From Craspedostauros australis (taxonomy: Eukaryota > Bacillariophyta > Bacillariophyceae > Mastogloiales > Achnanthaceae), in assembly GCA_026770025.1 (NCBI GenBank), contig JAMXDE010000036.1, positions 186,001 through 250,000 of the forward strand: 64,000 nt of DNA. The letters run 5' to 3'. The notes beneath the pieces were generated by a model. That model made no database searches and was not told the origin of the DNA. It worked only from the letters and a program-made list of their open reading frames with translations. This document shows positions 1 through 64,000 of this stretch, piece by piece. The position numbers and the translations under genes are program-made. How positions within the stretch are numbered: position 1 is the first letter of the stretch; each line of letters starts with the position of its first letter.

Positions 1-1
1 C

Positions 2-1108
2 TTCTTCCTGGTCCTCTTCACCTCCTTTCTTCTCTATGTCTTTCGACCGCGGCAGCCATACGCAGAACTCGAAGGTATGTCCTTCTCCGCTGTGCTTGTG
101 TCAAGTATTATACTCGGTATGAGTACCAGTGCTCTGACACGAGAATATTGATACTTGCGTGCGTGCATGGTTGGAATGTGATGGTGGTGGAGGGCATCGT
201 ACGAGTACTGGTATGGTGGCAGAATACTCGTACTACGAGTTTACTGGTACTCTGCTCTACTCTACTCTATCACATGCTATCCTCGCACTTTTCTGCAGTG
301 CTTTCGCCTGAGTTCCATCTCACGTTGTCTCTGTCTTGTCGCCCTGCCGATCCGTACCTGCCGGATTATCACACTGACAACCACAACCACATACAACACA
401 CCACAAATCAATACAACAACAACGCCGCCGCCAACCACGCCGACGACGGCCGTGACAGAGTTCCAGTCCATCCTTTCCACCATGTACCTGGCAACGCTCA
501 TGTTGACAGGACAAGGCGGGCCAGAGGTGGATCTGCCATGGTACACCAAATTCGTTCTCCTCGTCACCAGCGTCTTCTCCATAGGAATGTTCGCCGTTCC
601 TGCCTCTATGCTCACCTGGGGATTCGAAGCGGAAGCTGCGCGCTGTGCCAAACGGGCGCGGCAGCTATCCAAGCGTCAGAGTCGTGGGGAGTACATCTCC
701 GATGATGATTACTCGACGGATGAAGAGTATCAAAAGATCATCGCAGGAGAAGAGAGCGATGACAGCAGCGATAGCGATAGCCACATCCACATACCGCGCA
801 GCAACTACAGCAACGATGCCTCGGTTCAAGACCAAAAGCACATCGCAGAGGAGATGAGGCGCCTGCTGGAACGATTCAGGTTGGCTGACAAAGATGGATC
901 GGGAAGCATCTCCATGCAAGAATACTTGGCACTTGCCAGAATGTCCAGCGTCGCGTCCATGAATCCCCTCATGGTCACCTCCAGGCAGGAATCCATCGAG
1001 CGACGCTTGGATCAGCTAGAGGCCAAGCTGGACAAGATGGGGTCGCTCCTGGAGAAGCTTGTTGGTCACATGGTCACGGAGAATGCGTCCAAGGTCAAGG
1101 ACACGTAG
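2..1108 (+). CDS. Cation (potassium-type) channel pore and EF-hand C-terminal part, 5' partial
   Basis: This is the 3' end of a membrane channel gene cut by the window edge. Exon 2-74 encodes a hydrophobic helix (FFLVLFTSFLLYVF, S5-like). A GTATGT donor at 75 and a CAG acceptor ending at 458 join it in phase to exon 459-1108, giving '...PYAELE-EFQSILSTMYLATLMLTGQGGPE'. The layout is S5, pore helix, filter, then S6 (FVLLVTSVFSIGMFAVPASMLTWGF), as in one subunit of a voltage-gated-type K+ channel. The filter reads TGQGGP instead of the canonical TVGYG. The cytosolic tail is acidic and Ser-rich, holds one EF hand (DKDGSGSISMQEY, DNA about 890-930) and ends in a short amphipathic coiled coil (RRLDQLEAKLDKMGSLLEKL). 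This suggests a calcium-modulated channel in a cell membrane. Ion selectivity cannot be inferred. The family call is good; the voltage-sensor part lies outside the window. Confidence 0.7.
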
Positions 1109-1451
1109 AACAGAGCAGAGTGGAGTTGCGGCATTGAAGTGGGAGAGTCAAGGCAACCGGATAGCCAACTATGAGTTGGCAGGGTGGGGAATGAAGCATG
1201 GCTATTTGGAATGGGGAGATTTGAAAGTGTACCATGGCTCGTACCCACGTACTGGCAGTCGCAGTGCTCGCTGGGGGGAACATAACCGAAACGCACACAC
1301 AGACACACAAGCGTATGTATGTTGGAACACTCGTTGGAGTACTAGTATCGTGCGCAAGTCGAGAACTCGTTGAGCACGCGCACAGTTGTATAACATAATA
1401 CATCCGAGTACATCATTACCATTGTCTTCAAACGGGAATATTCGCTTGGTG
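1109..1451. other. Short intergenic gap between convergent genes
   Basis: This 343-bp gap holds the 3' ends of the channel gene (+) and UPF2 (-). No gene or clear terminator signal was recognised. It carries several GAGTAC/ACTCGT-type short motifs (about 1330-1350 and 1405) like those in other gaps of this window. Confidence 0.6.
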
Positions 1452-4400
1452 TTACACCAACGACCGACCGCCAGATCCCCGACCTTGGCCACGTCCCATG
1501 CGGCCACCGAATCGACCAGCAAAACTGCGCCCGCCTGGGGTACCGCGCCCAGCAGTGGCACCGCGTCCGCCCAGATTGCCACGACCATGATTGCCACCAA
1601 GTTTGGGGACCTTTTTCTCGTCGGGGCGGAGGCTGCCGTTGGTCGTCCCGAAGTTCTTGTCGATGTCTTCGATGGATAGCGGCCGATTTCGGTTCACGTG
1701 CAGCTTCTCCTGCTCGAGATATAAATTGCCACCAGACTCTGCCGCCTCGGCTTCGTACTGCAGCACGCGAAGCTTGATCATGTCCCGTTCCCGCGCGGCC
1801 TCGTCATCCTGCCTCGTGGCCACCATCGCCAAGTTGGTGTCGGTTGGGACCACGAATCGCTTGGCCTCCATTTTGCCCTTGTTGCCCTTCTTCAGCAGCT
1901 GGAAGCTGATGCCTTGCTTGCCACTCAGCGCATGCGCGCCGCTGGTGGATGGCGGAGTGCTTTCCTTGTCGGATTTCTTCTTGATGAATTGCGAGCCCGA
2001 GACCATCGTGTCGGAGACCTTTCCTGTCTTGGCAACGGCCTTTCCCTTCTCCAGCGCATCCATGGTGAGGCGGCGAAGTTCCCGTTCGAACGCCTCCTCC
2101 TCCAGTTGTCGCATGTGCGCTTCCTCATCGTACTCTTCTTCATCGAGTTGGTCGTCTTCGTCGCTATCCTCCTCCTCATCGTCGTCATCATCGTCATCTT
2201 CCTCATCGTCGTCGTCGTCCTCATCATAAGAATCGTCATCGTCGCTGCTGTCCGAATTCGAGTCGTCGTCGTCATCGTCATCGCCTGCCTGCTCGACAGA
2301 GTCCATGTCATCATCCACTTCATTGTCGTAGGCCACTGACTTGGGATCATCGACAGTAGAATCATCATCCATCTCCAGCATCTCATTGTCATCATCATCG
2401 TCATCATCATCGTCGTCCTCATCATCATCACCCAACATCAGGAGGTCGCCCTCCGTCATGTCATCAACATTGACCTTGGACTCTCCCGCCACGGCTTCCA
2501 GCTTGCGGCGGCTCTTCTGTTCGAGCAACGCATCGATTTCCTCGATTGCGACCGTCGCATTGTGGGCTTCCAGCCATCCCTGGTATCTCGGGAATCCTTG
2601 CATCTTGTCAGCGAACATGTTCTTCTTCACGGTCTCGGTGGATTCCTTCACTACCTTGCGCCATTGCGAGTCGATGAGATCGAAGGTGTCAAGGATGGAG
2701 AATTCAACCTCCGCGGGCAGGATGGATTTTGTGAACAGGTACCGTTGAAAGGCGGTCAGGAATCCTTCGAACTTCATCAGGATGCCACGCGTCGTGATGG
2801 TCTTTGCTATGACCTCCAGCAGCGTGCAAACCAGCTTGATTCGGAAGATCGAGCTTGGCGGATCGACGATCGATGGCACGCGAGGATCGTGGATGGAGTA
2901 TATGGACACAGCAACAGTACGCGGGACGATGGGTGCTTCCTCCTTGCTCTCTTCCGCACCGTCGGCAGGTGGACCATCGGCAGGTGCACCATCGACTTCC
3001 ATTTCTTCACCTTCTTGAATGGTCTTCGTGATCCCCGCCGGTGGTTTGAACGGTGCTTGCATCGATTCCGATGATCCATCGCCGCCATCTCCACCACCAC
3101 CACCAGCAGCAGCAGCAGCATTTAGTGCCTTTTGATGCTTCTCGCTTGCCTGCCGTAAGGCTTCCGGGATTTCATGGCCCAAATTGATGAAGTTGTACAG
3201 CTGCCGCAAAATCACCTGACCGGATGCCAGCGATGCGCAATGCAACTCGCCGAGCAACCGAACGTAGGTCAAGGTGCGTTGCTGATCCTTGAAGGACGGG
3301 TATTCCATGGACCATTGCAGCTCTTCGAGCACGGCATCCACCAACCGGATGCAAACCTCTGGCTTTTGCCTTCGCATCTTCGCAGCGACCGCAGCCACCG
3401 CCTGCACGACTTCGAAGCGACCGCGTCTGCATGCCTTGAGCATGATGCGGCAAATCAGAGCACCGCATTCCTGGGAGGGATCAGACCATGGGAATTTGAG
3501 CAGCTGCTTGCTCGTGTGGGAGATACTGTCTTCGGTTGGTTGGAGATTGTGAAGTAACAGATGGCGGAGGTATCCCTCCAGCGGTGGATACACCTTGACC
3601 TTCTTGCGCGACCCCATTGCTGGTGGCTTGACCATGTAGAATGTCGACTTTATCATGGCCTGCGACCGATCATCCAGACCCCTGACCTTGCTCAATCTGG
3701 ACATGGTCTCCATGATAATCGTCAGGTTGGGCCTCGTGTGCGGGAGCCTGTAGAGGTACCGCCCGCACGCATCCAGCAGGCAGCAAGCGATGTCGACATT
3801 GGCGCCCGTGAAGTCCTGCAAACACCGGCGCAAACAGCGGAATGAAACGATCGGCGGTGCTGCGTTGAATTTGGTGAGTTCGCCGATGTACCGTGCGGTT
3901 CTCATTCGTGATTCCAGGTTCAAATTCTTCTTGAACTTGGCCTGACCATGGAATTGCTGTTCCAGATCGGCGATCAGATTGGATGATACCTCCGGCCAGA
4001 CCTTCCCGAGCGTCGTTGCCAGTCGGGAGTAGTAAGGCAGCAGATCGAGACGCGTCCGTGGGACGAGAAACAGCTTTTGTGACATGCGCTTGCGCGCTCC
4101 CTTGGCAGATCCATGATTCGTGGAGAACCTCTCAGCAATTTCATCGACCTTGTCCCGCCGGTTGCATTCTGGCATCTCCTGTTCCAGCAGCACCATGAGC
4201 TTGTAGTGCGGCGTGTCCTTCTCTCCCTCCTCAGCTGGTGTGTGGATGTGTGTGTGCCCATGCCGTCAGTGAGATCAGAAAGGGGAAAACAACGAAGTTA
4301 AGCAGAGTGTGTAGAGCGTTGGAACACAAAGAACGTACCCGAAGGGACGAGCGTTTCTGTTAGAGCCAGTCATCAGTCATCTGGGAATAGTGCGTGTGAA

Positions 4401-6919
4401 CCACGATGAGAAGAGCAAACTCATCACAAATGAAACCCGCAATACGGCGATGCATATCCTTTCACACGCATTTGCATTTGCATGTGCATACGCCTGCACC
4501 GCATTGTACTGGACGTACCTTCGGACGCCAAGGTTTTCATGTTTGGATTGTTGGTCTTGTCGCTCTCCTCCTGTTCCGCAGCATCCAATTGCTCCTTTGA
4601 TGCGCCTTCAACTTCTTCCACATTGTCACCGGGGTCTTCCTGCATCTCGTTGGTGGTGGATCCGTATCGCACCGCATTCTCCTCCTTGCGCTTCTCGATG
4701 TCCTCTGGCGTCAACCCCAAAAGCGCAGGTGGGACCGTTGTCAAGAAATCTGGAATGTCGGAGTAGAAAGCACGCGTTTCTTCGTCATCGAATGGCCCAA
4801 AATCGCCATCTCCGCCGTCCTCGTCTTTGGTCCACAGCTCGATGCCCTTGCCGGAACCCTCCAGCACATTCTTGTCGTCCTGCTGCAGCATGGGGACGGG
4901 CATGTCGAGGACATCGGACATGGCCTCGACGGTCTTGTGCAGAGATTCCATGAGCTTGCGAGCGTCGGCGAGTCCCTTCTCGCGTGCTTCTGGCAGCGTC
5001 CCGGAGAGCAATCGATCCTGCTCGCAGCGTCGTTCCAGCTTTTGCAATCTGTCGTGCATTGCGATGAGGGAGCTACAGAAGGTCTTGTGAGCGCCCTTGC
5101 AGTGCTCGAAGAAGGCGTTGGAGTAGTCGGGTGGCACGGCGCGTTGTTGCAGCAACGATTCCATCTGCTCCTTGCAATCGTTGGCTTCTTGCGCCAGTTT
5201 GTCGGAGATCACGACAGGGCCGGCCTCCTTGAGGCGTTGCAACCTTCGCTGTGGCGACTCCACTTCCTCTTCTGTTGCGCTGCTGGCCGTCGTCGTCTCA
5301 ACGCCGGCACTTTGTGCCACAGCATCAGCATCATTATCGACGGCACGCGCAGCCTCCGCAACATCATCGGCGGTGCCGTCGGTGGTACTTGGACTCGCAC
5401 CAGCGGCCGTGGCGGAATATTGCTGATATCTGGCAAGCTCCCTGTTGAGGATGGTCAAATTGTGCTGGATGGAACGTGGCCTCGTTCCAAATACCTCAAA
5501 GCCCGCGCTCTTGGCGAATGCCACGACAAGAGCGGCATCCGTGACAGCGTAATTCTTGTCCTTGGCGCCGGTGGTCTCGATGATGAGCTTCATGAGTTGC
5601 TTGGGCTCCGAGATGAGACCGTGGAGCAGGAATTCCGTGACCAAACGAACGTAGACGCGCCTTGCCTTGGCCATATCGGCTGCAGATGTGGCGGCGCCAC
5701 CGCTGCTGCCGACCCCGGATGCGGTCCCGCCGACGCCGCTGGAACCTGGCGCGGACTTGCCATGGATGACGGACCAGACGTTGGGGAGAAGGTTGGGCAG
5801 GAAGTCGGCGTAACGGAGATGCATGGATGTGCAGAGGGCCATGACGACAGGCATGTCGGCGACCTTCCACTTGGCTTCGAGCAGGGCCGCGACAACCTCC
5901 TCGACGTAGCGCGAAAGATTGAGGGTGGCAACGTCCTTGGCGATGTCCTCCGGCCTCATGGTGGACCATGACGTTCCGCTCTTGATCTTCTTGACGAAGG
6001 CCGTGCACTTCTTGAGGTCGGATTTGAGCTTCTTCTTCTCTACCTCGAATGCCTTGCGCGACTCTTGCTGATTCTGCATCTGCTGGCGGCTCGTGACGTG
6101 CGCCTGGATGGTGGCCATGACGTTTCGAATGCTCTTGATGGCTTCAGTCGCCGTTGCCTCCAGGTGCTTGGCATCTTGCTGACGCTGCAACTGATGCTGC
6201 TCGATCTCCTGCTGCAGGCGCAGTGCTTCTGCTGCTGCCGCCGCAGCTTCCGCTTCTTTGCGTTCCCGTTCGAGGCGCAGCTTCTCTTGGTTGTTGCTGT
6301 TACTCTTGTTCTTGTTCTTATTGTTGCTGATGCCCTGTTTGCCCTTCTTGCTGTTGTTAGTATTGCTATTGGCATTGCTGTTGACGTTGTTGTTGACGTT
6401 GTTGTTGGCATTGTTGGTGGTGGAGGCTGCTCCAGATTGCTTGCTGCTGTTCTTGTTCTTGTTGCCTCGGTTGTTGTTGCGACGTCTGTTTCTGCCATTT
6501 CCCGCATTGGCGTCTGCCTTGCTGTTGCTGTTGTTATTGCTGCTGGCGTTAGCATTGGGGTTGGAATTAGTGTTGATGTTTGACTTTGGAGCAGCCTTAC
6601 CTGGCATCTTTGCCGGAGTCTTTGCTGGAGCATTCTTCCCATCTGATCCACCGCTCGCACTGCCGCCTGTATTCGTATTCGTATTTGTGCTTGTGGCTGC
6701 GTTAGCATCGTTGTTTCCCTTTCGCTTGTTGTTCCCACCTCCTCGACTCCCTCCCTTTCCACGGTTTCCCCCCTTGTTGCTGTTACTGTTGTTGCTGTTA
6801 CTGCTGGTGCTGCTATTGCCACCACCCCTTCCGCCTTTGCCACCACCATTGCCACCACTGATACGGTTCGAGGCCTTCCCACCACCCGCGGATGGCGCGG
6901 CTGCCTTCCCTTCAGACAT
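1452..6919 (-). CDS. UPF2: UPF2, nonsense-mediated mRNA decay scaffold
   Basis: UPF2 bridges UPF1 and UPF3 on mRNAs with premature stops. Exon 1 runs 6919-4519 and exon 2 runs 4234-1452. The intron 4518-4235 (284 bp) has a GTACGT donor and a CCAG acceptor, and its phase fits (G|CT, Ala). The protein is about 1,727 residues, against about 1,270 in human. The excess is an N-terminal Asn/Gly/Lys-rich low-complexity tract (residues about 1-210). Exon 1 then has a charged coiled coil and MIF4G-1 (LKKCTAFVKKIKSG, LNLSRYVEEVVAALLEAK). Exon 2 has MIF4G-2 (RTARYIGELTKFNA) and MIF4G-3 (FPWSDPSQECGALICRIMLKACRRGR), an acidic Asp run, the C-terminal UPF1-binding segment (FVVPTDTNLAMVATRQDDEAARERDMIKL) and an RGG-rich tail. 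The 6919 ATG is the first of the frame. The RGG tail and long poly-Asn head are unusual additions. Confidence 0.93.
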
Positions 6920-7963
6920 CTTTGTTTCCTTCTTCCAATCTTAAAACCAATGTCTCTCTTCCATTCGATTCTGCTTCCGCATCTACTGGTGTGTCTTCAT
7001 CTGAATAGTCGTATGGAATGCGTCCAGATCTCTGGTTGGATAAGTAGAATAGGTATTATGCTATGCGTACTTGTGGGATACGACCAACCACTTGTGCACA
7101 TCAAATGATGGTGTCTCTCTGCAGATCTCACCGAAATCTCACATCTCTGCGTGCTCTCTTTGTCACGAACGAACATTTTTGAGGTTTTGTGTTGGTTGTT
7201 GTTGTTGTTGTTTTGGTTCACGATCGTGTCTGAACGAACTGGATTGAACGGGAGTACCTGTGTTTAGATACTGTTTGTATTCGGTGTGGTACCAATTCGC
7301 GTTTCAATTGTCCTTCACATATAAGTTGCGGTAAATATTGTATAACTTGTAATATATTCCGAACATCAATGTCAAGAACATGCGATTCAATTCCGACCGA
7401 CAAGATTCCCGGATAAATTGCATTTGCATGCTGATCCAATCAAAATGGAGTAGGAGTACCGCTTGACGCCACAACAGCCAACAACAGCGATGAAAAATAC
7501 CGGAAGCTGAAACGTGAAGAATGGAAGAAGGCACAAAAAGTGTTTGGTCCTGTGTCATGTCGCAAGCTGCGAAGACGAGGGGACAGAAGGGGTTCACGAC
7601 AGGCACATCATGGGAGGAATCTTCATGAGATGGCCATGGATCGTGAACGAGAGGTCAAGGAGCAACAAGACGGAGAAGGCTGGTTCGGTGGGCGAGATCG
7701 CAACAAGACAAGGAGGGAATGGAGAGGACAACCGTTCTACTCGACCAACACACTTGCGCATCGATAGTCGCAAAAGACCTACCGACACAGCAAAGACAAC
7801 AAGACCAACAACCCACATGCACGCGGGCGAAATTGGAATTGAGGCCGAGAAGTGACGGTGTTGTGGTCACAACCGCCACTTGGGGTACCTTCATGAGAGG
7901 ACACTTGGAGGAGCCATCAGAACAAACGCAAGGGAGACAAGAACACACAAGCAAGCAGGGACG
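6920..7963. other. Shared 5' region between divergent genes
   Basis: About 1 kb separates the UPF2 start (-) from the small membrane-protein gene (+). It probably holds both promoters. A TTG-type simple repeat lies near 7190-7215. No convincing coding sequence was seen; the longest frames (about 100 codons) lack domain or composition support. Confidence 0.5.
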
Positions 7964-8755
7964 ATGAACCGCGAAGAACACATGGAGAATGGGGTCGTGT
8001 CAGGCTCCGCCTCTGACACAATGCCCAGCAACAACAACGATAGCAACAACAACGATAGCGACAACAACGATAGCGACAACAACAACAACAATCAACGAGC
8101 TCCTCGCCACTCGCCCACCAAGGTCCTGCTGGCTGAACAGAGAAGACAGAGACAGTTCCCAAACGCAATCACAAACGCAACTGCGACCACAAACACAACC
8201 TCCACACCGTCGACAATGATGAACTCTTCGGGTCCCAACTCCCACCCACAGCACCAGAATCAGCATCAGCCGCCACGGGATGCAGCGACCATTGCCATGC
8301 AGACGATCGTCCTTGCGGAAGCACAGCAGAATGATGTGGAGTTGCAAGCCAACACACAGAGAAGCCACAACAGCAATAGCAACGACAATAGCAGCAGAAG
8401 CAATAGCCACTCCAACGGCGACGACAACGCAGAATACATGCACACCAAGACAACCCCAGCGCCCATCGATGCCGACATATATAACAGCCATGTGGAGCCC
8501 CACGCATTCTTCACAAAACCAGTCGATGGCATCAACGACAGCGCGTTCGATGTCAACGTCAGCGTCAGCAACACCAACGTCACCTCCGATTCCCTCTCCA
8601 ACCAGCAGAAGCAGACCCACGGTTCCAGAGCAGCGTGGAGATTCGTCGTTGTCAGTGCCTTGCTCATGTTCATCGCCGCGGTTGTCACCACCCTCATCTT
8701 GGTCGCAGAGAAAACGGAGGACAACGATCTGGATGAAGATGAGGCGTCGCCATAA
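7964..8755 (+). CDS. Hypothetical disordered protein with C-terminal membrane segment
   Basis: A 263-residue protein starts at ATG 7964, after a purine-rich leader. An in-frame upstream extension to 7880 exists but adds only basic residues. Residues 1-215 are Asn/Ser/Asp/Gln/Thr-rich and probably disordered. One strong hydrophobic segment follows near the C-terminus (FVVVSALLMFIAAVVTTLILVA), then a short acidic tail (EKTEDNDLDEDEASP). The architecture resembles the N-terminal half of the LRR proteins at 13-20 kb (long polar cytosolic region, then one membrane helix) without the linker and LRRs. It could be a tail-anchored protein or a cut-down relative of that family. A transposon begins 133 bp beyond the stop. 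No function is assigned. Confidence 0.5.
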   Translation: MNREEHMENGVVSGSASDTMPSNNNDSNNNDSDNNDSDNNNNNQRAPRHSPTKVLLAEQRRQRQFPNAITNATATTNTTSTPSTMMNSSGPNSHPQHQNQHQPPRDAATIAMQTIVLAEAQQNDVELQANTQRSHNSNSNDNSSRSNSHSNGDDNAEYMHTKTTPAPIDADIYNSHVEPHAFFTKPVDGINDSAFDVNVSVSNTNVTSDSLSNQQKQTHGSRAAWRFVVVSALLMFIAAVVTTLILVAEKTEDNDLDEDEASP

Positions 8756-8879
8756 AGATAGCGACGTTTGGTGTGGGGGAGCGAACGACACGAGAGCGCA
8801 CGAGGGCGTGACATGAACTGTTGCATGAAGCTTTGCATGGCTTGCATGATCCACACTTCACGACGCTACACTACTCTGC

Positions 8880-8887
8880 AGCACTCT
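8880..8887 (+). repeat. Left 8-bp flanking direct repeat (probable target-site duplication)
   Basis: AGCACTCT lies immediately outside the left inverted terminus (ATCCCTT...) and recurs exactly at 11939-11946, immediately outside the right terminus. Confidence 0.65.
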
Positions 8888-8912
8888 ATCCCTTAACGAC
8901 CCGGGTCCAACG
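8888..8912 (+). repeat. Left terminal inverted repeat of the transposon
   Basis: This begins ATCCCTTAACGACCCGGG and pairs imperfectly with 11914-11938. Identical blocks are ATCCCTT, GACCC and GG. Confidence 0.7.
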
Positions 8913-9057
8913 CGTTCATTATATCCTTTTTTTTCGGCCCGTGTTAAATTTTGAACGAGGTTTCCCTACCAGGAGCTACGACAGAAAGCTTTCTTTTTTA
9001 ATCTAGTTCGGAACCATTCTTCTTATTCACACGGTTTTACTAGTAAAAAAAATTTCG

Positions 9058-11556
9058 TCAGCCCTGATCCTGACCATGGTATGTAGCCCAGTGTTGCTTG
9101 CAGATGTAGACATCACAGATGTTGCACATCCTTCTCACTCTTTTCGGTTTCACCCCTGCCTTTCCGTCTTTCTTTGCTTTCGCCTTCAAGAACGCACAGT
9201 ATGTGCAGGTCCGCTGGCACCCTTCTCTCACGATGAGCTCCTTGTGGTCGCGATACTCTCCTGTCAGTCTCTTCAAACTCAGCCTTGGTGACTTTCTGCT
9301 CATTCTCGATGCTGTTCGGATCGATCTTGGCACTGGCCTTGATGGTGTGGTTGCCTCTGCCCTTGCCCTTGTTAACCTCGATTCATACATGACACCTTTC
9401 GCAACAAGCCGTTCAATCATCTGCAAACCAAATGCCTTGTGCTCCAATTGATGCTCCTTTTCGACCAGCATGTTGTGGGCGATCCAGGCATTCACCCTCA
9501 GGATGTCCAGCAGGTGAAACATCAGGGGCATCCACACTCGTCGGCATCGGAGATTTGGTCTGTAGTAGGCGATGAACTGATCGCACTTGTCCACGCCTCC
9601 CATCCAGTGATTGTAGTCGTCAATCATCTTCGGTATGTGAATCCTCGCGTTCCAATTGCTCCCCCACACTTGTTTGAGGTGAGACTTGTTCGTCTGGGTC
9701 TCCCTTGGCTTGTGGCGATCCTTCTGCACTGTCTCATTTCCGTAGTGGATGGTGCTGACCATCAAGACAACATTGTTGTCGACCCATCTTGTGATGACAT
9801 GATCATCAGATTGTGTCCACAGATACAGCGAATTGAAGCGTCCATCCTCAATATCTTTCATCTCCTTCGGAGGGAAGCCACGACGATTCCGAGCAGTGCC
9901 AACGATTCCCAGCCCCATTCTCCTGGAGTTCTCAATCACAGTCTTTGTTGTGAAAAGATTATCCATCGCCACGACGTGCCCCAAATTTGGATCAAGAACA
10001 GCCATCAACTCTTGCACTGTGTTGTTGATCTTTGTTGTCTTATCCAGTCTTCCAGCAGGAAGTATATGGTACATGAACCCAGATGCAGAGCAGCACAGCG
10101 CGAAGAACTTGTATCCTTCTTTGATGGGCTTTTGCTTCATGCGATGGGTTTGGCTTGATCGGCCTTTGAAGCGTACCATCATCTCGTCAATGGAGCAGGC
10201 AAACCCTGGCTTTGTGCACACCTTCTGAGAGACCCGGTTGGTATGGTCCAGCAGAAGTTGGACCTTGGCATACCATGAGCGATCGGAAATGATCACAGGA
10301 GGTATCGAAGGTGGTGGTGGTGCAGGTTTGCAGGCTGCTCTGCTCTTGGACCCATGTGGGGCAACATTGTCAGAGAGGTCGGATAGCGTTGATGAAGATG
10401 TTGACGCATCCGCTGACGTTCCAGAAGTTGTGGCTGTCTGCGATGATGATCTGGTGCCGCGGCTCTGATCTGTTGGAGAGACATCATCATCCATATCGTC
10501 TGCAGATGTATCGCTGCTGTCAATTGAAGAATCTGACTGGCCATCCGAGTGTTCAGCCATTGCAGTGAGATGGATGTGATTCCAAATGACTTGGTATCGT
10601 GGTCTTGTCATGTATGTCATGAGCTCGTGAGAAGGAATGGAAATGGAAGCAGCTCTCCAGTAGTCCCTCTTTGCAGGGGCGCCGAAGAAGCCCATGTAGA
10701 AGTACATTGCAAGGAATATGTACAGTTCACATACTGTCACCAGTTTAGCCTTGGATCAACTGTTTCGAATATGATTGTTGGTGTGAAGCTGGATTCTCTC
10801 CACAAGAGTCTCAGGGAAGAAGATTTCCAAGATGCTCTCGATTGTGGTGGCAATATTTGGTAGTCCACGGAACTTGGGCTTGTGATTGCCCACAGGGAGT
10901 GGTGTGTAGTTGCTTCGATGGTTGCTGTTGATGTTGATGGTGTACTGACTGCCATCAACTGTTGCACGGGTGCCGATGCTTTCCTGGTTCCCAGTGCTTC
11001 CTTCAGATGGGTCAGCTGTGATTGCAAAGTCAGTTGTGATGGTTTCATTCGATGGGCTGGCATCAGTTTTGATGCATGCAGTGTTGCTCTGATTGGATGC
11101 CGTGTCCATCTGTGTGGCCATACGCGTTGACATGCGTGTGGCCATGTGCCCAGCAATGCCAGATGGATTGCTGACGATGCTCGTTCCATCCACTGCAGGT
11201 AGTGTGACGATGCCGGCATCAATTTTGCGATCCACTGCAGGTGGAATGATGATGCTGGCATCGATTTTGCCATCCACCGCAGGTGGAACGATGATGCTGC
11301 TCTTGCCATTGGTGTGCATGGTGGTTGATGAATGATTGGTTGTTGGCGGGTTGTCGTCGAGGCCCCTGAGGGTGGTTGAATCCAGAGGCAGCCATTTGCA
11401 TGGAGGAGACCGATTCAACTTTGGAGAATCGTTGAGGAAAACCACATGCGGACGAGAGCTGGTGTAGGGGAGATCAGGCTCTGCGAAGAAGGACGGCTGG
11501 CTGCTGGTTGGTGTGGAAGGTGGCTCCTTGCGCTTGGCACGGGTGAACTTGACCAT
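9058..11556 (-). pseudogene. PiggyBac-type transposase with one in-frame TGA
   Basis: The frame from ATG 11556 to the stop at 9058 spans 833 codons and is broken only by TGA at 10758-10756. Both sides stay in the same frame: '...TIESILEIFFPETLVERIQ...HIRNS', stop, 'SKAKLVTVCELYIFLAMYF'. The family's N-terminal helical region therefore continues across the stop. The DDE core looks complete: Asp in SIDEMMVRFKGRS (10186-10188), Asp in VAMDNLF (9961-9963) and Asp in GGVDKCDQF (9589-9591). The C-terminus holds a Cys/His-rich finger (CTYC...CNICDVYICKQHW), as in piggyBac proteins. The first ~230 residues are Ser/Thr/Asn-rich and unique. A CGA-to-TGA change (Arg lost by CpG deamination) would explain the stop. 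I found no splice pair that removes it. Readthrough cannot be excluded. Confidence 0.82.
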
Positions 11557-11913
11557 GATGGATGATCAGTGTGGTGATGTGATGATGTGATGTTGTGATG
11601 TTGTGATCTTTTGATTTTATGATGTGATGGGAAGGGGAGATGTGACGACAAAAATGGGATGGAGAGACCGAAATTGGGAGGGACGGGCTCGCCGAATCAA
11701 TTTTTGCGACAGTCCCGCTGGCCAAAAAACGATTCACGAGTAGTTCAGGCTCTGATTGCGACACAAGCATCCTAACAACCCCATCGAAAGCGACACATGG
11801 CTGGATCGCCCATCTCTCAAGCTTTCTTCAGGTATGAAGAAAATGATATGTTACACGTAAACGTCGACGTCAAAATGGAGAATCCGTGAAATTTTTTTGC
11901 TATTTGGATTCAC

Positions 11914-11938
11914 TATAGGCCCTGGGTCATGAAGGGAT
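11914..11938 (-). repeat. Right terminal inverted repeat of the transposon
   Basis: Read inward on the minus strand this is ATCCCTTCATGACCCAGGG, the partner of 8888-8912. Confidence 0.7.
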
Positions 11939-11946
11939 AGCACTCT
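11939..11946 (+). repeat. Right 8-bp flanking direct repeat (probable target-site duplication)
   Basis: AGCACTCT, identical to 8880-8887, directly abuts the right inverted terminus. Confidence 0.65.
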
Positions 11947-13371
11947 TCTATACAACACTCGCACAACTATGTCTGTCTCTACCATGGAGAGAGAGAGAGA
12001 GACAACGAGCATCGGCACTCAACACTCTGCAGGTACTCTACTTGTATGTATTATACTACAGTCAAACATGATGCTCCGGAGTGCGAGTTTGATACTCAAC
12101 GAATCTGTACGCGCTACGAGCACTCACAGCAGTGGCAACATAGTCGTACAAGCTATTGGCAGAATATAAAACAATCAAACATCCTCTCCAAAGTACGACT
12201 ACAGTGACAGCAGAACCAGTTGGACATGCACATAGGTCGTACATGCAGAAGTGCAAGCAATGCGAGGACGAAGACGAGGATGAATAATACGCTAGATGTG
12301 ATCCAAGCAATTCCGTTCTCCGAAACACCATTGTTTGCGGAATAGAGTACGGTAGAGTACTCTATTAAGACTTTCTGTTACATTGTACAAACCACTACTC
12401 TACGCTACGGCACCCGCTGCTCTGAAAGCGGCCATGCAAGCGGAGCAGAAAGGATGCCACAGTCAAGAGCAAGCTCTCAATGGATGGGCGGATACTGTCA
12501 GACTACAAGTGAGGCTTCGATCTGCACGAGTATGGCATTGCATGTGCGAGTGTGGTATAGTATGCGTACGAGCTACAACACCTATCCTGCAATCATCTCG
12601 CGCATCTTTCTGATCTTGGCACTTCAGGAAACGCTGCTCTCTGCGTTGCCGCCCCATTGCTTCCAAACAGAGCTCTCCCGAATCGCTGCGCAACGACGAG
12701 CTACTCATGATACCATCTTCATGAGCGACATACTCGCAGGTCGCACGCAATCCGAAGATGACAACATGTGACCGAACAGGCAACGCAGCAATCCCTTTTG
12801 GGTGCAATGGCCTTGATGCACACACCCATGGAGACGTTTTCGCTCAACCGTGTTTTTCGGCTCCTGTGACTTTACTCGCCTGAGATTCTTCGTTTCCCCC
12901 ATTCCCGGACTCATAATTGAATGCGAACTGGACCAACAAGACCATCGGAAGTTCCACCACGAAGTGATTCTCCGTATCGGACGAAGGACACTCGTTTCCA
13001 GTGCTCAATTGAATGCTGCCGATCACATTCCTGGCAGAATTCTCACGGGAGCTATTTTCCTCTTTTTGCTTTGAACCACGCTGTATCCTGCGAAAGGGAA
13101 TAAAAAGACGAAAGCGATGGGCGACGTGCGCATTTTGCGACACCTGATAGCGTATGCGGATTGCGTGGACATTGCGCCACCACAACAATTCCAATCCCGC
13201 TTTCACAACAACCGTCGCAGAAGCCATCACGTTGCCAGTCCCGTCTGGTGAGACCAACACCACCACCACCACCAACAACAATGACAGTTGTTGCTGCCCA
13301 CCTCGCACAACTCTGCCCATTCATCCAGCTCATACTCAACATATCAGTAACCCCAAACCAGGACGCGCAAC
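11947..13371. other. Intergenic region upstream of the first LRR gene
   Basis: No convincing gene was seen in this 1.4 kb. Short GAGTAC/GTACGAG-like motifs cluster at 12030-12120 and 12345-12365. A purine run (gagagagagagaga) lies at 11988-12002. The last 300 bp are A/C-rich, with a CAC/CAA run at 13258-13285, and probably form the LRR promoter and leader. Confidence 0.5.
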
Positions 13372-16300
13372 ATGGATGGCCGAGCTCACGATGGCCTCCG
13401 TTCGAACGGTGGCCATGAGCGTCGGAGGGGGAGCGGAGATGGTGCTGGCGGAGCGTCAAGACGCCGCCGCAATCGGAGCGGAAGCAGGAGCAGAAGCAGG
13501 AGCCGGGGCACTGCGACTCAAAGACGCAGCGACGAAACTTGGGAATTCCCCAATCCGCAGAACGCCAACATGGGCATCAATGACAATGTCAATGACAACG
13601 TCAATGACAATAGTCGCGTTCGGATGGAGGTGAACACACGGGATCGGCCCAGCTTCGTGGACGGCGATGAGATTGACGCAACGACCTTCGCGACAAATCC
13701 AACTGCGCGTTCTTCCGTGAGGTTCATGGACTTCGACACCATCGCTGATTCGACCGCAGCCGGGGGTGCGTCGATGAGCAGAGCTCCTTCCATGGGAGGG
13801 GACACAGCCACGAGCGCAAGTGCGGCAGCGCAGGAACGCATTCGACCCTCACGGCTGCGCAGATCGCAATCGTCCCGAGACTCTTCCAGGCAGACAGACC
13901 GAGCACCTTCATCGCCCTACTCCAGTGCTCGACCCTCGGCAGCGCCCCGAAACAGCACGGCCAGCCTACGAAGGCGGCTGCTGCGAAGCACCGGGGGCTC
14001 CGGCAGCGGCTTCGATCCGGTGACCACCTCGGCCTCCGGCGAATTCGATGCGCCATTCCAAAGGCCTTCCGACTTCAGCAATGTGTCGCATCAACGATAC
14101 GACGAGATCTTGCAGGCCATCACGAGGGAAGATTCGGGGAGGCAGCTTCGCACTGTCGATCTGGGCCAGAGCAACTCCACCTCTCCCAACCAACGTTACA
14201 GCTTCAACAGCGGTGATGGGGTTGCCCCGCACGCCATCAACAATATCCAATTCATAGATGACGCCGCCGACACGGCCACGATGGTGACGGAACTCACGAT
14301 GCGGTCGTCGGTCGGATTCGTGGACGCCGAAGTGCTCGCCGCGTTGAGTGTCGTGGAACTGGCAAATCAAAACGGGAGCTTCACGCCGTTGCGCAGATCC
14401 CACTCCTCCGGAGAGGTCGATCGCCGACGCAGCCGTCAATTGTCGTCATCGTCATCCTCGTTCCATCCTCGGACTCGCAACCATTCCTTCTCAACGGCCG
14501 GCGCGTCAACCGTTGTCAGCAACAGCAGCACCAGCCGCAGGGCCATGCTGCGCAGAAGCGGCTCTCTCGATGGAGGCAGATCGGTCAACACGGCACGCTC
14601 AAACCAGTCTCGTCGTCGCCTTGCAGAGATGCGCCGTCATTCGGACCATGGCAACGCTTCGCACCAGCGATACTACGAGATATTGCAGGCCGTCACGAGA
14701 GAGGACTCCGGGCGACAGCTCCGCTCAATCGACCTGGACATGGGGGATGGTGACAACCACAACCACAACTTTGATGACAACTATGATGACGAAGACGCCA
14801 AGGCAAAAAAGAGCCAGGCCAAGGACGAGAAGGACTCGAAAGCAAGGAGCATCTTCCCACAAGACAGAGATGATATGCTGAAGCAGGACGGGACCGAGGT
14901 CATCGTCACCAAGGATGGAGTCGTCCGGGTGCCGTCGTCGAAGGATCAGGATTCGCAGGCACCCCGGAATCGTGCGGCCCGACGCGCAAGAGACCACCCG
15001 GCACTTCCGGGAGCGATGCGGGTGAGCAACGACACAGAGATTCCAACGAGTCTCATCCCCTATGAAGATGCGGACATGATCAGCGTTACCGAAGATTTAA
15101 TCATGAATGACACCGCTCGCGATTTCCCCGAACGAAGAGGCGCAGGCATCATCCGGCTTGGGCGCGACTTCGCCGATTTTGATGTGGAGTCCCACAGCGA
15201 GGCTCCCACTGTCAGTATTACAGCCTCACGCCAGTCGCAAGGACAGCAAGAACAGGAGCAGGAGCAGACCCTCTCTATGGATGCCAGTGGCACGCAAGAT
15301 GTTGCTCTGACTGCCGAACTCGCCGTGTCTCACGATGAACTCAGACAGAACTTCCGCGCGGAAGTCAAGAAGGAATATGAAAGTCGTTTGGCGCAAGAAC
15401 TCAGACAGAGGACGCAGGCGGGTGCCGCTATCGATCCCGCAGTTGTCCTCGCGACAGCCACTGCTGTGGTCGATGCAGAAGGCGCATCCGGTGCTGATGG
15501 TGCAACTCCGTCAGACGCAATGCTGCGCAAACATCAACAGGAGGTCGCACGCACGAGACGATTGACCATCATGGCGGTCATCTTCGTCATCGTCGTTGCT
15601 GCTGTCGGCGTCATTGTCTTCCTGGTCGTTGGTGGCGGTGGTTCCAACTCATCCGGAGGTGGCGCAGACGGTTCGAATACAGCGGGTCTGGAGCCCGCTC
15701 AACCGAGCGCACAACCCAGCGCCCAGCCAACTTCGCAACCCACCATCACATCACAACCAACATCGGCACCAACAATCACTCCCTCATCATTCCCCACCAT
15801 GTACATCCTCCAGTTCGAAGCCTTCACTCAGATCCGGGACATCATCGGTCCAACGCTGAGAGGACCGCCCGCATTCCTCGACGACTCCGTCTGGACGGAC
15901 CAGAACAGCACCACCTTCAAGATCGCGGAATGGATGACGCTCTCGGACCAAAGCACGCAAGATTCCTTGGACACGAACCTTCCAGGCATCTCGCGGTTCC
16001 TTTTGGAACGGTACGCCTTGCTCGACATGTACCTGTCCATGAATGGCCCCAACTGGTTCTTGCGGGCGGGATTCATGACGGGCGTTGATCACTGCGACTG
16101 GTTCGACGATGCCAACGAGATCGGTGTTGAATGCGACCTGGGAACGGTGACTGCAGTGAAGCTATCAACCAACAACGTGGCTGGCAGTCTGCCAGATTCG
16201 TTCTACTTCCTGAATCTGCGCCAGCTCGAGATCGATGTGAGTGACATCACGGGAACCATCTCTTCGCACATCGGCGACATGTCCAGGCTGCAAGAGATTT

Positions 16301-16965
16301 GGGTGACCGGGGCTCAGCTCACAGGCGTGATTCCAAGCGAGATCGGCCTGCTTGAAAATCTGAAAGGTCTGAGAATGAGAGATCATGGCTTGGTGGGTCC
16401 TATTCCCTCAGAGATCGGTGATTGCCAAAGGCTCACGACCCTGGATGTCGGCAAGAATGCGCTGAGTGGCATGGTGCCATCTGAGATTGGTAGACTGGAG
16501 AGCTTGGCGACATTGCGGATTGATCGCAATGGCATCGAGGGCACCCTTCCCACTCACTTGAATCAGCTAGGGCAGCTGCAAACCTTCCATCTGATCTTCA
16601 CGAACATCACAGGCAACCTGGATCCCATATTTTGTACTGACAACTTCAGGTGGGAGGCGAACTTCGAACGATTCACCAGCGATTGTGAGCCTGACGAGCT
16701 TGGCATCCCTCCCAAGGTGATATGCTCATGTTGCAACGTCTGCTGCACCAGCACCACGAACGAGTGCCCCAAGCAGGATCGACAGCCAATACAATGTAAC
16801 GGTGAATGCATCGCATGCGGAGGCGGCCATTACGAAACGAGCTGCGAGGCGTGCCTGGACAATGGAAACACTCGGTGTGAACGATCGTGCATCCGGGATG
16901 TTGGAACAGGCGCGTGCGAGCCCAGGACGGAGCTATACTTCGATTGGTTGGAGAGGGGTGGTTGA
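13372..16965 (+). CDS. Single-pass transmembrane LRR protein, copy 1
   Basis: An intronless gene encodes 1,197 residues. Residues 1-730 are polar, Ser/Arg/Asp-rich and probably cytosolic. They contain internal duplications: 'QRYDEILQAITREDSGRQLRTVDL' (DNA about 14090-14160) recurs as 'QRYYEILQAVTREDSGRQLRSIDL' (about 14665-14735), and 'RSSVRFMDFD' recurs as 'RSSVGFVDAE'. A transmembrane helix follows at about 731-753 (LTIMAVIFVIVVAAVGVIVFLVV), then a Ser/Thr/Pro/Gln linker (QPSAQPTSQPT...). After that come an LRR N-cap (YALLDMYLSMNGPNWF, CDWF), about seven plant-type LRRs (G.IPSEIG.L..L..L) and a Cys-rich C-terminal module (CSCCNVCCTSTTNECP). The likely topology is type II, with LRRs outside. 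A recognition or adhesion role at the cell surface is an inference. No kinase domain is present. Start 13372 opens the MDGR motif shared with copy 2. Confidence 0.85.
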   Translation: MDGRAHDGLRSNGGHERRRGSGDGAGGASRRRRNRSGSRSRSRSRGTATQRRSDETWEFPNPQNANMGINDNVNDNVNDNSRVRMEVNTRDRPSFVDGDEIDATTFATNPTARSSVRFMDFDTIADSTAAGGASMSRAPSMGGDTATSASAAAQERIRPSRLRRSQSSRDSSRQTDRAPSSPYSSARPSAAPRNSTASLRRRLLRSTGGSGSGFDPVTTSASGEFDAPFQRPSDFSNVSHQRYDEILQAITREDSGRQLRTVDLGQSNSTSPNQRYSFNSGDGVAPHAINNIQFIDDAADTATMVTELTMRSSVGFVDAEVLAALSVVELANQNGSFTPLRRSHSSGEVDRRRSRQLSSSSSSFHPRTRNHSFSTAGASTVVSNSSTSRRAMLRRSGSLDGGRSVNTARSNQSRRRLAEMRRHSDHGNASHQRYYEILQAVTREDSGRQLRSIDLDMGDGDNHNHNFDDNYDDEDAKAKKSQAKDEKDSKARSIFPQDRDDMLKQDGTEVIVTKDGVVRVPSSKDQDSQAPRNRAARRARDHPALPGAMRVSNDTEIPTSLIPYEDADMISVTEDLIMNDTARDFPERRGAGIIRLGRDFADFDVESHSEAPTVSITASRQSQGQQEQEQEQTLSMDASGTQDVALTAELAVSHDELRQNFRAEVKKEYESRLAQELRQRTQAGAAIDPAVVLATATAVVDAEGASGADGATPSDAMLRKHQQEVARTRRLTIMAVIFVIVVAAVGVIVFLVVGGGGSNSSGGGADGSNTAGLEPAQPSAQPSAQPTSQPTITSQPTSAPTITPSSFPTMYILQFEAFTQIRDIIGPTLRGPPAFLDDSVWTDQNSTTFKIAEWMTLSDQSTQDSLDTNLPGISRFLLERYALLDMYLSMNGPNWFLRAGFMTGVDHCDWFDDANEIGVECDLGTVTAVKLSTNNVAGSLPDSFYFLNLRQLEIDVSDITGTISSHIGDMSRLQEIWVTGAQLTGVIPSEIGLLENLKGLRMRDHGLVGPIPSEIGDCQRLTTLDVGKNALSGMVPSEIGRLESLATLRIDRNGIEGTLPTHLNQLGQLQTFHLIFTNITGNLDPIFCTDNFRWEANFERFTSDCEPDELGIPPKVICSCCNVCCTSTTNECPKQDRQPIQCNGECIACGGGHYETSCEACLDNGNTRCERSCIRDVGTGACEPRTELYFDWLERGG

Positions 16966-17681
16966 TCGGTTGGTCGATTGATTGCCTCATCGCTTCACCT
17001 TGTCTTCCTTCGTCTTCAATCGAAGCTTCGGCATGCACATATTTCTATACTCCAGCTCGTAAGTTAGACTCAAGGCACTTCTCCAGACAGTTTGTAATCG
17101 TGCTGGACGACCTACGTAGAGAGTCACCGCCAGGGGGCAAGCGTGGCGCCAACACCAAACACTGGACGAGTTGCGACGGATGTCGCAAAACGGGACAACT
17201 TCGTGTGACTCTTCCAGTCCCATTCGTGACAGGACGATTCGAAAACAGGAGCTTTCTGACAAAAGAAGGTCGAAATCGTCCGAAAGTCAGTTCAGACAAA
17301 TAACTTGTTTGCGACAGTTTTGGACCGAGAAGCTTGATACAACAGAAATGGACAATCAGGACACTCTGTTGTCCTCATTTAGTCCAGGTAGTCCATCAAC
17401 AATTGATCACTGTCGTTCTTGGGACCAACTTTCGTGCTGAACACGCACGGTCACACTGACATCTTTGTTCGACAGCCGCAAACGGCTTCGGGGAATGGAA
17501 GAATGAAAAGACGGAACATTGGACGAAGCGCAAACAATGGCAGCAACTTGCACCACAAACGCAAGAGTAGATCGCACGTGTACGCTCATAAATTATTATA
17601 TTCTCTTCTATTATTTGCTATCAGCACCTCTCACCATACTCGCATGCTCTGCTCATCCATCCCAATACCAGCAACTACAAC
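16966..17681. other. Spacer between the tandem LRR genes
   Basis: These 716 bp separate the copy 1 stop from the copy 2 start. No gene was recognised. The last ~60 bp before the second ATG (agcaactacaacatggatgg) resemble the leader of copy 1 (gacgcgcaacatggatgg), so duplication included at least the start context. Confidence 0.55.
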
Positions 17682-20393
17682 ATGGATGGCCGAGATCAGG
17701 ACGACCTTCGTCAGAACGGCGACCGTGATGGCCGAACGGAGAGCGGAGATGGCACGGGAGGTTCGCTGAGACATCACAACCACAACAATGGGGATACCGG
17801 CGACAACGGCAATGACGACAACGGTGCCAATGGTGACGTTCGGACGGAGGGAAATCCGCAGGATCGGTCGATCTCCGTGGACAGCGGTGAGGTTGATGCA
17901 ACGACCTTCGCAACAAATCCAATTGGGCGGTCATCCGTGAGATTCATGGACTCTGATGCCGTCGCTGATTTCGGTGCAGCTGAAGATCGCAGGGCTATGC
18001 TGCGCAGAACCATGCTGCGTAGAAGCAGATCTCTGGATGATGTCAGATCGGTCAACACGCCAAGCCCAAGCAAGTCTCAGCATCAACCTGCCGAGATGCG
18101 CCGCCATTCGGACCATGGCAAAGCTCCGCTCCAGCGATACCACCTCGAAGGCGACGATTACAACTATGTTGACAACTATAATGACAAAGACATCAAAGCA
18201 AAAATGAAGCACACCAAGGACGATAAGGATGAGAAGGACCTTAAAACAACGGGCCTCTTCCCACAAGGCAGAGATGACAAGCTGAAGCCGGACGGGACGG
18301 ATGTTATCATCACCAAGGATGGAGTAGTCCGGGTGCCGTCGCCGCAGGATCAGGACTCGCAGGCACCCCGGGACCGTGCAGCCATGCGCGCAAGAGACCA
18401 TCCGACGCTTCCGGGAGCGATGCGGGTGAGAAACAATACCGAGATTCCAACGAGCCTCTTCCCCTACGAAGATACGGACACGGCCACAATTACGGCGGAT
18501 TCGATCGTGAGCAACAACGCCAACGACGTCCACGAACGAAGCGGTACTGGCGCCATTCGGCTTGGGCGCGACTTCGGCGATTTTGATGTGGAGTCCTACA
18601 GCGAGGCTCCCACGGTCAGCCTTGCGACCTCGAGCCAGTCGCAAGGGCAGCAAGAACAGTCACAGCAAGAACAGTCACAGCAAGAACAGGAGCAGGCCCC
18701 TTCTATCGATGCCAGTGGCACGCAAGATGCGGCGCCAATCGCAGAACCCGCCGTCCCCGACGATGAGCTCAGACAGAACTTCCGTGCAGAAATCGAGCGA
18801 GAATATGAAAGTCGTTTGGCGCAAGAACTTCGAGAGAGGACGCAGACGGGTGCCGCTATCGATCCGGCAGTTGTCCTCGCGACAGCCACTGCTGTGGTCG
18901 ATACAGAAAGCGCATCCGGTGCTGATGGTGCAACTCCGTCAGACGCAATGCTGCGCAAACACCAACAGGAGGTTGCACGCACGAGACGGTTGACCATCAT
19001 GGCGGTCATCTTCGTCATCGTCGTCGCTGCTGTCGGCGTCATTGTCTTCCTGGTCGTTGGTGGCGGTGATTCCAACTCACCAGATCTCGATCCCTCACAA
19101 CCCAGCGCCCAGCCAACTTCGCAACCCACCATCACATCACAACCAACATCGGCACCAACAATCACTCCCTCATCATTCCCCACCATGTACATCCTCCAGT
19201 TCGAAGCCTTCACTCAGATCCGGGACATCATCGGTCCAACGCTGAGAGGACCGCCCGCATTCCTCGACGACTCCGTCTGGACGGACCAGAACAGCACCAC
19301 CTTCAAGATCGCGGAATGGATGACGCTCTCCGACCAAAGCACGCAAGAGTCCTTGGACACGAACCTTCCAGGCATCTCGCGGTTCCTTTTGGAACGGTAC
19401 GCCTTGCTCGACATGTACCTGTCAATGAATGGCCCCAACTGGTTCTTGCGGGCGGGATTCATGACGGGTGTTGACCACTGCGACTGGTTCGATGATGCCA
19501 ACGAGATCGGTGTTGAATGCGACCTGGGAACGGTGACTGCAGTGAAGCTGTCAACCAACAACGTGGCTGGCAGTCTGCCAGATTCGTTCTACTTCCTGAA
19601 TCTGCGCCAGCTCGAGATCGATGTGAGTGACATCACGGGAACCATCTCTTCGCACATCAGCGACATGTCCAGGCTGCAAGAGATTCGGGTGACCGGGGCT
19701 CGGCTCACAGGCGTGATTCCAAGCGAGATCGGCCTGCTTCAAAATCTGAAAGGTCTGAGAATGAGAGATCATGGCTTGGTGGGTCCTATTCCCTCAGAGA
19801 TCGGTGATTGCCAAAGGCTCACGACCCTGGATGTCGGCAAGAATGCGCTGAGTGGCATGATGCCATCTGAGATTGGTAGACTGGAGAGCTTGGCGACCTT
19901 GCAGATTGATCGCAATGGCATCGAGGGCACCCTTCCCATCCACTTGACTCAGCTAGGGCAGTTGCAAACCTTCCATCTGATCTTCACAAACATCACAGGT
20001 AACTTGGATCCCATGTTCTGCACTGCGGATTTCAACTGGGAGGCAAGCTACCAACAATTCACCAGCGATTGTGAGTCCGACGTGTTTCCAATCCCAGGCG
20101 CGGCGCTTGCCACCCCTCCCAAGGTGATATGCTCATGCTGCAGTCTCTGCTGCACCAGCACCACGAATGTGTGCTTTGGCCAGGACCCGCAATTCATAGG
20201 TTGCAACGGCCAATGCATCGCATGCGGAGGCGGCTTCTACAGAACCAGCTGCGAGGAGTGCCCGGAAGATGGAAATAGTCGCTCGGAAATCTTCGTTCCA
20301 GCGTGTGAACGAGCGTGCAAAAAGAATATGGAAACAGGCGTGTGCGAACCCAGGACGGAGCTATACTTCGATTGGTTGGAGAGGAATAGTTGA
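17682..20393 (+). CDS. Single-pass transmembrane LRR protein, copy 2
   Basis: This 903-residue intronless tandem paralogue of the gene at 13372 has the same order. A shorter polar N-terminal region (1-436) carries only part of the repeats seen in copy 1. A nearly identical transmembrane helix follows at 437-459, then a QPSAQPTSQPT linker, N-cap at about 570, LRRs and a Cys-rich end (CSCCSLCCTSTTNVCF). From the transmembrane segment to the end of the LRRs the two genes are almost identical at the DNA level, including silent sites. The N-terminal ~400 codons differ by many indels and substitutions. A glutamine-rich stretch (QQEQSQQEQSQQEQEQ, about 18646-18695) is expanded here. Function is as for copy 1: probable surface LRR protein, ligand unknown. 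Confidence 0.85.
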   Translation: MDGRDQDDLRQNGDRDGRTESGDGTGGSLRHHNHNNGDTGDNGNDDNGANGDVRTEGNPQDRSISVDSGEVDATTFATNPIGRSSVRFMDSDAVADFGAAEDRRAMLRRTMLRRSRSLDDVRSVNTPSPSKSQHQPAEMRRHSDHGKAPLQRYHLEGDDYNYVDNYNDKDIKAKMKHTKDDKDEKDLKTTGLFPQGRDDKLKPDGTDVIITKDGVVRVPSPQDQDSQAPRDRAAMRARDHPTLPGAMRVRNNTEIPTSLFPYEDTDTATITADSIVSNNANDVHERSGTGAIRLGRDFGDFDVESYSEAPTVSLATSSQSQGQQEQSQQEQSQQEQEQAPSIDASGTQDAAPIAEPAVPDDELRQNFRAEIEREYESRLAQELRERTQTGAAIDPAVVLATATAVVDTESASGADGATPSDAMLRKHQQEVARTRRLTIMAVIFVIVVAAVGVIVFLVVGGGDSNSPDLDPSQPSAQPTSQPTITSQPTSAPTITPSSFPTMYILQFEAFTQIRDIIGPTLRGPPAFLDDSVWTDQNSTTFKIAEWMTLSDQSTQESLDTNLPGISRFLLERYALLDMYLSMNGPNWFLRAGFMTGVDHCDWFDDANEIGVECDLGTVTAVKLSTNNVAGSLPDSFYFLNLRQLEIDVSDITGTISSHISDMSRLQEIRVTGARLTGVIPSEIGLLQNLKGLRMRDHGLVGPIPSEIGDCQRLTTLDVGKNALSGMMPSEIGRLESLATLQIDRNGIEGTLPIHLTQLGQLQTFHLIFTNITGNLDPMFCTADFNWEASYQQFTSDCESDVFPIPGAALATPPKVICSCCSLCCTSTTNVCFGQDPQFIGCNGQCIACGGGFYRTSCEECPEDGNSRSEIFVPACERACKKNMETGVCEPRTELYFDWLERNS

Positions 20394-21049
20394 TCGCTTA
20401 ATCGCTTGACCGATTCGCCCAGTCTCCTGTTACTACCGATCGAAGTTTGAGTACGAGCAGCATGCCATGTCCTGCGCGCATTTCCCGCCCATCGGTGGAC
20501 CCTTAACCAACCAACAGATGTGCATCCGCAATATGTGCAAATGTGCACAAGCGCATCAAACAGCACGGAGGCAGATATATGCGCCGTCCGACTGTAGCAA
20601 TGGTAGGCGCGGATGATCCAGATTAGTCTACGTAGACTGATCCATGCAGGGTCCTACGCCACAAGTACGTATTATACTATACCCTATTTGACAGGATAAC
20701 GGCATTGTAACAGTAGCCTTACACTTGCATGCGAGGAGGCCAGCACGTACCGTAGCATTCATGCGTAGGTACTCTCTCTAGCGTCGACAGAGGAGTACTT
20801 ATAGTAATCTGGAATGTTCTCTCTGTCGGAGTGTGCAGTCCGGTGGCACGCCCACCCGAGGAACCCAAACTCCGAGCTTCGGTTTTCCTCTCGCCCCTTG
20901 GGCTGCAACTGCCACTTACCGTATAGTATGAAGAGCCACACTTCAACTCTCCACCTCCTCAAACTCGTACGCGTACGCGTATCTCTCCACAGATAATCGT
21001 GATCTACCAACAAGCTGCGGCGTTGCACCAAACAACTTCTTGCTCGTAT
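20394..21049. other. Intergenic region between convergent LRR and SET genes
   Basis: This is a 3'-3' gap. No gene was recognised. Short palindromic pieces such as ctacgtag (20629-20636) and acgcgtacgcgt (20967-20980) are present. Confidence 0.5.
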
Positions 21050-23391
21050 TCACCAGGTGAGCAAGGAGCGAATGCCAGTGCTTTCGTTCAAGTTCTTCCA
21101 GACATCTGGGAAGATATCGTCCGGAATTTGCATTGGGTATCGAAAGGACCCATGCCAGTGATGATCCCGTTGGTACGGCAGATCTTCAAAATAGAAAGCT
21201 TCGCGTGGCAGCTTCCAAAACACTTCTTTACTCTGCCTTGTCTCCACATCCTTCTGCACCAACAAGACCACGCGGCGCGCAACATATTCGTATTTGTGCT
21301 CGAATTCGTACTCGTTTTCATGCTCGGGATCGTTTACCATGTCGTGTATCTCTTCGTCGGCTTGCGCGGTGCTATTCGTGGTTCTGGTGCGCCTTGCTGT
21401 CACATCTGCGTGCATTGTGATGCTTTTTCTGGTGCTGCTGCCGATGCGCCGCCCTCCATGACGATCGCGCTCAATGCGTCGGATGATCCTACATCGGGCA
21501 TCCTTCGTGGCGCCGTCCGATCGGAAGCGTTGGATGTAGTACCCTCGACACCAAAGCTCCACGCCACTGTCCTCGTAGGGTATGTACGACTCATCTAGTT
21601 CTGCCCGAAGTGGTTCAGCCAAATCCCGATTCAATTCAAGGGCTGATAATGAGCCCGTTCTGGCGACGAAAGATTTCACATGCGCTGCCCATGCATCGTC
21701 CCAAGCGTCGCCATAATCGATCAACACTTCTTCACCTGCTTGAATGGTACGAGTTGCGATGGCATCGAATGCCAATCCGGCATGTTCGACATCGCCCCAC
21801 TCCGAGATGGGCTCATGCAACCATTCATGATGGCGCATGTGCCGTGCTTTGCTCCATTGGATGCGGGCATTGGTGTTCTTGCTGGAATGATTGATGAGGG
21901 ACGATAGCAACCCGTAGGGGCAGAGCAGCAGCGTGCTTGCCTCGTGGGAGAAGCAGTAATTCAGCAACAGCTGCGCGTGCATGGAGCCACCGGCATCGGG
22001 CACCTGTCTACCATCCTCGTAACGCGTGTTGTACATCCGAAAGATTGACTTATCTGGCACATGGATGAGCGGGAGTGGAGCTACCAAGGCATTCATGGCA
22101 ATGTCACGCACTGCGAATGCACCACGACCGGCATGAGGGATGGTGCTGACCCCATCGCGAAGAGCATCCGTGCATTGCCCATACTCCTGCAGCCACTCCA
22201 ATGATTTGATGCTTCGGCCGAAGTGCTGTTTGGCTGTTCCACCCTGCTGCAGGATTACATCGATTCCTGACGGATCCGACGGTAGGGCATTCAAAACCCG
22301 AGCATCCTGCCATATGGACCGTATTTGCACCTGAATCATGGAATACAAGGACGTCTCCAATCGCGCCAATCGTTTCGACGCCTTTGTCCTTTTGCGATGC
22401 GACGGCGAGAGATACTGCTGTCTGATGAATTGGAGCTCACGAAGGAGATCGTCAGCCGCTGCATAATCGCCTGGGAATGGGATGTAACCGTATGACTTGT
22501 GTCTTGAACGGAAGTACTTCTCGCCGTAGCTTCAAGGTGTTGATGTTGATGTTCGCAACGATGGAGGATTTGTATTGGTGAATGCAGATGTGTTGGTACA
22601 ACATCGTCAGAAACCACAAAGGTAAAAAGTTGGAGAGATAATCAACCATGGTGGTCAGTGTGGTCATGATCAACGAGCTTGTCAGCGTGGCGTAGTCGGA
22701 GTTGACGACGGTATCAAAAGCAGCAGCAGTAGCAGCAACGTGATTGACCCAAGGACTCTGGATTCTGCACCAGCACTCACCTCACGAATAGTTCCGTCCC
22801 AGGCTCCAAGTCCATCGTTGTAACATGTTGGCGGCCTTGATAAAGAGACATAGCACCGATGCCAGGACTCGACCGCGGAACTTGCAATTCCGGTTCGAAT
22901 GGCACGTCGCGCAAGTTGACAAGCGAGAGGTACGAGTTGGCCACGGATCCAATCCCAGGACTGGCGACGGCCATGAGCCTGGGATTGTCAACCTCCACCT
23001 CCATGCCCGCAAACGCCGATATCGCCCAAGTGTACTGTTCCCAAAGAAACGTAAAGTTGTTCTGCATCCCGTTGTTCCATTTTAGCTCAATGATAGGAAT
23101 CACCGCCTCCTTGTGACTCACTGGTTCGCCCTTCGCAAAGGTGCGGTTGCCAACGTAGAGGCCAAATCCTGAGCCTGGGATGGAGCTCGGTGCCATGAAG
23201 AGGGTGCAGTCTGTAACAGTCGCTTCCTGGTTGATATCTTCTGGAATAAGAGCATTTGCTGTTACGCTGGGAGCGCACAACAAATTGAGAAGGAGCAGCA
23301 TGGTTGGAACCATCACGAACGGTTGCCGTGGTGGATCACCATGCCGCACATCTTTCGATGTTGATGTCGATGTCGATGTTGAGAAGAGCAT
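21050..23391 (-). CDS. Secreted/ER-targeted protein with two SET domains
   Basis: Exon 1 runs 23391-22781 and exon 2 runs 22529-21050. The intron 22780-22530 (251 bp) has a GTGAGT donor and a GAAG acceptor. Phase is kept, restoring 'GTELFV-S-YGEKYF'. The product is about 696 residues. ATG 23313 gives a classical signal peptide (MVPTMLLLLNLLCAPSVTANA); the first in-frame ATG is 23391. SET domain 1 has SSIPGSGFGLYVG, an N-x-x-L core (NSYLSLVNL) and ELFVSYGEKYF. SET domain 2 has STIPHAGRGAFAVRD, LLSSLINHSS and AGEEVLIDYGDAW. These are the S-adenosylmethionine and substrate motifs of protein lysine methyltransferases. The secretory leader argues against a histone substrate; a secretory-pathway protein target is an inference. 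The C-terminal ~150 residues show no recognised fold. Confidence 0.75.
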
Positions 23392-25389
23392 GATGTCCTT
23401 GTAATGCACCGGGATGTACACTCGTTGGCACGCTCACATGCGACTACGCGAGAGTATTGATAGCGACAGAAGCCGGTTGGTTAGGGCGCGTGTTCTGCTC
23501 GTGCTGGTTATCATACGATACGGATGGTACGCTACTCGTGCTGAGATGGATCATGCAATCGGAGGGCTGCCATCCTTCCTTGCACTCCCAAACCCATCAA
23601 GAGCGATCAGATGCGTTGGCTGATCTGCAATGGCGTACTCGAATACTCCCCAATCTCGAACAGCTCTTCCACGGCACACACTCTTGATGATATCCATTTG
23701 TGATCCAATGGCCACCCCCCGAGTGTCGCGATGGCGATGATGGCGATGATGGCGACGATGGTGATGGCCACGTCTCTCGTGGTCTGTGTTGGATGGTGTC
23801 AACAGACCGTGGATTTGTGACAACGTGGATTGATCTTGCTTACGGGACTGAACAACAAGATATCATTCGTGATTGACGAAACGTTTGTGTTTGTGGTCAG
23901 TCTGCGGACGACCTGCAGACCGCGTTCAATCCAATTGCGATAGGTAAGACCCAGGTGAGCGAGTCGACCAATCGTTTGAAATGGACATTCCAACTGTTGA
24001 TCTGAGATACTGTATCCAAAGCAAGCACATATTTGTGATCCTTAGAACCTCTCTATAGCTCATTATCCGTTACAGTTGTAAGATAGGTCCAATATTAAGT
24101 ATTATGGATCGATCTATGCAAACATAGCAGTCACGTGGATCCAACATCACACAACCGTCCACAAATTCCCAGCAGCGAAGTGCCACAGAACTCCCACCAC
24201 GAACAAAAATGCAACTAAACCTGAGAGAGAAGTGTGTGTTCTCGTTTTGTTGATAGGATCGAACACACGCTGCACGGAAGTGCTTCGTCGTCCACAACCG
24301 CACCCTTGTCCATCACACAACCTCACCAAGGAGGAACGAGAGAGGAGCGAGACGCTGCCAATGCCGCCATCGTTTGAAGCCGCAACGTACGAGTACGACT
24401 ATTCGCAGAAGCACCAGAGGGAGCAGCAACTGGCAGACACTGCCAAAGCAACACCAACGAACACTTTCATGCGCAACAGCAACAGCAACAGCAGCAACAA
24501 CAACAACAGGCGAAGCACAACGAGGGAAGTGGCTGTAACAACATGAGGCATTCTTGTGGAAATATTCCAATGACACGCATACTTTGTGACCTTGAGAGTG
24601 ATCAAATTGTGTCGTGAATGAATTTTGTTCCTCCATCAAGTCAGTCACGACTCCAGGAACAATGCGCGCCATTTTTTCAACAATGTTTCTTGTGTGTTAT
24701 GTTTGAATCAAAACACGGCGAAGATTCTGGATCGATCGTGGATCTGGATAACTATCGAACAACCGAGCACGACCTCGGAGTGCCATCGCAACCCAAGACC
24801 AAATGAAGTACAACACGGTGTATTGCGAGGACCCAAATCGAATGAAGATGATGATCACGACGAATTCCACGGGAGATGCTGCTGACCCTGCAACTTGCAT
24901 TCTGGCAGAACAACATCTCGTCATCATCTCATAATCGGAGAGTTCAATCAACTCAACAACGCAAACCAACTAAATCGACAACTAACGATTACCAATTTAC
25001 CTCCAAACCAGAGCCCACGATCTCACCACTGCACACGTCTTGCTAACAGTGCTGACATCTGGAACCAATATCACAATTCTGCGCCTTGGTGATCTCTCAT
25101 CATATCGCCAGCAGGAGCAGACGGGTGAAACTGCTCTTCCTTTTCCGGCTCATAGTATAGATCGTCCAAGTACTTCGCAGCCACCTTCACTCCCCCGCGA
25201 AGCGCGCATGCATCCACCGCTGCCTACCGTTCACGCACCAGGGCTATCTTCCACATCCGACCCAAGTAAGTGATGCTTGCCGCTTGCTCCCGCAGTTGAT
25301 TCACTTGTTGGCTGGCTGCGCCTTGGGATGGTTCCGACAGACAGACATACAGAGCAAGGAATGATCCATCATCGTCAAGGCTAACACCG
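23392..25389. other. Gene-poor part of duplicated unit 1 upstream of ankyrin gene 1
   Basis: From 23566 on this belongs to the tandem unit. It contains about 500-700 bp absent from units 2 and 3 (roughly 24303-25077). A CAG/CAA repeat near 24476-24510 would encode Asn/Ser. No reliable gene was seen. A conserved stop-interrupted minus-strand frame (25083-25436) is discussed in the findings. Confidence 0.45.
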
Positions 25390-28182
25390 ATGTCTCGCTT
25401 CACGCATTCGCTCACTCCATGCAAACACAACGCCATTAGGTACTGCGCAAGAATGTCAGATCCCCCCCAAGCTCCGCACGATGCAGGTCAGAAAGGAGAT
25501 CTTGAGACGACCCACCCCATCTTCAAAGCAGACCAACCGAAGCATCCTGTCGATGTCGCTATACGGGATATGTGTGGAAGAACATCGCTAGCGAGAGCCT
25601 GCTACAGCGGAGACATTGATGCGGTCAAACGTCAAATCGAAGTGAGCCCATTGCCAGTCAACGGTAACCTGACAGACAGAGACGGCAACACGCTGCTGCA
25701 TGCTGCTTGCTGTCGCGGCGATGTCAGCATCGTGGCATACTTGGCCGAATCGCCTCAAGTTCATGTCGATGCCAACACAAGAAACAACGGCGGGCAAACG
25801 CCGTTGCACATCGCGTGCGAAAAGCGGTCTTGCGCTCTCATCGAGTACCTCTGCCAAACGGACCATCTTCACATCGACCAGTTTATCCGCGATAATCGTG
25901 GCAACATGCCGATTCACATCGCTTGTTGGCGCAACCATGTGCGAGCGATGGAGTTGCTGGCGCAAGCCGATCCAAGCAACACAGTCTGCAACGCAACAGG
26001 GTGCCAGAATCAGACGCTCCTCCACTTTGCATGCATCCGCGGTGGAACCTCCGTCCTGGACTACCTCGCCACCTCGAAGCTAGTCAACATCAACGTGAAT
26101 AGCAAGGATAGTGAAGGCATGACGCCTCTTCATCATGCATGCCAACGTTTTCGTCCCGACACGGTGGACTACGTCATCAAACTCTACCATTCAAGTCTTG
26201 ACGTCAACATCCAAGACAACTACGGTCGAACGCCATTCCATCATGCGTGCTGGTACACAGATTGCGAGGTGAGGAATCGTCTGTTCCGAGCGGATCAGTT
26301 GAACGTGGACATCAATCTCAATCTCAACATCTTGGATGAGATTGGCTACTCGCCGTTCCATCTGGCCTGCAAGATTGCGTCAAGAGAGTTTATCGAATCC
26401 ATGGTGAAATCAGGCAAAGCGGAGGTGGACCACAAAAGAACCAACAAGTTCAACCAAACGCTGCTTCATCTTGCCTGTCAGAATCGGAATCAAGATGTGG
26501 CTCTGTATCTGGCCCAATCGGACCCAACCGCCATTGACGTCAGTGCATCAGACAGCAGAGGCAACACGCCCATCCATTACGCGTGCAAAAATGGATCGAT
26601 TGCTCTGTTGAAAGGCTTGGTCGTACTCAGTTTGGAGCAAGTCAACGAAGCACTCCAAATCCATAACAAGGCCGGCGAGACACCGCTCCACTGTGCTTGT
26701 GCGTATGCCGACGTCCCTCTCGTCCGCTACCTCGTCGAATCACAGGAAGTCCAAGTCTATCTGGAGAGCTATGATGAGGAAGGCAATACTCCACTCCACA
26801 CTGCTTGCAAAGATATGAACGTGCATGTCGTGAGGTGCTTAATTGAATCGAAGCGCGTGAATGCCAGTATCCATGCCAGAGACGAGAACGGCAACACACC
26901 ACTCCACGTTGCGTGCACCGAATGCGACAATGATGTCCTGGAGTACCTAGTTGCGTCAGACGAAGCCAAGGCTATCATGAACTTGCAGAATGATGACGGC
27001 AACACCCCACTTCATCTTGCGCTCATGAAATATGGTGTGGGAGTCAGAAACCGCATTTTTGACAATGCAGTTGGCAACATCAACCTCAATCTTCAAAACA
27101 ACGACGGCAACACCCCACTTCATCTTGCGCTCATGAAATATGGTGGAGGAGTCAGAAACCGCATTTTTGACAATGAAGTTGGCAACATCAACCTCAATCT
27201 TCAAAACAACGACGGCAACACCCCGCTTCATCTTGCGCTCATGAAATATGGTGAAGGAGTCGGCAGCCGCATTTTTGACAATGCAGTTGGCAACATCAAT
27301 CTCACTCTTCAAAACAACGACGGCAACACCCCGCTTCATATCGCAGCACAGAGTAGCAGGGGAGAGTGGCTCGAATCGTTGGACGAATCCAGCCCAGGTG
27401 ATATTGATGGCAACATTCGAAACAACAACGGCGACACACCACTCCACCTTGCATGCGCGTGTGCGGAGTATGCGGCTAGCGTCACAGATGCAATTCTCTG
27501 CTCCAACAACATGAAGGTGGACGTCAACGCAATGAACAACGATGGCAACACGCCCCTCCATTTCGCATTCGAAAATGGGTGCAGGGACCTTTGTTCTGTG
27601 CTGCTCTGCTACAAGTACAATGGCAGATTCAATTGCAAAATTCAAAACAATGATGGCGATACCCCATTCCATCGTGCTCGCATAAACAATAAGCATTTTT
27701 GCGACACCCCAAAGATGGAGCTCACAAGACTCTGTGACCTAATCCGAACCGAGATCGTGTCCAATCACAATCTGGATCAGGCTTGCGTCATCCAAAGAGG
27801 AGATGCGATGGAACGCTTGATCACAATGGCTCAGCCATTGGCGAACATCCAGAACAAGGCTGGCAACACCCCACTGCACAATGCATGCGAGCACGGCCTT
27901 GACAGAATCCTGCAGCGGTTGACTGGACCGGGCGAAGGAGCAGATGCTACGATTCAAAATCAGGACGGCGATACACCCTTGCACTTGGCGAGTAGGCAGA
28001 ATGGAAGGAGATGCATGGAGTTACTGATCGATCCCAGAGATGATGTGAAATTTGATCTCAGCGTAAAGAACACAAGCGGTCAAACCGCGCGGGAAATCGC
28101 GAAGGAGAAGGGCCACAATGGCATCGTCGAGTTGTTGGACGGGGTGCTGGTGCGTCCGGCAAAGCGCAGCAAGCCGAGCTGA
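25390..28182 (+). CDS. Ankyrin-repeat protein, copy 1
   Basis: A single 930-residue frame consists almost entirely of about 20 ankyrin repeats with the consensus 'NNDGNTPLHLAC' and helices ending 'VEYLVES'. Ankyrin solenoids bind proteins; no enzymatic domain, signal peptide or membrane segment is visible. An upstream in-frame TGA (about 25299) supports ATG 25390; MSD at 25453 is an alternative start. Residues about 534-641 hold three near-identical 36-residue modules (DNA 26989-27312), against two in copy 2 and one in copy 3. The C-terminus is basic (VRPAKRSKPS). The gene converges on PanK copy 1, whose stop is 240 bp away. Partner and pathway are unknown. Confidence 0.88.
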   Translation: MSRFTHSLTPCKHNAIRYCARMSDPPQAPHDAGQKGDLETTHPIFKADQPKHPVDVAIRDMCGRTSLARACYSGDIDAVKRQIEVSPLPVNGNLTDRDGNTLLHAACCRGDVSIVAYLAESPQVHVDANTRNNGGQTPLHIACEKRSCALIEYLCQTDHLHIDQFIRDNRGNMPIHIACWRNHVRAMELLAQADPSNTVCNATGCQNQTLLHFACIRGGTSVLDYLATSKLVNINVNSKDSEGMTPLHHACQRFRPDTVDYVIKLYHSSLDVNIQDNYGRTPFHHACWYTDCEVRNRLFRADQLNVDINLNLNILDEIGYSPFHLACKIASREFIESMVKSGKAEVDHKRTNKFNQTLLHLACQNRNQDVALYLAQSDPTAIDVSASDSRGNTPIHYACKNGSIALLKGLVVLSLEQVNEALQIHNKAGETPLHCACAYADVPLVRYLVESQEVQVYLESYDEEGNTPLHTACKDMNVHVVRCLIESKRVNASIHARDENGNTPLHVACTECDNDVLEYLVASDEAKAIMNLQNDDGNTPLHLALMKYGVGVRNRIFDNAVGNINLNLQNNDGNTPLHLALMKYGGGVRNRIFDNEVGNINLNLQNNDGNTPLHLALMKYGEGVGSRIFDNAVGNINLTLQNNDGNTPLHIAAQSSRGEWLESLDESSPGDIDGNIRNNNGDTPLHLACACAEYAASVTDAILCSNNMKVDVNAMNNDGNTPLHFAFENGCRDLCSVLLCYKYNGRFNCKIQNNDGDTPFHRARINNKHFCDTPKMELTRLCDLIRTEIVSNHNLDQACVIQRGDAMERLITMAQPLANIQNKAGNTPLHNACEHGLDRILQRLTGPGEGADATIQNQDGDTPLHLASRQNGRRCMELLIDPRDDVKFDLSVKNTSGQTAREIAKEKGHNGIVELLDGVLVRPAKRSKPS
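26989..27312 (+). repeat. Three 108-bp ankyrin modules in copy 1
   Basis: Units start at 26989, 27097 and 27205 and each encodes 'N.DGNTPLHLALMKYG.GV..RIFDN.VGNIN' with few differences. Copy 2 has two (34261-34476) and copy 3 has one (41252-41359). Confidence 0.9.
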
Positions 28183-28421
28183 GATCGTAGCACCGAAGCG
28201 ACAATCTGAGACAAGAAATGGCAAATCAAACCAAACTATTCTACTACTCTGCTCCTCTGCCACTCCACTCGACTACTCTCGCTATAGTCAATGATACTGC
28301 TCAACTTTATCAAGCACTGTTCGATTTCTGCAATTCGAATCGCCGCGCGGCACTCTCGCCTTGCATCCTCGTCATTGTAGCCGAAGTCGTAATTGTCATA
28401 ATCATCGCATCATCATCATCA

Positions 28422-31073
28422 TCACGTCGCAAATGTTTTGCTACGTTTTTGAAAGAACGAGCTGGAGACGGATCGTTTTTGCGATGTTGGTGGCGGCATT
28501 GCTTCAGCTTCCGTTCCATCTCCAGATACAGATGCAGTCCCATCGTCTTTTGCGGCACAAGAGGCAGCATTCGATTTTCCACTGCCGCTACTGCTGCCGG
28601 ATGACCCCTGACGTTCATTCCAATTTGTAAACCCTTGTGTATCATCGGAGATGTTTTGGGAGAGCAGGAAGGCACCCAGCGCTCCGAAGTACCCTTCGTG
28701 CTCCAAGAACAAGGCCTCCATCTCACCCTTGCTCCAGTAGGAGATGGCGTAGCTGAGTCGTTTCTGCGACAGCTTGTTGCGTCTCAGAAAGTTGCCGACG
28801 AAATAGATGCGGGGTGTTTTGTGGAGTTTGGCGTTGAGGTAGGCGACCTGGCCAATGTTGTTGGTGACCATAAGGAGGAGGGCGCGGGCCAGATCCTCCT
28901 GAGTCAGCCCTTCGGCCGGATCTTCCTTGGCCACCAGCTTGCCGAAGGACGAGGCGACGACGTGCGAAGGCAGCCCCAGCTTCTCCAGGGCGTCGCTGTT
29001 GTTGCCGTAAATGTCGCCGACCATCATGTCGACCTTGGTGGGGTCACCGCGGTATGCGAGCTTCAGGACATCCTCGAAGTCTTCCACATCCGTGAGCAGC
29101 CGGATCAGCCCCCAGTACGTTCCGCCGCCGATGGTGGAACCGGAGATACGCTCGTGCTTGCGCGGTCCATCCACACGCAGGATGGACACTCCTGTTCCGA
29201 TCGTGACGATGAGGTAAGGATACGTGGAGGAGTACGAGATGGCGTCTCTCTGCACCTTGCGAGACCACCACCAATCATCTCCGCCGTCCGCCTTGTTCTG
29301 CATGATGGGGGTTTCATCAGCAGATGAGTCATCATTGCTGCCATCGTCGTCGTCGTCGTTGTCGCTGAGATCATTTTCATTTTGGTTGGCTGTATTATTG
29401 AGTGGATCAGTCGTCGTGTCGTTGGTTGCTTCTGAAGAGTGCTGTTGCTGTTGTTGTTGCTGCTGATGTGGCTCGGACTGTTGACTATGAGATGCTGACA
29501 AGCCAGCATCGCTTTCTTGGAATGTCATTCGGCTTACCGACGTTCGTAGGTCTGCACTTTCGACTGTGGTCGGAAGATCCGTTTCCTCCTCTAATTCGTT
29601 GCCGTTCTTTGGCGATGATGATGGCGACTTGATCTCACCACACTGCTGCTGCTGCTGCTGGCGTCGTTGCCGCTTCTTGCTCTTGTCGGGACGGAACGTA
29701 TAACATTCACCCACCACCGTGCTGAGGACAAACTGCATGCCAGCCACGAGACAATCCAACTCCTCCTGCTTGTCCATCTCGATGCCCAGGAACTCGTCCC
29801 ATTCGTTGGCGAATTTGTGCGCTCCACCGCCCGTGGCCCCCATGGTCTTGATGTTGAGATGGAGGTTGTTGGCGCGGATGAGGTCGATGGCGTTGGACAT
29901 GCGGCGCGTCTCGAAGCGAATGAAATGGAATTCTCCGCCGAGCTGTCGCGAATAGAAGGAGAGCTGATGGTCCTTGACGCCCTCGCGGTAGCTGTCCAGA
30001 CGTCTGGCGAAGTGGTAAAAGCGATCCAAGGCTTCTTCACGGTTGCGCAGTTGGTTGCTGTGGAGGGATAGATCGACCATGGAACGAGATTTCTTGAGTC
30101 CGCTTCCCGTTTCATTCTCCGTTGGTTTCGTCGGAGTTCCTCGCCGAGGTTCTGCATTGTTGTGATGGTTTTGAATGCCTTTGATGTCGTTGTCCCTGTC
30201 GTTGCCATCATCGTCGTTGTCGTTGTCTATATCCCACGATGGATCGTTGATGGAATCCGCGAAGTGGTTGAGGTCATCGGGGACAGACTCTTGCCGCAGC
30301 TGATACAGCGGGCGCAAATCATCATCCGAAGCTTGGGAATGCAACGGCACTCTCGGCTCATTCCCGGCCATGTGCGCGTGTCCTCCTCCTGCCGCGGGCG
30401 CTGCAGAGCTGTTGGTAATGACGGAGGACCTCCGGCGTTCCTTATGTTGTGCCTGTTGCTGTCGTTGTGCCTGTTGCTGTGCCTGTGGTGAAGACGACGA
30501 CGGTTGATGAGAAACATGCGGATCGTCCAGTTGATCATACATCGCCGCCTTGACTCTGCCCATGACACCCAGACTGACGGTGCGACGCCGTTGCAAGGTC
30601 GGTTTGATATGATCGGTCGCGTCGTCGTCGGGCACGATGTCGGCCGAACCGCGACGTGCCCGGAGGACCGCCTGCGCCGACGCCGCCTGATGGTAAGACC
30701 GCTCGCGAGTGGACAGGTGCGTGCGATCCGACAGCACCATGGATTTGTAATCGGTGGGACCACGCTGCTGCTCAAAGTAGACGAGCTTGGCCAAGGTGCC
30801 GCCGACGTCCATGCCGAAGATGCTGCCGATGCAGAAGTTGGATTTGTCCTTGGCATGCACGTCGTCCCGCTGCGGTTGTGCGGCATCGTCGCGTTCCTGC
30901 GTCGAGGACAGGGAGGACAGCGACGCTGTGGATTGGCTGCCGTGCATCGCATCGCCATCCCCGTTGACGCCCTGGAAGACGCTGTTGACCTTCTTGCGGA
31001 TGGTCTCCCACGGCCAATGCGATCTGCGCGGCAGCTCTCCGATCCTGGACTTGATATCATCCACGCTCTTCAT
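28422..31073 (-). CDS. Type II pantothenate kinase, copy 1 (5'-truncated)
   Basis: PanK phosphorylates pantothenate, the first step of coenzyme A synthesis. The 883-residue frame from ATG 31073 shows eukaryotic PanK motifs: FGMDVGGTLAKLVYFE, MGATGGGAHKF, TIGTGVSILRVDG, GSTIGGGTYWGL, GDIYGNNS, TNNIGQVA, FVGNFLRRN and YWSKGEMEALFLEHEGYFGALGAFL. Long Ser/Gln/Asp-rich insertions enlarge it beyond the ~370-residue core. The reading frame stays open upstream to about 31316, including a hydrophobic segment (ILIPCLISFAAGAATVSLAWF), but no ATG precedes it and the hairpin joint supplies TGA. Compared with copy 3 this copy has lost its native start and promoter and, if expressed, would be soluble. Confidence 0.88.
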   Translation of the reverse strand: MKSVDDIKSRIGELPRRSHWPWETIRKKVNSVFQGVNGDGDAMHGSQSTASLSSLSSTQERDDAAQPQRDDVHAKDKSNFCIGSIFGMDVGGTLAKLVYFEQQRGPTDYKSMVLSDRTHLSTRERSYHQAASAQAVLRARRGSADIVPDDDATDHIKPTLQRRRTVSLGVMGRVKAAMYDQLDDPHVSHQPSSSSPQAQQQAQRQQQAQHKERRRSSVITNSSAAPAAGGGHAHMAGNEPRVPLHSQASDDDLRPLYQLRQESVPDDLNHFADSINDPSWDIDNDNDDDGNDRDNDIKGIQNHHNNAEPRRGTPTKPTENETGSGLKKSRSMVDLSLHSNQLRNREEALDRFYHFARRLDSYREGVKDHQLSFYSRQLGGEFHFIRFETRRMSNAIDLIRANNLHLNIKTMGATGGGAHKFANEWDEFLGIEMDKQEELDCLVAGMQFVLSTVVGECYTFRPDKSKKRQRRQQQQQQCGEIKSPSSSPKNGNELEEETDLPTTVESADLRTSVSRMTFQESDAGLSASHSQQSEPHQQQQQQQQHSSEATNDTTTDPLNNTANQNENDLSDNDDDDDGSNDDSSADETPIMQNKADGGDDWWWSRKVQRDAISYSSTYPYLIVTIGTGVSILRVDGPRKHERISGSTIGGGTYWGLIRLLTDVEDFEDVLKLAYRGDPTKVDMMVGDIYGNNSDALEKLGLPSHVVASSFGKLVAKEDPAEGLTQEDLARALLLMVTNNIGQVAYLNAKLHKTPRIYFVGNFLRRNKLSQKRLSYAISYWSKGEMEALFLEHEGYFGALGAFLLSQNISDDTQGFTNWNERQGSSGSSSGSGKSNAASCAAKDDGTASVSGDGTEAEAMPPPTSQKRSVSSSFFQKRSKTFAT

Positions 31074-31310
31074 CCACCAGGTGGTGTTGTCGCCATCGCT
31101 GAGGACTTCCGCAGTGACTTCATCCTCCTCCGTCTGTCCATGGCTGAGCTGCTCTTCGATCCCCTGACGGATTTTGCGCTGCAGCTGCGCACCGAACCAG
31201 GCCAGCGAGACCGTGGCTGCGCCTGCCGCAAAGGAGATGAGGCAGGGGATCAGGATGTTGCTCGCGCTGCCATTGCTGCCGCTGTAGCTGTCGCTGCTAT
31301 CCTCAAAAGA

Positions 31311-31349
31311 CTGTCAATATGCATAGTAGTTATCTATGCATATTGACAG
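31311..31349. repeat. Perfect hairpin at duplication joint 1
   Basis: Arms CTGTCAATATGCATAG (31311-31326) and CTATGCATATTGACAG (31334-31349) enclose the 7-nt loop TAGTTAT. It sits exactly between units 1 and 2 and is identical to 38505-38543. Confidence 0.95.
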
Positions 31350-32661
31350 CTGCCATCCTTCCTTGCACTCCCAAACCCATCAAGAGCGATCAGATGCGTT
31401 GGCTGATCTGCAATGGCGTGCTCGAATACCCCCCGATCTCGAACAGCTCTTCCACGGCACACACTCTTGATGATATCCATTTGTGATCCAATGGCCACCC
31501 CCGAGTGTCGCGATGGCGGCGATGACGGTGATGATGGCGACGATGGTGATGGCCACGTCTCTCGTGGATGTGTTGAGTGATGTCAACAGACCATGGATTT
31601 GTGACAACGTGGGTTGATCTTGCTTACGGGACTGAACAAGAAGATATCATTCGTGATTGACGAAACGTTTGTGTTTGTGGTCAGTCCGCGGACGACCTGC
31701 AGACCGCATTCAATCCAATTGCGATAGGTAAGACCCAGGTGAGCGAGTCGACCAATCGTTTGAAATGGACATTCCAACTGTTGATCTGAGATACTGTATC
31801 CAAAGCAAGCACATATTTGTGATCCTTAGAACCTCCCTATAGCTCATTATCCGTTATAGTTGTAAGATAGGTCCAATATTAAGTATTATGGATCGATCTA
31901 TGCCAACATAGCAGTCACGTGGATCCAACATCACAAAACCCGCTGTTTCATGCCGAAGGTTCGATGATGTTCTTATGGATTTATCGTCAGGTGATCAGTC
32001 ACGGAAGCGCTTCTGGAGGTGTCGTTCGTTTGGGACTCGTTAATTACACGGTAGCTTGTGTCACATGTTTCGACATTCTGCGCGCTCCAACAACACACAA
32101 ATCGTTGCCAAATGTCATACACCACACCCACCCATCCAACATCGCCGCCACGCATCCACAAATTCCCAGTAGCGAAATGCCACAGAACTCCCACCACGAA
32201 CAAAAGTGCAACTAAACCTGAGAGAGAGAGAGAGAGAGTGCTCTCGTTTTGTTGATGTGATCGTACACACGCTGCACGGAAGTGCTTCGTCGTCCACAAC
32301 CCCAAGGAAGGAGCCAACGAGGGAAGTGGCTGTAAACAACACAAGACATTCTGCGCGTTGGTGATCTCTCATCATATCGCCAGCAGGAGCAGACGGGTGA
32401 AACTGCTCTTCCTTTTCCGGCTCATAGTATAGATCGTCCAAGTACTTCGCAGCCACCTTCACTCCCCCGCGAAGCGCGCATGCATCCACCGCTGCCTACC
32501 GTTCACGCACCAGGGCTATCTTCCACATCCGACCCAAGTAAGTGATGCTTGCCGCTTGCTCCCGCAGTTGATTTACTTGTTGGCTGGCTGCGCCTTGGGA
32601 TGGTTCCGACAGACAGACATACAGAGCAAGGAATGATCCATCATCGTCAAGGCTAACACCG
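31350..32661. other. Spacer of unit 2 upstream of ankyrin gene 2
   Basis: No supported gene was found. It contains the ~200-bp segment absent from the other units (31937-32155) and a GA microsatellite at 32220-32238. The conserved GTAAGT...CAG pair near 32536-32568 also occurs in unit 1. Confidence 0.45.
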
Positions 32662-35346
32662 ATGTCTCGCTTCACGCATTCGCTCACTCCATGCAAACAC
32701 AACGCCATTAGGTACTGCGCAAGAATGTCAGATTCGCCCCAAGCTCCGCACGATGCAGGTCAGAAAGGAGATCTTGAGACGACCCATCCCATCTTCAAAG
32801 CAGACCAACCGAAGCATCCTGTCGATGTCGCTATACGGGATATGTGTGGAAGAACATCGCTAGCGAGAGCCTGCTACAGCGGAGACATTGATGCGGTCAA
32901 ACGTCACATCGAAGTGAGCCCATTGCCAGTCAACGGTAACCTGACAGACAACGATGGGAACACGCTGCTGCATGCTGCTTGCTGTCGCGGCGATGTCAGC
33001 ATCGTGGCATACTTGGCCGAATCGCCTCAAGTTCATGTCGATGCCAACACAAGAAACAACGGTGGGCAAACGCCGTTGCACATCGCGTGCGAAAAGCGGT
33101 CTTACGCTCTCATCGAGTACCTCTGCCAAACGGACCATCTTCACATCGACCAGTTTATCCGCGATAATCGTGGCAACATGCCGATTCACATCGCTTGTTG
33201 GCGCAACCATGTGCGAGCGATGGAGTTGCTGGCGCAAGCCGATCCAAGCAACACAGTCTGCAACGCAACAGGATGCGAGAATCAGACGCTCCTCCACTTT
33301 GCATGCATCCGCGGTGGAACCTCCATCCTGGACTACCTCGCCACCTCGAAGCTAGTCAATATCGACGTTAACAGCAAGGATAGTGAAGGCATGACGCCTC
33401 TTCATCATGCATGCGAACGTTTTCGTCCCGACACGGTGGACTACGTCATCAAACTCTACCATTCAAGTCTTGACGTCAACATCCAAGACAACCACGGTCG
33501 AACGCCATTCCATCCTGCGTGCTGGTACGAAGATTGGGAGGTGATGAATCGTCTGTTCCGAGCGGATCAGTTGAACGAGGACATCAATCTCAATCTCAAC
33601 ATCTTGGATGAGGATGGCGACTCGCCGTTCCATCTGGCCTGCAAGATTGCGTCAAGAGAGTTCATCGAATCCATGGTGAAATCAGGCAAAGCGGAGGTGG
33701 ACTTCAAAAGAACCAACAAGTCCAACCAAACGCTGCTTCATCTTGCCTGTCAGAATCGGAATCAAGATGTGGCTCTGTATCTGGCCCAATCGGACCCAAC
33801 CGCCATTGACGTCAGTGCATCAGACAGCAGAGGCAACACGCCCATCCATTACGCGTGCAAAAATGGATCGATTGCTCTGTTGAGAGGCTTGGTGGTACTC
33901 GGTTTGAAGCAAGTCAATGACGCACTGAAAATCCATAACAAGGCCGGCGAGACACCGCTCCACTGTGCTTGTGCGTCTGGCAGCGTCCCTCTCGTCCGCT
34001 ACCTCGTCGAATCACAGGAAGTCCAAGTCTATCTGGAGAGCAAAAATGAGGAAGGCGATACTCCACTCCACACTGCTTGCAAAGATATGAACGTGCATGT
34101 CGTGAGGTACTTAATTGAATCGAAGCGCGTGAATACCAGTATCCATACCAGAGACGAGAACGGCAACACACCACTCCACGTTGCGTGCACCGAATACGAC
34201 AATGATGTCCTGGAGTACCTAGTTGCGTCAGACGAAGCCAAGGCTATCATGAACTTGCAGAATGATGACGGCAACACCCCACTTCATCTTGCGCTCATGG
34301 AATATGATGCAGGAGTCCGCGAACGCATTTTTGACAATGAAGTTGGCAACATCAACCTCAATCTTCAAAACAACGACGGCAACACGGTGCTTCATCTTGC
34401 GCTCATGGAAGATGGTGGAGGAGTCAGCAACCGCATTTTTTACAATGAAGTTGGCAACATCAACCTCACTCTTCAAAACAACGACGGCAACACCCCGCTT
34501 CATGTCGCAGCACAGTGTGGCAGGGAAGAGTGGCTCAAATGGTTGGACGAATCCAGCCCAGGTGACATTGATGGCAACATTCGAAACAAGAACGGCGACA
34601 CACCACTCCACCTCGCATGTGCGAGTGCGGAGTATGCGGCTAGGGTCACATATGCAATTCTCTGCTCCAGCAACATGAAAGTGGACGTCAACGCAACGAA
34701 CAACGATGGCAACACGCCCCTCCATTTCGCATTCGAAAATAGGCGCAGGGAGCTTTTCACTGTGCTGCGCTGCTACAAGTACAATGGCAGATTCAATTGC
34801 AGAATTCAAAACAAGGATGGCGATACCCCATTCCATCGTGCTTGCACAAACCACGAGCATGTTTGCGGCACCCCAAAGATGGAGCTCACAAGACTCTACG
34901 ACTTAATCAAAACCGAGATCGTGCCCAATCACAATCTGGATCAGGCTTGCATCATCCAAAGAGGAGATGTGATGGACCGCTTGATCACAATGGCTCAGCC
35001 ATTGGCGAACATCCAGAACAAGGCTGGCAACACCCCACTGCACAATGCATGCGAGCACGGCCTTGACGGAATCCTGCAGCGGTTGACTGGACCGGGCGAA
35101 GGAGCAGATGCTACGATTCAAAATCAGGACGGCGATACACCCTTGCACTTGGCGAGTAGGCAGAATGGAAGGAGATGCATGGAGTTACTGATCGATCCCA
35201 GACATGCTGTGAAATTTGATCTCAGCGTAAAGAACACAAGCGGTCAAACCGCGCGGGAAATCGCGAAGGAGAAGGGCCACAATGGCATCGTCGAGTTGTT
35301 GGACGGGGTGCTGGTGCGTCCGGCAAAGCGCAGCAAGCCGAGCTGA
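32662..35346 (+). CDS. Ankyrin-repeat protein, copy 2
   Basis: An 894-residue single frame, colinear with copy 1 and about 95% similar by eye. It is 36 residues shorter because it has two rather than three of the 36-residue modules (34261-34476), and one of those is altered (GNTVLHLALMEDGGGVSNRIFYNE). The basic C-terminus VRPAKRSKPS is retained. Differences from copy 1 concentrate in the variable helices (for example CWYTDCEVRNRL versus CWYEDWEVMNRL), the ligand-contact positions of ankyrin proteins. It converges with PanK copy 2. The partner is unknown. Confidence 0.88.
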   Translation: MSRFTHSLTPCKHNAIRYCARMSDSPQAPHDAGQKGDLETTHPIFKADQPKHPVDVAIRDMCGRTSLARACYSGDIDAVKRHIEVSPLPVNGNLTDNDGNTLLHAACCRGDVSIVAYLAESPQVHVDANTRNNGGQTPLHIACEKRSYALIEYLCQTDHLHIDQFIRDNRGNMPIHIACWRNHVRAMELLAQADPSNTVCNATGCENQTLLHFACIRGGTSILDYLATSKLVNIDVNSKDSEGMTPLHHACERFRPDTVDYVIKLYHSSLDVNIQDNHGRTPFHPACWYEDWEVMNRLFRADQLNEDINLNLNILDEDGDSPFHLACKIASREFIESMVKSGKAEVDFKRTNKSNQTLLHLACQNRNQDVALYLAQSDPTAIDVSASDSRGNTPIHYACKNGSIALLRGLVVLGLKQVNDALKIHNKAGETPLHCACASGSVPLVRYLVESQEVQVYLESKNEEGDTPLHTACKDMNVHVVRYLIESKRVNTSIHTRDENGNTPLHVACTEYDNDVLEYLVASDEAKAIMNLQNDDGNTPLHLALMEYDAGVRERIFDNEVGNINLNLQNNDGNTVLHLALMEDGGGVSNRIFYNEVGNINLTLQNNDGNTPLHVAAQCGREEWLKWLDESSPGDIDGNIRNKNGDTPLHLACASAEYAARVTYAILCSSNMKVDVNATNNDGNTPLHFAFENRRRELFTVLRCYKYNGRFNCRIQNKDGDTPFHRACTNHEHVCGTPKMELTRLYDLIKTEIVPNHNLDQACIIQRGDVMDRLITMAQPLANIQNKAGNTPLHNACEHGLDGILQRLTGPGEGADATIQNQDGDTPLHLASRQNGRRCMELLIDPRHAVKFDLSVKNTSGQTAREIAKEKGHNGIVELLDGVLVRPAKRSKPS
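34261..34476 (+). repeat. Two 108-bp ankyrin modules in copy 2
   Basis: Units start at 34261 and 34369 and correspond to the three-unit array at 26989-27312 in copy 1. Confidence 0.9.
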
Positions 35347-35582
35347 GATCGTAGCACCGAAGCCATAATCTGAGACAAGAAATGGCAAATCAAACCAAAC
35401 TATTCTACTACTCTGCTCCTCTGCCACTCCACTCGACTACTCTCGCTATAGTTAATGATACTGCTCAACTTTATCAAGCACTGTTCGGTTTCTGAGATTC
35501 GAATCGCCGCGCGGTACTCTCTCCTTGCATCCTCATCATTGTAGCCGAAGTCATAATTGTCATAATCATCGCATCATCATCA

Positions 35583-38267
35583 TCACGTCGCAAATGTTTT
35601 GCTACGTTTTTGAAAGAACGAGCTGGAGACGGATCGTTTTTGCGATGTTGGTGGCGGGATTGCTTCAGCTTCCGTTCCATCTCCAGATACAGATGCAGTC
35701 CCATCGTCTTTTGCGGTACAAGAAGCAGCATTCGATTTTCCACTGTCGCTACTGCTGCCGGATGACCCCTGACGTTCATTCCAATTTGTAAATCCTTGTG
35801 TATCATCGGAGATGTTTTGGGAGAGCAGGAAGGCACCCAGCGCTCCGAAGTACCCTTCGTGCTCCAAGAACAAGGCCTCCATCTCACCCTTGCTCCAGTA
35901 GGAGATGGCGTAGCTGAGTCGTTTCTGCGACAGCTTGTTGCGTCTCAGAAAGTTGCCGACGAAATAGATGCGGGGTGTTTTGTGGAGTTTGGCGTTGAGG
36001 TAGGCGACCTGGCCAATGTTGTTGGTGACCATAAGGAGGAGGGCGCGGGCCAGATCCTCCTGAGTCAGCCCTTCGGCCGGATCTTCCTTGGCCACCAGCT
36101 TGCCGAAGGACGAGGCGACGACGTGCGAAGGCAGCCCCAGCTTCTCCAGGGCGTCGCTGTTGTTGCCGTAAATGTCGCCGACCATCATGTCGACCTTGGT
36201 GGGGTCACCGCGGTATGCGAGCTTCAGGACATCCTCGAAGTCTTCCACATCCGTGAGCAGCCGGATCAGCCCCCAGTACGTTCCGCCGCCGATGGTGGAA
36301 CCGGAGATACGCTCGTGCTTGCGCGGTCCATCCACACGCAGGATGGACACTCCTGTTCCGATCGTGACGATGAGGTAAGGATACGTGGAGGAGTACGAGA
36401 TGGCGTCTCTCTGCACCTTGCGAGACCACCACCAATCATCTCCGCCGTCCGCCTTGTTCTGCATGATGGGGGTTTCATCAGCAGATGAGTCATCATTGAT
36501 GTCATCATCATCGTCGTCGTCGTCGCTGAGGTCATTTTCATTTTGGTTGGCTGTATTATTGAGTGGATCAGTCATCGTGTCGTTGGTTGCTTCTGAAGAG
36601 TGATGTTGCTGTTGCTGCTGTTGTTGATGTCGCTCGGACTGTTGACTATGAGATGCTGACAAGCCAGCATCGCTTTCTTGGAATGTCATTCGGCTTACCG
36701 ACGTTCGAAGGTCTGCACTTTCGACTGTGGTCGGAAGATCCGTTTCCTCCTGTAATTCGTTGCCGTTCTTTGGCGACGATGATGGCGACTTGATCTCACA
36801 TTGCTGCTGCTGTTGCTGCTGCTGCTGGCGTCGTTGCCGCTTCTTGCTCTTGTCGGGACGGAACGTATAACATTCACCCACCACCGTGCTGAGGACAAAC
36901 TGCATGCCAGCCACGAGACAATCCAACTCCTCCTGCTTGTCCATCTCGATGCCCAGGAACTCGTCCCATTCGTTGGCGAATTTGTGCGCTCCACCGCCCG
37001 TGGCCCCCATGGTCTTGATGTTGAGATGGAGGTTGTTGGCGCGGATGAGGTCGATGGCGTTGGACATGCGGCGCGTCTCGAAGCGAATGAAATGGAATTC
37101 TCCGCCGAGCTGTCGCGAATAGAAGGAGAGCTGATGGTCCTTGACGCCCTCGCGGTAGCTGTCCAGACGTCTGGCGAAGTGGTAAAAGCGATCCAAGGCT
37201 TCTTCGCGGTTGCGCAGTTGGTTGCTGTGGAGGGATAGATCGACCATGGAACGAGATTTCTTGAGTCCGCTTCCCGTTTCATTCTCCGTTGGTTTCGTCG
37301 GAGTTCCTCGCCGAGGTTCTGCAATGTTGTGATGGTTTTGAATACCTTTGATGTCGTTGTCCCTGTCGTTGCCATCATCGTCGTTGTCGTTGTCTATATC
37401 CCACGATGGATCGTTGATGGAATCCGCGAAGTGGTTGAGGTCATCGGGGACAGACTCTTGCCGCAGCTGATACAGCGGGCGCAAATCATCATCCGAAGCT
37501 TGGGAATGCAACGGCACTCTCGGCTCATTCCCGGCCATGTGCGCGTGTCCTCCTCCTGCCGCGGGCGCTGCAGAGCTGTTGGTAATGACGGAGGACCTCC
37601 GGCGTTCCTTATGCTGTTGCTGTTGCTGTACCTGTTGCTGTGCCTGTGGTGAAGATGACATTGATTTGGATGGCGATGTGGACGACGACGACGATGGTTG
37701 ATGCGAAACATGCGGATCGTCCAGTTGATCATACATCGCCGCCTTGACTCTGCCCATGACACCGAGACTGACGGTGCGACGCCGTTGCAAGGTCGGTTTG
37801 ATATGATCGGTCGCCTCCTCGTCGGGCACGATGTCGGCCGAACCGCGACGTGCCCGGAGGACCGCCTGCGCCGACGCCGCCTGATGGTAAGACCGCTCGC
37901 GAGTGGACAGGTGCGTGCGATCCGACAGCACCATGGATTTGTAATCGGTGGGACCACGCTGCTGCTCAAAGTAGACGAGCTTGGCCAAGGTGCCGCCGAC
38001 GTCCATGCCGAAGATGCTGCCGATGCAGAAGTTGGATTTGTCTTTGGCATGCACGTCGTCCCGCTGCGGTTGTGCGGCATCGTCGCGTTCCTGCGTCGAG
38101 GACAGGGAGGACAGCGACGCTGTGGATTGGCTGCCGTGCATCGCATCGCCATCCCCGTTGACGCCCTGGAAGACGCTGTTGACCTTCTTGCGTATGGTCT
38201 CCCACGGCCAATGCGATCTGCGCGGCAGCTCTCCGATCCTGGACTTGATATCATCCACGCTCTTCAT
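35583..38267 (-). CDS. Type II pantothenate kinase, copy 2 (5'-truncated)
   Basis: An 894-residue frame from ATG 38267 has all PanK core motifs of copy 1 (FGMDVGGTLAKL, GATGGGAHKF, GSTIGGGTYWGL, FVGNFLRRN, WSKGEMEALFLEHEGYFG). Core sequence is nearly unchanged. Differences are confined to low-complexity insertions: an added SSSTSPSKSMSSSP stretch shared with copy 3, and other poly-Gln lengths. Like copy 1 it is cut at the duplication joint, so the upstream ATG and native promoter are absent although codons for the hydrophobic segment remain. Purifying selection or recent duplication would both explain the intact frame. Confidence 0.88.
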   Translation of the reverse strand: MKSVDDIKSRIGELPRRSHWPWETIRKKVNSVFQGVNGDGDAMHGSQSTASLSSLSSTQERDDAAQPQRDDVHAKDKSNFCIGSIFGMDVGGTLAKLVYFEQQRGPTDYKSMVLSDRTHLSTRERSYHQAASAQAVLRARRGSADIVPDEEATDHIKPTLQRRRTVSLGVMGRVKAAMYDQLDDPHVSHQPSSSSSTSPSKSMSSSPQAQQQVQQQQQHKERRRSSVITNSSAAPAAGGGHAHMAGNEPRVPLHSQASDDDLRPLYQLRQESVPDDLNHFADSINDPSWDIDNDNDDDGNDRDNDIKGIQNHHNIAEPRRGTPTKPTENETGSGLKKSRSMVDLSLHSNQLRNREEALDRFYHFARRLDSYREGVKDHQLSFYSRQLGGEFHFIRFETRRMSNAIDLIRANNLHLNIKTMGATGGGAHKFANEWDEFLGIEMDKQEELDCLVAGMQFVLSTVVGECYTFRPDKSKKRQRRQQQQQQQQQCEIKSPSSSPKNGNELQEETDLPTTVESADLRTSVSRMTFQESDAGLSASHSQQSERHQQQQQQQHHSSEATNDTMTDPLNNTANQNENDLSDDDDDDDDINDDSSADETPIMQNKADGGDDWWWSRKVQRDAISYSSTYPYLIVTIGTGVSILRVDGPRKHERISGSTIGGGTYWGLIRLLTDVEDFEDVLKLAYRGDPTKVDMMVGDIYGNNSDALEKLGLPSHVVASSFGKLVAKEDPAEGLTQEDLARALLLMVTNNIGQVAYLNAKLHKTPRIYFVGNFLRRNKLSQKRLSYAISYWSKGEMEALFLEHEGYFGALGAFLLSQNISDDTQGFTNWNERQGSSGSSSDSGKSNAASCTAKDDGTASVSGDGTEAEAIPPPTSQKRSVSSSFFQKRSKTFAT

Positions 38268-38504
38268 CCACCAGGTGGTGTTGTCGCCATCGCTGAGGAC
38301 TTCCGCAGTGACTTCATCCTCCTCCGTCTGTCCGTGGCTGAGCTGCTCTTCGATCCCCTGACGGACTTTGCGCTGCAGCTGCGCACCGAACCAGGCCAGC
38401 GAGACCGTGGCTGCGCCTGCCGCAAAGGAGATGAGGCAGGGGATCAGGATGTTGCTCGCGCTGCCATTGCCGCCGCTGTAGCTGTCGCTGCTATCCTCAA
38501 AAGA

Positions 38505-38543
38505 CTGTCAATATGCATAGTAGTTATCTATGCATATTGACAG
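38505..38543. repeat. Perfect hairpin at duplication joint 2
   Basis: The 39 bp are identical to 31311-31349: 16-bp arms and a 7-nt loop, placed exactly between units 2 and 3. Confidence 0.95.
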
Positions 38544-39652
38544 CTGCCATCCTTCCTTACACTCCCAAACCCATCAAGAGCGATCAGATGCGTTGGCTGA
38601 TCTGCAATGGCGTACTCGAATACTCCCCGATCTCGAACAGCTCTTCCACGGCACACACTCTTGATGATATCCATTTGTGATCCAATGGCCGCCCCCGAGT
38701 GTCGCGATGGCGGTGATGACGGCGATGATGACGGCGATGATGGCGACGATGGTGATGGCCACGTCTCTCGTGGTTGTGTTGAGTGATGTCAATGGATCGT
38801 GGATTTGGACAACGTGGATTGATCTTGCTTACGGGACTGAACAAAAAGATATCATTCGTGATTGACGAAACGTTTGTGTTTGTGGTCAGTCTGCGGACGA
38901 CCTGCAGACCGCGTTCAATCCAATTGCGATAGGTAAGACCCAGGTGAGCGAGTCGACCAATCGTTTGAAATGGACATTCCAACTGTTGATCTGAGACACT
39001 GTATCCAAAGCAAGCACATATTTGTGATCCTTAGAACCTCTCTATAGCTCATTATCCGTTACAGTTGTAAGATAGGTCCAATATTAAGTATTATGGATCC
39101 ATCTATGCAAACATAGCAGTCACATGCTGTACATCACACATCCGCCCACAAATTCCCAGCAGCGAAGTGCCACAGAACTCCCACCACGAACAAAAGTGCA
39201 ACTAAACCTGAGAGGGAGAGAGAGTGCTCTCGTTTTGTTGATGTGATCTCACACACGCTGCACGGAAGTGCTTCGTCGTCCACAACCCCAAGGAAGGAGC
39301 CAACGAGGGAAGTGGCTGTAAACAACACAAGACATTCTGCGCGTCGGTGATCTCTCATCATATCGCCAGCAGGAGCAGACGGGTGAAACTGCTCTTCCTT
39401 TTCCGGCTCATAGTATAGATCGTCCAAGTACTTCGCAGCCACCTTCACTCCCCCGCGAAGCGCGCATGCATCCACCGCTCCCTACCGTTCACGCACCAGG
39501 GCTATCTTCCACATCCGACCCAAGTAAGTGATGCTTGCCGCTTGCTCCTGCATAATAGTTGATTCACTTGTTGGCTGGCTGCGCCTTGGGATGGTTCCGA
39601 CAGACAGACATACAGCGCAAGGAATGATCCATCATCGTCAAGGCTAACACCG
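38544..39652. other. Spacer of unit 3 upstream of ankyrin gene 3
   Basis: No supported gene was found. It is the most compact version of the unit spacer. A small insertion (cataatag, about 39551) lies where the other copies have a clean GTAAGT...CAG pair. Confidence 0.45.
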
Positions 39653-42238
39653 ATGTCTCGCTTCACGCATTCGCTCACTCCATGCAAACACAACGCCATT
39701 AGGTACTGCGCAAGAATGTCAGATCCCCCCCAAGCTCCGCACGATGCAGGTCAGAAAGGAGATCTTGAGACGACCCACCCCATCTTCAAAGCAGACCAAC
39801 CGAAGCATCCTGTCGATGTCGCTATACGGGATATGTGTGGAAGAACATCGCTAGCGAGAGCCTGCTACAGCGGAGACATTGATGCGGTCAAACGTCACAT
39901 CGAAGTGAGCCCATTGCCAGTCAACGGTAACCTGACAGACAACGACGGGAACACGCTGCTGCATGCTGCTTGCTGTCGCGGCGATGTCAGCATCGTGGCA
40001 TACTTGGCCGAATCGCCTCAAGTTCATGTCGATGCCAACACAAGAAACAACGGTGGGCAAACGCCGTTGCACATCGCGTGCGAAAAGCGGTCTTGCGCTC
40101 TCATCGAGTACCTCTGCCAAACGGACCATCTTCACATCGACCAGTTTGTCCGCGATAATCGTGGCAACATGCCGATTCACATCGCTTGTTGGCGCAACCA
40201 TGTGCGAGCGATGGAGTTGCTGGCGCAAGCCGATCCAAGCAACACAGTCTGCAACGCAACAGGGTGCCAGAATCAGACGCTCCTCCACTTTGCATGCATC
40301 CGCGGTGGAACCTCCGTCCTGGACTACCTCGCCACCTCGAAGCTAGTCAATATCGACGTTAACAGCAAGGATAGTGAAGGCATGACGCCTCTTCATCATG
40401 CATGCCAACGTTTTCGTCCCGACACGGTGGACTACGTCATCAAACTCTACCATTCAAGTCTTGACGTCAACATCCAAGACAACCACGGTCGAACGCCATT
40501 CCATCCTGTGTGCTGGTACGAAGATTGGGAGGTGATGAATCGTCTGTTCCGAGCGGATCAGTTGAACGAGGACATCAATCTCAATCTCAACATCTTGGAT
40601 GAGGATGGCGACTCGCCGTTCCATCTGGCCTGCAAGATTGCGTCAAGAGAGTTCATCGAATCCATGGTGAAATCAGGCAAAGCGGAGGTGGACTTCAAAA
40701 GAACCAACAAGTCCAACCAAACGCTGCTTCATCTTGCCTGTCAGAATCGGAATCAAGATGTGGCTCTGTATCTGGCCCAATCGGACCCGACCGCCATTGA
40801 CGTCAGTGCATCAGACAGCAGAGGCAACACGCCCATCCATTACGCGTGCGAAAATGGATCGGTTGCGCTGTTGAGAGGCTTGGTGGTACTCAGTTTGAAG
40901 CAAGTCAATGACGCACTCAAAATCCATAACAAGGCCGGGGAGACACCGCTCCACTGTGCTTGCGCGTCTGGCAGCGTCCCTCTCGTCCGCTACCTCGTCG
41001 AATCACAGGAAGTCCAAGTCTATCTGGAGAGCTATGATGAGGAAGGCAATACTCCACTCCACACTGCTTGCAAAGATATGAACGTGCATGTCGTGAGGTA
41101 CTTAATTGAATCGAAGCGCGTGAATACCAGTATCCATACCAGAGACGAGAACGGCAACACACCACTCCACGTTGCGTGCACTCAATACGACAATGATGTC
41201 CTGGAGTACCTAATCGCGTCAGACAAAGCCAAGGCTATCATCAACTTGCAGAATGATGACGGCAACACCCCGCTTCATCTTGCGCTCATGGAATATGATG
41301 CAGGAGTCAGCAAACGCATGCTTGACAATGCAGTTGGCAACATCAACCTCACTCTTCAAAACAACGACGGCAACACGGCGCTTCATATCGCAGCACAGCG
41401 TGGCAGGGAAGAGTGGCTCAAATGGTTGGACGAATCCAGCCCAGGTGATATTGATGGCAACATTCGAAACAAGAACGGTGACACACCACTCCACCTCGCA
41501 TGTGCGTGTGCGGTGTATGCGGATAGGGTCACGTACGCAATTCTCTGCTCCAGCAACATGAAAGTGGATGTCAACGCAACGAACAACGATGGCAACACGC
41601 CCCTCCATTTCGCATTCGAAAATGGGCGCAGGGAGCTTTTCACTGTGCTGCTCTGCTACAAGTACAATGGCAGATTCAATTGCAGAATTCAAAACAAGGA
41701 TGGCGATACCCCATTCCATCGTGCTTGCACAAACCACGCGCATGTTTGCGGCACCCCAAAGATGGAGCTCACAAGACTCTATGACCTAATCCGAACCGAG
41801 ATCGTGCCCAATCACAATCTGGATCAGGCTTGCATCATCCAAAGAGGAGATGTGATGGACCGCTTGATCACAATGGCTCAGCCATTGGCAAACATCCAGA
41901 ACAAGGCTGGCAACACCCCACTGCACAACGCATGCGAGCACGGCCTTGACGGAATCCTGCAGCGGTTGACTGGACCGGGCGAAGGAGCAGATGCTACGAT
42001 TCAAAATCAGGACGGCGATACACCCTTGCACTTGGCGAGTAGGCAGAATGGAAGGAGATGCATGGAGGTACTGATCGATCCCAGACATGCTGTGAAATTT
42101 GATCTCAGTGTAAAGAACACAAGCGGTCAAACCGCGCGGGAAATCGCGAAGGAGAAGGGCCACAATGGCATCGTCGAGTTGTTGGACGGGGGTGCTGGTG
42201 CGTCCGGCAAAGCGCAGCAAGCCGAGCTGAGATCATAG
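39653..42238 (+). CDS. Ankyrin-repeat protein, copy 3
   Basis: An 861-residue frame, colinear with copies 1 and 2 but with a single 36-residue module (41252-41359). An extra G in a G-run (42188-42192, five G versus four at 28141-28144) shifts the last codons. The basic tail VRPAKRSKPS is replaced by GAGASGKAQQAELRS, three residues longer. The length differences (930, 894, 861) are fully explained by module number plus this shift. It converges with the full-length PanK copy 3. No function beyond protein binding can be inferred. Confidence 0.88.
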   Translation: MSRFTHSLTPCKHNAIRYCARMSDPPQAPHDAGQKGDLETTHPIFKADQPKHPVDVAIRDMCGRTSLARACYSGDIDAVKRHIEVSPLPVNGNLTDNDGNTLLHAACCRGDVSIVAYLAESPQVHVDANTRNNGGQTPLHIACEKRSCALIEYLCQTDHLHIDQFVRDNRGNMPIHIACWRNHVRAMELLAQADPSNTVCNATGCQNQTLLHFACIRGGTSVLDYLATSKLVNIDVNSKDSEGMTPLHHACQRFRPDTVDYVIKLYHSSLDVNIQDNHGRTPFHPVCWYEDWEVMNRLFRADQLNEDINLNLNILDEDGDSPFHLACKIASREFIESMVKSGKAEVDFKRTNKSNQTLLHLACQNRNQDVALYLAQSDPTAIDVSASDSRGNTPIHYACENGSVALLRGLVVLSLKQVNDALKIHNKAGETPLHCACASGSVPLVRYLVESQEVQVYLESYDEEGNTPLHTACKDMNVHVVRYLIESKRVNTSIHTRDENGNTPLHVACTQYDNDVLEYLIASDKAKAIINLQNDDGNTPLHLALMEYDAGVSKRMLDNAVGNINLTLQNNDGNTALHIAAQRGREEWLKWLDESSPGDIDGNIRNKNGDTPLHLACACAVYADRVTYAILCSSNMKVDVNATNNDGNTPLHFAFENGRRELFTVLLCYKYNGRFNCRIQNKDGDTPFHRACTNHAHVCGTPKMELTRLYDLIRTEIVPNHNLDQACIIQRGDVMDRLITMAQPLANIQNKAGNTPLHNACEHGLDGILQRLTGPGEGADATIQNQDGDTPLHLASRQNGRRCMEVLIDPRHAVKFDLSVKNTSGQTAREIAKEKGHNGIVELLDGGAGASGKAQQAELRS
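41252..41359 (+). repeat. Single 108-bp ankyrin module in copy 3
   Basis: This corresponds to the multi-unit arrays at 26989-27312 and 34261-34476. Confidence 0.85.
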
Positions 42239-42466
42239 CACCGAAGCGACAATCTGAGACAAGAAATGGCAAATCAAACCAAACTATTCTACTACTCTGC
42301 TCCTCTGCCACTCCACTCGACTACTCTCGCTATAGTCAATGATACTGCTCAACTTTATCAAGCACTGTTCGGTTTCTGCAATTCGAATCGCCGCGCGGTA
42401 CTCTCTCCTTGCATCCTCATCATTGTAGCCGAAGTCATAATTGTCATAATCATCGCATCATCATCA

Positions 42467-45436
42467 TCACGTCGCAAATGTTTTGCTACGTTTTTGAAAG
42501 AACGAGCTGGAGACGGATCGTTTTTGCGATGTTGGTGGCGGGATTGCTTCAGCTTCCGTTCCATCTCCAGATACAGATGCAGTCCCATCGTCTTTTGCGG
42601 TACAAGAAGCAGCATTCGATTTTCCACTGTCGCTACTGCTGCCGGATGACCCCTGACGTTCATTCCAATTTGTAAATCCTTGTGTATCATCGGAGATGTT
42701 TTGGGAGAGCAGGAAGGCACCCAGCGCTCCGAAGTACCCTTCGTGCTCCAAGAACAAGGCCTCCATCTCACCCTTGCTCCAGTAGGAGATGGCGTAGCTG
42801 AGTCGTTTCTGCGACAGCTTGTTGCGTCTCAGAAAGTTGCCGACGAAATAGATGCGGGGTGTTTTGTGGAGTTTGGCGTTGAGGTAGGCGACCTGGCCAA
42901 TGTTGTTGGTGACCATAAGGAGGAGGGCGCGGGCCAGATCCTCCTGAGTCAGCCCTTCGGCCGGATCTTCCTTGGCCACCAGCTTGCCGAAGGACGAGGC
43001 GACGACGTGCGAAGGCAGCCCCAGCTTCTCCAGGGCGTCGCTGTTGTTGCCGTAAATGTCGCCGACCATCATGTCGACCTTGGTGGGGTCACCGCGGTAT
43101 GCGAGCTTCAGGACATCCTCGAAGTCTTCCACATCCGTGAGCAGCCGGATCAGCCCCCAGTACGTTCCGCCGCCGATGGTGGAACCGGAGATACGCTCGT
43201 GCTTGCGCGGTCCATCCACACGCAGGATGGACACTCCTGTTCCGATCGTGACGATGAGGTAAGGATACGTGGAGGAGTACGAGATGGCGTCTCTCTGCAC
43301 CTTACGAGACCACCACCAATCATCTCCGCCGTCCGCCTTGTTCTGCATGATGGGGGTTTCATCAGCAGATGAGTCATCATTGCTGCCATCGTCGTCGTCG
43401 TCGTCGTCGTCGTTGTCGCTGAGATCATTTTCATTTTGGTTGGCTGTATTATTGAGTGGATCAGTCGTCGTGTCGTTGGTTGCTTCTGAAGAGTGATGTT
43501 GCTGTTGTTGTTGCTGCTGTTGCTGCTGTTGCTGCTGCTGCTGTTGACTATGAGATGCTGACAAGCCAGCATCGCTTTCTTGGAATGTCATTCGGCTTAC
43601 CGACGTTCGTAGGTCTGCACTTTCGACTGTGGTCGGAAGATCCGTTTTCTCCTCTAAGTCGTTGCCGTTCTTTGGCGATGATGATGGCGACTTGATCCCA
43701 CCACACTGCTGCTGCTGCTGCTGGCGTCGTTGCCGCTTCTTGCTCTTGTCGGGACGGAACGTATAACATTCACCCACCACCGTGCTGAGGACAAACTGCA
43801 TGCCAGCCACGAGACAATCCAACTCCTCCTGCTTGTCCATCTCGATGCCCAGGAACTCGTCCCATTCGTTGGCGAATTTGTGCGCTCCACCGCCCGTGGC
43901 CCCCATGGTCTTGATGTTGAGATGCAGGTTGTTGGCGCGGATGAGGTCGATGGCGTTGGACATGCGGCGCGTCTCGAATCGAATGAAATGGAATTCTCCG
44001 CCGAGCTGTCGCGAATAGAAGGAGAGCTGATGGTCCTTGACGCCCTCGCGGTAGCTGTCCAGACGTCTGGCGAAGTGGTAAAAGCGATCCAAGGCTTCTT
44101 CACGGTTGCGCAGTTGGTTGCTGTGGAGGGATAGATCGACCATGGAACGAGATTTCTTGAGTCCGCTTCCCGTTTCATTCTCCGTTGGTTTCGTCGGAGT
44201 TCCTCGCCGAGGTTCTGCGTTGTTGTGATGGTTTTGAATGCCTTTGACGTCGTTGTCCCTGTCGTTGCCATCATCGTCGTTGTCGTTGTCTAAATCCCAC
44301 GATGGATCGTTGATGGAATCCGCGAAGTGGTTGAGGTCATCGGGGACAGACTCTTGCCGCAGCTGATACAGCGGGCGCAAATCATCATCCGAAGCTTGGG
44401 AGTGCAACGGCACTCTCGGCTCATTCCCGGGCATGTGCGCGTGTCCTCCTCCTGCCGTGGGCGCTGCAGAGCTGTTGGTAATGACGGAGGACCTCCGGCG
44501 TTCCTTATGCTGTTGCTGTTGCTGTACCTGTTGCTGTGCCTGTGGTGAAGATGACATTGATTTGGATGGCGATGTGGACGACGACGACGACGGTTGATGC
44601 GAAAGATGCGGATCGTCCAGTTGATCATACATCGCCGCCTTGACTCTGCCCATGACACCGAGACTGACGGTGCGACGCCGTTGCAAGGTCGGTTTGATAT
44701 GATCGGTCGCCTCCTCGTCGGGCACGATGTCGGCCGAACCGCGACGTGCCCGGAGGACCGCCTGCGCCGACGCCGCCTGATGGTAAGACCGCTCGCGAGT
44801 GGACAGGTGCGTGCGATCCGACAGCACCATGGATTTGTAATCGGTGGGACCACGCTGCTGCTCAAAGTAGACGAGCTTGGCCAAGGTGCCGCCGACGTCC
44901 ATGCCGAAGATGCTGCCGATGCAGAAGTTGGATTTGTCTTTGGCATGCACGTCGTCCCGCTGCGGTTGTGCGGCATCGTCGCGTTCCTGCGTCGAGGACA
45001 GGGAGGACAGCGACGCTGTGGATTGGCTGCCGTGCATCGCATCGCCATCCCCGTTGACGCCCTGGAAGACGCTGTTGACCTTCTTGCGTATGGTCTCCCA
45101 CGGCCAATGCGATCTGCGCGGCAGCTCTCCGATCCTGGACTTGATATCATCCACGCTCTTCATCCACCAGGTGGTGTTGTCGCCATCGCTGAGGACTTCC
45201 GCAGTGACTTCATCCTCCTCCGTCTGTCCGTGGCTGAGCTGCTCTTCGATCCCCTGACGGATTTTGCGCTGCAGCTGCGCACCGAACCAGGCCAGCGAGA
45301 CCGTGGCTGCGCCTGCCGCAAAGGAGATGAGGCAGGGGATCAGGATGTTGCTCGCGCTGCCATTGCCGCCGCTGTAGCTGTCGCTGTTATCCTCAAAAGG
45401 CATCATCTTCGTTGGGGAGACTATGCCATCAGCCAT
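42467..45436 (-). CDS. Type II pantothenate kinase, copy 3 (full-length, membrane-anchored)
   Basis: From ATG 45436 (MADGIVSPTKMMPFEDNS) this is about 989 residues. The open frame continues upstream to 45655 without an ATG at its limit. It has a hydrophobic segment near residues 30-52 (ILIPCLISFAAGAATVSLAWF), then a charged linker and FGMDVGGTLAKLVYFE (ATP loop). Long polar insertions and the rest of the PanK fold follow (GATGGGAHKF, TIGTGVSILRV, GSTIGGGTYWGL, FVGNFLRRN, FLEHEGYFGALGAFL). It catalyses pantothenate to 4'-phosphopantothenate, usually the rate-limiting, CoA-inhibited step. A poly-Gln run of about 17 (43497-43546) is longer than in copies 1 and 2. As the only copy with its native 5' end it is probably the ancestral locus. 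The membrane anchor suggests an organelle or ER surface. Confidence 0.9.
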   Translation of the reverse strand: MADGIVSPTKMMPFEDNSDSYSGGNGSASNILIPCLISFAAGAATVSLAWFGAQLQRKIRQGIEEQLSHGQTEEDEVTAEVLSDGDNTTWWMKSVDDIKSRIGELPRRSHWPWETIRKKVNSVFQGVNGDGDAMHGSQSTASLSSLSSTQERDDAAQPQRDDVHAKDKSNFCIGSIFGMDVGGTLAKLVYFEQQRGPTDYKSMVLSDRTHLSTRERSYHQAASAQAVLRARRGSADIVPDEEATDHIKPTLQRRRTVSLGVMGRVKAAMYDQLDDPHLSHQPSSSSSTSPSKSMSSSPQAQQQVQQQQQHKERRRSSVITNSSAAPTAGGGHAHMPGNEPRVPLHSQASDDDLRPLYQLRQESVPDDLNHFADSINDPSWDLDNDNDDDGNDRDNDVKGIQNHHNNAEPRRGTPTKPTENETGSGLKKSRSMVDLSLHSNQLRNREEALDRFYHFARRLDSYREGVKDHQLSFYSRQLGGEFHFIRFETRRMSNAIDLIRANNLHLNIKTMGATGGGAHKFANEWDEFLGIEMDKQEELDCLVAGMQFVLSTVVGECYTFRPDKSKKRQRRQQQQQQCGGIKSPSSSPKNGNDLEEKTDLPTTVESADLRTSVSRMTFQESDAGLSASHSQQQQQQQQQQQQQQQQHHSSEATNDTTTDPLNNTANQNENDLSDNDDDDDDDDGSNDDSSADETPIMQNKADGGDDWWWSRKVQRDAISYSSTYPYLIVTIGTGVSILRVDGPRKHERISGSTIGGGTYWGLIRLLTDVEDFEDVLKLAYRGDPTKVDMMVGDIYGNNSDALEKLGLPSHVVASSFGKLVAKEDPAEGLTQEDLARALLLMVTNNIGQVAYLNAKLHKTPRIYFVGNFLRRNKLSQKRLSYAISYWSKGEMEALFLEHEGYFGALGAFLLSQNISDDTQGFTNWNERQGSSGSSSDSGKSNAASCTAKDDGTASVSGDGTEAEAIPPPTSQKRSVSSSFFQKRSKTFAT

Positions 45437-45716
45437 CCCTGGCTGCAATACTCTATTGCTTGCTGGTATCGTCTGAGCACCAGCACCAGCAAAAGCACCA
45501 GTACCGACAGCGCCACCAACCCCAGAACCAGTAGCAGTGATGCCGAAGCAGATTGAAATGGAGATTGAAACAGAGCACAGCACAGCAGGACAAGAAGAAT
45601 TGCGAACGCGGCAGCTGTCGAAGACGGAATCGTGATACGCAAATCCATGCAGCACCTGAAGAAGTCCTTCTGTTTTTGCTTCTCAATCATGCACTTTGTC
45701 CATTTGCTGCCTTCTG

Positions 45717-45739
45717 TCTCTCTCTCTCTCTCTCTCTCT
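45717..45739 (+). repeat. CT microsatellite
   Basis: Uninterrupted TC dinucleotides lie upstream of PanK copy 3. Confidence 0.9.
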
Positions 45740-46028
45740 TGTTGCTCTGCTCGACTCCGCTACTTCCATGTGGAGATACCTCTCCGCTATGTTACGAGCG
45801 ATGGCTCCCTGTGTCTCTCGCTCCAACCAACGATCCAACAGGACGTGAGTATGGACAGATACCGTGCGAGCTGCGGGTTGCAGGTGCGGACAGGAATGGA
45901 CAGATGCAAACCGCCCAAAAGGAAACTTCCACGGCGCGTCGCGTTGCGTTGTGTTGATGTCGGTCGTGTCAACGAGAATTCGGTCGGAGCTGCTCCCACA
46001 GTCGCAGCGCCTTTTGGTTGGTGGGAAT

Positions 46029-46083
46029 ACGTCATGCGGGATTCAATGTGCACTGTCATGCGACATGACGTAGAATGACGTCA
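46029..46083. promoter_or_regulatory. Candidate CRE/bZIP site cluster (TGACGT)
   Basis: Three cores lie within 55 bp: ACGTCA at 46029-46034, TGACGT at 46066-46071 and the full palindrome TGACGTCA at 46076-46083. In diatoms TGACGT-type elements mediate CO2/cAMP responses of carbonic anhydrase promoters. Here the cluster is about 600 bp upstream of PanK copy 3 (-) and about 660 bp upstream of ankyrin gene 4 (+). Function is inferred from motif only. Confidence 0.35.
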
Positions 46084-46744
46084 TGCTTGATCGCGTCATG
46101 TTAGAGCAGCATGGACTGGCTGCGGTCAACTTCAACTCGAACCATTCTTCGTTGACAACACACTAGTATCAGTCAAGCTAGAGGTATGCGAACAAATCGG
46201 AATCCAAACACGGAAATGACCAACACGAAGATCAACCACAAACATGCACATCTCTGGCAGAACACAACACAACACAAACAGTGGCAACATCAACAGATCT
46301 GCACACCACAAACCACTTCCATTGATTCCACCCGGACCCGTCTCCAAGTCCAAACCATTCATCCTGGCAGAGCATCTACAATAGTTCATATAAAACCGTA
46401 CAATACATCCATACGAGGAGAGAGGACTCAACCTTTCTGATACCCATATTGGTACATCGCACAGCCGCAGCTGTCCAAGCCTCAACTCAACAACAAAGAG
46501 CAGATCGTTGCGAGTACGGATCGCCGTCGACGCAGCATGGATCCCTCCTTCCCACGACCTTTCGACCCACACAGCGACTGGCTTTCGCGCAGGCGCATGC
46601 GCAGGCGCATGTGAGTGCACTACTTGTACTCGCACTTGCCCTTGTGCTGGCGTCTCCCGAAGTGGATGCGTACATGTGCCAACACATGAATACGTGGTAG
46701 CTGCGTGGCTGCGTGGCTGCGGGGATGGTGGTAGCCTCCCTTGC

Positions 46745-48804
46745 ATGAACGACTTGATGTTGACCTTCCTGTCTGAGAACCAGTATTACCATTTGTTCCC
46801 CTGCCTCTTGATCGCACCTGTGTGCATTTTTACTCGTACATGTGAACCCACAGGCTGAGCGCACATGGCACTGCCATCTGCTTCTACTTGCCATACACTC
46901 ACATCGACGCAACCCACCCTCTCTTCCTCTCTCTCTCTTCCATCCAACTCTGAATGAATCCGCTGGGGCACATTATCTATTCTACGATGCAATCATAATG
47001 AAACTGGAATGGAAACAGTGATGACCCCAATGACAGATGGCTTGTGCGATTGTACAAAGCATGCGATTGGAACAACTTGGCATTGGTGCAGACCTTGGTC
47101 GAATCATGCAAGGAGGGCACGCTTTGCGGTATTGTGCACGAACTTAGAGATACACCACTCCATCGTGCTTCCCATCAGGGAAACATGGCCATTGTGAAGT
47201 ACTTGGTGGAGTCTGATCGAATCAAGGTGGATGTCAACCTCCAGGATCACTTTGGAATGACAGCAATCCATCGTGCTTGCTGTAAAGGATACACGGATAT
47301 CGTGAAGTATCTGATGGAATCCGACCGCGTTCACGTGGATTTCAACATTCCAGACTGGGACGGCAATACGCCAATTCACATTGCATCCAAGCGTGGACAC
47401 AGAGATACCATTGAGTACTTCATGCAATCTGATCGAAGCGATGTGGATGTCAATGCCCGAAACAACAAAGGGCAGACATTGCTCCATCTCGCTTGCAGGA
47501 GCGGAAAGAGAAATCTTGTTGAGTACTTGATGGAATCTGATCGAATCCACTTCATCATGGATGATACCGATGGCAACAGCTTACTCCACCATGCCTGCGA
47601 AGAAGGACACATCGATGTGCTGAAGTACCTGGTGCAATGTCCCCAAGTTGATGCCGCTGCCAACATCAACAAGCAGAACAACAAAGGTGACACGCCTTTG
47701 TATGCAGCATGTCGGAGGATGGAGATCAGCTGCGTTCGATACCTGGTGGAATCAGATGATATCAGTGACAATGTCAATCTCAACATTTGCAACAGTGATG
47801 GTGATACACTTCTCCACCAGGCTTGTTACACACGCCTGCGTGGTTCTGAGGATATGATTGCGTATCTGGTCCATTGCGGCAAAATCGACACAGACAACCA
47901 CATTCGCACCCAAAACAATGACAGTGACACACCATTGCATCGCCTTTGCTTTTACGGTGACTCTGACCTCTTACCTTGCTTGAAGCAGTTGCTGGAAGAA
48001 TACCAACCCAACAATGACAACAACAAAGACAACAGCAACAGCGAGTTGAGTATCGATGAATTATTCAAGATTCAAAACAGGTGGGGGAATACACCTCTCC
48101 ATGTTGCATGCGAGCATCAGGAACACGACGCCATTGATTACCTGCTCCAGTCGTCGAAGACCAACAGCAGCTTCAACACCCAGAACAATGACGGTGACAC
48201 ACCTGTGCACCTCGCCTTCCACAGAGGCGTTTTCTTTCCGTTGGGTGACGCCACCAGACTCACCCACCTCTTCGAGTTCATCCAACAGCAACTCATCCCC
48301 ACCACCAACCTCAGCGATCTCTCCCATCTCAACAATCGTGTGGGAGATACAGTCATCACCAAACGATTGATAGAAGAGGCCAAACCAATTGCAAACATCC
48401 AGAATCGTGCTGGCAACACGCTTCTCCATCTTGCATGCATGAACAAGGACAGTGAAATGTCCACCCTTCAGCAGTTGGTGGGACATGACTCAGTGGATGC
48501 AACACTTCAGAATTGTAATGGTGATACTCCATTGCATTGCATCTGCTGCGCCGACACTGATGCCGGAAGCGATACCGGAAGTATTGGCGAAATCTACGTC
48601 TACGGCCATTTCTGTCTGGAGAAGATCAAGCTGCTGATTGAATCAAGCAACGTGACGGTGGATGTGAACATGATGAACAATGGCGGAGACACAGTCCTTC
48701 ACAGTGCGGTGAAGATTGGTCTGGTGACGGTGGTCGAGTATCTGATGACGTTGGAAGAGATTGATGTGTTCCTGTGTGGAACCAAGCTGGCAATACGGCA
48801 TTGA
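46745..48804 (+). CDS. Ankyrin-repeat protein 4 (diverged, C-terminal frameshift)
   Basis: The main exon encodes about 590 residues of ankyrin repeats (DTPLHRASHQGNMAIVKYLVESDRIKVDVNLQD...) and has no ATG at its start. I propose a short first exon 46745-46782 (MNDLMLTFLSEN) joined to 47019. The intron 46783-47018 is 236 bp and its phase fits, but the donor (CA|GTATTA) is weak. Repeats follow the same 'NNDGDTPLH' style and share late segments with copies 1-3 (KPIANIQNRAGNTLLHLAC versus QPLANIQNKAGNTPLHNAC), so the gene is an older paralogue. The frame ends at 48804. A repeated TG at 48773-48776 shifts it, and the +2 frame continues the ankyrin fold (WNQAGNTALKCAQKAGHD...) to TGA 48921-48923. 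The protein may be functional but clipped. Confidence 0.7.
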
Positions 48805-48923
48805 AGTGTGCACAGAAGGCAGGCCATGATGTGAAGACCTTGGCTTTGCTTGAATCGAGGCTAGCGACTGCAACAAATACCTGTTGCCAACGTTTTTGGC
48901 GATTTTTGGATACGTTTGGATGA

Positions 48924-50320
48924 CAAAACAGAGCTGCGTAGATTGTGGTTCACTTTCTACGTAAGTCCCAAACCAAAACAGGGCAATAACAGCATCAACC
49001 ATAGCCAAACTCTCCGGACTTCGCTCATATGCATCTTCCTGTACTCATTTTGCCATTGTGGCATCATATAGCATTGACATATATCATCTTAAAGTTTGGT
49101 GGCTGCTGCTATCTTGCTCAGCAAGCACTGATACGATCCGTGCAGCACTCCATGATTCACGAATGCGGTTGGCTTGTGGTTGGTCCTCCCCAGTTGTTCC
49201 GGGGAAGTGTTCCAACTTTCGCTGACGTCATGATGACGCAACCAATGGAACCAGAATTCTCCAAACTTGCCGCCATGATTGCTGATCGAATTGGCCGAAG
49301 ATGACTCCGACTGCCATGGGACCACCAAAAGCAAGCATACCAACACACCATCGCACTCAAACAATACATAGGTAGACCACATGGCTGTGACCAACTCGAC
49401 GAGGGGGCTCTGTAATGATATCTCTTGTGCAGAATGAGCCAAAGACCGTTAAGTCCGGAGACTTCAAAGATGGAGAGTCGAAATCCTTGAAGAAAGAGGC
49501 AAGATCCTACCAGGCACATAGAATCCTATGTGTAGCTAAACATATCCTGTGATGATCGGGAGACGATACGAGTAGTGTGTGTGTGTATGTGTATGTGTGT
49601 GTGTGTGTGTGATGTGAGGTTATCATGACTCGTCTCTGTTGTCTCTGCTGAGGCTGTGAACAGGGGTTCATTTGCTGCTCTGTCTTGCCTTCGACCGTAT
49701 ACCAACATATCCAATGAAAAGGTGGTCCGTCTGTCATCAGGCAGTGAAAATCATGCCAAGGGGGTCAACAAACATGTCAAGATCACCAAGATAGTGACAA
49801 CAACAAGGTAATGTGATTACTTGCCTGGATAGCCCTGGCTCTTGAGTTTACATTGATGTGAAGATATGTTGGATTGATCGTCTACAGCATCAAGTCAGAG
49901 ATTGGGACAAACGGGTCCAAAATCTGTGGCCAACTAACTGCAGCCAAATATCGCCAATTTTTGGGGGTCTGTTTGTTGCGCACTAGATCGTAGTGCAGTA
50001 CCCGAGCAAACTATTCTGCATCGAACGACCATACTCCATTTCTCTTCACCTGCCCAACTCAACCATCAAGCGGCTGTTCCAACACACGAGGAGCTCATCA
50101 AGTTCTCGATTGTGTCCAATAAAATTGATGTTGTGTATCCATTGAGTATCATTTGAATGGTATGATACGAGTAGAGTGTTATGGTGGACAACATGAGAGA
50201 CTGGCAGGACTGATGCTTGTGATGCGATGTAGAGTATGCCATATGTACCTTGTCACATCACGTCACGTCGCGTCACATCATGCACTCCCATGTTGTACTG
50301 CGGGGTTTTGCCACGCCACA
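48924..50320. other. Intergenic region with GT microsatellite
   Basis: No gene was recognised in 1.4 kb. It holds a GT/AT-rich dinucleotide run at 49575-49611, a TGACGTCA palindrome at 49223-49230 and a cacgtcacgtcgcgtcac motif near 50260. Frames of 90-120 codons here lack domains. Confidence 0.5.
49575..49611 (+). repeat. GT microsatellite, imperfect
   Basis: Alternating GT with two AT interruptions. Confidence 0.9.
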
Positions 50321-53300
50321 CTACAAGGTCCCTGCCTCCTTGCGCTCGAAGTACTCCTTCAGGCTGATGCCCTTGCGCGCGCGTTTGGCATCCCGGCCCT
50401 TCTTGCTGCTGCTCCCAGATGAAAGCGTCAGCAACGAATCCTCGATGTTGAACTGGTGGGATTGGCTCAGCGCTGCTGCCTTTTCATGGTGTTCGAGGAT
50501 CAGATTGGGAGTGATCGTCTGCGGCGCGCCCTTGCCGGATTTAGAATCCGCCGCTTCCTTCTTCGCTTCGTCTGGTTCCTGCCCCGCGTTGTCCTTCTGA
50601 CCGACCTCCCACAGGATCTTGGGCTTCACCTTTCGGCGAGCGTACGGGTTGAACTTGGGCTTGCCGCCGTCCTTGCCGACAGTCTCGTCCTCCTTCTCCT
50701 TGTACGCGACCATATCGGCCTGCTGATTGGCCTGGCGGGCACGCTGGTTCACCTTGGCCCACTTCTGGTCCTTGGAGCGCCCGGCCAGCGCCTGCTTGCG
50801 GTTCTTCATCTTTGCCACCACGAGGCGCTGCTCCTCCTTGCGCTCCTCGAAGTCCTTCTCGGCCTTGTCCAGGAGCTTCTCCAGATTGGGGAGTTCCAGC
50901 GAGTCCGGTTTCGTTTCTTCCACGGCGATGCGATTCTTCAGGTCCTCCACGCGGTCCCGGGCAGCCTGCGTGGCGATGCTGACGCGCGTCTTTTCCGTTC
51001 CCAAATTGGAGACGGTCTTGCCTTTCTTCTTGCGCTCGCGGAGGTTGCGTTCGATGTCCTGCGTGGTGTACACGTAGTTGTTCACCAGCTGGTCCTGCAC
51101 GCGCCGAACTCGATTGGCCTCGCGCTTGGTGAGCACCGATTGGCGGACCGCCTTCATGGCCGTCACGAACTGGCCAATGTCCTCCGACGACACCTTGGCA
51201 TCGGAGACCAACCGGATGGGGAATTCCTTCTCGTTCTTTCCGAACTTCAGTCGCAGCATCTTATCGGTCGCGATGGGCTTCTGCCCTTTCACTGGTGGCA
51301 GGGAGTACGTCGCTGGGTGGGTCGAAACATCCACGATTCTGCACAGACGGTAGCAGCGTTTGCCATCCTCGTTGACGCCGATGAACAACTTGACGTAGCA
51401 ATCGTTGACAGCATCTTTGAAGAACGGCTCGTTGCACCAGCGCCCGAGACGTCGTCGCGGCAATGTGATCTTCTGGTAGGACAGGAGATCGGCCTCGACG
51501 TCGCCCGAATCGGGTTGGCTGGGATCGCCAGAGTCGTGATCATCGTCAAAGCCCCTGTCGTCGTCGTCGCCGTCATCCAGCTCGTCGTCGGATGTTTGCA
51601 GCTTGTTGAGTTGCGATGATTTGGAACTCTGCTGCTTCTGCCATGGCTTGAGTGCATTGGCATCATCAAGCTCGTCGTCAGAATCATCGTCGTCGCCGCC
51701 AAAGTCGGAGTCACTGTCCTCCGAGTCATCCTTGGAATCCATAGCCTTCTTGCGTTCCTCTCGCAAAGCAGCCAAGGCCTTGAGCTTGCTGGCCTTCTTG
51801 CCAGTGGCATCCTTGTTGCGGCCGGATTCTCTCTTGCTTGACAGCGACAATGCCAGCTCTTCGTCGTCCTTGATTTTCTTCTTGGCCGCCTCGTCGCTTT
51901 GCTTGGCCGGCGCTGCTGCCTTCTTGCTGGCTGGAGCCTTGCGTTTCTTGTCAACCTTGGCAGCGGCGGATTTCTCCTCCCGTTGTTTTCGCCTACATGA
52001 ATGCAATGGGATAGCATGGAAAGAAGAATGTGAGCGAACGTTGGCGATATGCAGCAAGGCAAGTGTCGGTGGCATCGTCGTCACGGGCGCAAGTTGTGGT
52101 TCTTGCACGCATCTGTGAGATGCTATGGTGGCGCACAAAGAGGGACAACATCATGGAAATGGACGCGATGAAGCACAACACAGCGCAGAGCAGCTTTGCA
52201 TGACATGACACGCTCGCAACTCACTTGGCATCCTTCAAGGCCTTCTTCATATCCCATGCAGCCTTGCGCTTTTCGAACCGATCCGCCAAGATGGCCTCAC
52301 GTTCCACTTCGGTGAGACTATCGAGATACTTTTGGTCTTCATCATCTTTGACAAGCGTTTGCGTGTCAAACTTGTCCATGTCCAATTCCATCTCTTCGTC
52401 AGATGATTCATCCATGTCATCATCGTCGTCGTCATCATCCGCATCACCGATAGCCTCTTCTTCCTCCTCATCGTCATGATCAAAGTCATCGTCGTCATCA
52501 TCATCGTCTTCGTCATCATCAGATTCTTCCATGGCGTCAGACTCGACGACCTTTGTCGATGCACGTCGTGTGGGAGCCTTCTTCGCAGGGGCCTTCTTTT
52601 TGGGTCTGTGTTTGTGAATGGGGGAGGTGCGTTGGAACACAATGAGGACAAGTGGAGGATGTACGTATTACTGTGAGAAGTGATTGTGACATTCGCGAAT
52701 TGGAGCAAAGTGAAGTGAACGACTGCTTCGACTATGCACTTGCAACGCAGACCTCAAATGAACATCACAGCATCACAGCATCACAATGACGCAGCGACGC
52801 AGCGACGCAAATCCCCTTGAATCTCCAACACACAATGAAGATACTCACGGGGCCTTCTTGGTTGCCTTGGTCGCAACCTTGCCTCCATCGTCCGAGTCGA
52901 CATCCATCTCATCGTTGAAGTCTTCATCATCATCGTCATCATCATCTGGGCCCTCCTCTTCCTCTTCTTCGTCGTCGTCCAACTCGAGGTCTTCGTCGTC
53001 GTCGTCGTCATCATCATCCTTCGGTGGCGGTGCTCGACGTAGTTGCTTGCCTCCCTGTGGCGATGGCTGGATCTTTGGCTTCTGGGTGCTGATGCTGCTT
53101 GTGGATGCTGCAGCGGGCTTCTGCGGCGCTGTGGTTGCAGTCGTGATGGACGTTCCAACAGTGTCAGGTGGTGATGGCTTGACAGTGGCTGGTTTTGCGT
53201 CTTCCTCCTCCTCTTCGTCCGATTCTTCCTCTTCCTCGTCTTCGGAAGGTGCCTGCATGCGCATCAAGGACTTGCCGCCTCCTCGACGCACCACCTGAAC

Positions 53301-54347
53301 TGGGCGTGGCTTTTCTTGTTCCTCCTCCTCTTCCTCCTCGTCATCATCATCGTCGTCGTCGTCATCATCGTTGTCTTCGTCTTCATCATCGTCCCGAGCA
53401 GGTGGACGCAGTTGCTTGCCACCGCCACGTGCCGCCGTCATGCGGGAGAGAGCCTTGCCACCACCTCGCACCACGGGACGCACCACCTGACGCTGTGGTT
53501 CCTCCTCCTCTTCTTCCGATTCGTCGTCATCATCATCGTCGTCGTCCTCGTCTTCCTCCGGAGCCTGCATCCTCATGAGGGACTTGCCACCACCACGCGA
53601 AACGATGCGCTGGGTCTGGACGGGTGCCTTCGGCTTTTCTTCCTCTTCTTCTTCCTCCTCCTCGTCGTCATCATCGTCTTCGTCGCCGCTGGAGCTATCG
53701 TCGTCCTCCTGCGGTGCGCGCATGCGCATCAACGCCTTGCCTCCGCCGCGCTGCACCGGGCGGATTGGCTCATCATCCTTCAGCTCGTCATCCTCATCAT
53801 CATCGTCGTCGTCATCATCGTCATCATCATCATCCTGCTGCGATGGAGGTGGACGCAGCTGCTTGCCTCCTGGCGGTCTGAGCTGCTTGCCACCACCCAT
53901 GCGGTAGGCTGGCTGCGACGGGGCTTCCTCCTCTTCCTCTTCGTCGCTGTCGTCTTCATCGTCGTCATCGTCGTCCTCATCATCGTCCTCGTCATCATCG
54001 TACGCAGGCGGTGGACGAAAGGCCTTGCCACCAGGCATGCGGAAAGACTTGCCGCCGCCACGGTAAAACTGCGGCTCCTCCTCTTCTTCGTCATCATCGT
54101 CTCCGGAGGATGGGTCATCATCGGCGAAGCGCCGTTTGATGTTGGGCTGTGCGGTGCAGAGTGTTGCAACGAGTGATTGAGTGAGTGAGTGCATGGCCTC
54201 ACATGGCAGATGGATCAGCAATGAAGCCAACCTTCGCTCTCCTTGCTATTCGCATCAGCGTTCCGTGGTTCAAGCACCGTACGGCTTTGCTGCCGACAAA
54301 ACGCAACCGACAACGCAACACGCAAAGCTCATGGACATGCTTACCAT
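50321..54347 (-). CDS. RTF1: RTF1, Paf1-complex subunit (Plus-3 domain) with repeated RGGGK/acidic N-terminus
   Basis: RTF1 links the Paf1 complex to elongating RNA polymerase II and promotes H2B ubiquitination. Exon 54146-52849 holds the repeats. Exon 52605-52225 holds the RTF1 signature LTEVEREAILADRFEKRKAAWDMKKALK. Exon 51992-50321 holds the Plus-3 domain ([34 protein letters not shown]...) and C-terminal coiled coil. Introns 52848-52606 and 52224-51993 have GTGAGT donors, CACAG and TGTAG acceptors, and matching phases. The start is uncertain. A likely model is ATG 54347 directly followed by donor GTAAGC, spliced to 54146 (GCACAG acceptor, phase 0), giving M-PNIKRRFADDD and about 1,117 residues. 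The alternative is ATG 54194. The N-terminal ~430 residues alternate basic RGGGK(S/A/Q)L(M/R)RM knots with long Asp/Glu runs. Confidence 0.87.
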
Positions 54348-54809
54348 GGTGCTGCTATGGATGCCGTGGCCTGCTTCTCGATTGTATTATGTACAATAAT
54401 ATGGTAGAATACTAATCTGGGTGCAACTCTGCTCGGATCTGGGTCGCAGGTATGATATGATATGATATCGTTCGTATAATAGATGGTAAGATGTGGTGCC
54501 GAGATCGGCGACAATGTCCATGGCCAGCAGCGTTGGAGTTGGTGTTTGTTGCTGCGTCTTGTGCCTCTCGTCCATTTCGTTGTTGCAACACAACGGTTGG
54601 GGTACCACAATCCAAACACAAAATTGATACCGACTCGTGAATCAACACTTCAAATCAGTCACGTTCATGAAAACGAGCCGGCATGAGTGTGCCTGGTGCT
54701 GCGCAGGGCTGATCGTCCACAGCAACACAATGCTTCAAAACAGCAGGAGACTTGAATGTATAATTTGTCGATGGAATATTCTCTAACTGCAGGTTCCGTC
54801 ACACAGCAT
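54348..54809. other. Gap between RTF1 5' end and FKBP 3' end
   Basis: No gene was recognised. It probably contains the RTF1 promoter. A short tatga/tatca repeat (54452-54470) is present. Confidence 0.5.
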
Positions 54810-56069
54810 TCAATACAACGCCCGCTGCTCGCGATCGTCGCGACTGAATTCATCGTTGCTATCTTCGCGGACGATCCCCTCGATTGAGATCAGCTTGATG
54901 GTCCACCGCAAGCTGGAATTGGAGGGGATGCGAAACAGCTTGCTGGCGCGTGGGCCGTATCCCAACTGTGGCGGTATGGTGACGACGCGCGTCTCGCCGG
55001 GGCACATCTCGTACAGAGCCAGATCGACACCGGGGATCATGTCGCCGCTGCCCAGCACCATTTGGTATGGTTGTCCTGTGCCGCGCTTCAGGGAGGAGTC
55101 GTACACTTGGGATGCCGTAGTGCCGGTCAGAACAGCGGCTTCGTACTCGATCTCCAGCAGGTCGCCCTTGCGCGTTTGGATCAGGCATTTGTTGGGGTTC
55201 GGTCGCTCGATGGTCTCTATGGAGAATTCTGTGCCGGTGGTTGCAGTGGCTGGCTTGGTGGTGACGCTGCTGCTGCCGTTGGAGGACGCCGGGATGCGCG
55301 TGAGGGTGCTGTCAGCTGCAGCGCTGCCTTCCGTCTGCTTGGCCAGCTTCAGCGCATCCATCGGCGTCACCATGGTCTGTCCCATGTCATTGAAGGCGTC
55401 GCCGCCAGCGGCCAGATTGAAGAAGGTGAACGTCACGGGCCAAGGACCCGACTGGATCCGCTGCACCACCTGCACCGCAGAATCGTATCCCAGCAGGATG
55501 AGGCCGGGCTGGAGTTGCGCGGAGGATCGGAATGGGGCGGTCCCCACGATGTACACGATCGGTTGCTGCCGCAACGTCGCGTCGGCCAGCTGCAGGCCGA
55601 GCTTGTCCGTCGGGGATTCGATCTGAACGGTGATGGTGGCTCTGGGATCGAAGGTCTTGCGTCCCGATTGCGTGAAGTACTCCAAATCGACGGCAGCGGC
55701 AGTGCTGCCACTACCGAACGGCAATGCGCCAGATGCCAGTGCTGCGGTCAATGACACTGCGGTGCTGAGGACATGTCGTCTGCTGGGTGGTGCTGTTGGC
55801 TTTGCTGTTGGCTTCGCTGCATTCAATGGTGACGAAGGTGTTGACGTTGAGCGTCCTTGAAGTGGTTGAGCTTGGCCAACACCTTCTTCATGGGCATGCA
55901 GCCTGGGTACGCCTGCGGATATTCCATTGTGTATCAGCTGCTGATGTTGCTGGTATTGATGCTGGCGTCGAACGGAGTGATGACTCCACGCATGCGCTTG
56001 CTGATGTATCATGAATACGCACGCACACAGAAGTGCGAGGCAGCATCTGCCCATTTGAAAGCAAGTCAT
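54810..56069 (-). CDS. Plastid/thylakoid FKBP-type peptidyl-prolyl isomerase with PDZ-like domain
   Basis: About 419 residues from ATG 56069; upstream in-frame ATGs exist, the nearest at 56090. The leader MTCFQMGRCCLALLCACVFMIHQQAHAW is a signal peptide with a diatom-type A-W cleavage motif, which indicates plastid import through the ER. A second leader follows, with twin arginines and an Ala-rich hydrophobic stretch (SRRHVLSTAVSLTAALASGALPF...AAA), as in Tat substrates of the thylakoid lumen. The mature part begins with a PDZ-like region (ITVQIESPTDKLGLQLADA...IVYIVGTAPFR...LQPGLILLGYDSAVQVVQRI). It ends with an FKBP domain (EIEYEAAVLTG, VYDSSLKRGTG, YQMVLGSGDMIPGVDLALYEMCPGETRVVTIPPQLGYGP, IPSNSSLRWTIKLISIEG). 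FKBPs catalyse proline cis-trans isomerisation; a lumenal folding role is inferred. Confidence 0.85.
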   Translation of the reverse strand: MTCFQMGRCCLALLCACVFMIHQQAHAWSHHSVRRQHQYQQHQQLIHNGISAGVPRLHAHEEGVGQAQPLQGRSTSTPSSPLNAAKPTAKPTAPPSRRHVLSTAVSLTAALASGALPFGSGSTAAAVDLEYFTQSGRKTFDPRATITVQIESPTDKLGLQLADATLRQQPIVYIVGTAPFRSSAQLQPGLILLGYDSAVQVVQRIQSGPWPVTFTFFNLAAGGDAFNDMGQTMVTPMDALKLAKQTEGSAAADSTLTRIPASSNGSSSVTTKPATATTGTEFSIETIERPNPNKCLIQTRKGDLLEIEYEAAVLTGTTASQVYDSSLKRGTGQPYQMVLGSGDMIPGVDLALYEMCPGETRVVTIPPQLGYGPRASKLFRIPSNSSLRWTIKLISIEGIVREDSNDEFSRDDREQRALY

Positions 56070-56586
56070 CGTCGACGTTCTCAAGACCATCACGAGGATT
56101 ATGGGTTCCATCATCATCGCTGTCACCATCACCATCAACTTCATCGTTGTCGTTGTCATGTGGGGTGTCATGTTGGAGGTTGCTGCCGTCATCATCCACA
56201 CTGTTGTTGTCCTCGTCACTGGCGCGGAAATCGAAGCAAAACGAAGTGTTCTCCGCCAAAAGATACGATTGTTCTTGGTGACATCAACAATGATACTCAA
56301 TATGTGGTATATCTATATATCGAGACGTTTAGGTATACGTTTACCTTAGTACCTATTCTGATTGCTGGACAAACACAAACAGACAACAATGCTGCTGTCC
56401 TGTGACTATCGACGATGTGGTGTCCCATGGTCTGCGTCCACTCTCATCATGCTCAGTAGATCGCACATGCCATTGTATCTCCCAAGAGCACTCTGCCAGA
56501 CGAGTAAGTCTTGGTATAACGACCACACGACCTAGAGACAAGGCTTGTGTCGACAATCGCCATTACTCTGCTCTGGATGCTGCCCA
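56070..56586. other. Divergent promoter region of FKBP and glycosyltransferase-like genes
   Basis: No separate gene was seen. The frame of the FKBP gene remains open to 56300 through Met/Thr-rich codons that are probably leader DNA. Confidence 0.45.
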
Positions 56587-58575
56587 ATGCGGGGAAACAC
56601 AGACATGATGGAGTGCGGCAAAGACGGGATTGCCCACGATCGTGAGCCAAGCGAAGTCAATCTCAAAACAGGGCGAGCTTCGCCATGGTCGTCAGTCAGC
56701 ATCCTTTCAGCTGCGTTGACGGCATGCGCGATCCTGTTGATGCTGATGCTGTCCGTCAGTGGGTCCGATGATTGGCGCGCTGGCTGGTGCTTGTCCAGTA
56801 CAATGCCGTCATTATCGTCATTGTCGTCATTATCGTCATTGTCATCGTCGTCGTTGGCGCCACCAGCGCTACTGCCAACAGAGATCCAGAACAAATTGGA
56901 CGCCGATGATGCCAGAGATGGGCGCAATCCTCGTTCTAGTACTCATCCTCGTGCTCATCCTCGTGATGGTGCTCTGGAGGATACTTATGAGTGGCGTTAT
57001 CCGCACAAGGACCCGCAATCACGGAGCAGAAGTAGACGGAGGTTGTCGCTGTCCATGGAGGTTCCCGTTGATAATGCATCATCCATTGGTGCTGATATTG
57101 GTATCGAGATGCCGAACCGGGACCATGAGACGCCACCACAACTACAGCAGCAGCAGCAGCAGCAGCAGGAGCAGGAACAACAACAGAAGCAGGTGCGCGT
57201 ATTGTATACAGTCACCACTCTGGCAGAATACGACACCGGAGGCAGGGCCACCAGAAAAGGTTTCGATCGGTTGCAGCATACCGTCATTCCCGTCCTGCAG
57301 GAGAGCGTGCAAGGGATGCTGGATTTTGGATTCCACGTGGATCTCTACCTCGTCAGCCATTACAAAATGAAACCCGAGCGCTACCAGATGCTGCGCGACT
57401 CGCTGCCTGCCGAGGTCGGCATCCGAGTGTGGGATGATGCCTCGCCAGTGTCGTACGGTTTCGACGAGAAGGATCAGCTCAAGGCCTTCGTCAACATCAA
57501 GGCTTTGTCGCGTCAGCACAGGTTCGTGGTGCGGGATCACCTCTTCGACTACGACATGTTCGTCAACTTCGAGGATGACATGATCATCAAGGGCCATCAC
57601 GTGCAGCACTACCTGCACATGACCCAGGAGCTGTACCGACTGCGCGAGGAGGCACCGGAGGTTCTGGAACATCCCAAGAAGGCGGCCGCTTCCTTTCACG
57701 GCCCCATGAACAAGGGCCAGCTGCAGCGCACCATCCCGGGTCTCATGCGCGTGGAGGTTCTGCTCAACGAGCGCGACTACGGTACGCAGAAGCATCTGGA
57801 CCCAGTTCCCGTCACGGACCGGCCCAGGATCAGTCCGGCCGCATGCTGCGTCATGTCATCATACGCCAAGTTCATGACGCAGGAACAGGCGGCGGCCGCC
57901 AGCGAGCGAAAGCCGGCCAATCCCGATTCGGACCAGCTCTTCGTGTGGGAGACCAACATCAACGCCTTGGGCGTGCGCCGCATGCCTGACGCAGGACAAC
58001 AACAACAGCAGCAGAAGTACAAGCCGTTGGATTGGGTCGTGCTGCAGCGCGGCCCCAGCGTCGCCGATCCACAGCTGGCGTACGGCGACTACTGGGCAGG
58101 CAACGACGGATACTTCAAACAGCAACCGCAGCAAGGCAACGGTGCGAATCGCAAGAGCCAATTCTCCCACCGCCGACCCACGCCCATGAGCTTCTCCCAC
58201 ATCAACAACCAGGGCGGTTGGATGGGCACGCGGCATCAGATCTGGGAATGGCACAGCAAGATCTGCCCCGGCGGGTTCCTGCCACCGTACGAGGCCCCGC
58301 ACTACCGCTTCGATGGACTGGATGCCCGCAACGTGGAATGGTGGAGCGGTGGCATGCATCTGGCCACCAAGCGCCATGCCTGCAACCTGCAGCGCATCAT
58401 GAGCCTCGATGCAGAGCGATTCTCCCAGCAGCTCATCTATCATTCGGCCAACAACAAGCAGCGGCAGTTGACCAGCCAGCGGCATAGATTCGTCAAGGTC
58501 AACGATCTGCTGGGGCAGCTCAACACCGTCAAGGAGAATGCGGATCGGGTGATGACGAAGGAATTATTTGGTTAA
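56587..58575 (+). CDS. Type II membrane protein, putative glycosyltransferase
   Basis: A 662-residue single frame from ATG 56587. An N-terminal anchor (VSILSAALTACAILLMLMLSV, about residues 38-58) follows a short cytosolic head, a Golgi-type layout. A Ser/Asp-rich and poly-Gln stem (57145-57195) leads into the main domain 'VRVLYTVTTLAEYDTGGRATRKGFDRLQHTVIPVLQESV'. Next come 'FDYDMFVNFEDDMIIKGHHVQHYL', with an acidic DxD-like metal/nucleotide-sugar motif, 'NKGQLQRTIPGLMRVEVL', and a C-terminal Trp/His-rich block 'NNQGGWMGTRHQIWEWHSKICPGGFLPPYEAPHYRFDGL'. These features suit a lumenal glycosyltransferase, but I cannot place it in a CAZy family. Another secretory enzyme is possible. Confidence 0.6.
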   Translation: MRGNTDMMECGKDGIAHDREPSEVNLKTGRASPWSSVSILSAALTACAILLMLMLSVSGSDDWRAGWCLSSTMPSLSSLSSLSSLSSSSLAPPALLPTEIQNKLDADDARDGRNPRSSTHPRAHPRDGALEDTYEWRYPHKDPQSRSRSRRRLSLSMEVPVDNASSIGADIGIEMPNRDHETPPQLQQQQQQQQEQEQQQKQVRVLYTVTTLAEYDTGGRATRKGFDRLQHTVIPVLQESVQGMLDFGFHVDLYLVSHYKMKPERYQMLRDSLPAEVGIRVWDDASPVSYGFDEKDQLKAFVNIKALSRQHRFVVRDHLFDYDMFVNFEDDMIIKGHHVQHYLHMTQELYRLREEAPEVLEHPKKAAASFHGPMNKGQLQRTIPGLMRVEVLLNERDYGTQKHLDPVPVTDRPRISPAACCVMSSYAKFMTQEQAAAASERKPANPDSDQLFVWETNINALGVRRMPDAGQQQQQQKYKPLDWVVLQRGPSVADPQLAYGDYWAGNDGYFKQQPQQGNGANRKSQFSHRRPTPMSFSHINNQGGWMGTRHQIWEWHSKICPGGFLPPYEAPHYRFDGLDARNVEWWSGGMHLATKRHACNLQRIMSLDAERFSQQLIYHSANNKQRQLTSQRHRFVKVNDLLGQLNTVKENADRVMTKELFG

Positions 58576-58919
58576 GAATGGGACAGAGTGCGTGATAGTC
58601 GAATTCGGAATGGATTGGGATGAAGACTTTCAACTATTACGACTATCATAGATGTAGGCCGTAATAGAGAGTAAACATCTTGTACGAACTTGACAATGTG
58701 TGTTGCGCTTTGAACAATCATAGAGCACGATCTATGCATTCTTACCATCATGCTGGTAATTGAATCATAATGCAGCACAATACAATTCTTCATGAACGAT
58801 GAGATAATCTTGCATAATCTCAATGGTGTAATATCTCAATGGTGTAATATCTCAATGGTGTAATAGCAAGTAGCATAACTATTGATTAATCAATGGATGA
58901 TTTTATTTGATGAATTGGT
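58576..58919. other. Gap between convergent genes with a minisatellite
   Basis: AT-rich 3'-3' gap. It contains the 16-bp tandem repeat at 58818-58865 and no gene. Confidence 0.6.
58818..58865 (+). repeat. Three perfect 16-bp tandem repeats
   Basis: The unit TCTCAATGGTGTAATA is repeated three times without change, 55 bp beyond the SDR stop on the convergent side. Confidence 0.95.
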
Positions 58920-59972
58920 CTACCATGGAATGCGCAGTCCATCCTCACAGTTGATGAACTGCCCCGTTGTCTCGAGACTGCTGTTGATGGCCTCGTGCAG
59001 AACGCGCTTGGCACCGATGGTAGGCTCGACGGCACCCTCCTTGTCCCAGATCTCCTTGTACTTGGCGGTCATCTCCGTGCGGTTGAATCCTGGATGCAGC
59101 AGGATGACTGTGTATCCCTTGGAGCGCAGTTCCTCGGCCTGAAGAGCGCCGGCGATGTTGCAGGCGGCGCGTGACATGTGGTGTCCGTAGTCGCCGCCCT
59201 CATCCTTGTTCTGGGTGGAGCGCCACTCGACGGAGCCGGCCTGGCTCGTGATGATGACGAGCTTGGCGTCGTCGGCCAGGGCGCCGGTGTTGACGCAGGC
59301 GTTGTTGACGCGCAGAGGACCCAACGCGCAGATGTTGATCTGCTTGAGCTGCTCCTCGAAGTTGAGCGAGTTGTCGGCGATCTTCTCGCATGGTTCGTAG
59401 AAGTAGCCGGCGTTGTTGATGACCATGTCGAGGGCGCCGCCGTCGCTCTTGACGTTCTTGATGGCCTTGTTGACGGCGTCCTCGTCAGTGACATCGACGC
59501 CGGAGTAGACGTTCCACTTGCCCACGAGGGCCTCGAGGTCGGAGTTGGTGCTGCGGCAGAGGACGAGGGCAGTGGCGCCCAGAGCGACGAGCTCCTTCAC
59601 GATCTCGAGGCCTAGGCCGCGGTTGCCGCCGGTGACGAGGACGCGACGGCCAGACAGCTCTCCGCCATTGTAGACGGTGTTGATGTCCAGGAAGCGCTCG
59701 TTGTTGTCCTCCTGGGCCTTGGCGAAGCGAGCCACCTGGTCGGCCATGGAGTAGAGGCCTCCGCGGGTCTCATCGAAGCCTTCATCGCCTGGGGCTGCCA
59801 TGCTGAGCGCGCTGCTGCTGCTGAAGGACCTGCTGAAGGATCTGCTGGTGGTGGTTGAGGCAGTATTGGCGGAACCCGTGGAGACAGATGATGGGGAGAT
59901 CACCCACGCGGAGCTGGATTGGATTGCGGTGGACACGAACAGCGTCAGGAGGGTGCGGCTGTATGCGAACAT
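58920..59972 (-). CDS. Plastid-targeted short-chain dehydrogenase/reductase-like protein
   Basis: 350 residues from ATG 59972. The leader [27 protein letters not shown] looks like a signal peptide ending in a diatom plastid motif (SSAW). The Rossmann fold is clear: [18 protein letters not shown] (NAD(P)-binding TGxxxGxG), [21 protein letters not shown] (NNAG), [13 protein letters not shown] and [11 protein letters not shown]. Where SDRs normally have YxxSK, this sequence reads HHMSR (about 59171-59185), so both the catalytic Tyr and Lys positions are changed; the only nearby Tyr is two residues earlier. It may act on a different chemistry or only bind cofactor. Substrate is unknown. A frame upstream to 60338 is open but lacks features. 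Confidence 0.8.
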
Positions 59973-62922
59973 GTTGTTGTTGCTGTTGCTTCTGTTACTG
60001 CTAAGGTTGCTGGAGAGGATCGAGGTGAGAAACCGAGGTGATGTCAACAACCAGCGACGGCGATGACGATGACGATGACTCCTGAAGTGGCAATTGAGGC
60101 GGGGAACAAGAATTGTTCTGCTGTGGGTTTGGGATGTGCTTCGGTGGAAGTTTTCTCTTCCGTTCTTCGATGCGAATGGTGTTCGTGTGTGTCGGTTTGG
60201 AGCAGAGTAGAGTATCGGTCGAGCAGAGCGGATAGTATCGCAGAGCACAAGATTCAAAGTGCACGAGCTGGATTTGATGGCCGTTCCAGATGCCGATTGC
60301 GTCCAAACCTTCCACGACGACAACAACAACAACAACAAGTACGACTATGGTATTGGCGTAGCACCCTATTTGCGCGCCAACGGATGCTACAGATACAAAG
60401 GAGGCCGGCGGACATACGTACCACCATCTTCCCTCCTGTACCGATAACCTCTCCGAGATCTTGCGATGCGAACAGCAACCTCGCCACAAGGTCCACATGG
60501 AACAAACTGACGCACTCGTCGGCGAAGTCGAGATACTTCATTAGCGTTTATTTTAATCGGCATAATCCATAGTATCTATCTTTAACTCTAAAGGCTATTA
60601 AGAATACAAACAATGGTGAAATCCAACTTCGGACAAAATGTGGTCGTGGATTGCGCGCAATTTGTCATCGGCAGAATGTGGAGAACGCATTCGTGGTTTC
60701 GCCGCGTCCATGGAACCGTCGGGCCTTTTTGGCAATGGCGATGTTGCGCCGAGGACGCCCAATCGATGCCGAGGCGGGTGCCGTGTCCGTAAAGTACAAG
60801 CCACCACATGTTACAGCGCAGCACAACTCGCTCCATGAACAGAGAACGAGGAATTTGTGAAGATGCGGGAATGACTGTTTCATTACTCTCGGAGGTTGAT
60901 CCTTGTTTGGGTCTTCGCGAGGGTGCTTCTGGCGAAGACCATCTCAATCCGACAAGACGATTTTGATAGTTCGAGTGTGAGACACAGACGGACGAACCAA
61001 GCAACCAAACAAGCAAGCAAGGAAGCAAACAGACAACCTGAAGAGAATCTCGGGTTCAAAGCATGGCTTTCTCGATGGATGCTTGTTGCGTTTTCTTTCT
61101 GCCGTAACGTCTCCCGAAATGTTGTACGGGGCATCTATTGTTCCTATTCTATTCTATGTACACTCTCCTGCATCTCGACTCGTACATGCCCTTGTCTTGG
61201 CAGCCAGAGTACCGCACCAATGCAATGCCAACAGAGTTGAGTGCGGCAGATCATACACAGAGCATCACGCCATACATGTTCGCGTCATGTAGTATTATTG
61301 CTCATTGGACAGATAGCTCGGTGCCGATAGGACTTGGCATCCGATCGCACCACCACTCGATGCCCTGTGATCCCAATCAAGCCATATGTACGTACAAATA
61401 CCACAAAGAAGACCTCGTGATGACTACTCGTAATCAAAGGAGCACGATATCCGCGGCACAGCGTGGAGTGCTCCTCCACCTCCTCCTCTGATCTGGCGTC
61501 CCCGTTCACACCATAGCTCGCACCGTGCGAATCGACCCTTCGACACTTTGCGTTGCTTCGCCTTTGCGAAATCGTCGGCCACCTCTGTCCACTGTTCCCC
61601 GTCCCTGGACTCAGGCATGCCCACTCGTAGGAGCACGAATACGAGTGGGTGCGAATACACGATGGGCCCGAACACGGCGTTACTCGGACTCTGCCGCAAT
61701 CTCAGCGGAGGGTGCGTGTCCCGCGCTCTCTCCACCCAGACGAGCTGGAAACAGAGGTGGAATACAATCATGCATTGTCGTACCTATCGGAGAGTGCACG
61801 CTTCACAAGTCCGTGTTGCCACCACCACAATCGACACGCGAACCAACCAGTCCACGCTTCACGCAGAAACGAGGACAAATCGGTTGGCGCAGCGAATATG
61901 TCTCACATTCGCTGTTTCACCACGATAGTGTTCAGATGCGATGTACCTATCTCGGAAGTCGAATCACATCGGTTGTACCATACAAGCCATGCGCGACCGG
62001 TGTTCACGATTACAGCGTCGCCAACTGCCGCAACCAGTCACGATCGCTTTCTTCGTTTCCCACGGCGAACCACATCATCATTGGCCCATCAATAGCCCCT
62101 CCACAAACAGACAAATGACGACCAAAGTTTCGCCGCGAGGGCTGGACAATTCTTGATCGTGGTTTGTTTCTGGTCACATTTTTCCCGAAAACCGGCACAA
62201 CATCAAAACTAGCCAACCAGACAATGAATGTGCAAACGGACGGCAACATCAAGCCGAGAGAAGGAACGAGGAAGAAGGCAAACTTCTACGATATCCTTCG
62301 AACCTGCGCTTCATTCTATCCGTAATATAATAGTATGCAGGGGTGTGCACGAGTACGCGTATGGGATGCGGACAGCATGAGAAGAGTGAAGCTGACTCAA
62401 TACCGATTGTGAAACCGATGCCTCGGAGCTTTCTGAACTTGCAACGGGGGCGGAAAGATGGATTCATCCTGTATGTGGCATTGAAACTGCCGTCGATTGC
62501 TCGTATGGTGTTGCTATTGCGTCGCTCTCTAGAGAGCACGCTCGAACCTCACCAAACACGTGGCCCCACGCAAGCCAATGAGTTGTTGTTGATTGATGAC
62601 AGCTTGGTTGATCAGACGAGTGGGCATCCTTGCTAGCCTCGTCGACCAGTTCGTTGGGCGATTGATTGGCTGATTCAGTGGCAACGTTGAATGCCATCTC
62701 TCTCTCTCTCTTTTGGAGAGAGAACGAGAAAGAGAACAGACAATTCCTCTGCTTGAGTCAACTCTACGTGGGCTACTCCTGATGGTATGGATCGTGATAG
62801 TACTAATGGATTACCGGTATTTTTGATAGGCGGCTCGTTCAGCCGTTCGTGCTCAACAACATTGATCACTGGTTCTGGTGAAATGCCTGAGACCATGACT
62901 GCAGCTGTGCAGCACCCTTCGG
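59973..62922. other. Gene-poor 2.9-kb region
   Basis: I see no convincing gene. Frames of 60-200 codons overlap on all strands without domains or consistent composition. It contains (AAC)n at 60320-60340, a TCTC run at 62697-62711, and several GAGTAC/ACGAGTA motifs (for example 61618-61650 and 62349-62360). The SDR and HMG-gene flanks presumably lie at its two ends. Confidence 0.45.
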
Positions 62923-63984
62923 TCATTCGTGAGATTTGGTCCCCCGCATCGATCGCTTTGGTCGCTTCGGCTTCTTCGATGGGTGATTGCGGCCTGCTGC
63001 GAGTGACAAAGCCAGCGCTTCACCGAGCATCCCAGTCGTTGGGATCGACGCATTTTCGATGGGGAGAGCTGAAGAGTCCAGCTGACGCATCTGATTTGCG
63101 TTGGAGGTAACGTTCGCATGTTTTCGTGCGGATGTTGAGCTGTTGCCTCGGTCCTCGTATTTCTTGTCGAACAAATGGAACTTGTCCTGAGCCATCTCCT
63201 TCGCCTTTTCCATGCTCGTCTGCTTCTTCCAGGCTTCGTACTCCGACATCTCCCGTCGGTACCTGACCATCTCGACACCTGCTTTGGCGCGATAGTGCTC
63301 CATGGTGGCCTTGTCTGCCGCCTTCCAACGCTTCCCAATGAGCTTCGCCAGACTTTCGAACCCGATCTTGCCGTGCGGTACTTTCTTGCGTTTGCGAGAC
63401 GAGGACGATTCGGAACCGCTGAGATCGTCGTCGTCCGGTGCAATGTCGAGGACTCTGCATCGTTCCTCCTTGAAGAAGATGTTGTACGCCGACAGGGGGC
63501 GCTTGGGCCTCTGCCTTTCCTTTTGCATCACCTGCTGCTCCTTCTTCTGGCTATCCAATGCCATGTCGCCCAGAAGGCCGGCAGAACGTGCACTCCACGG
63601 CCCCAAGATGCCGTTCTGTGCATACTGGTCGCCCTGCCCGGACATGTCCCCAATGTAGTCACCGTTGCCGTTCCCGGCAGCACCGGCATCTGTATTGCTG
63701 GTGTTAATGCTGGCGGCGTTGGCTGGACGAACGGAGCCTCCTGCGCTTGCATCCGTGGCTGCAACAGCATCGCTAGCATCGTAGCTCCCTCCCCTGGTGC
63801 TCGATGCGTTGCTTTGTTGACTGAACTGGCTGTCCCTGCGGCTTTGGAACGCGCGTGGCGACAACGGCTCCAGTTTCCCCATTTCTTCCGAGGCGTGATG
63901 TTGGTTCGGCAGATTCTTGCTGAAGGAGGTGTGCAACGGAGAAGCTTGCGAATCGATGGATGACGCGAAGCTGTCATGGTACAT
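62923..63984 (-). CDS. HMG-box DNA-binding protein
   Basis: 353 residues from ATG 63984. The frame is open to the window edge, so an upstream start is possible. Residues about 1-150 are Ser/Asn/Gly-rich. An HMG box begins at about residue 165 (RPKRPLSAYNIFFKEERCRVL), is split by an acidic/Ser/Lys insertion (APDDDDLSGSESSSSRKRKKVPHG), and continues 'IGFESLAKLIGKRWKAADKATMEHYRAKAGVEMVRYRREMSEYEAWKK'. HMG boxes bend DNA in the minor groove. The insertion between helices 1 and 2 carries a basic RKRKK cluster that may be a nuclear signal. The C-terminus ends KRPKRSMRGTKSHE, also basic. A chromatin protein or transcription regulator is likely. Confidence 0.85.
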   Translation of the reverse strand: MYHDSFASSIDSQASPLHTSFSKNLPNQHHASEEMGKLEPLSPRAFQSRRDSQFSQQSNASSTRGGSYDASDAVAATDASAGGSVRPANAASINTSNTDAGAAGNGNGDYIGDMSGQGDQYAQNGILGPWSARSAGLLGDMALDSQKKEQQVMQKERQRPKRPLSAYNIFFKEERCRVLDIAPDDDDLSGSESSSSRKRKKVPHGKIGFESLAKLIGKRWKAADKATMEHYRAKAGVEMVRYRREMSEYEAWKKQTSMEKAKEMAQDKFHLFDKKYEDRGNSSTSARKHANVTSNANQMRQLDSSALPIENASIPTTGMLGEALALSLAAGRNHPSKKPKRPKRSMRGTKSHE

Positions 63985-64000
63985 GGTGTAGCTGCCGTGG

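Follow-up and report, generated by a model that had tools for sequence, protein, structure and literature searches.

The piggyBac-type transposon in the window is a member of a family that inserts at TATA. We put at about 0.8 the probability of the whole reading, in which the family is homologous to piggyBac and targets TATA, with a duplication of two bases (AT), and the AGCACTCT repeat beside the window copy is host sequence that predates the insertion. The window is the whole stretch of 64,000 nucleotides that was analysed, C34:186001-250000 of a 74.8-Mb assembly of 90 contigs; searches for copies covered this one genome. The window element is one copy of a cut-and-paste DNA transposon family with a piggyBac-homologous transposase, and its gene carries a stop. 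A preliminary description had reported a piggyBac-type transposase with a DDE core, inverted ends ATCCCTT/AAGGGAT with AGCACTCT on both sides, and a TTAA inside the left end. All of these are present. They are listed below with the other features of the locus (window positions).

8887..11939, minus strand (coding): whole element common to the copies, 3053 bp, tips TATCCC...GGGATA; from similarity limits against close copies, which place it at C34:194887-197939 in the genome
8890..11936, minus strand: putative mobile unit CCC...GGG, with a length of 3047 bp should the target duplication be AT; proposed for the window copy from the empty sites of other copies
8886..8908, plus strand: left inverted arm, from an inverted-repeat search
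11918..11940, minus strand: right inverted arm, from the same search
8888..8889, within TAT 8887-8889: AT, left copy of the putative 2-bp duplication, from the empty sites of other copies
11937..11938, within ATA 11937-11939: AT, right copy of the putative 2-bp duplication, from the empty sites of other copies
8893..8896, plus strand: TTAA in the left arm, replaced by TTCA at the same place in some close copies; not a boundary
8880..8887, plus strand: left AGCACTCT, host sequence, probably older than the insertion (empty site of the window copy not found)
11939..11946, plus strand: right AGCACTCT, host sequence, probably older than the insertion (empty site of the window copy not found)
9058..11556, minus strand: transposase frame, interrupted by a single in-frame TGA (10756-10758)
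10186..10188, minus strand: first catalytic Asp, D185 of the 560-aa ORF, aligned with piggyBac D268 (6x67)
9961..9963, minus strand: second catalytic Asp, D260, aligned with piggyBac D346 (6x67)
9589..9591, minus strand: third catalytic Asp, D384, aligned with piggyBac D447 (6x67)
9076..9219, minus strand: Cys/His-rich C-terminal tail, C-x3-C-x2-C ... C-x2-C-x4-C-x2-H-x4-H

Judged by its sequence, the transposase belongs with piggyBac. The window protein matched the Pfam family DDE_Tnp_1_7 (PF13843) with E=3e-43, and its kin matched with E=1.8e-43, 2.6e-45 and 1.1e-42; the solved chains of piggyBac (6x67) and piggyBat (9c0f) matched the window transposase with E=1.7e-9 and E=7.3e-8 respectively. 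Four transposase ORFs were scanned by profile, and PF13843 was the only family to exceed its cut-off; the comparison with ISL2EU-type transposases goes as far as this profile scan. The zf-Tnp_2 profile stayed under its cut-off (E=0.57 for the window ORF, 0.13 for copy L009) and was not listed for L022 and L017. The tail motif C-x2-C-x4-C-x2-H-x4-H was nevertheless seen by eye in 30 of the 31 rows of a transposase alignment, in which the window copy is counted twice (as itself and as L001); L012 is without the tail. The second and third catalytic Asp are kept in all 31 aligned rows and the first in 29, with Asn in L023 and L029. The terminal inverted repeats with CCC-type tips that mark the piggyBac superfamily are also present, as 23-nt arms (83% complementary in the inverted-repeat search) with a CCCTT tip within TAT. 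In the window copy the TGA splits the frame into two ORFs in the same frame, 9058-10740 and 10756-11556. An open frame of 804-905 codons occurs in nine of the 12 close copies (window copy included), and it is exactly 835 codons long in six of these.

A protein search of the whole genome with the transposase gave 80 matches. Twelve loci were 95-100% identical across 508 or more of the 560 residues; the other 68 rows, fragments included, showed 39-95%. We use the letters A, B, C, M, E and F as our own names for groups; family A is that of the window element. Ten near-complete copies, the window copy among them, align from about 8886/8887 to 11939/11940, and one extends 3 bases more; L010 is cut and L012 is an interrupted copy. 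In the nine other near-complete copies the similarity to the window runs from TATCCC to GGGATA, and thus does not start at CGACCC or TGACCC bordered by TTAA, the pattern that the preliminary description had named as evidence against its proposal. Groups B and C, with transposases about 58-62% identical to that of the window, also have TATCCCTT tips. On viral contigs four stretches fit a pattern, and by tblastn none of them encodes a relative.

The motif TATCCCTTNANGACCC matched the genome at 69 places, while the reversed control gave none. A looser pattern, TATNCCTTNANGACCC, returned 69 places identical to the 69 of TATCCCTTNANGACCC, so that no end has anything other than C at the fourth position. 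Among 30 loci picked by protein alone, 48 of the 50 end-like motifs have TAT in front of CCCTT; the remaining two represent a single motif, taken as internal, that occurs in two group-B loci. In DNA searches with end sequences, 18/18 left matches begin at TAT and 16/17 right matches extend to ATA. Because the protein-picked loci and the DNA searches show TAT and ATA as well, TAT as part of the ends does not depend on the motif TATCCCTTNANGACCC alone. The DNA examined contained 96 TATCCCTT motifs, three of which were left out as not end-like; none of the 93 ends thus retained (83 non-redundant) has TTAA within 8 bp outside it.

Some copies sit inside dispersed repeats, of which element-free versions can also be read. 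At 11 insertion sites, 22 of 28 empty relatives read exactly TATA where the filled sites read TAT/CCC...GGG/ATA, and TTAA was found in none of the 28. The six others read TACG, TATG, TGTA, AATA, TTTA and TTCG. At least one TATA relative was found at eight of the 11 sites and none at three. Relatives that match both flanks come from six sites: 19 of 20 read TATA and one reads TACG. With one matching flank, three of eight read TATA. The individual sites are as follows.

Site 1 (C51 and the 1.1-kb C14 element), both flanks: 1 TATA
Site 2 (C17), both flanks: 1 TATA
Site 3 (C22), both flanks: 3 TATA
Site 4 (C4:1683539-1695227, family A; C11, group B), both flanks: 1 TATA and 1 TACG, the latter from the most diverged relative (76-82%)
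Site 5 (C52, group B, and C39, group C, in opposite orientations), both flanks: 3 TATA
Site 9 (C13:697710, family A), both flanks: TATA in all 10 relatives fetched
Site 6 (six ends that have flanks in common), one flank: TATA and TATG, at 6 and 7 bp past the match
Site 7 (C30), one flank: TATA, by eye
Site 8 (C28, C14), one flank: TGTA
Site 9, further relatives, one flank: 1 TATA and 1 AATA
Site 10 (C13:1772786), one flank: TTTA
Site 11 (C15:1423351/C76:60214), one flank: TTCG, read 7 bp past the match

Seventeen of the 28 relatives come from a mechanical scan, in which the flank had to match to within 8 bp of the end and the letters were taken at that offset. Ten are fetched junctions, and one (site 7, C30 against C41) was read by eye and was not returned by the scan. 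Two relatives were left out: a C52 relative of the C30 flank (91% identical), the alignment of which ends 13 bp short, and a C41 relative of the C13:1772786 flank (74% identical). Sites 8 and 9 sit in related repeats. Family A itself occupies three of the sites, and its copy at C13:697710 has 98% nucleotide identity to the window copy. The lengths of the empty sites agree: compared with the joined flanks, exactly 4 additional nt were found in 36 of the 38 non-self matches listed for the C13 site (best 40 of 135 candidates scored) and in 32 of the 38 listed for the C41 site (best 40 of 48 candidates scored; lengths only). These empty relatives represent copies of the repeats elsewhere in the genome and not alleles; some of them could therefore be excision products.

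The bases next to TAT were also not random. Among the 83 non-redundant ends, position -1 is C in 43, position -2 is A in 42 and position -3 is T in 40, with chi-square p values of 2.6e-8, 2.5e-5 and 3.5e-5 respectively. Since the preference reads C, A, T outward from the element, it describes the palindrome TAC-TATA-GTA. The TATA at which the family inserts lies within this wider preference. A 6-bp duplication with the palindromic consensus GTATAC was considered, but the empty sites rule it out; what the flank consensus shows is a target preference to either side of TATA. In two cases elements of different groups were found at one TATA of homologous repeats: the B element L021 (C52:119807) with the C element L091 (C39:266590), and the A elements L012/L042 (C4) with the B element L019 (C11). 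Particular TATA sites are therefore either hit repeatedly or exchanged.

A TATA empty site and a TAT/CCC...GGG/ATA filled site, as sequences, allow zero, one or two duplicated bases. AT is the symmetric choice with the largest duplication, and we therefore take the element to be the one with CCC tips. The transposase would then expose 3'-OH ends at ...GGG, and these would be joined to TATA at positions 2 nt apart on its two strands, a 5' stagger (T^AT^A). With such a stagger only the central AT would be duplicated, and precise excision would restore TATA. We infer this 2-nt stagger, the excision chemistry and any current activity of the family. This would be a different geometry from the 4-nt one of piggyBac.

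The 4-nt geometry would be preserved if cleavage of TATA left 4-nt 5' overhangs that pair only at the central AT, the outer mismatches always being resolved towards the element. The Paramecium enzyme PiggyMac, which acts at NTAN, provides a precedent (PMC3408717). However, unbiased repair should leave some TATACC ends, and none was seen at the 69 places. Because all 69 ends have C at the fourth position, 4-nt overhangs with unbiased repair are improbable, and we regard the explanation with 4-nt overhangs as unlikely overall.

Another possibility is that no base is duplicated, either because a blunt TCCC...GGGA lies between TA and TA or because TATCCC...GGGATA replaced TATA. Every pair of a filled and a TATA-empty site is matched by this explanation as well as by the AT duplication. 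Two points speak against it, namely that a CCC tip is typical of canonical piggyBac and agrees with the tips found here, and that DDE enzymes usually make a symmetric staggered cut. The same ambiguity has been stated for the ATon elements of Aedes (PMC3422177). We consider an insertion with no duplicated base to be quite unlikely.

The preliminary description had proposed that the 8-bp repeat AGCACTCT is the target duplication of a piggyBac-type element, and the repeat beside the window copy does adjoin the element ends exactly. In the same register the copy C5 matches in 7/8 positions and the copies C20 and C21 in 6/8. In addition, the TATCCC register shows identical 6-bp flanks in 2 of 23 complete copies (GCACTC in the window, TTATAT in C5), which is above the permuted mean of 0.08 (p=0.0015). 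However, an exact 8-bp match is absent from 22 of the 23 complete copies, the only one being that of the window itself, and the empty sites give TATA without an 8-bp repeat, which leaves at most two bases (AT) duplicated. When flanks and empty sites of other copies are aligned, as that description had suggested, neither a recurring TTAA nor a recurring 8-bp duplication appears. We therefore judge an 8-bp duplication to be very improbable: it does not hold for the family, and AGCACTCT is probably an older host repeat. The remaining piggyBac-like option, an ordinary TTAA element that sits within, or had jumped into, an older palindrome and has its true left border at TTAA 8893-8896, where CTATCCC-TTAA-GGGATAG would form the palindrome, is ruled out for practical purposes, because the similarity between copies begins at TATCCC, many ends read CCCTTCATGACCC without TTAA, and the empty sites contain no CCC/GGG.

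Under insertion at TATA the repeats around the window copy and around C5 probably existed before the insertion. The window contains the word AGCACTCT 6 times, whereas shuffling predicts 2.26 (6 was reached in 5 of 100 shuffles), GCACTC occurs twice more within 200 bp to the right of the element, and the C5 flank TTATAT is AT-rich. The excess of matching 6-bp flanks, together with the 6/8 matches in C20 and C21, is not fully explained. A genome search with the joined flanks of the window copy (135 + 48 bases) matched only the window copy itself; because its own empty site was not found, its target is deduced from its kin. The predicted target is GCACTC-TATA-GCACTC and the predicted empty allele ...GCAGCACTC-TATA-GCACTCTTC...; an allele that contradicts the 8-bp duplication would read GCACTCTATAGCACTCT. 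A 1.1-kb derivative, L048 (C7:972724-973845), has a right flank that starts with TTCAAATCA, a word that recurs 12 bp from its left end.

TTAA specificity is a hallmark of piggyBac. Like the window family, piggyBac from Trichoplusia ni and piggyBat have a DDE_Tnp_1_7 core, three catalytic Asp and CCC tips; they also have a Cys/His-rich tail, which the tail motif read by eye suggests for the window family. They differ in that they target TTAA and duplicate 4 bp, whereas the window family targets TATA and duplicates at most 2 bp; the 4-bp TTAA duplication of the superfamily was found at none of the 93 ends and in none of the 28 empty relatives. The specificity of piggyBac for TTAA has been ascribed to single-stranded recognition, including a T0-A3 hydrogen bond of the target (PMC7351741). 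The same paper describes roles for R275, Y283, K290, Y439 and N440, and in the strand-transfer structure Y283 stacks on a target A (PMC7351741). In a pairwise alignment Y283 falls on R200 of the window transposase (R in 28 of the 31 rows), and R275, K290, Y439 and N440 fall on K192, K207, Y376 and N377 respectively.

Departures from TTAA are also known elsewhere. Pokey from Daphnia, like the window family, tolerates some non-TTAA sites and favours C beside the target; its duplications are TTAA in 88.13% of cases and otherwise TTAT, ATAA or CTAA, with the central TA kept (PMC3849761). In Pokey the centre is TA and TTAA predominates, whereas the window family has AT at the centre and TATA as a rule. 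The ciliate proteins PiggyMac and Tpb2 are, like the window family, piggyBac-derived enzymes freed from TTAA. When PiggyMac cuts out IESs, the 4-nt overhangs have TA at their centre, and one TA stays behind (PMC3408717, PMC8086355). PiggyMac and Tpb2 are, however, domesticated transposases, unlike the mobile CCC-tipped elements found here at TATA. The AT dinucleotide target that marks ISL2EU-type and ATon elements is found in the window family as the centre of TATA; ISL2EU duplicates AT. The nonautonomous ATon of Aedes aegypti, which we liken to the window family by description and not by sequence, inserts at AT, with a duplication and an insertion between A and T equally compatible with the data (PMC3422177); in the passages of that paper on ATon, its autonomous partner and enzyme are given as not known. 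Among diatoms, a Phaeodactylum element weakly related to piggyBac, with a homolog in Thalassiosira, has been reported (PMC2806351). It shares with the window family a diatom host and a piggyBac-related transposase, a likeness by description and not by sequence; the passages on it name no target site. The passages obtained from the open-licence PubMed Central literature contained no description of a piggyBac element that targets TATA or AT.

More distant piggyBac-like groups occur in the same genome. PF13843 gave 160 matches here and none in 14 control genomes, and the matches include groups whose open frames are about 889 and 900 codons long. Two copies of group E (L117-L126; L099, L100, L103, L104) have ends CTAGTGCC...GGCACTAG with CTAG on both sides. 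For one of them the joined flanks had 4 additional nt in 39 of the 39 non-self matches listed (best 40 of 98 candidates scored), and ten fetched empty relatives read CTAG (5), CTGG (2), GTAG (2) and TTAG (1). Group E appears to duplicate the 4-bp CTAG, which is the largest fit; a 2-bp TA duplication also fits. The right ends of group F (L101, L102) read GGCA/CTAC and GGCA/GTAG, which suggests an NTAN target; one tip pattern of this group occurs at 17 places in the genome.

Together, these results make it somewhat more probable than the contrary that a piggyBac-type lineage has changed both its target and its cut geometry (a 2-nt stagger at TATA in place of a 4-nt one at TTAA) beside a group that duplicates CTAG, so that target choice would have diversified within one genome. 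Natural relatives at TATA and apparently at CTAG would offer sequence pairs for testing what determines target choice and stagger. For annotation, it follows that elements of this type escape searches based on TTAA, and that direct repeats flanking a single copy can look like a duplication.

The idea of a diatom lineage with altered target choice, also put forward in the preliminary description, held as far as the target (TATA and not TTAA) is concerned; its 8-bp signature did not. As to the host, the silicon-transporter family PF03842 gave 88 matches in the genome (best 830.9 bits), whereas only one of the 14 control genomes gave a match and none was above the cut-off. The 88 matches fit a diatom. 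Many of them are full length with nearly equal scores and look like a large expansion. Elsewhere in the window, positions 23785-46000 contain three tandem units of about 7 kb, which are 97-100% alike in most of the stretches sampled and less so in some. These units contain 108-bp repeats, the translation of which looks ankyrin-like by eye.
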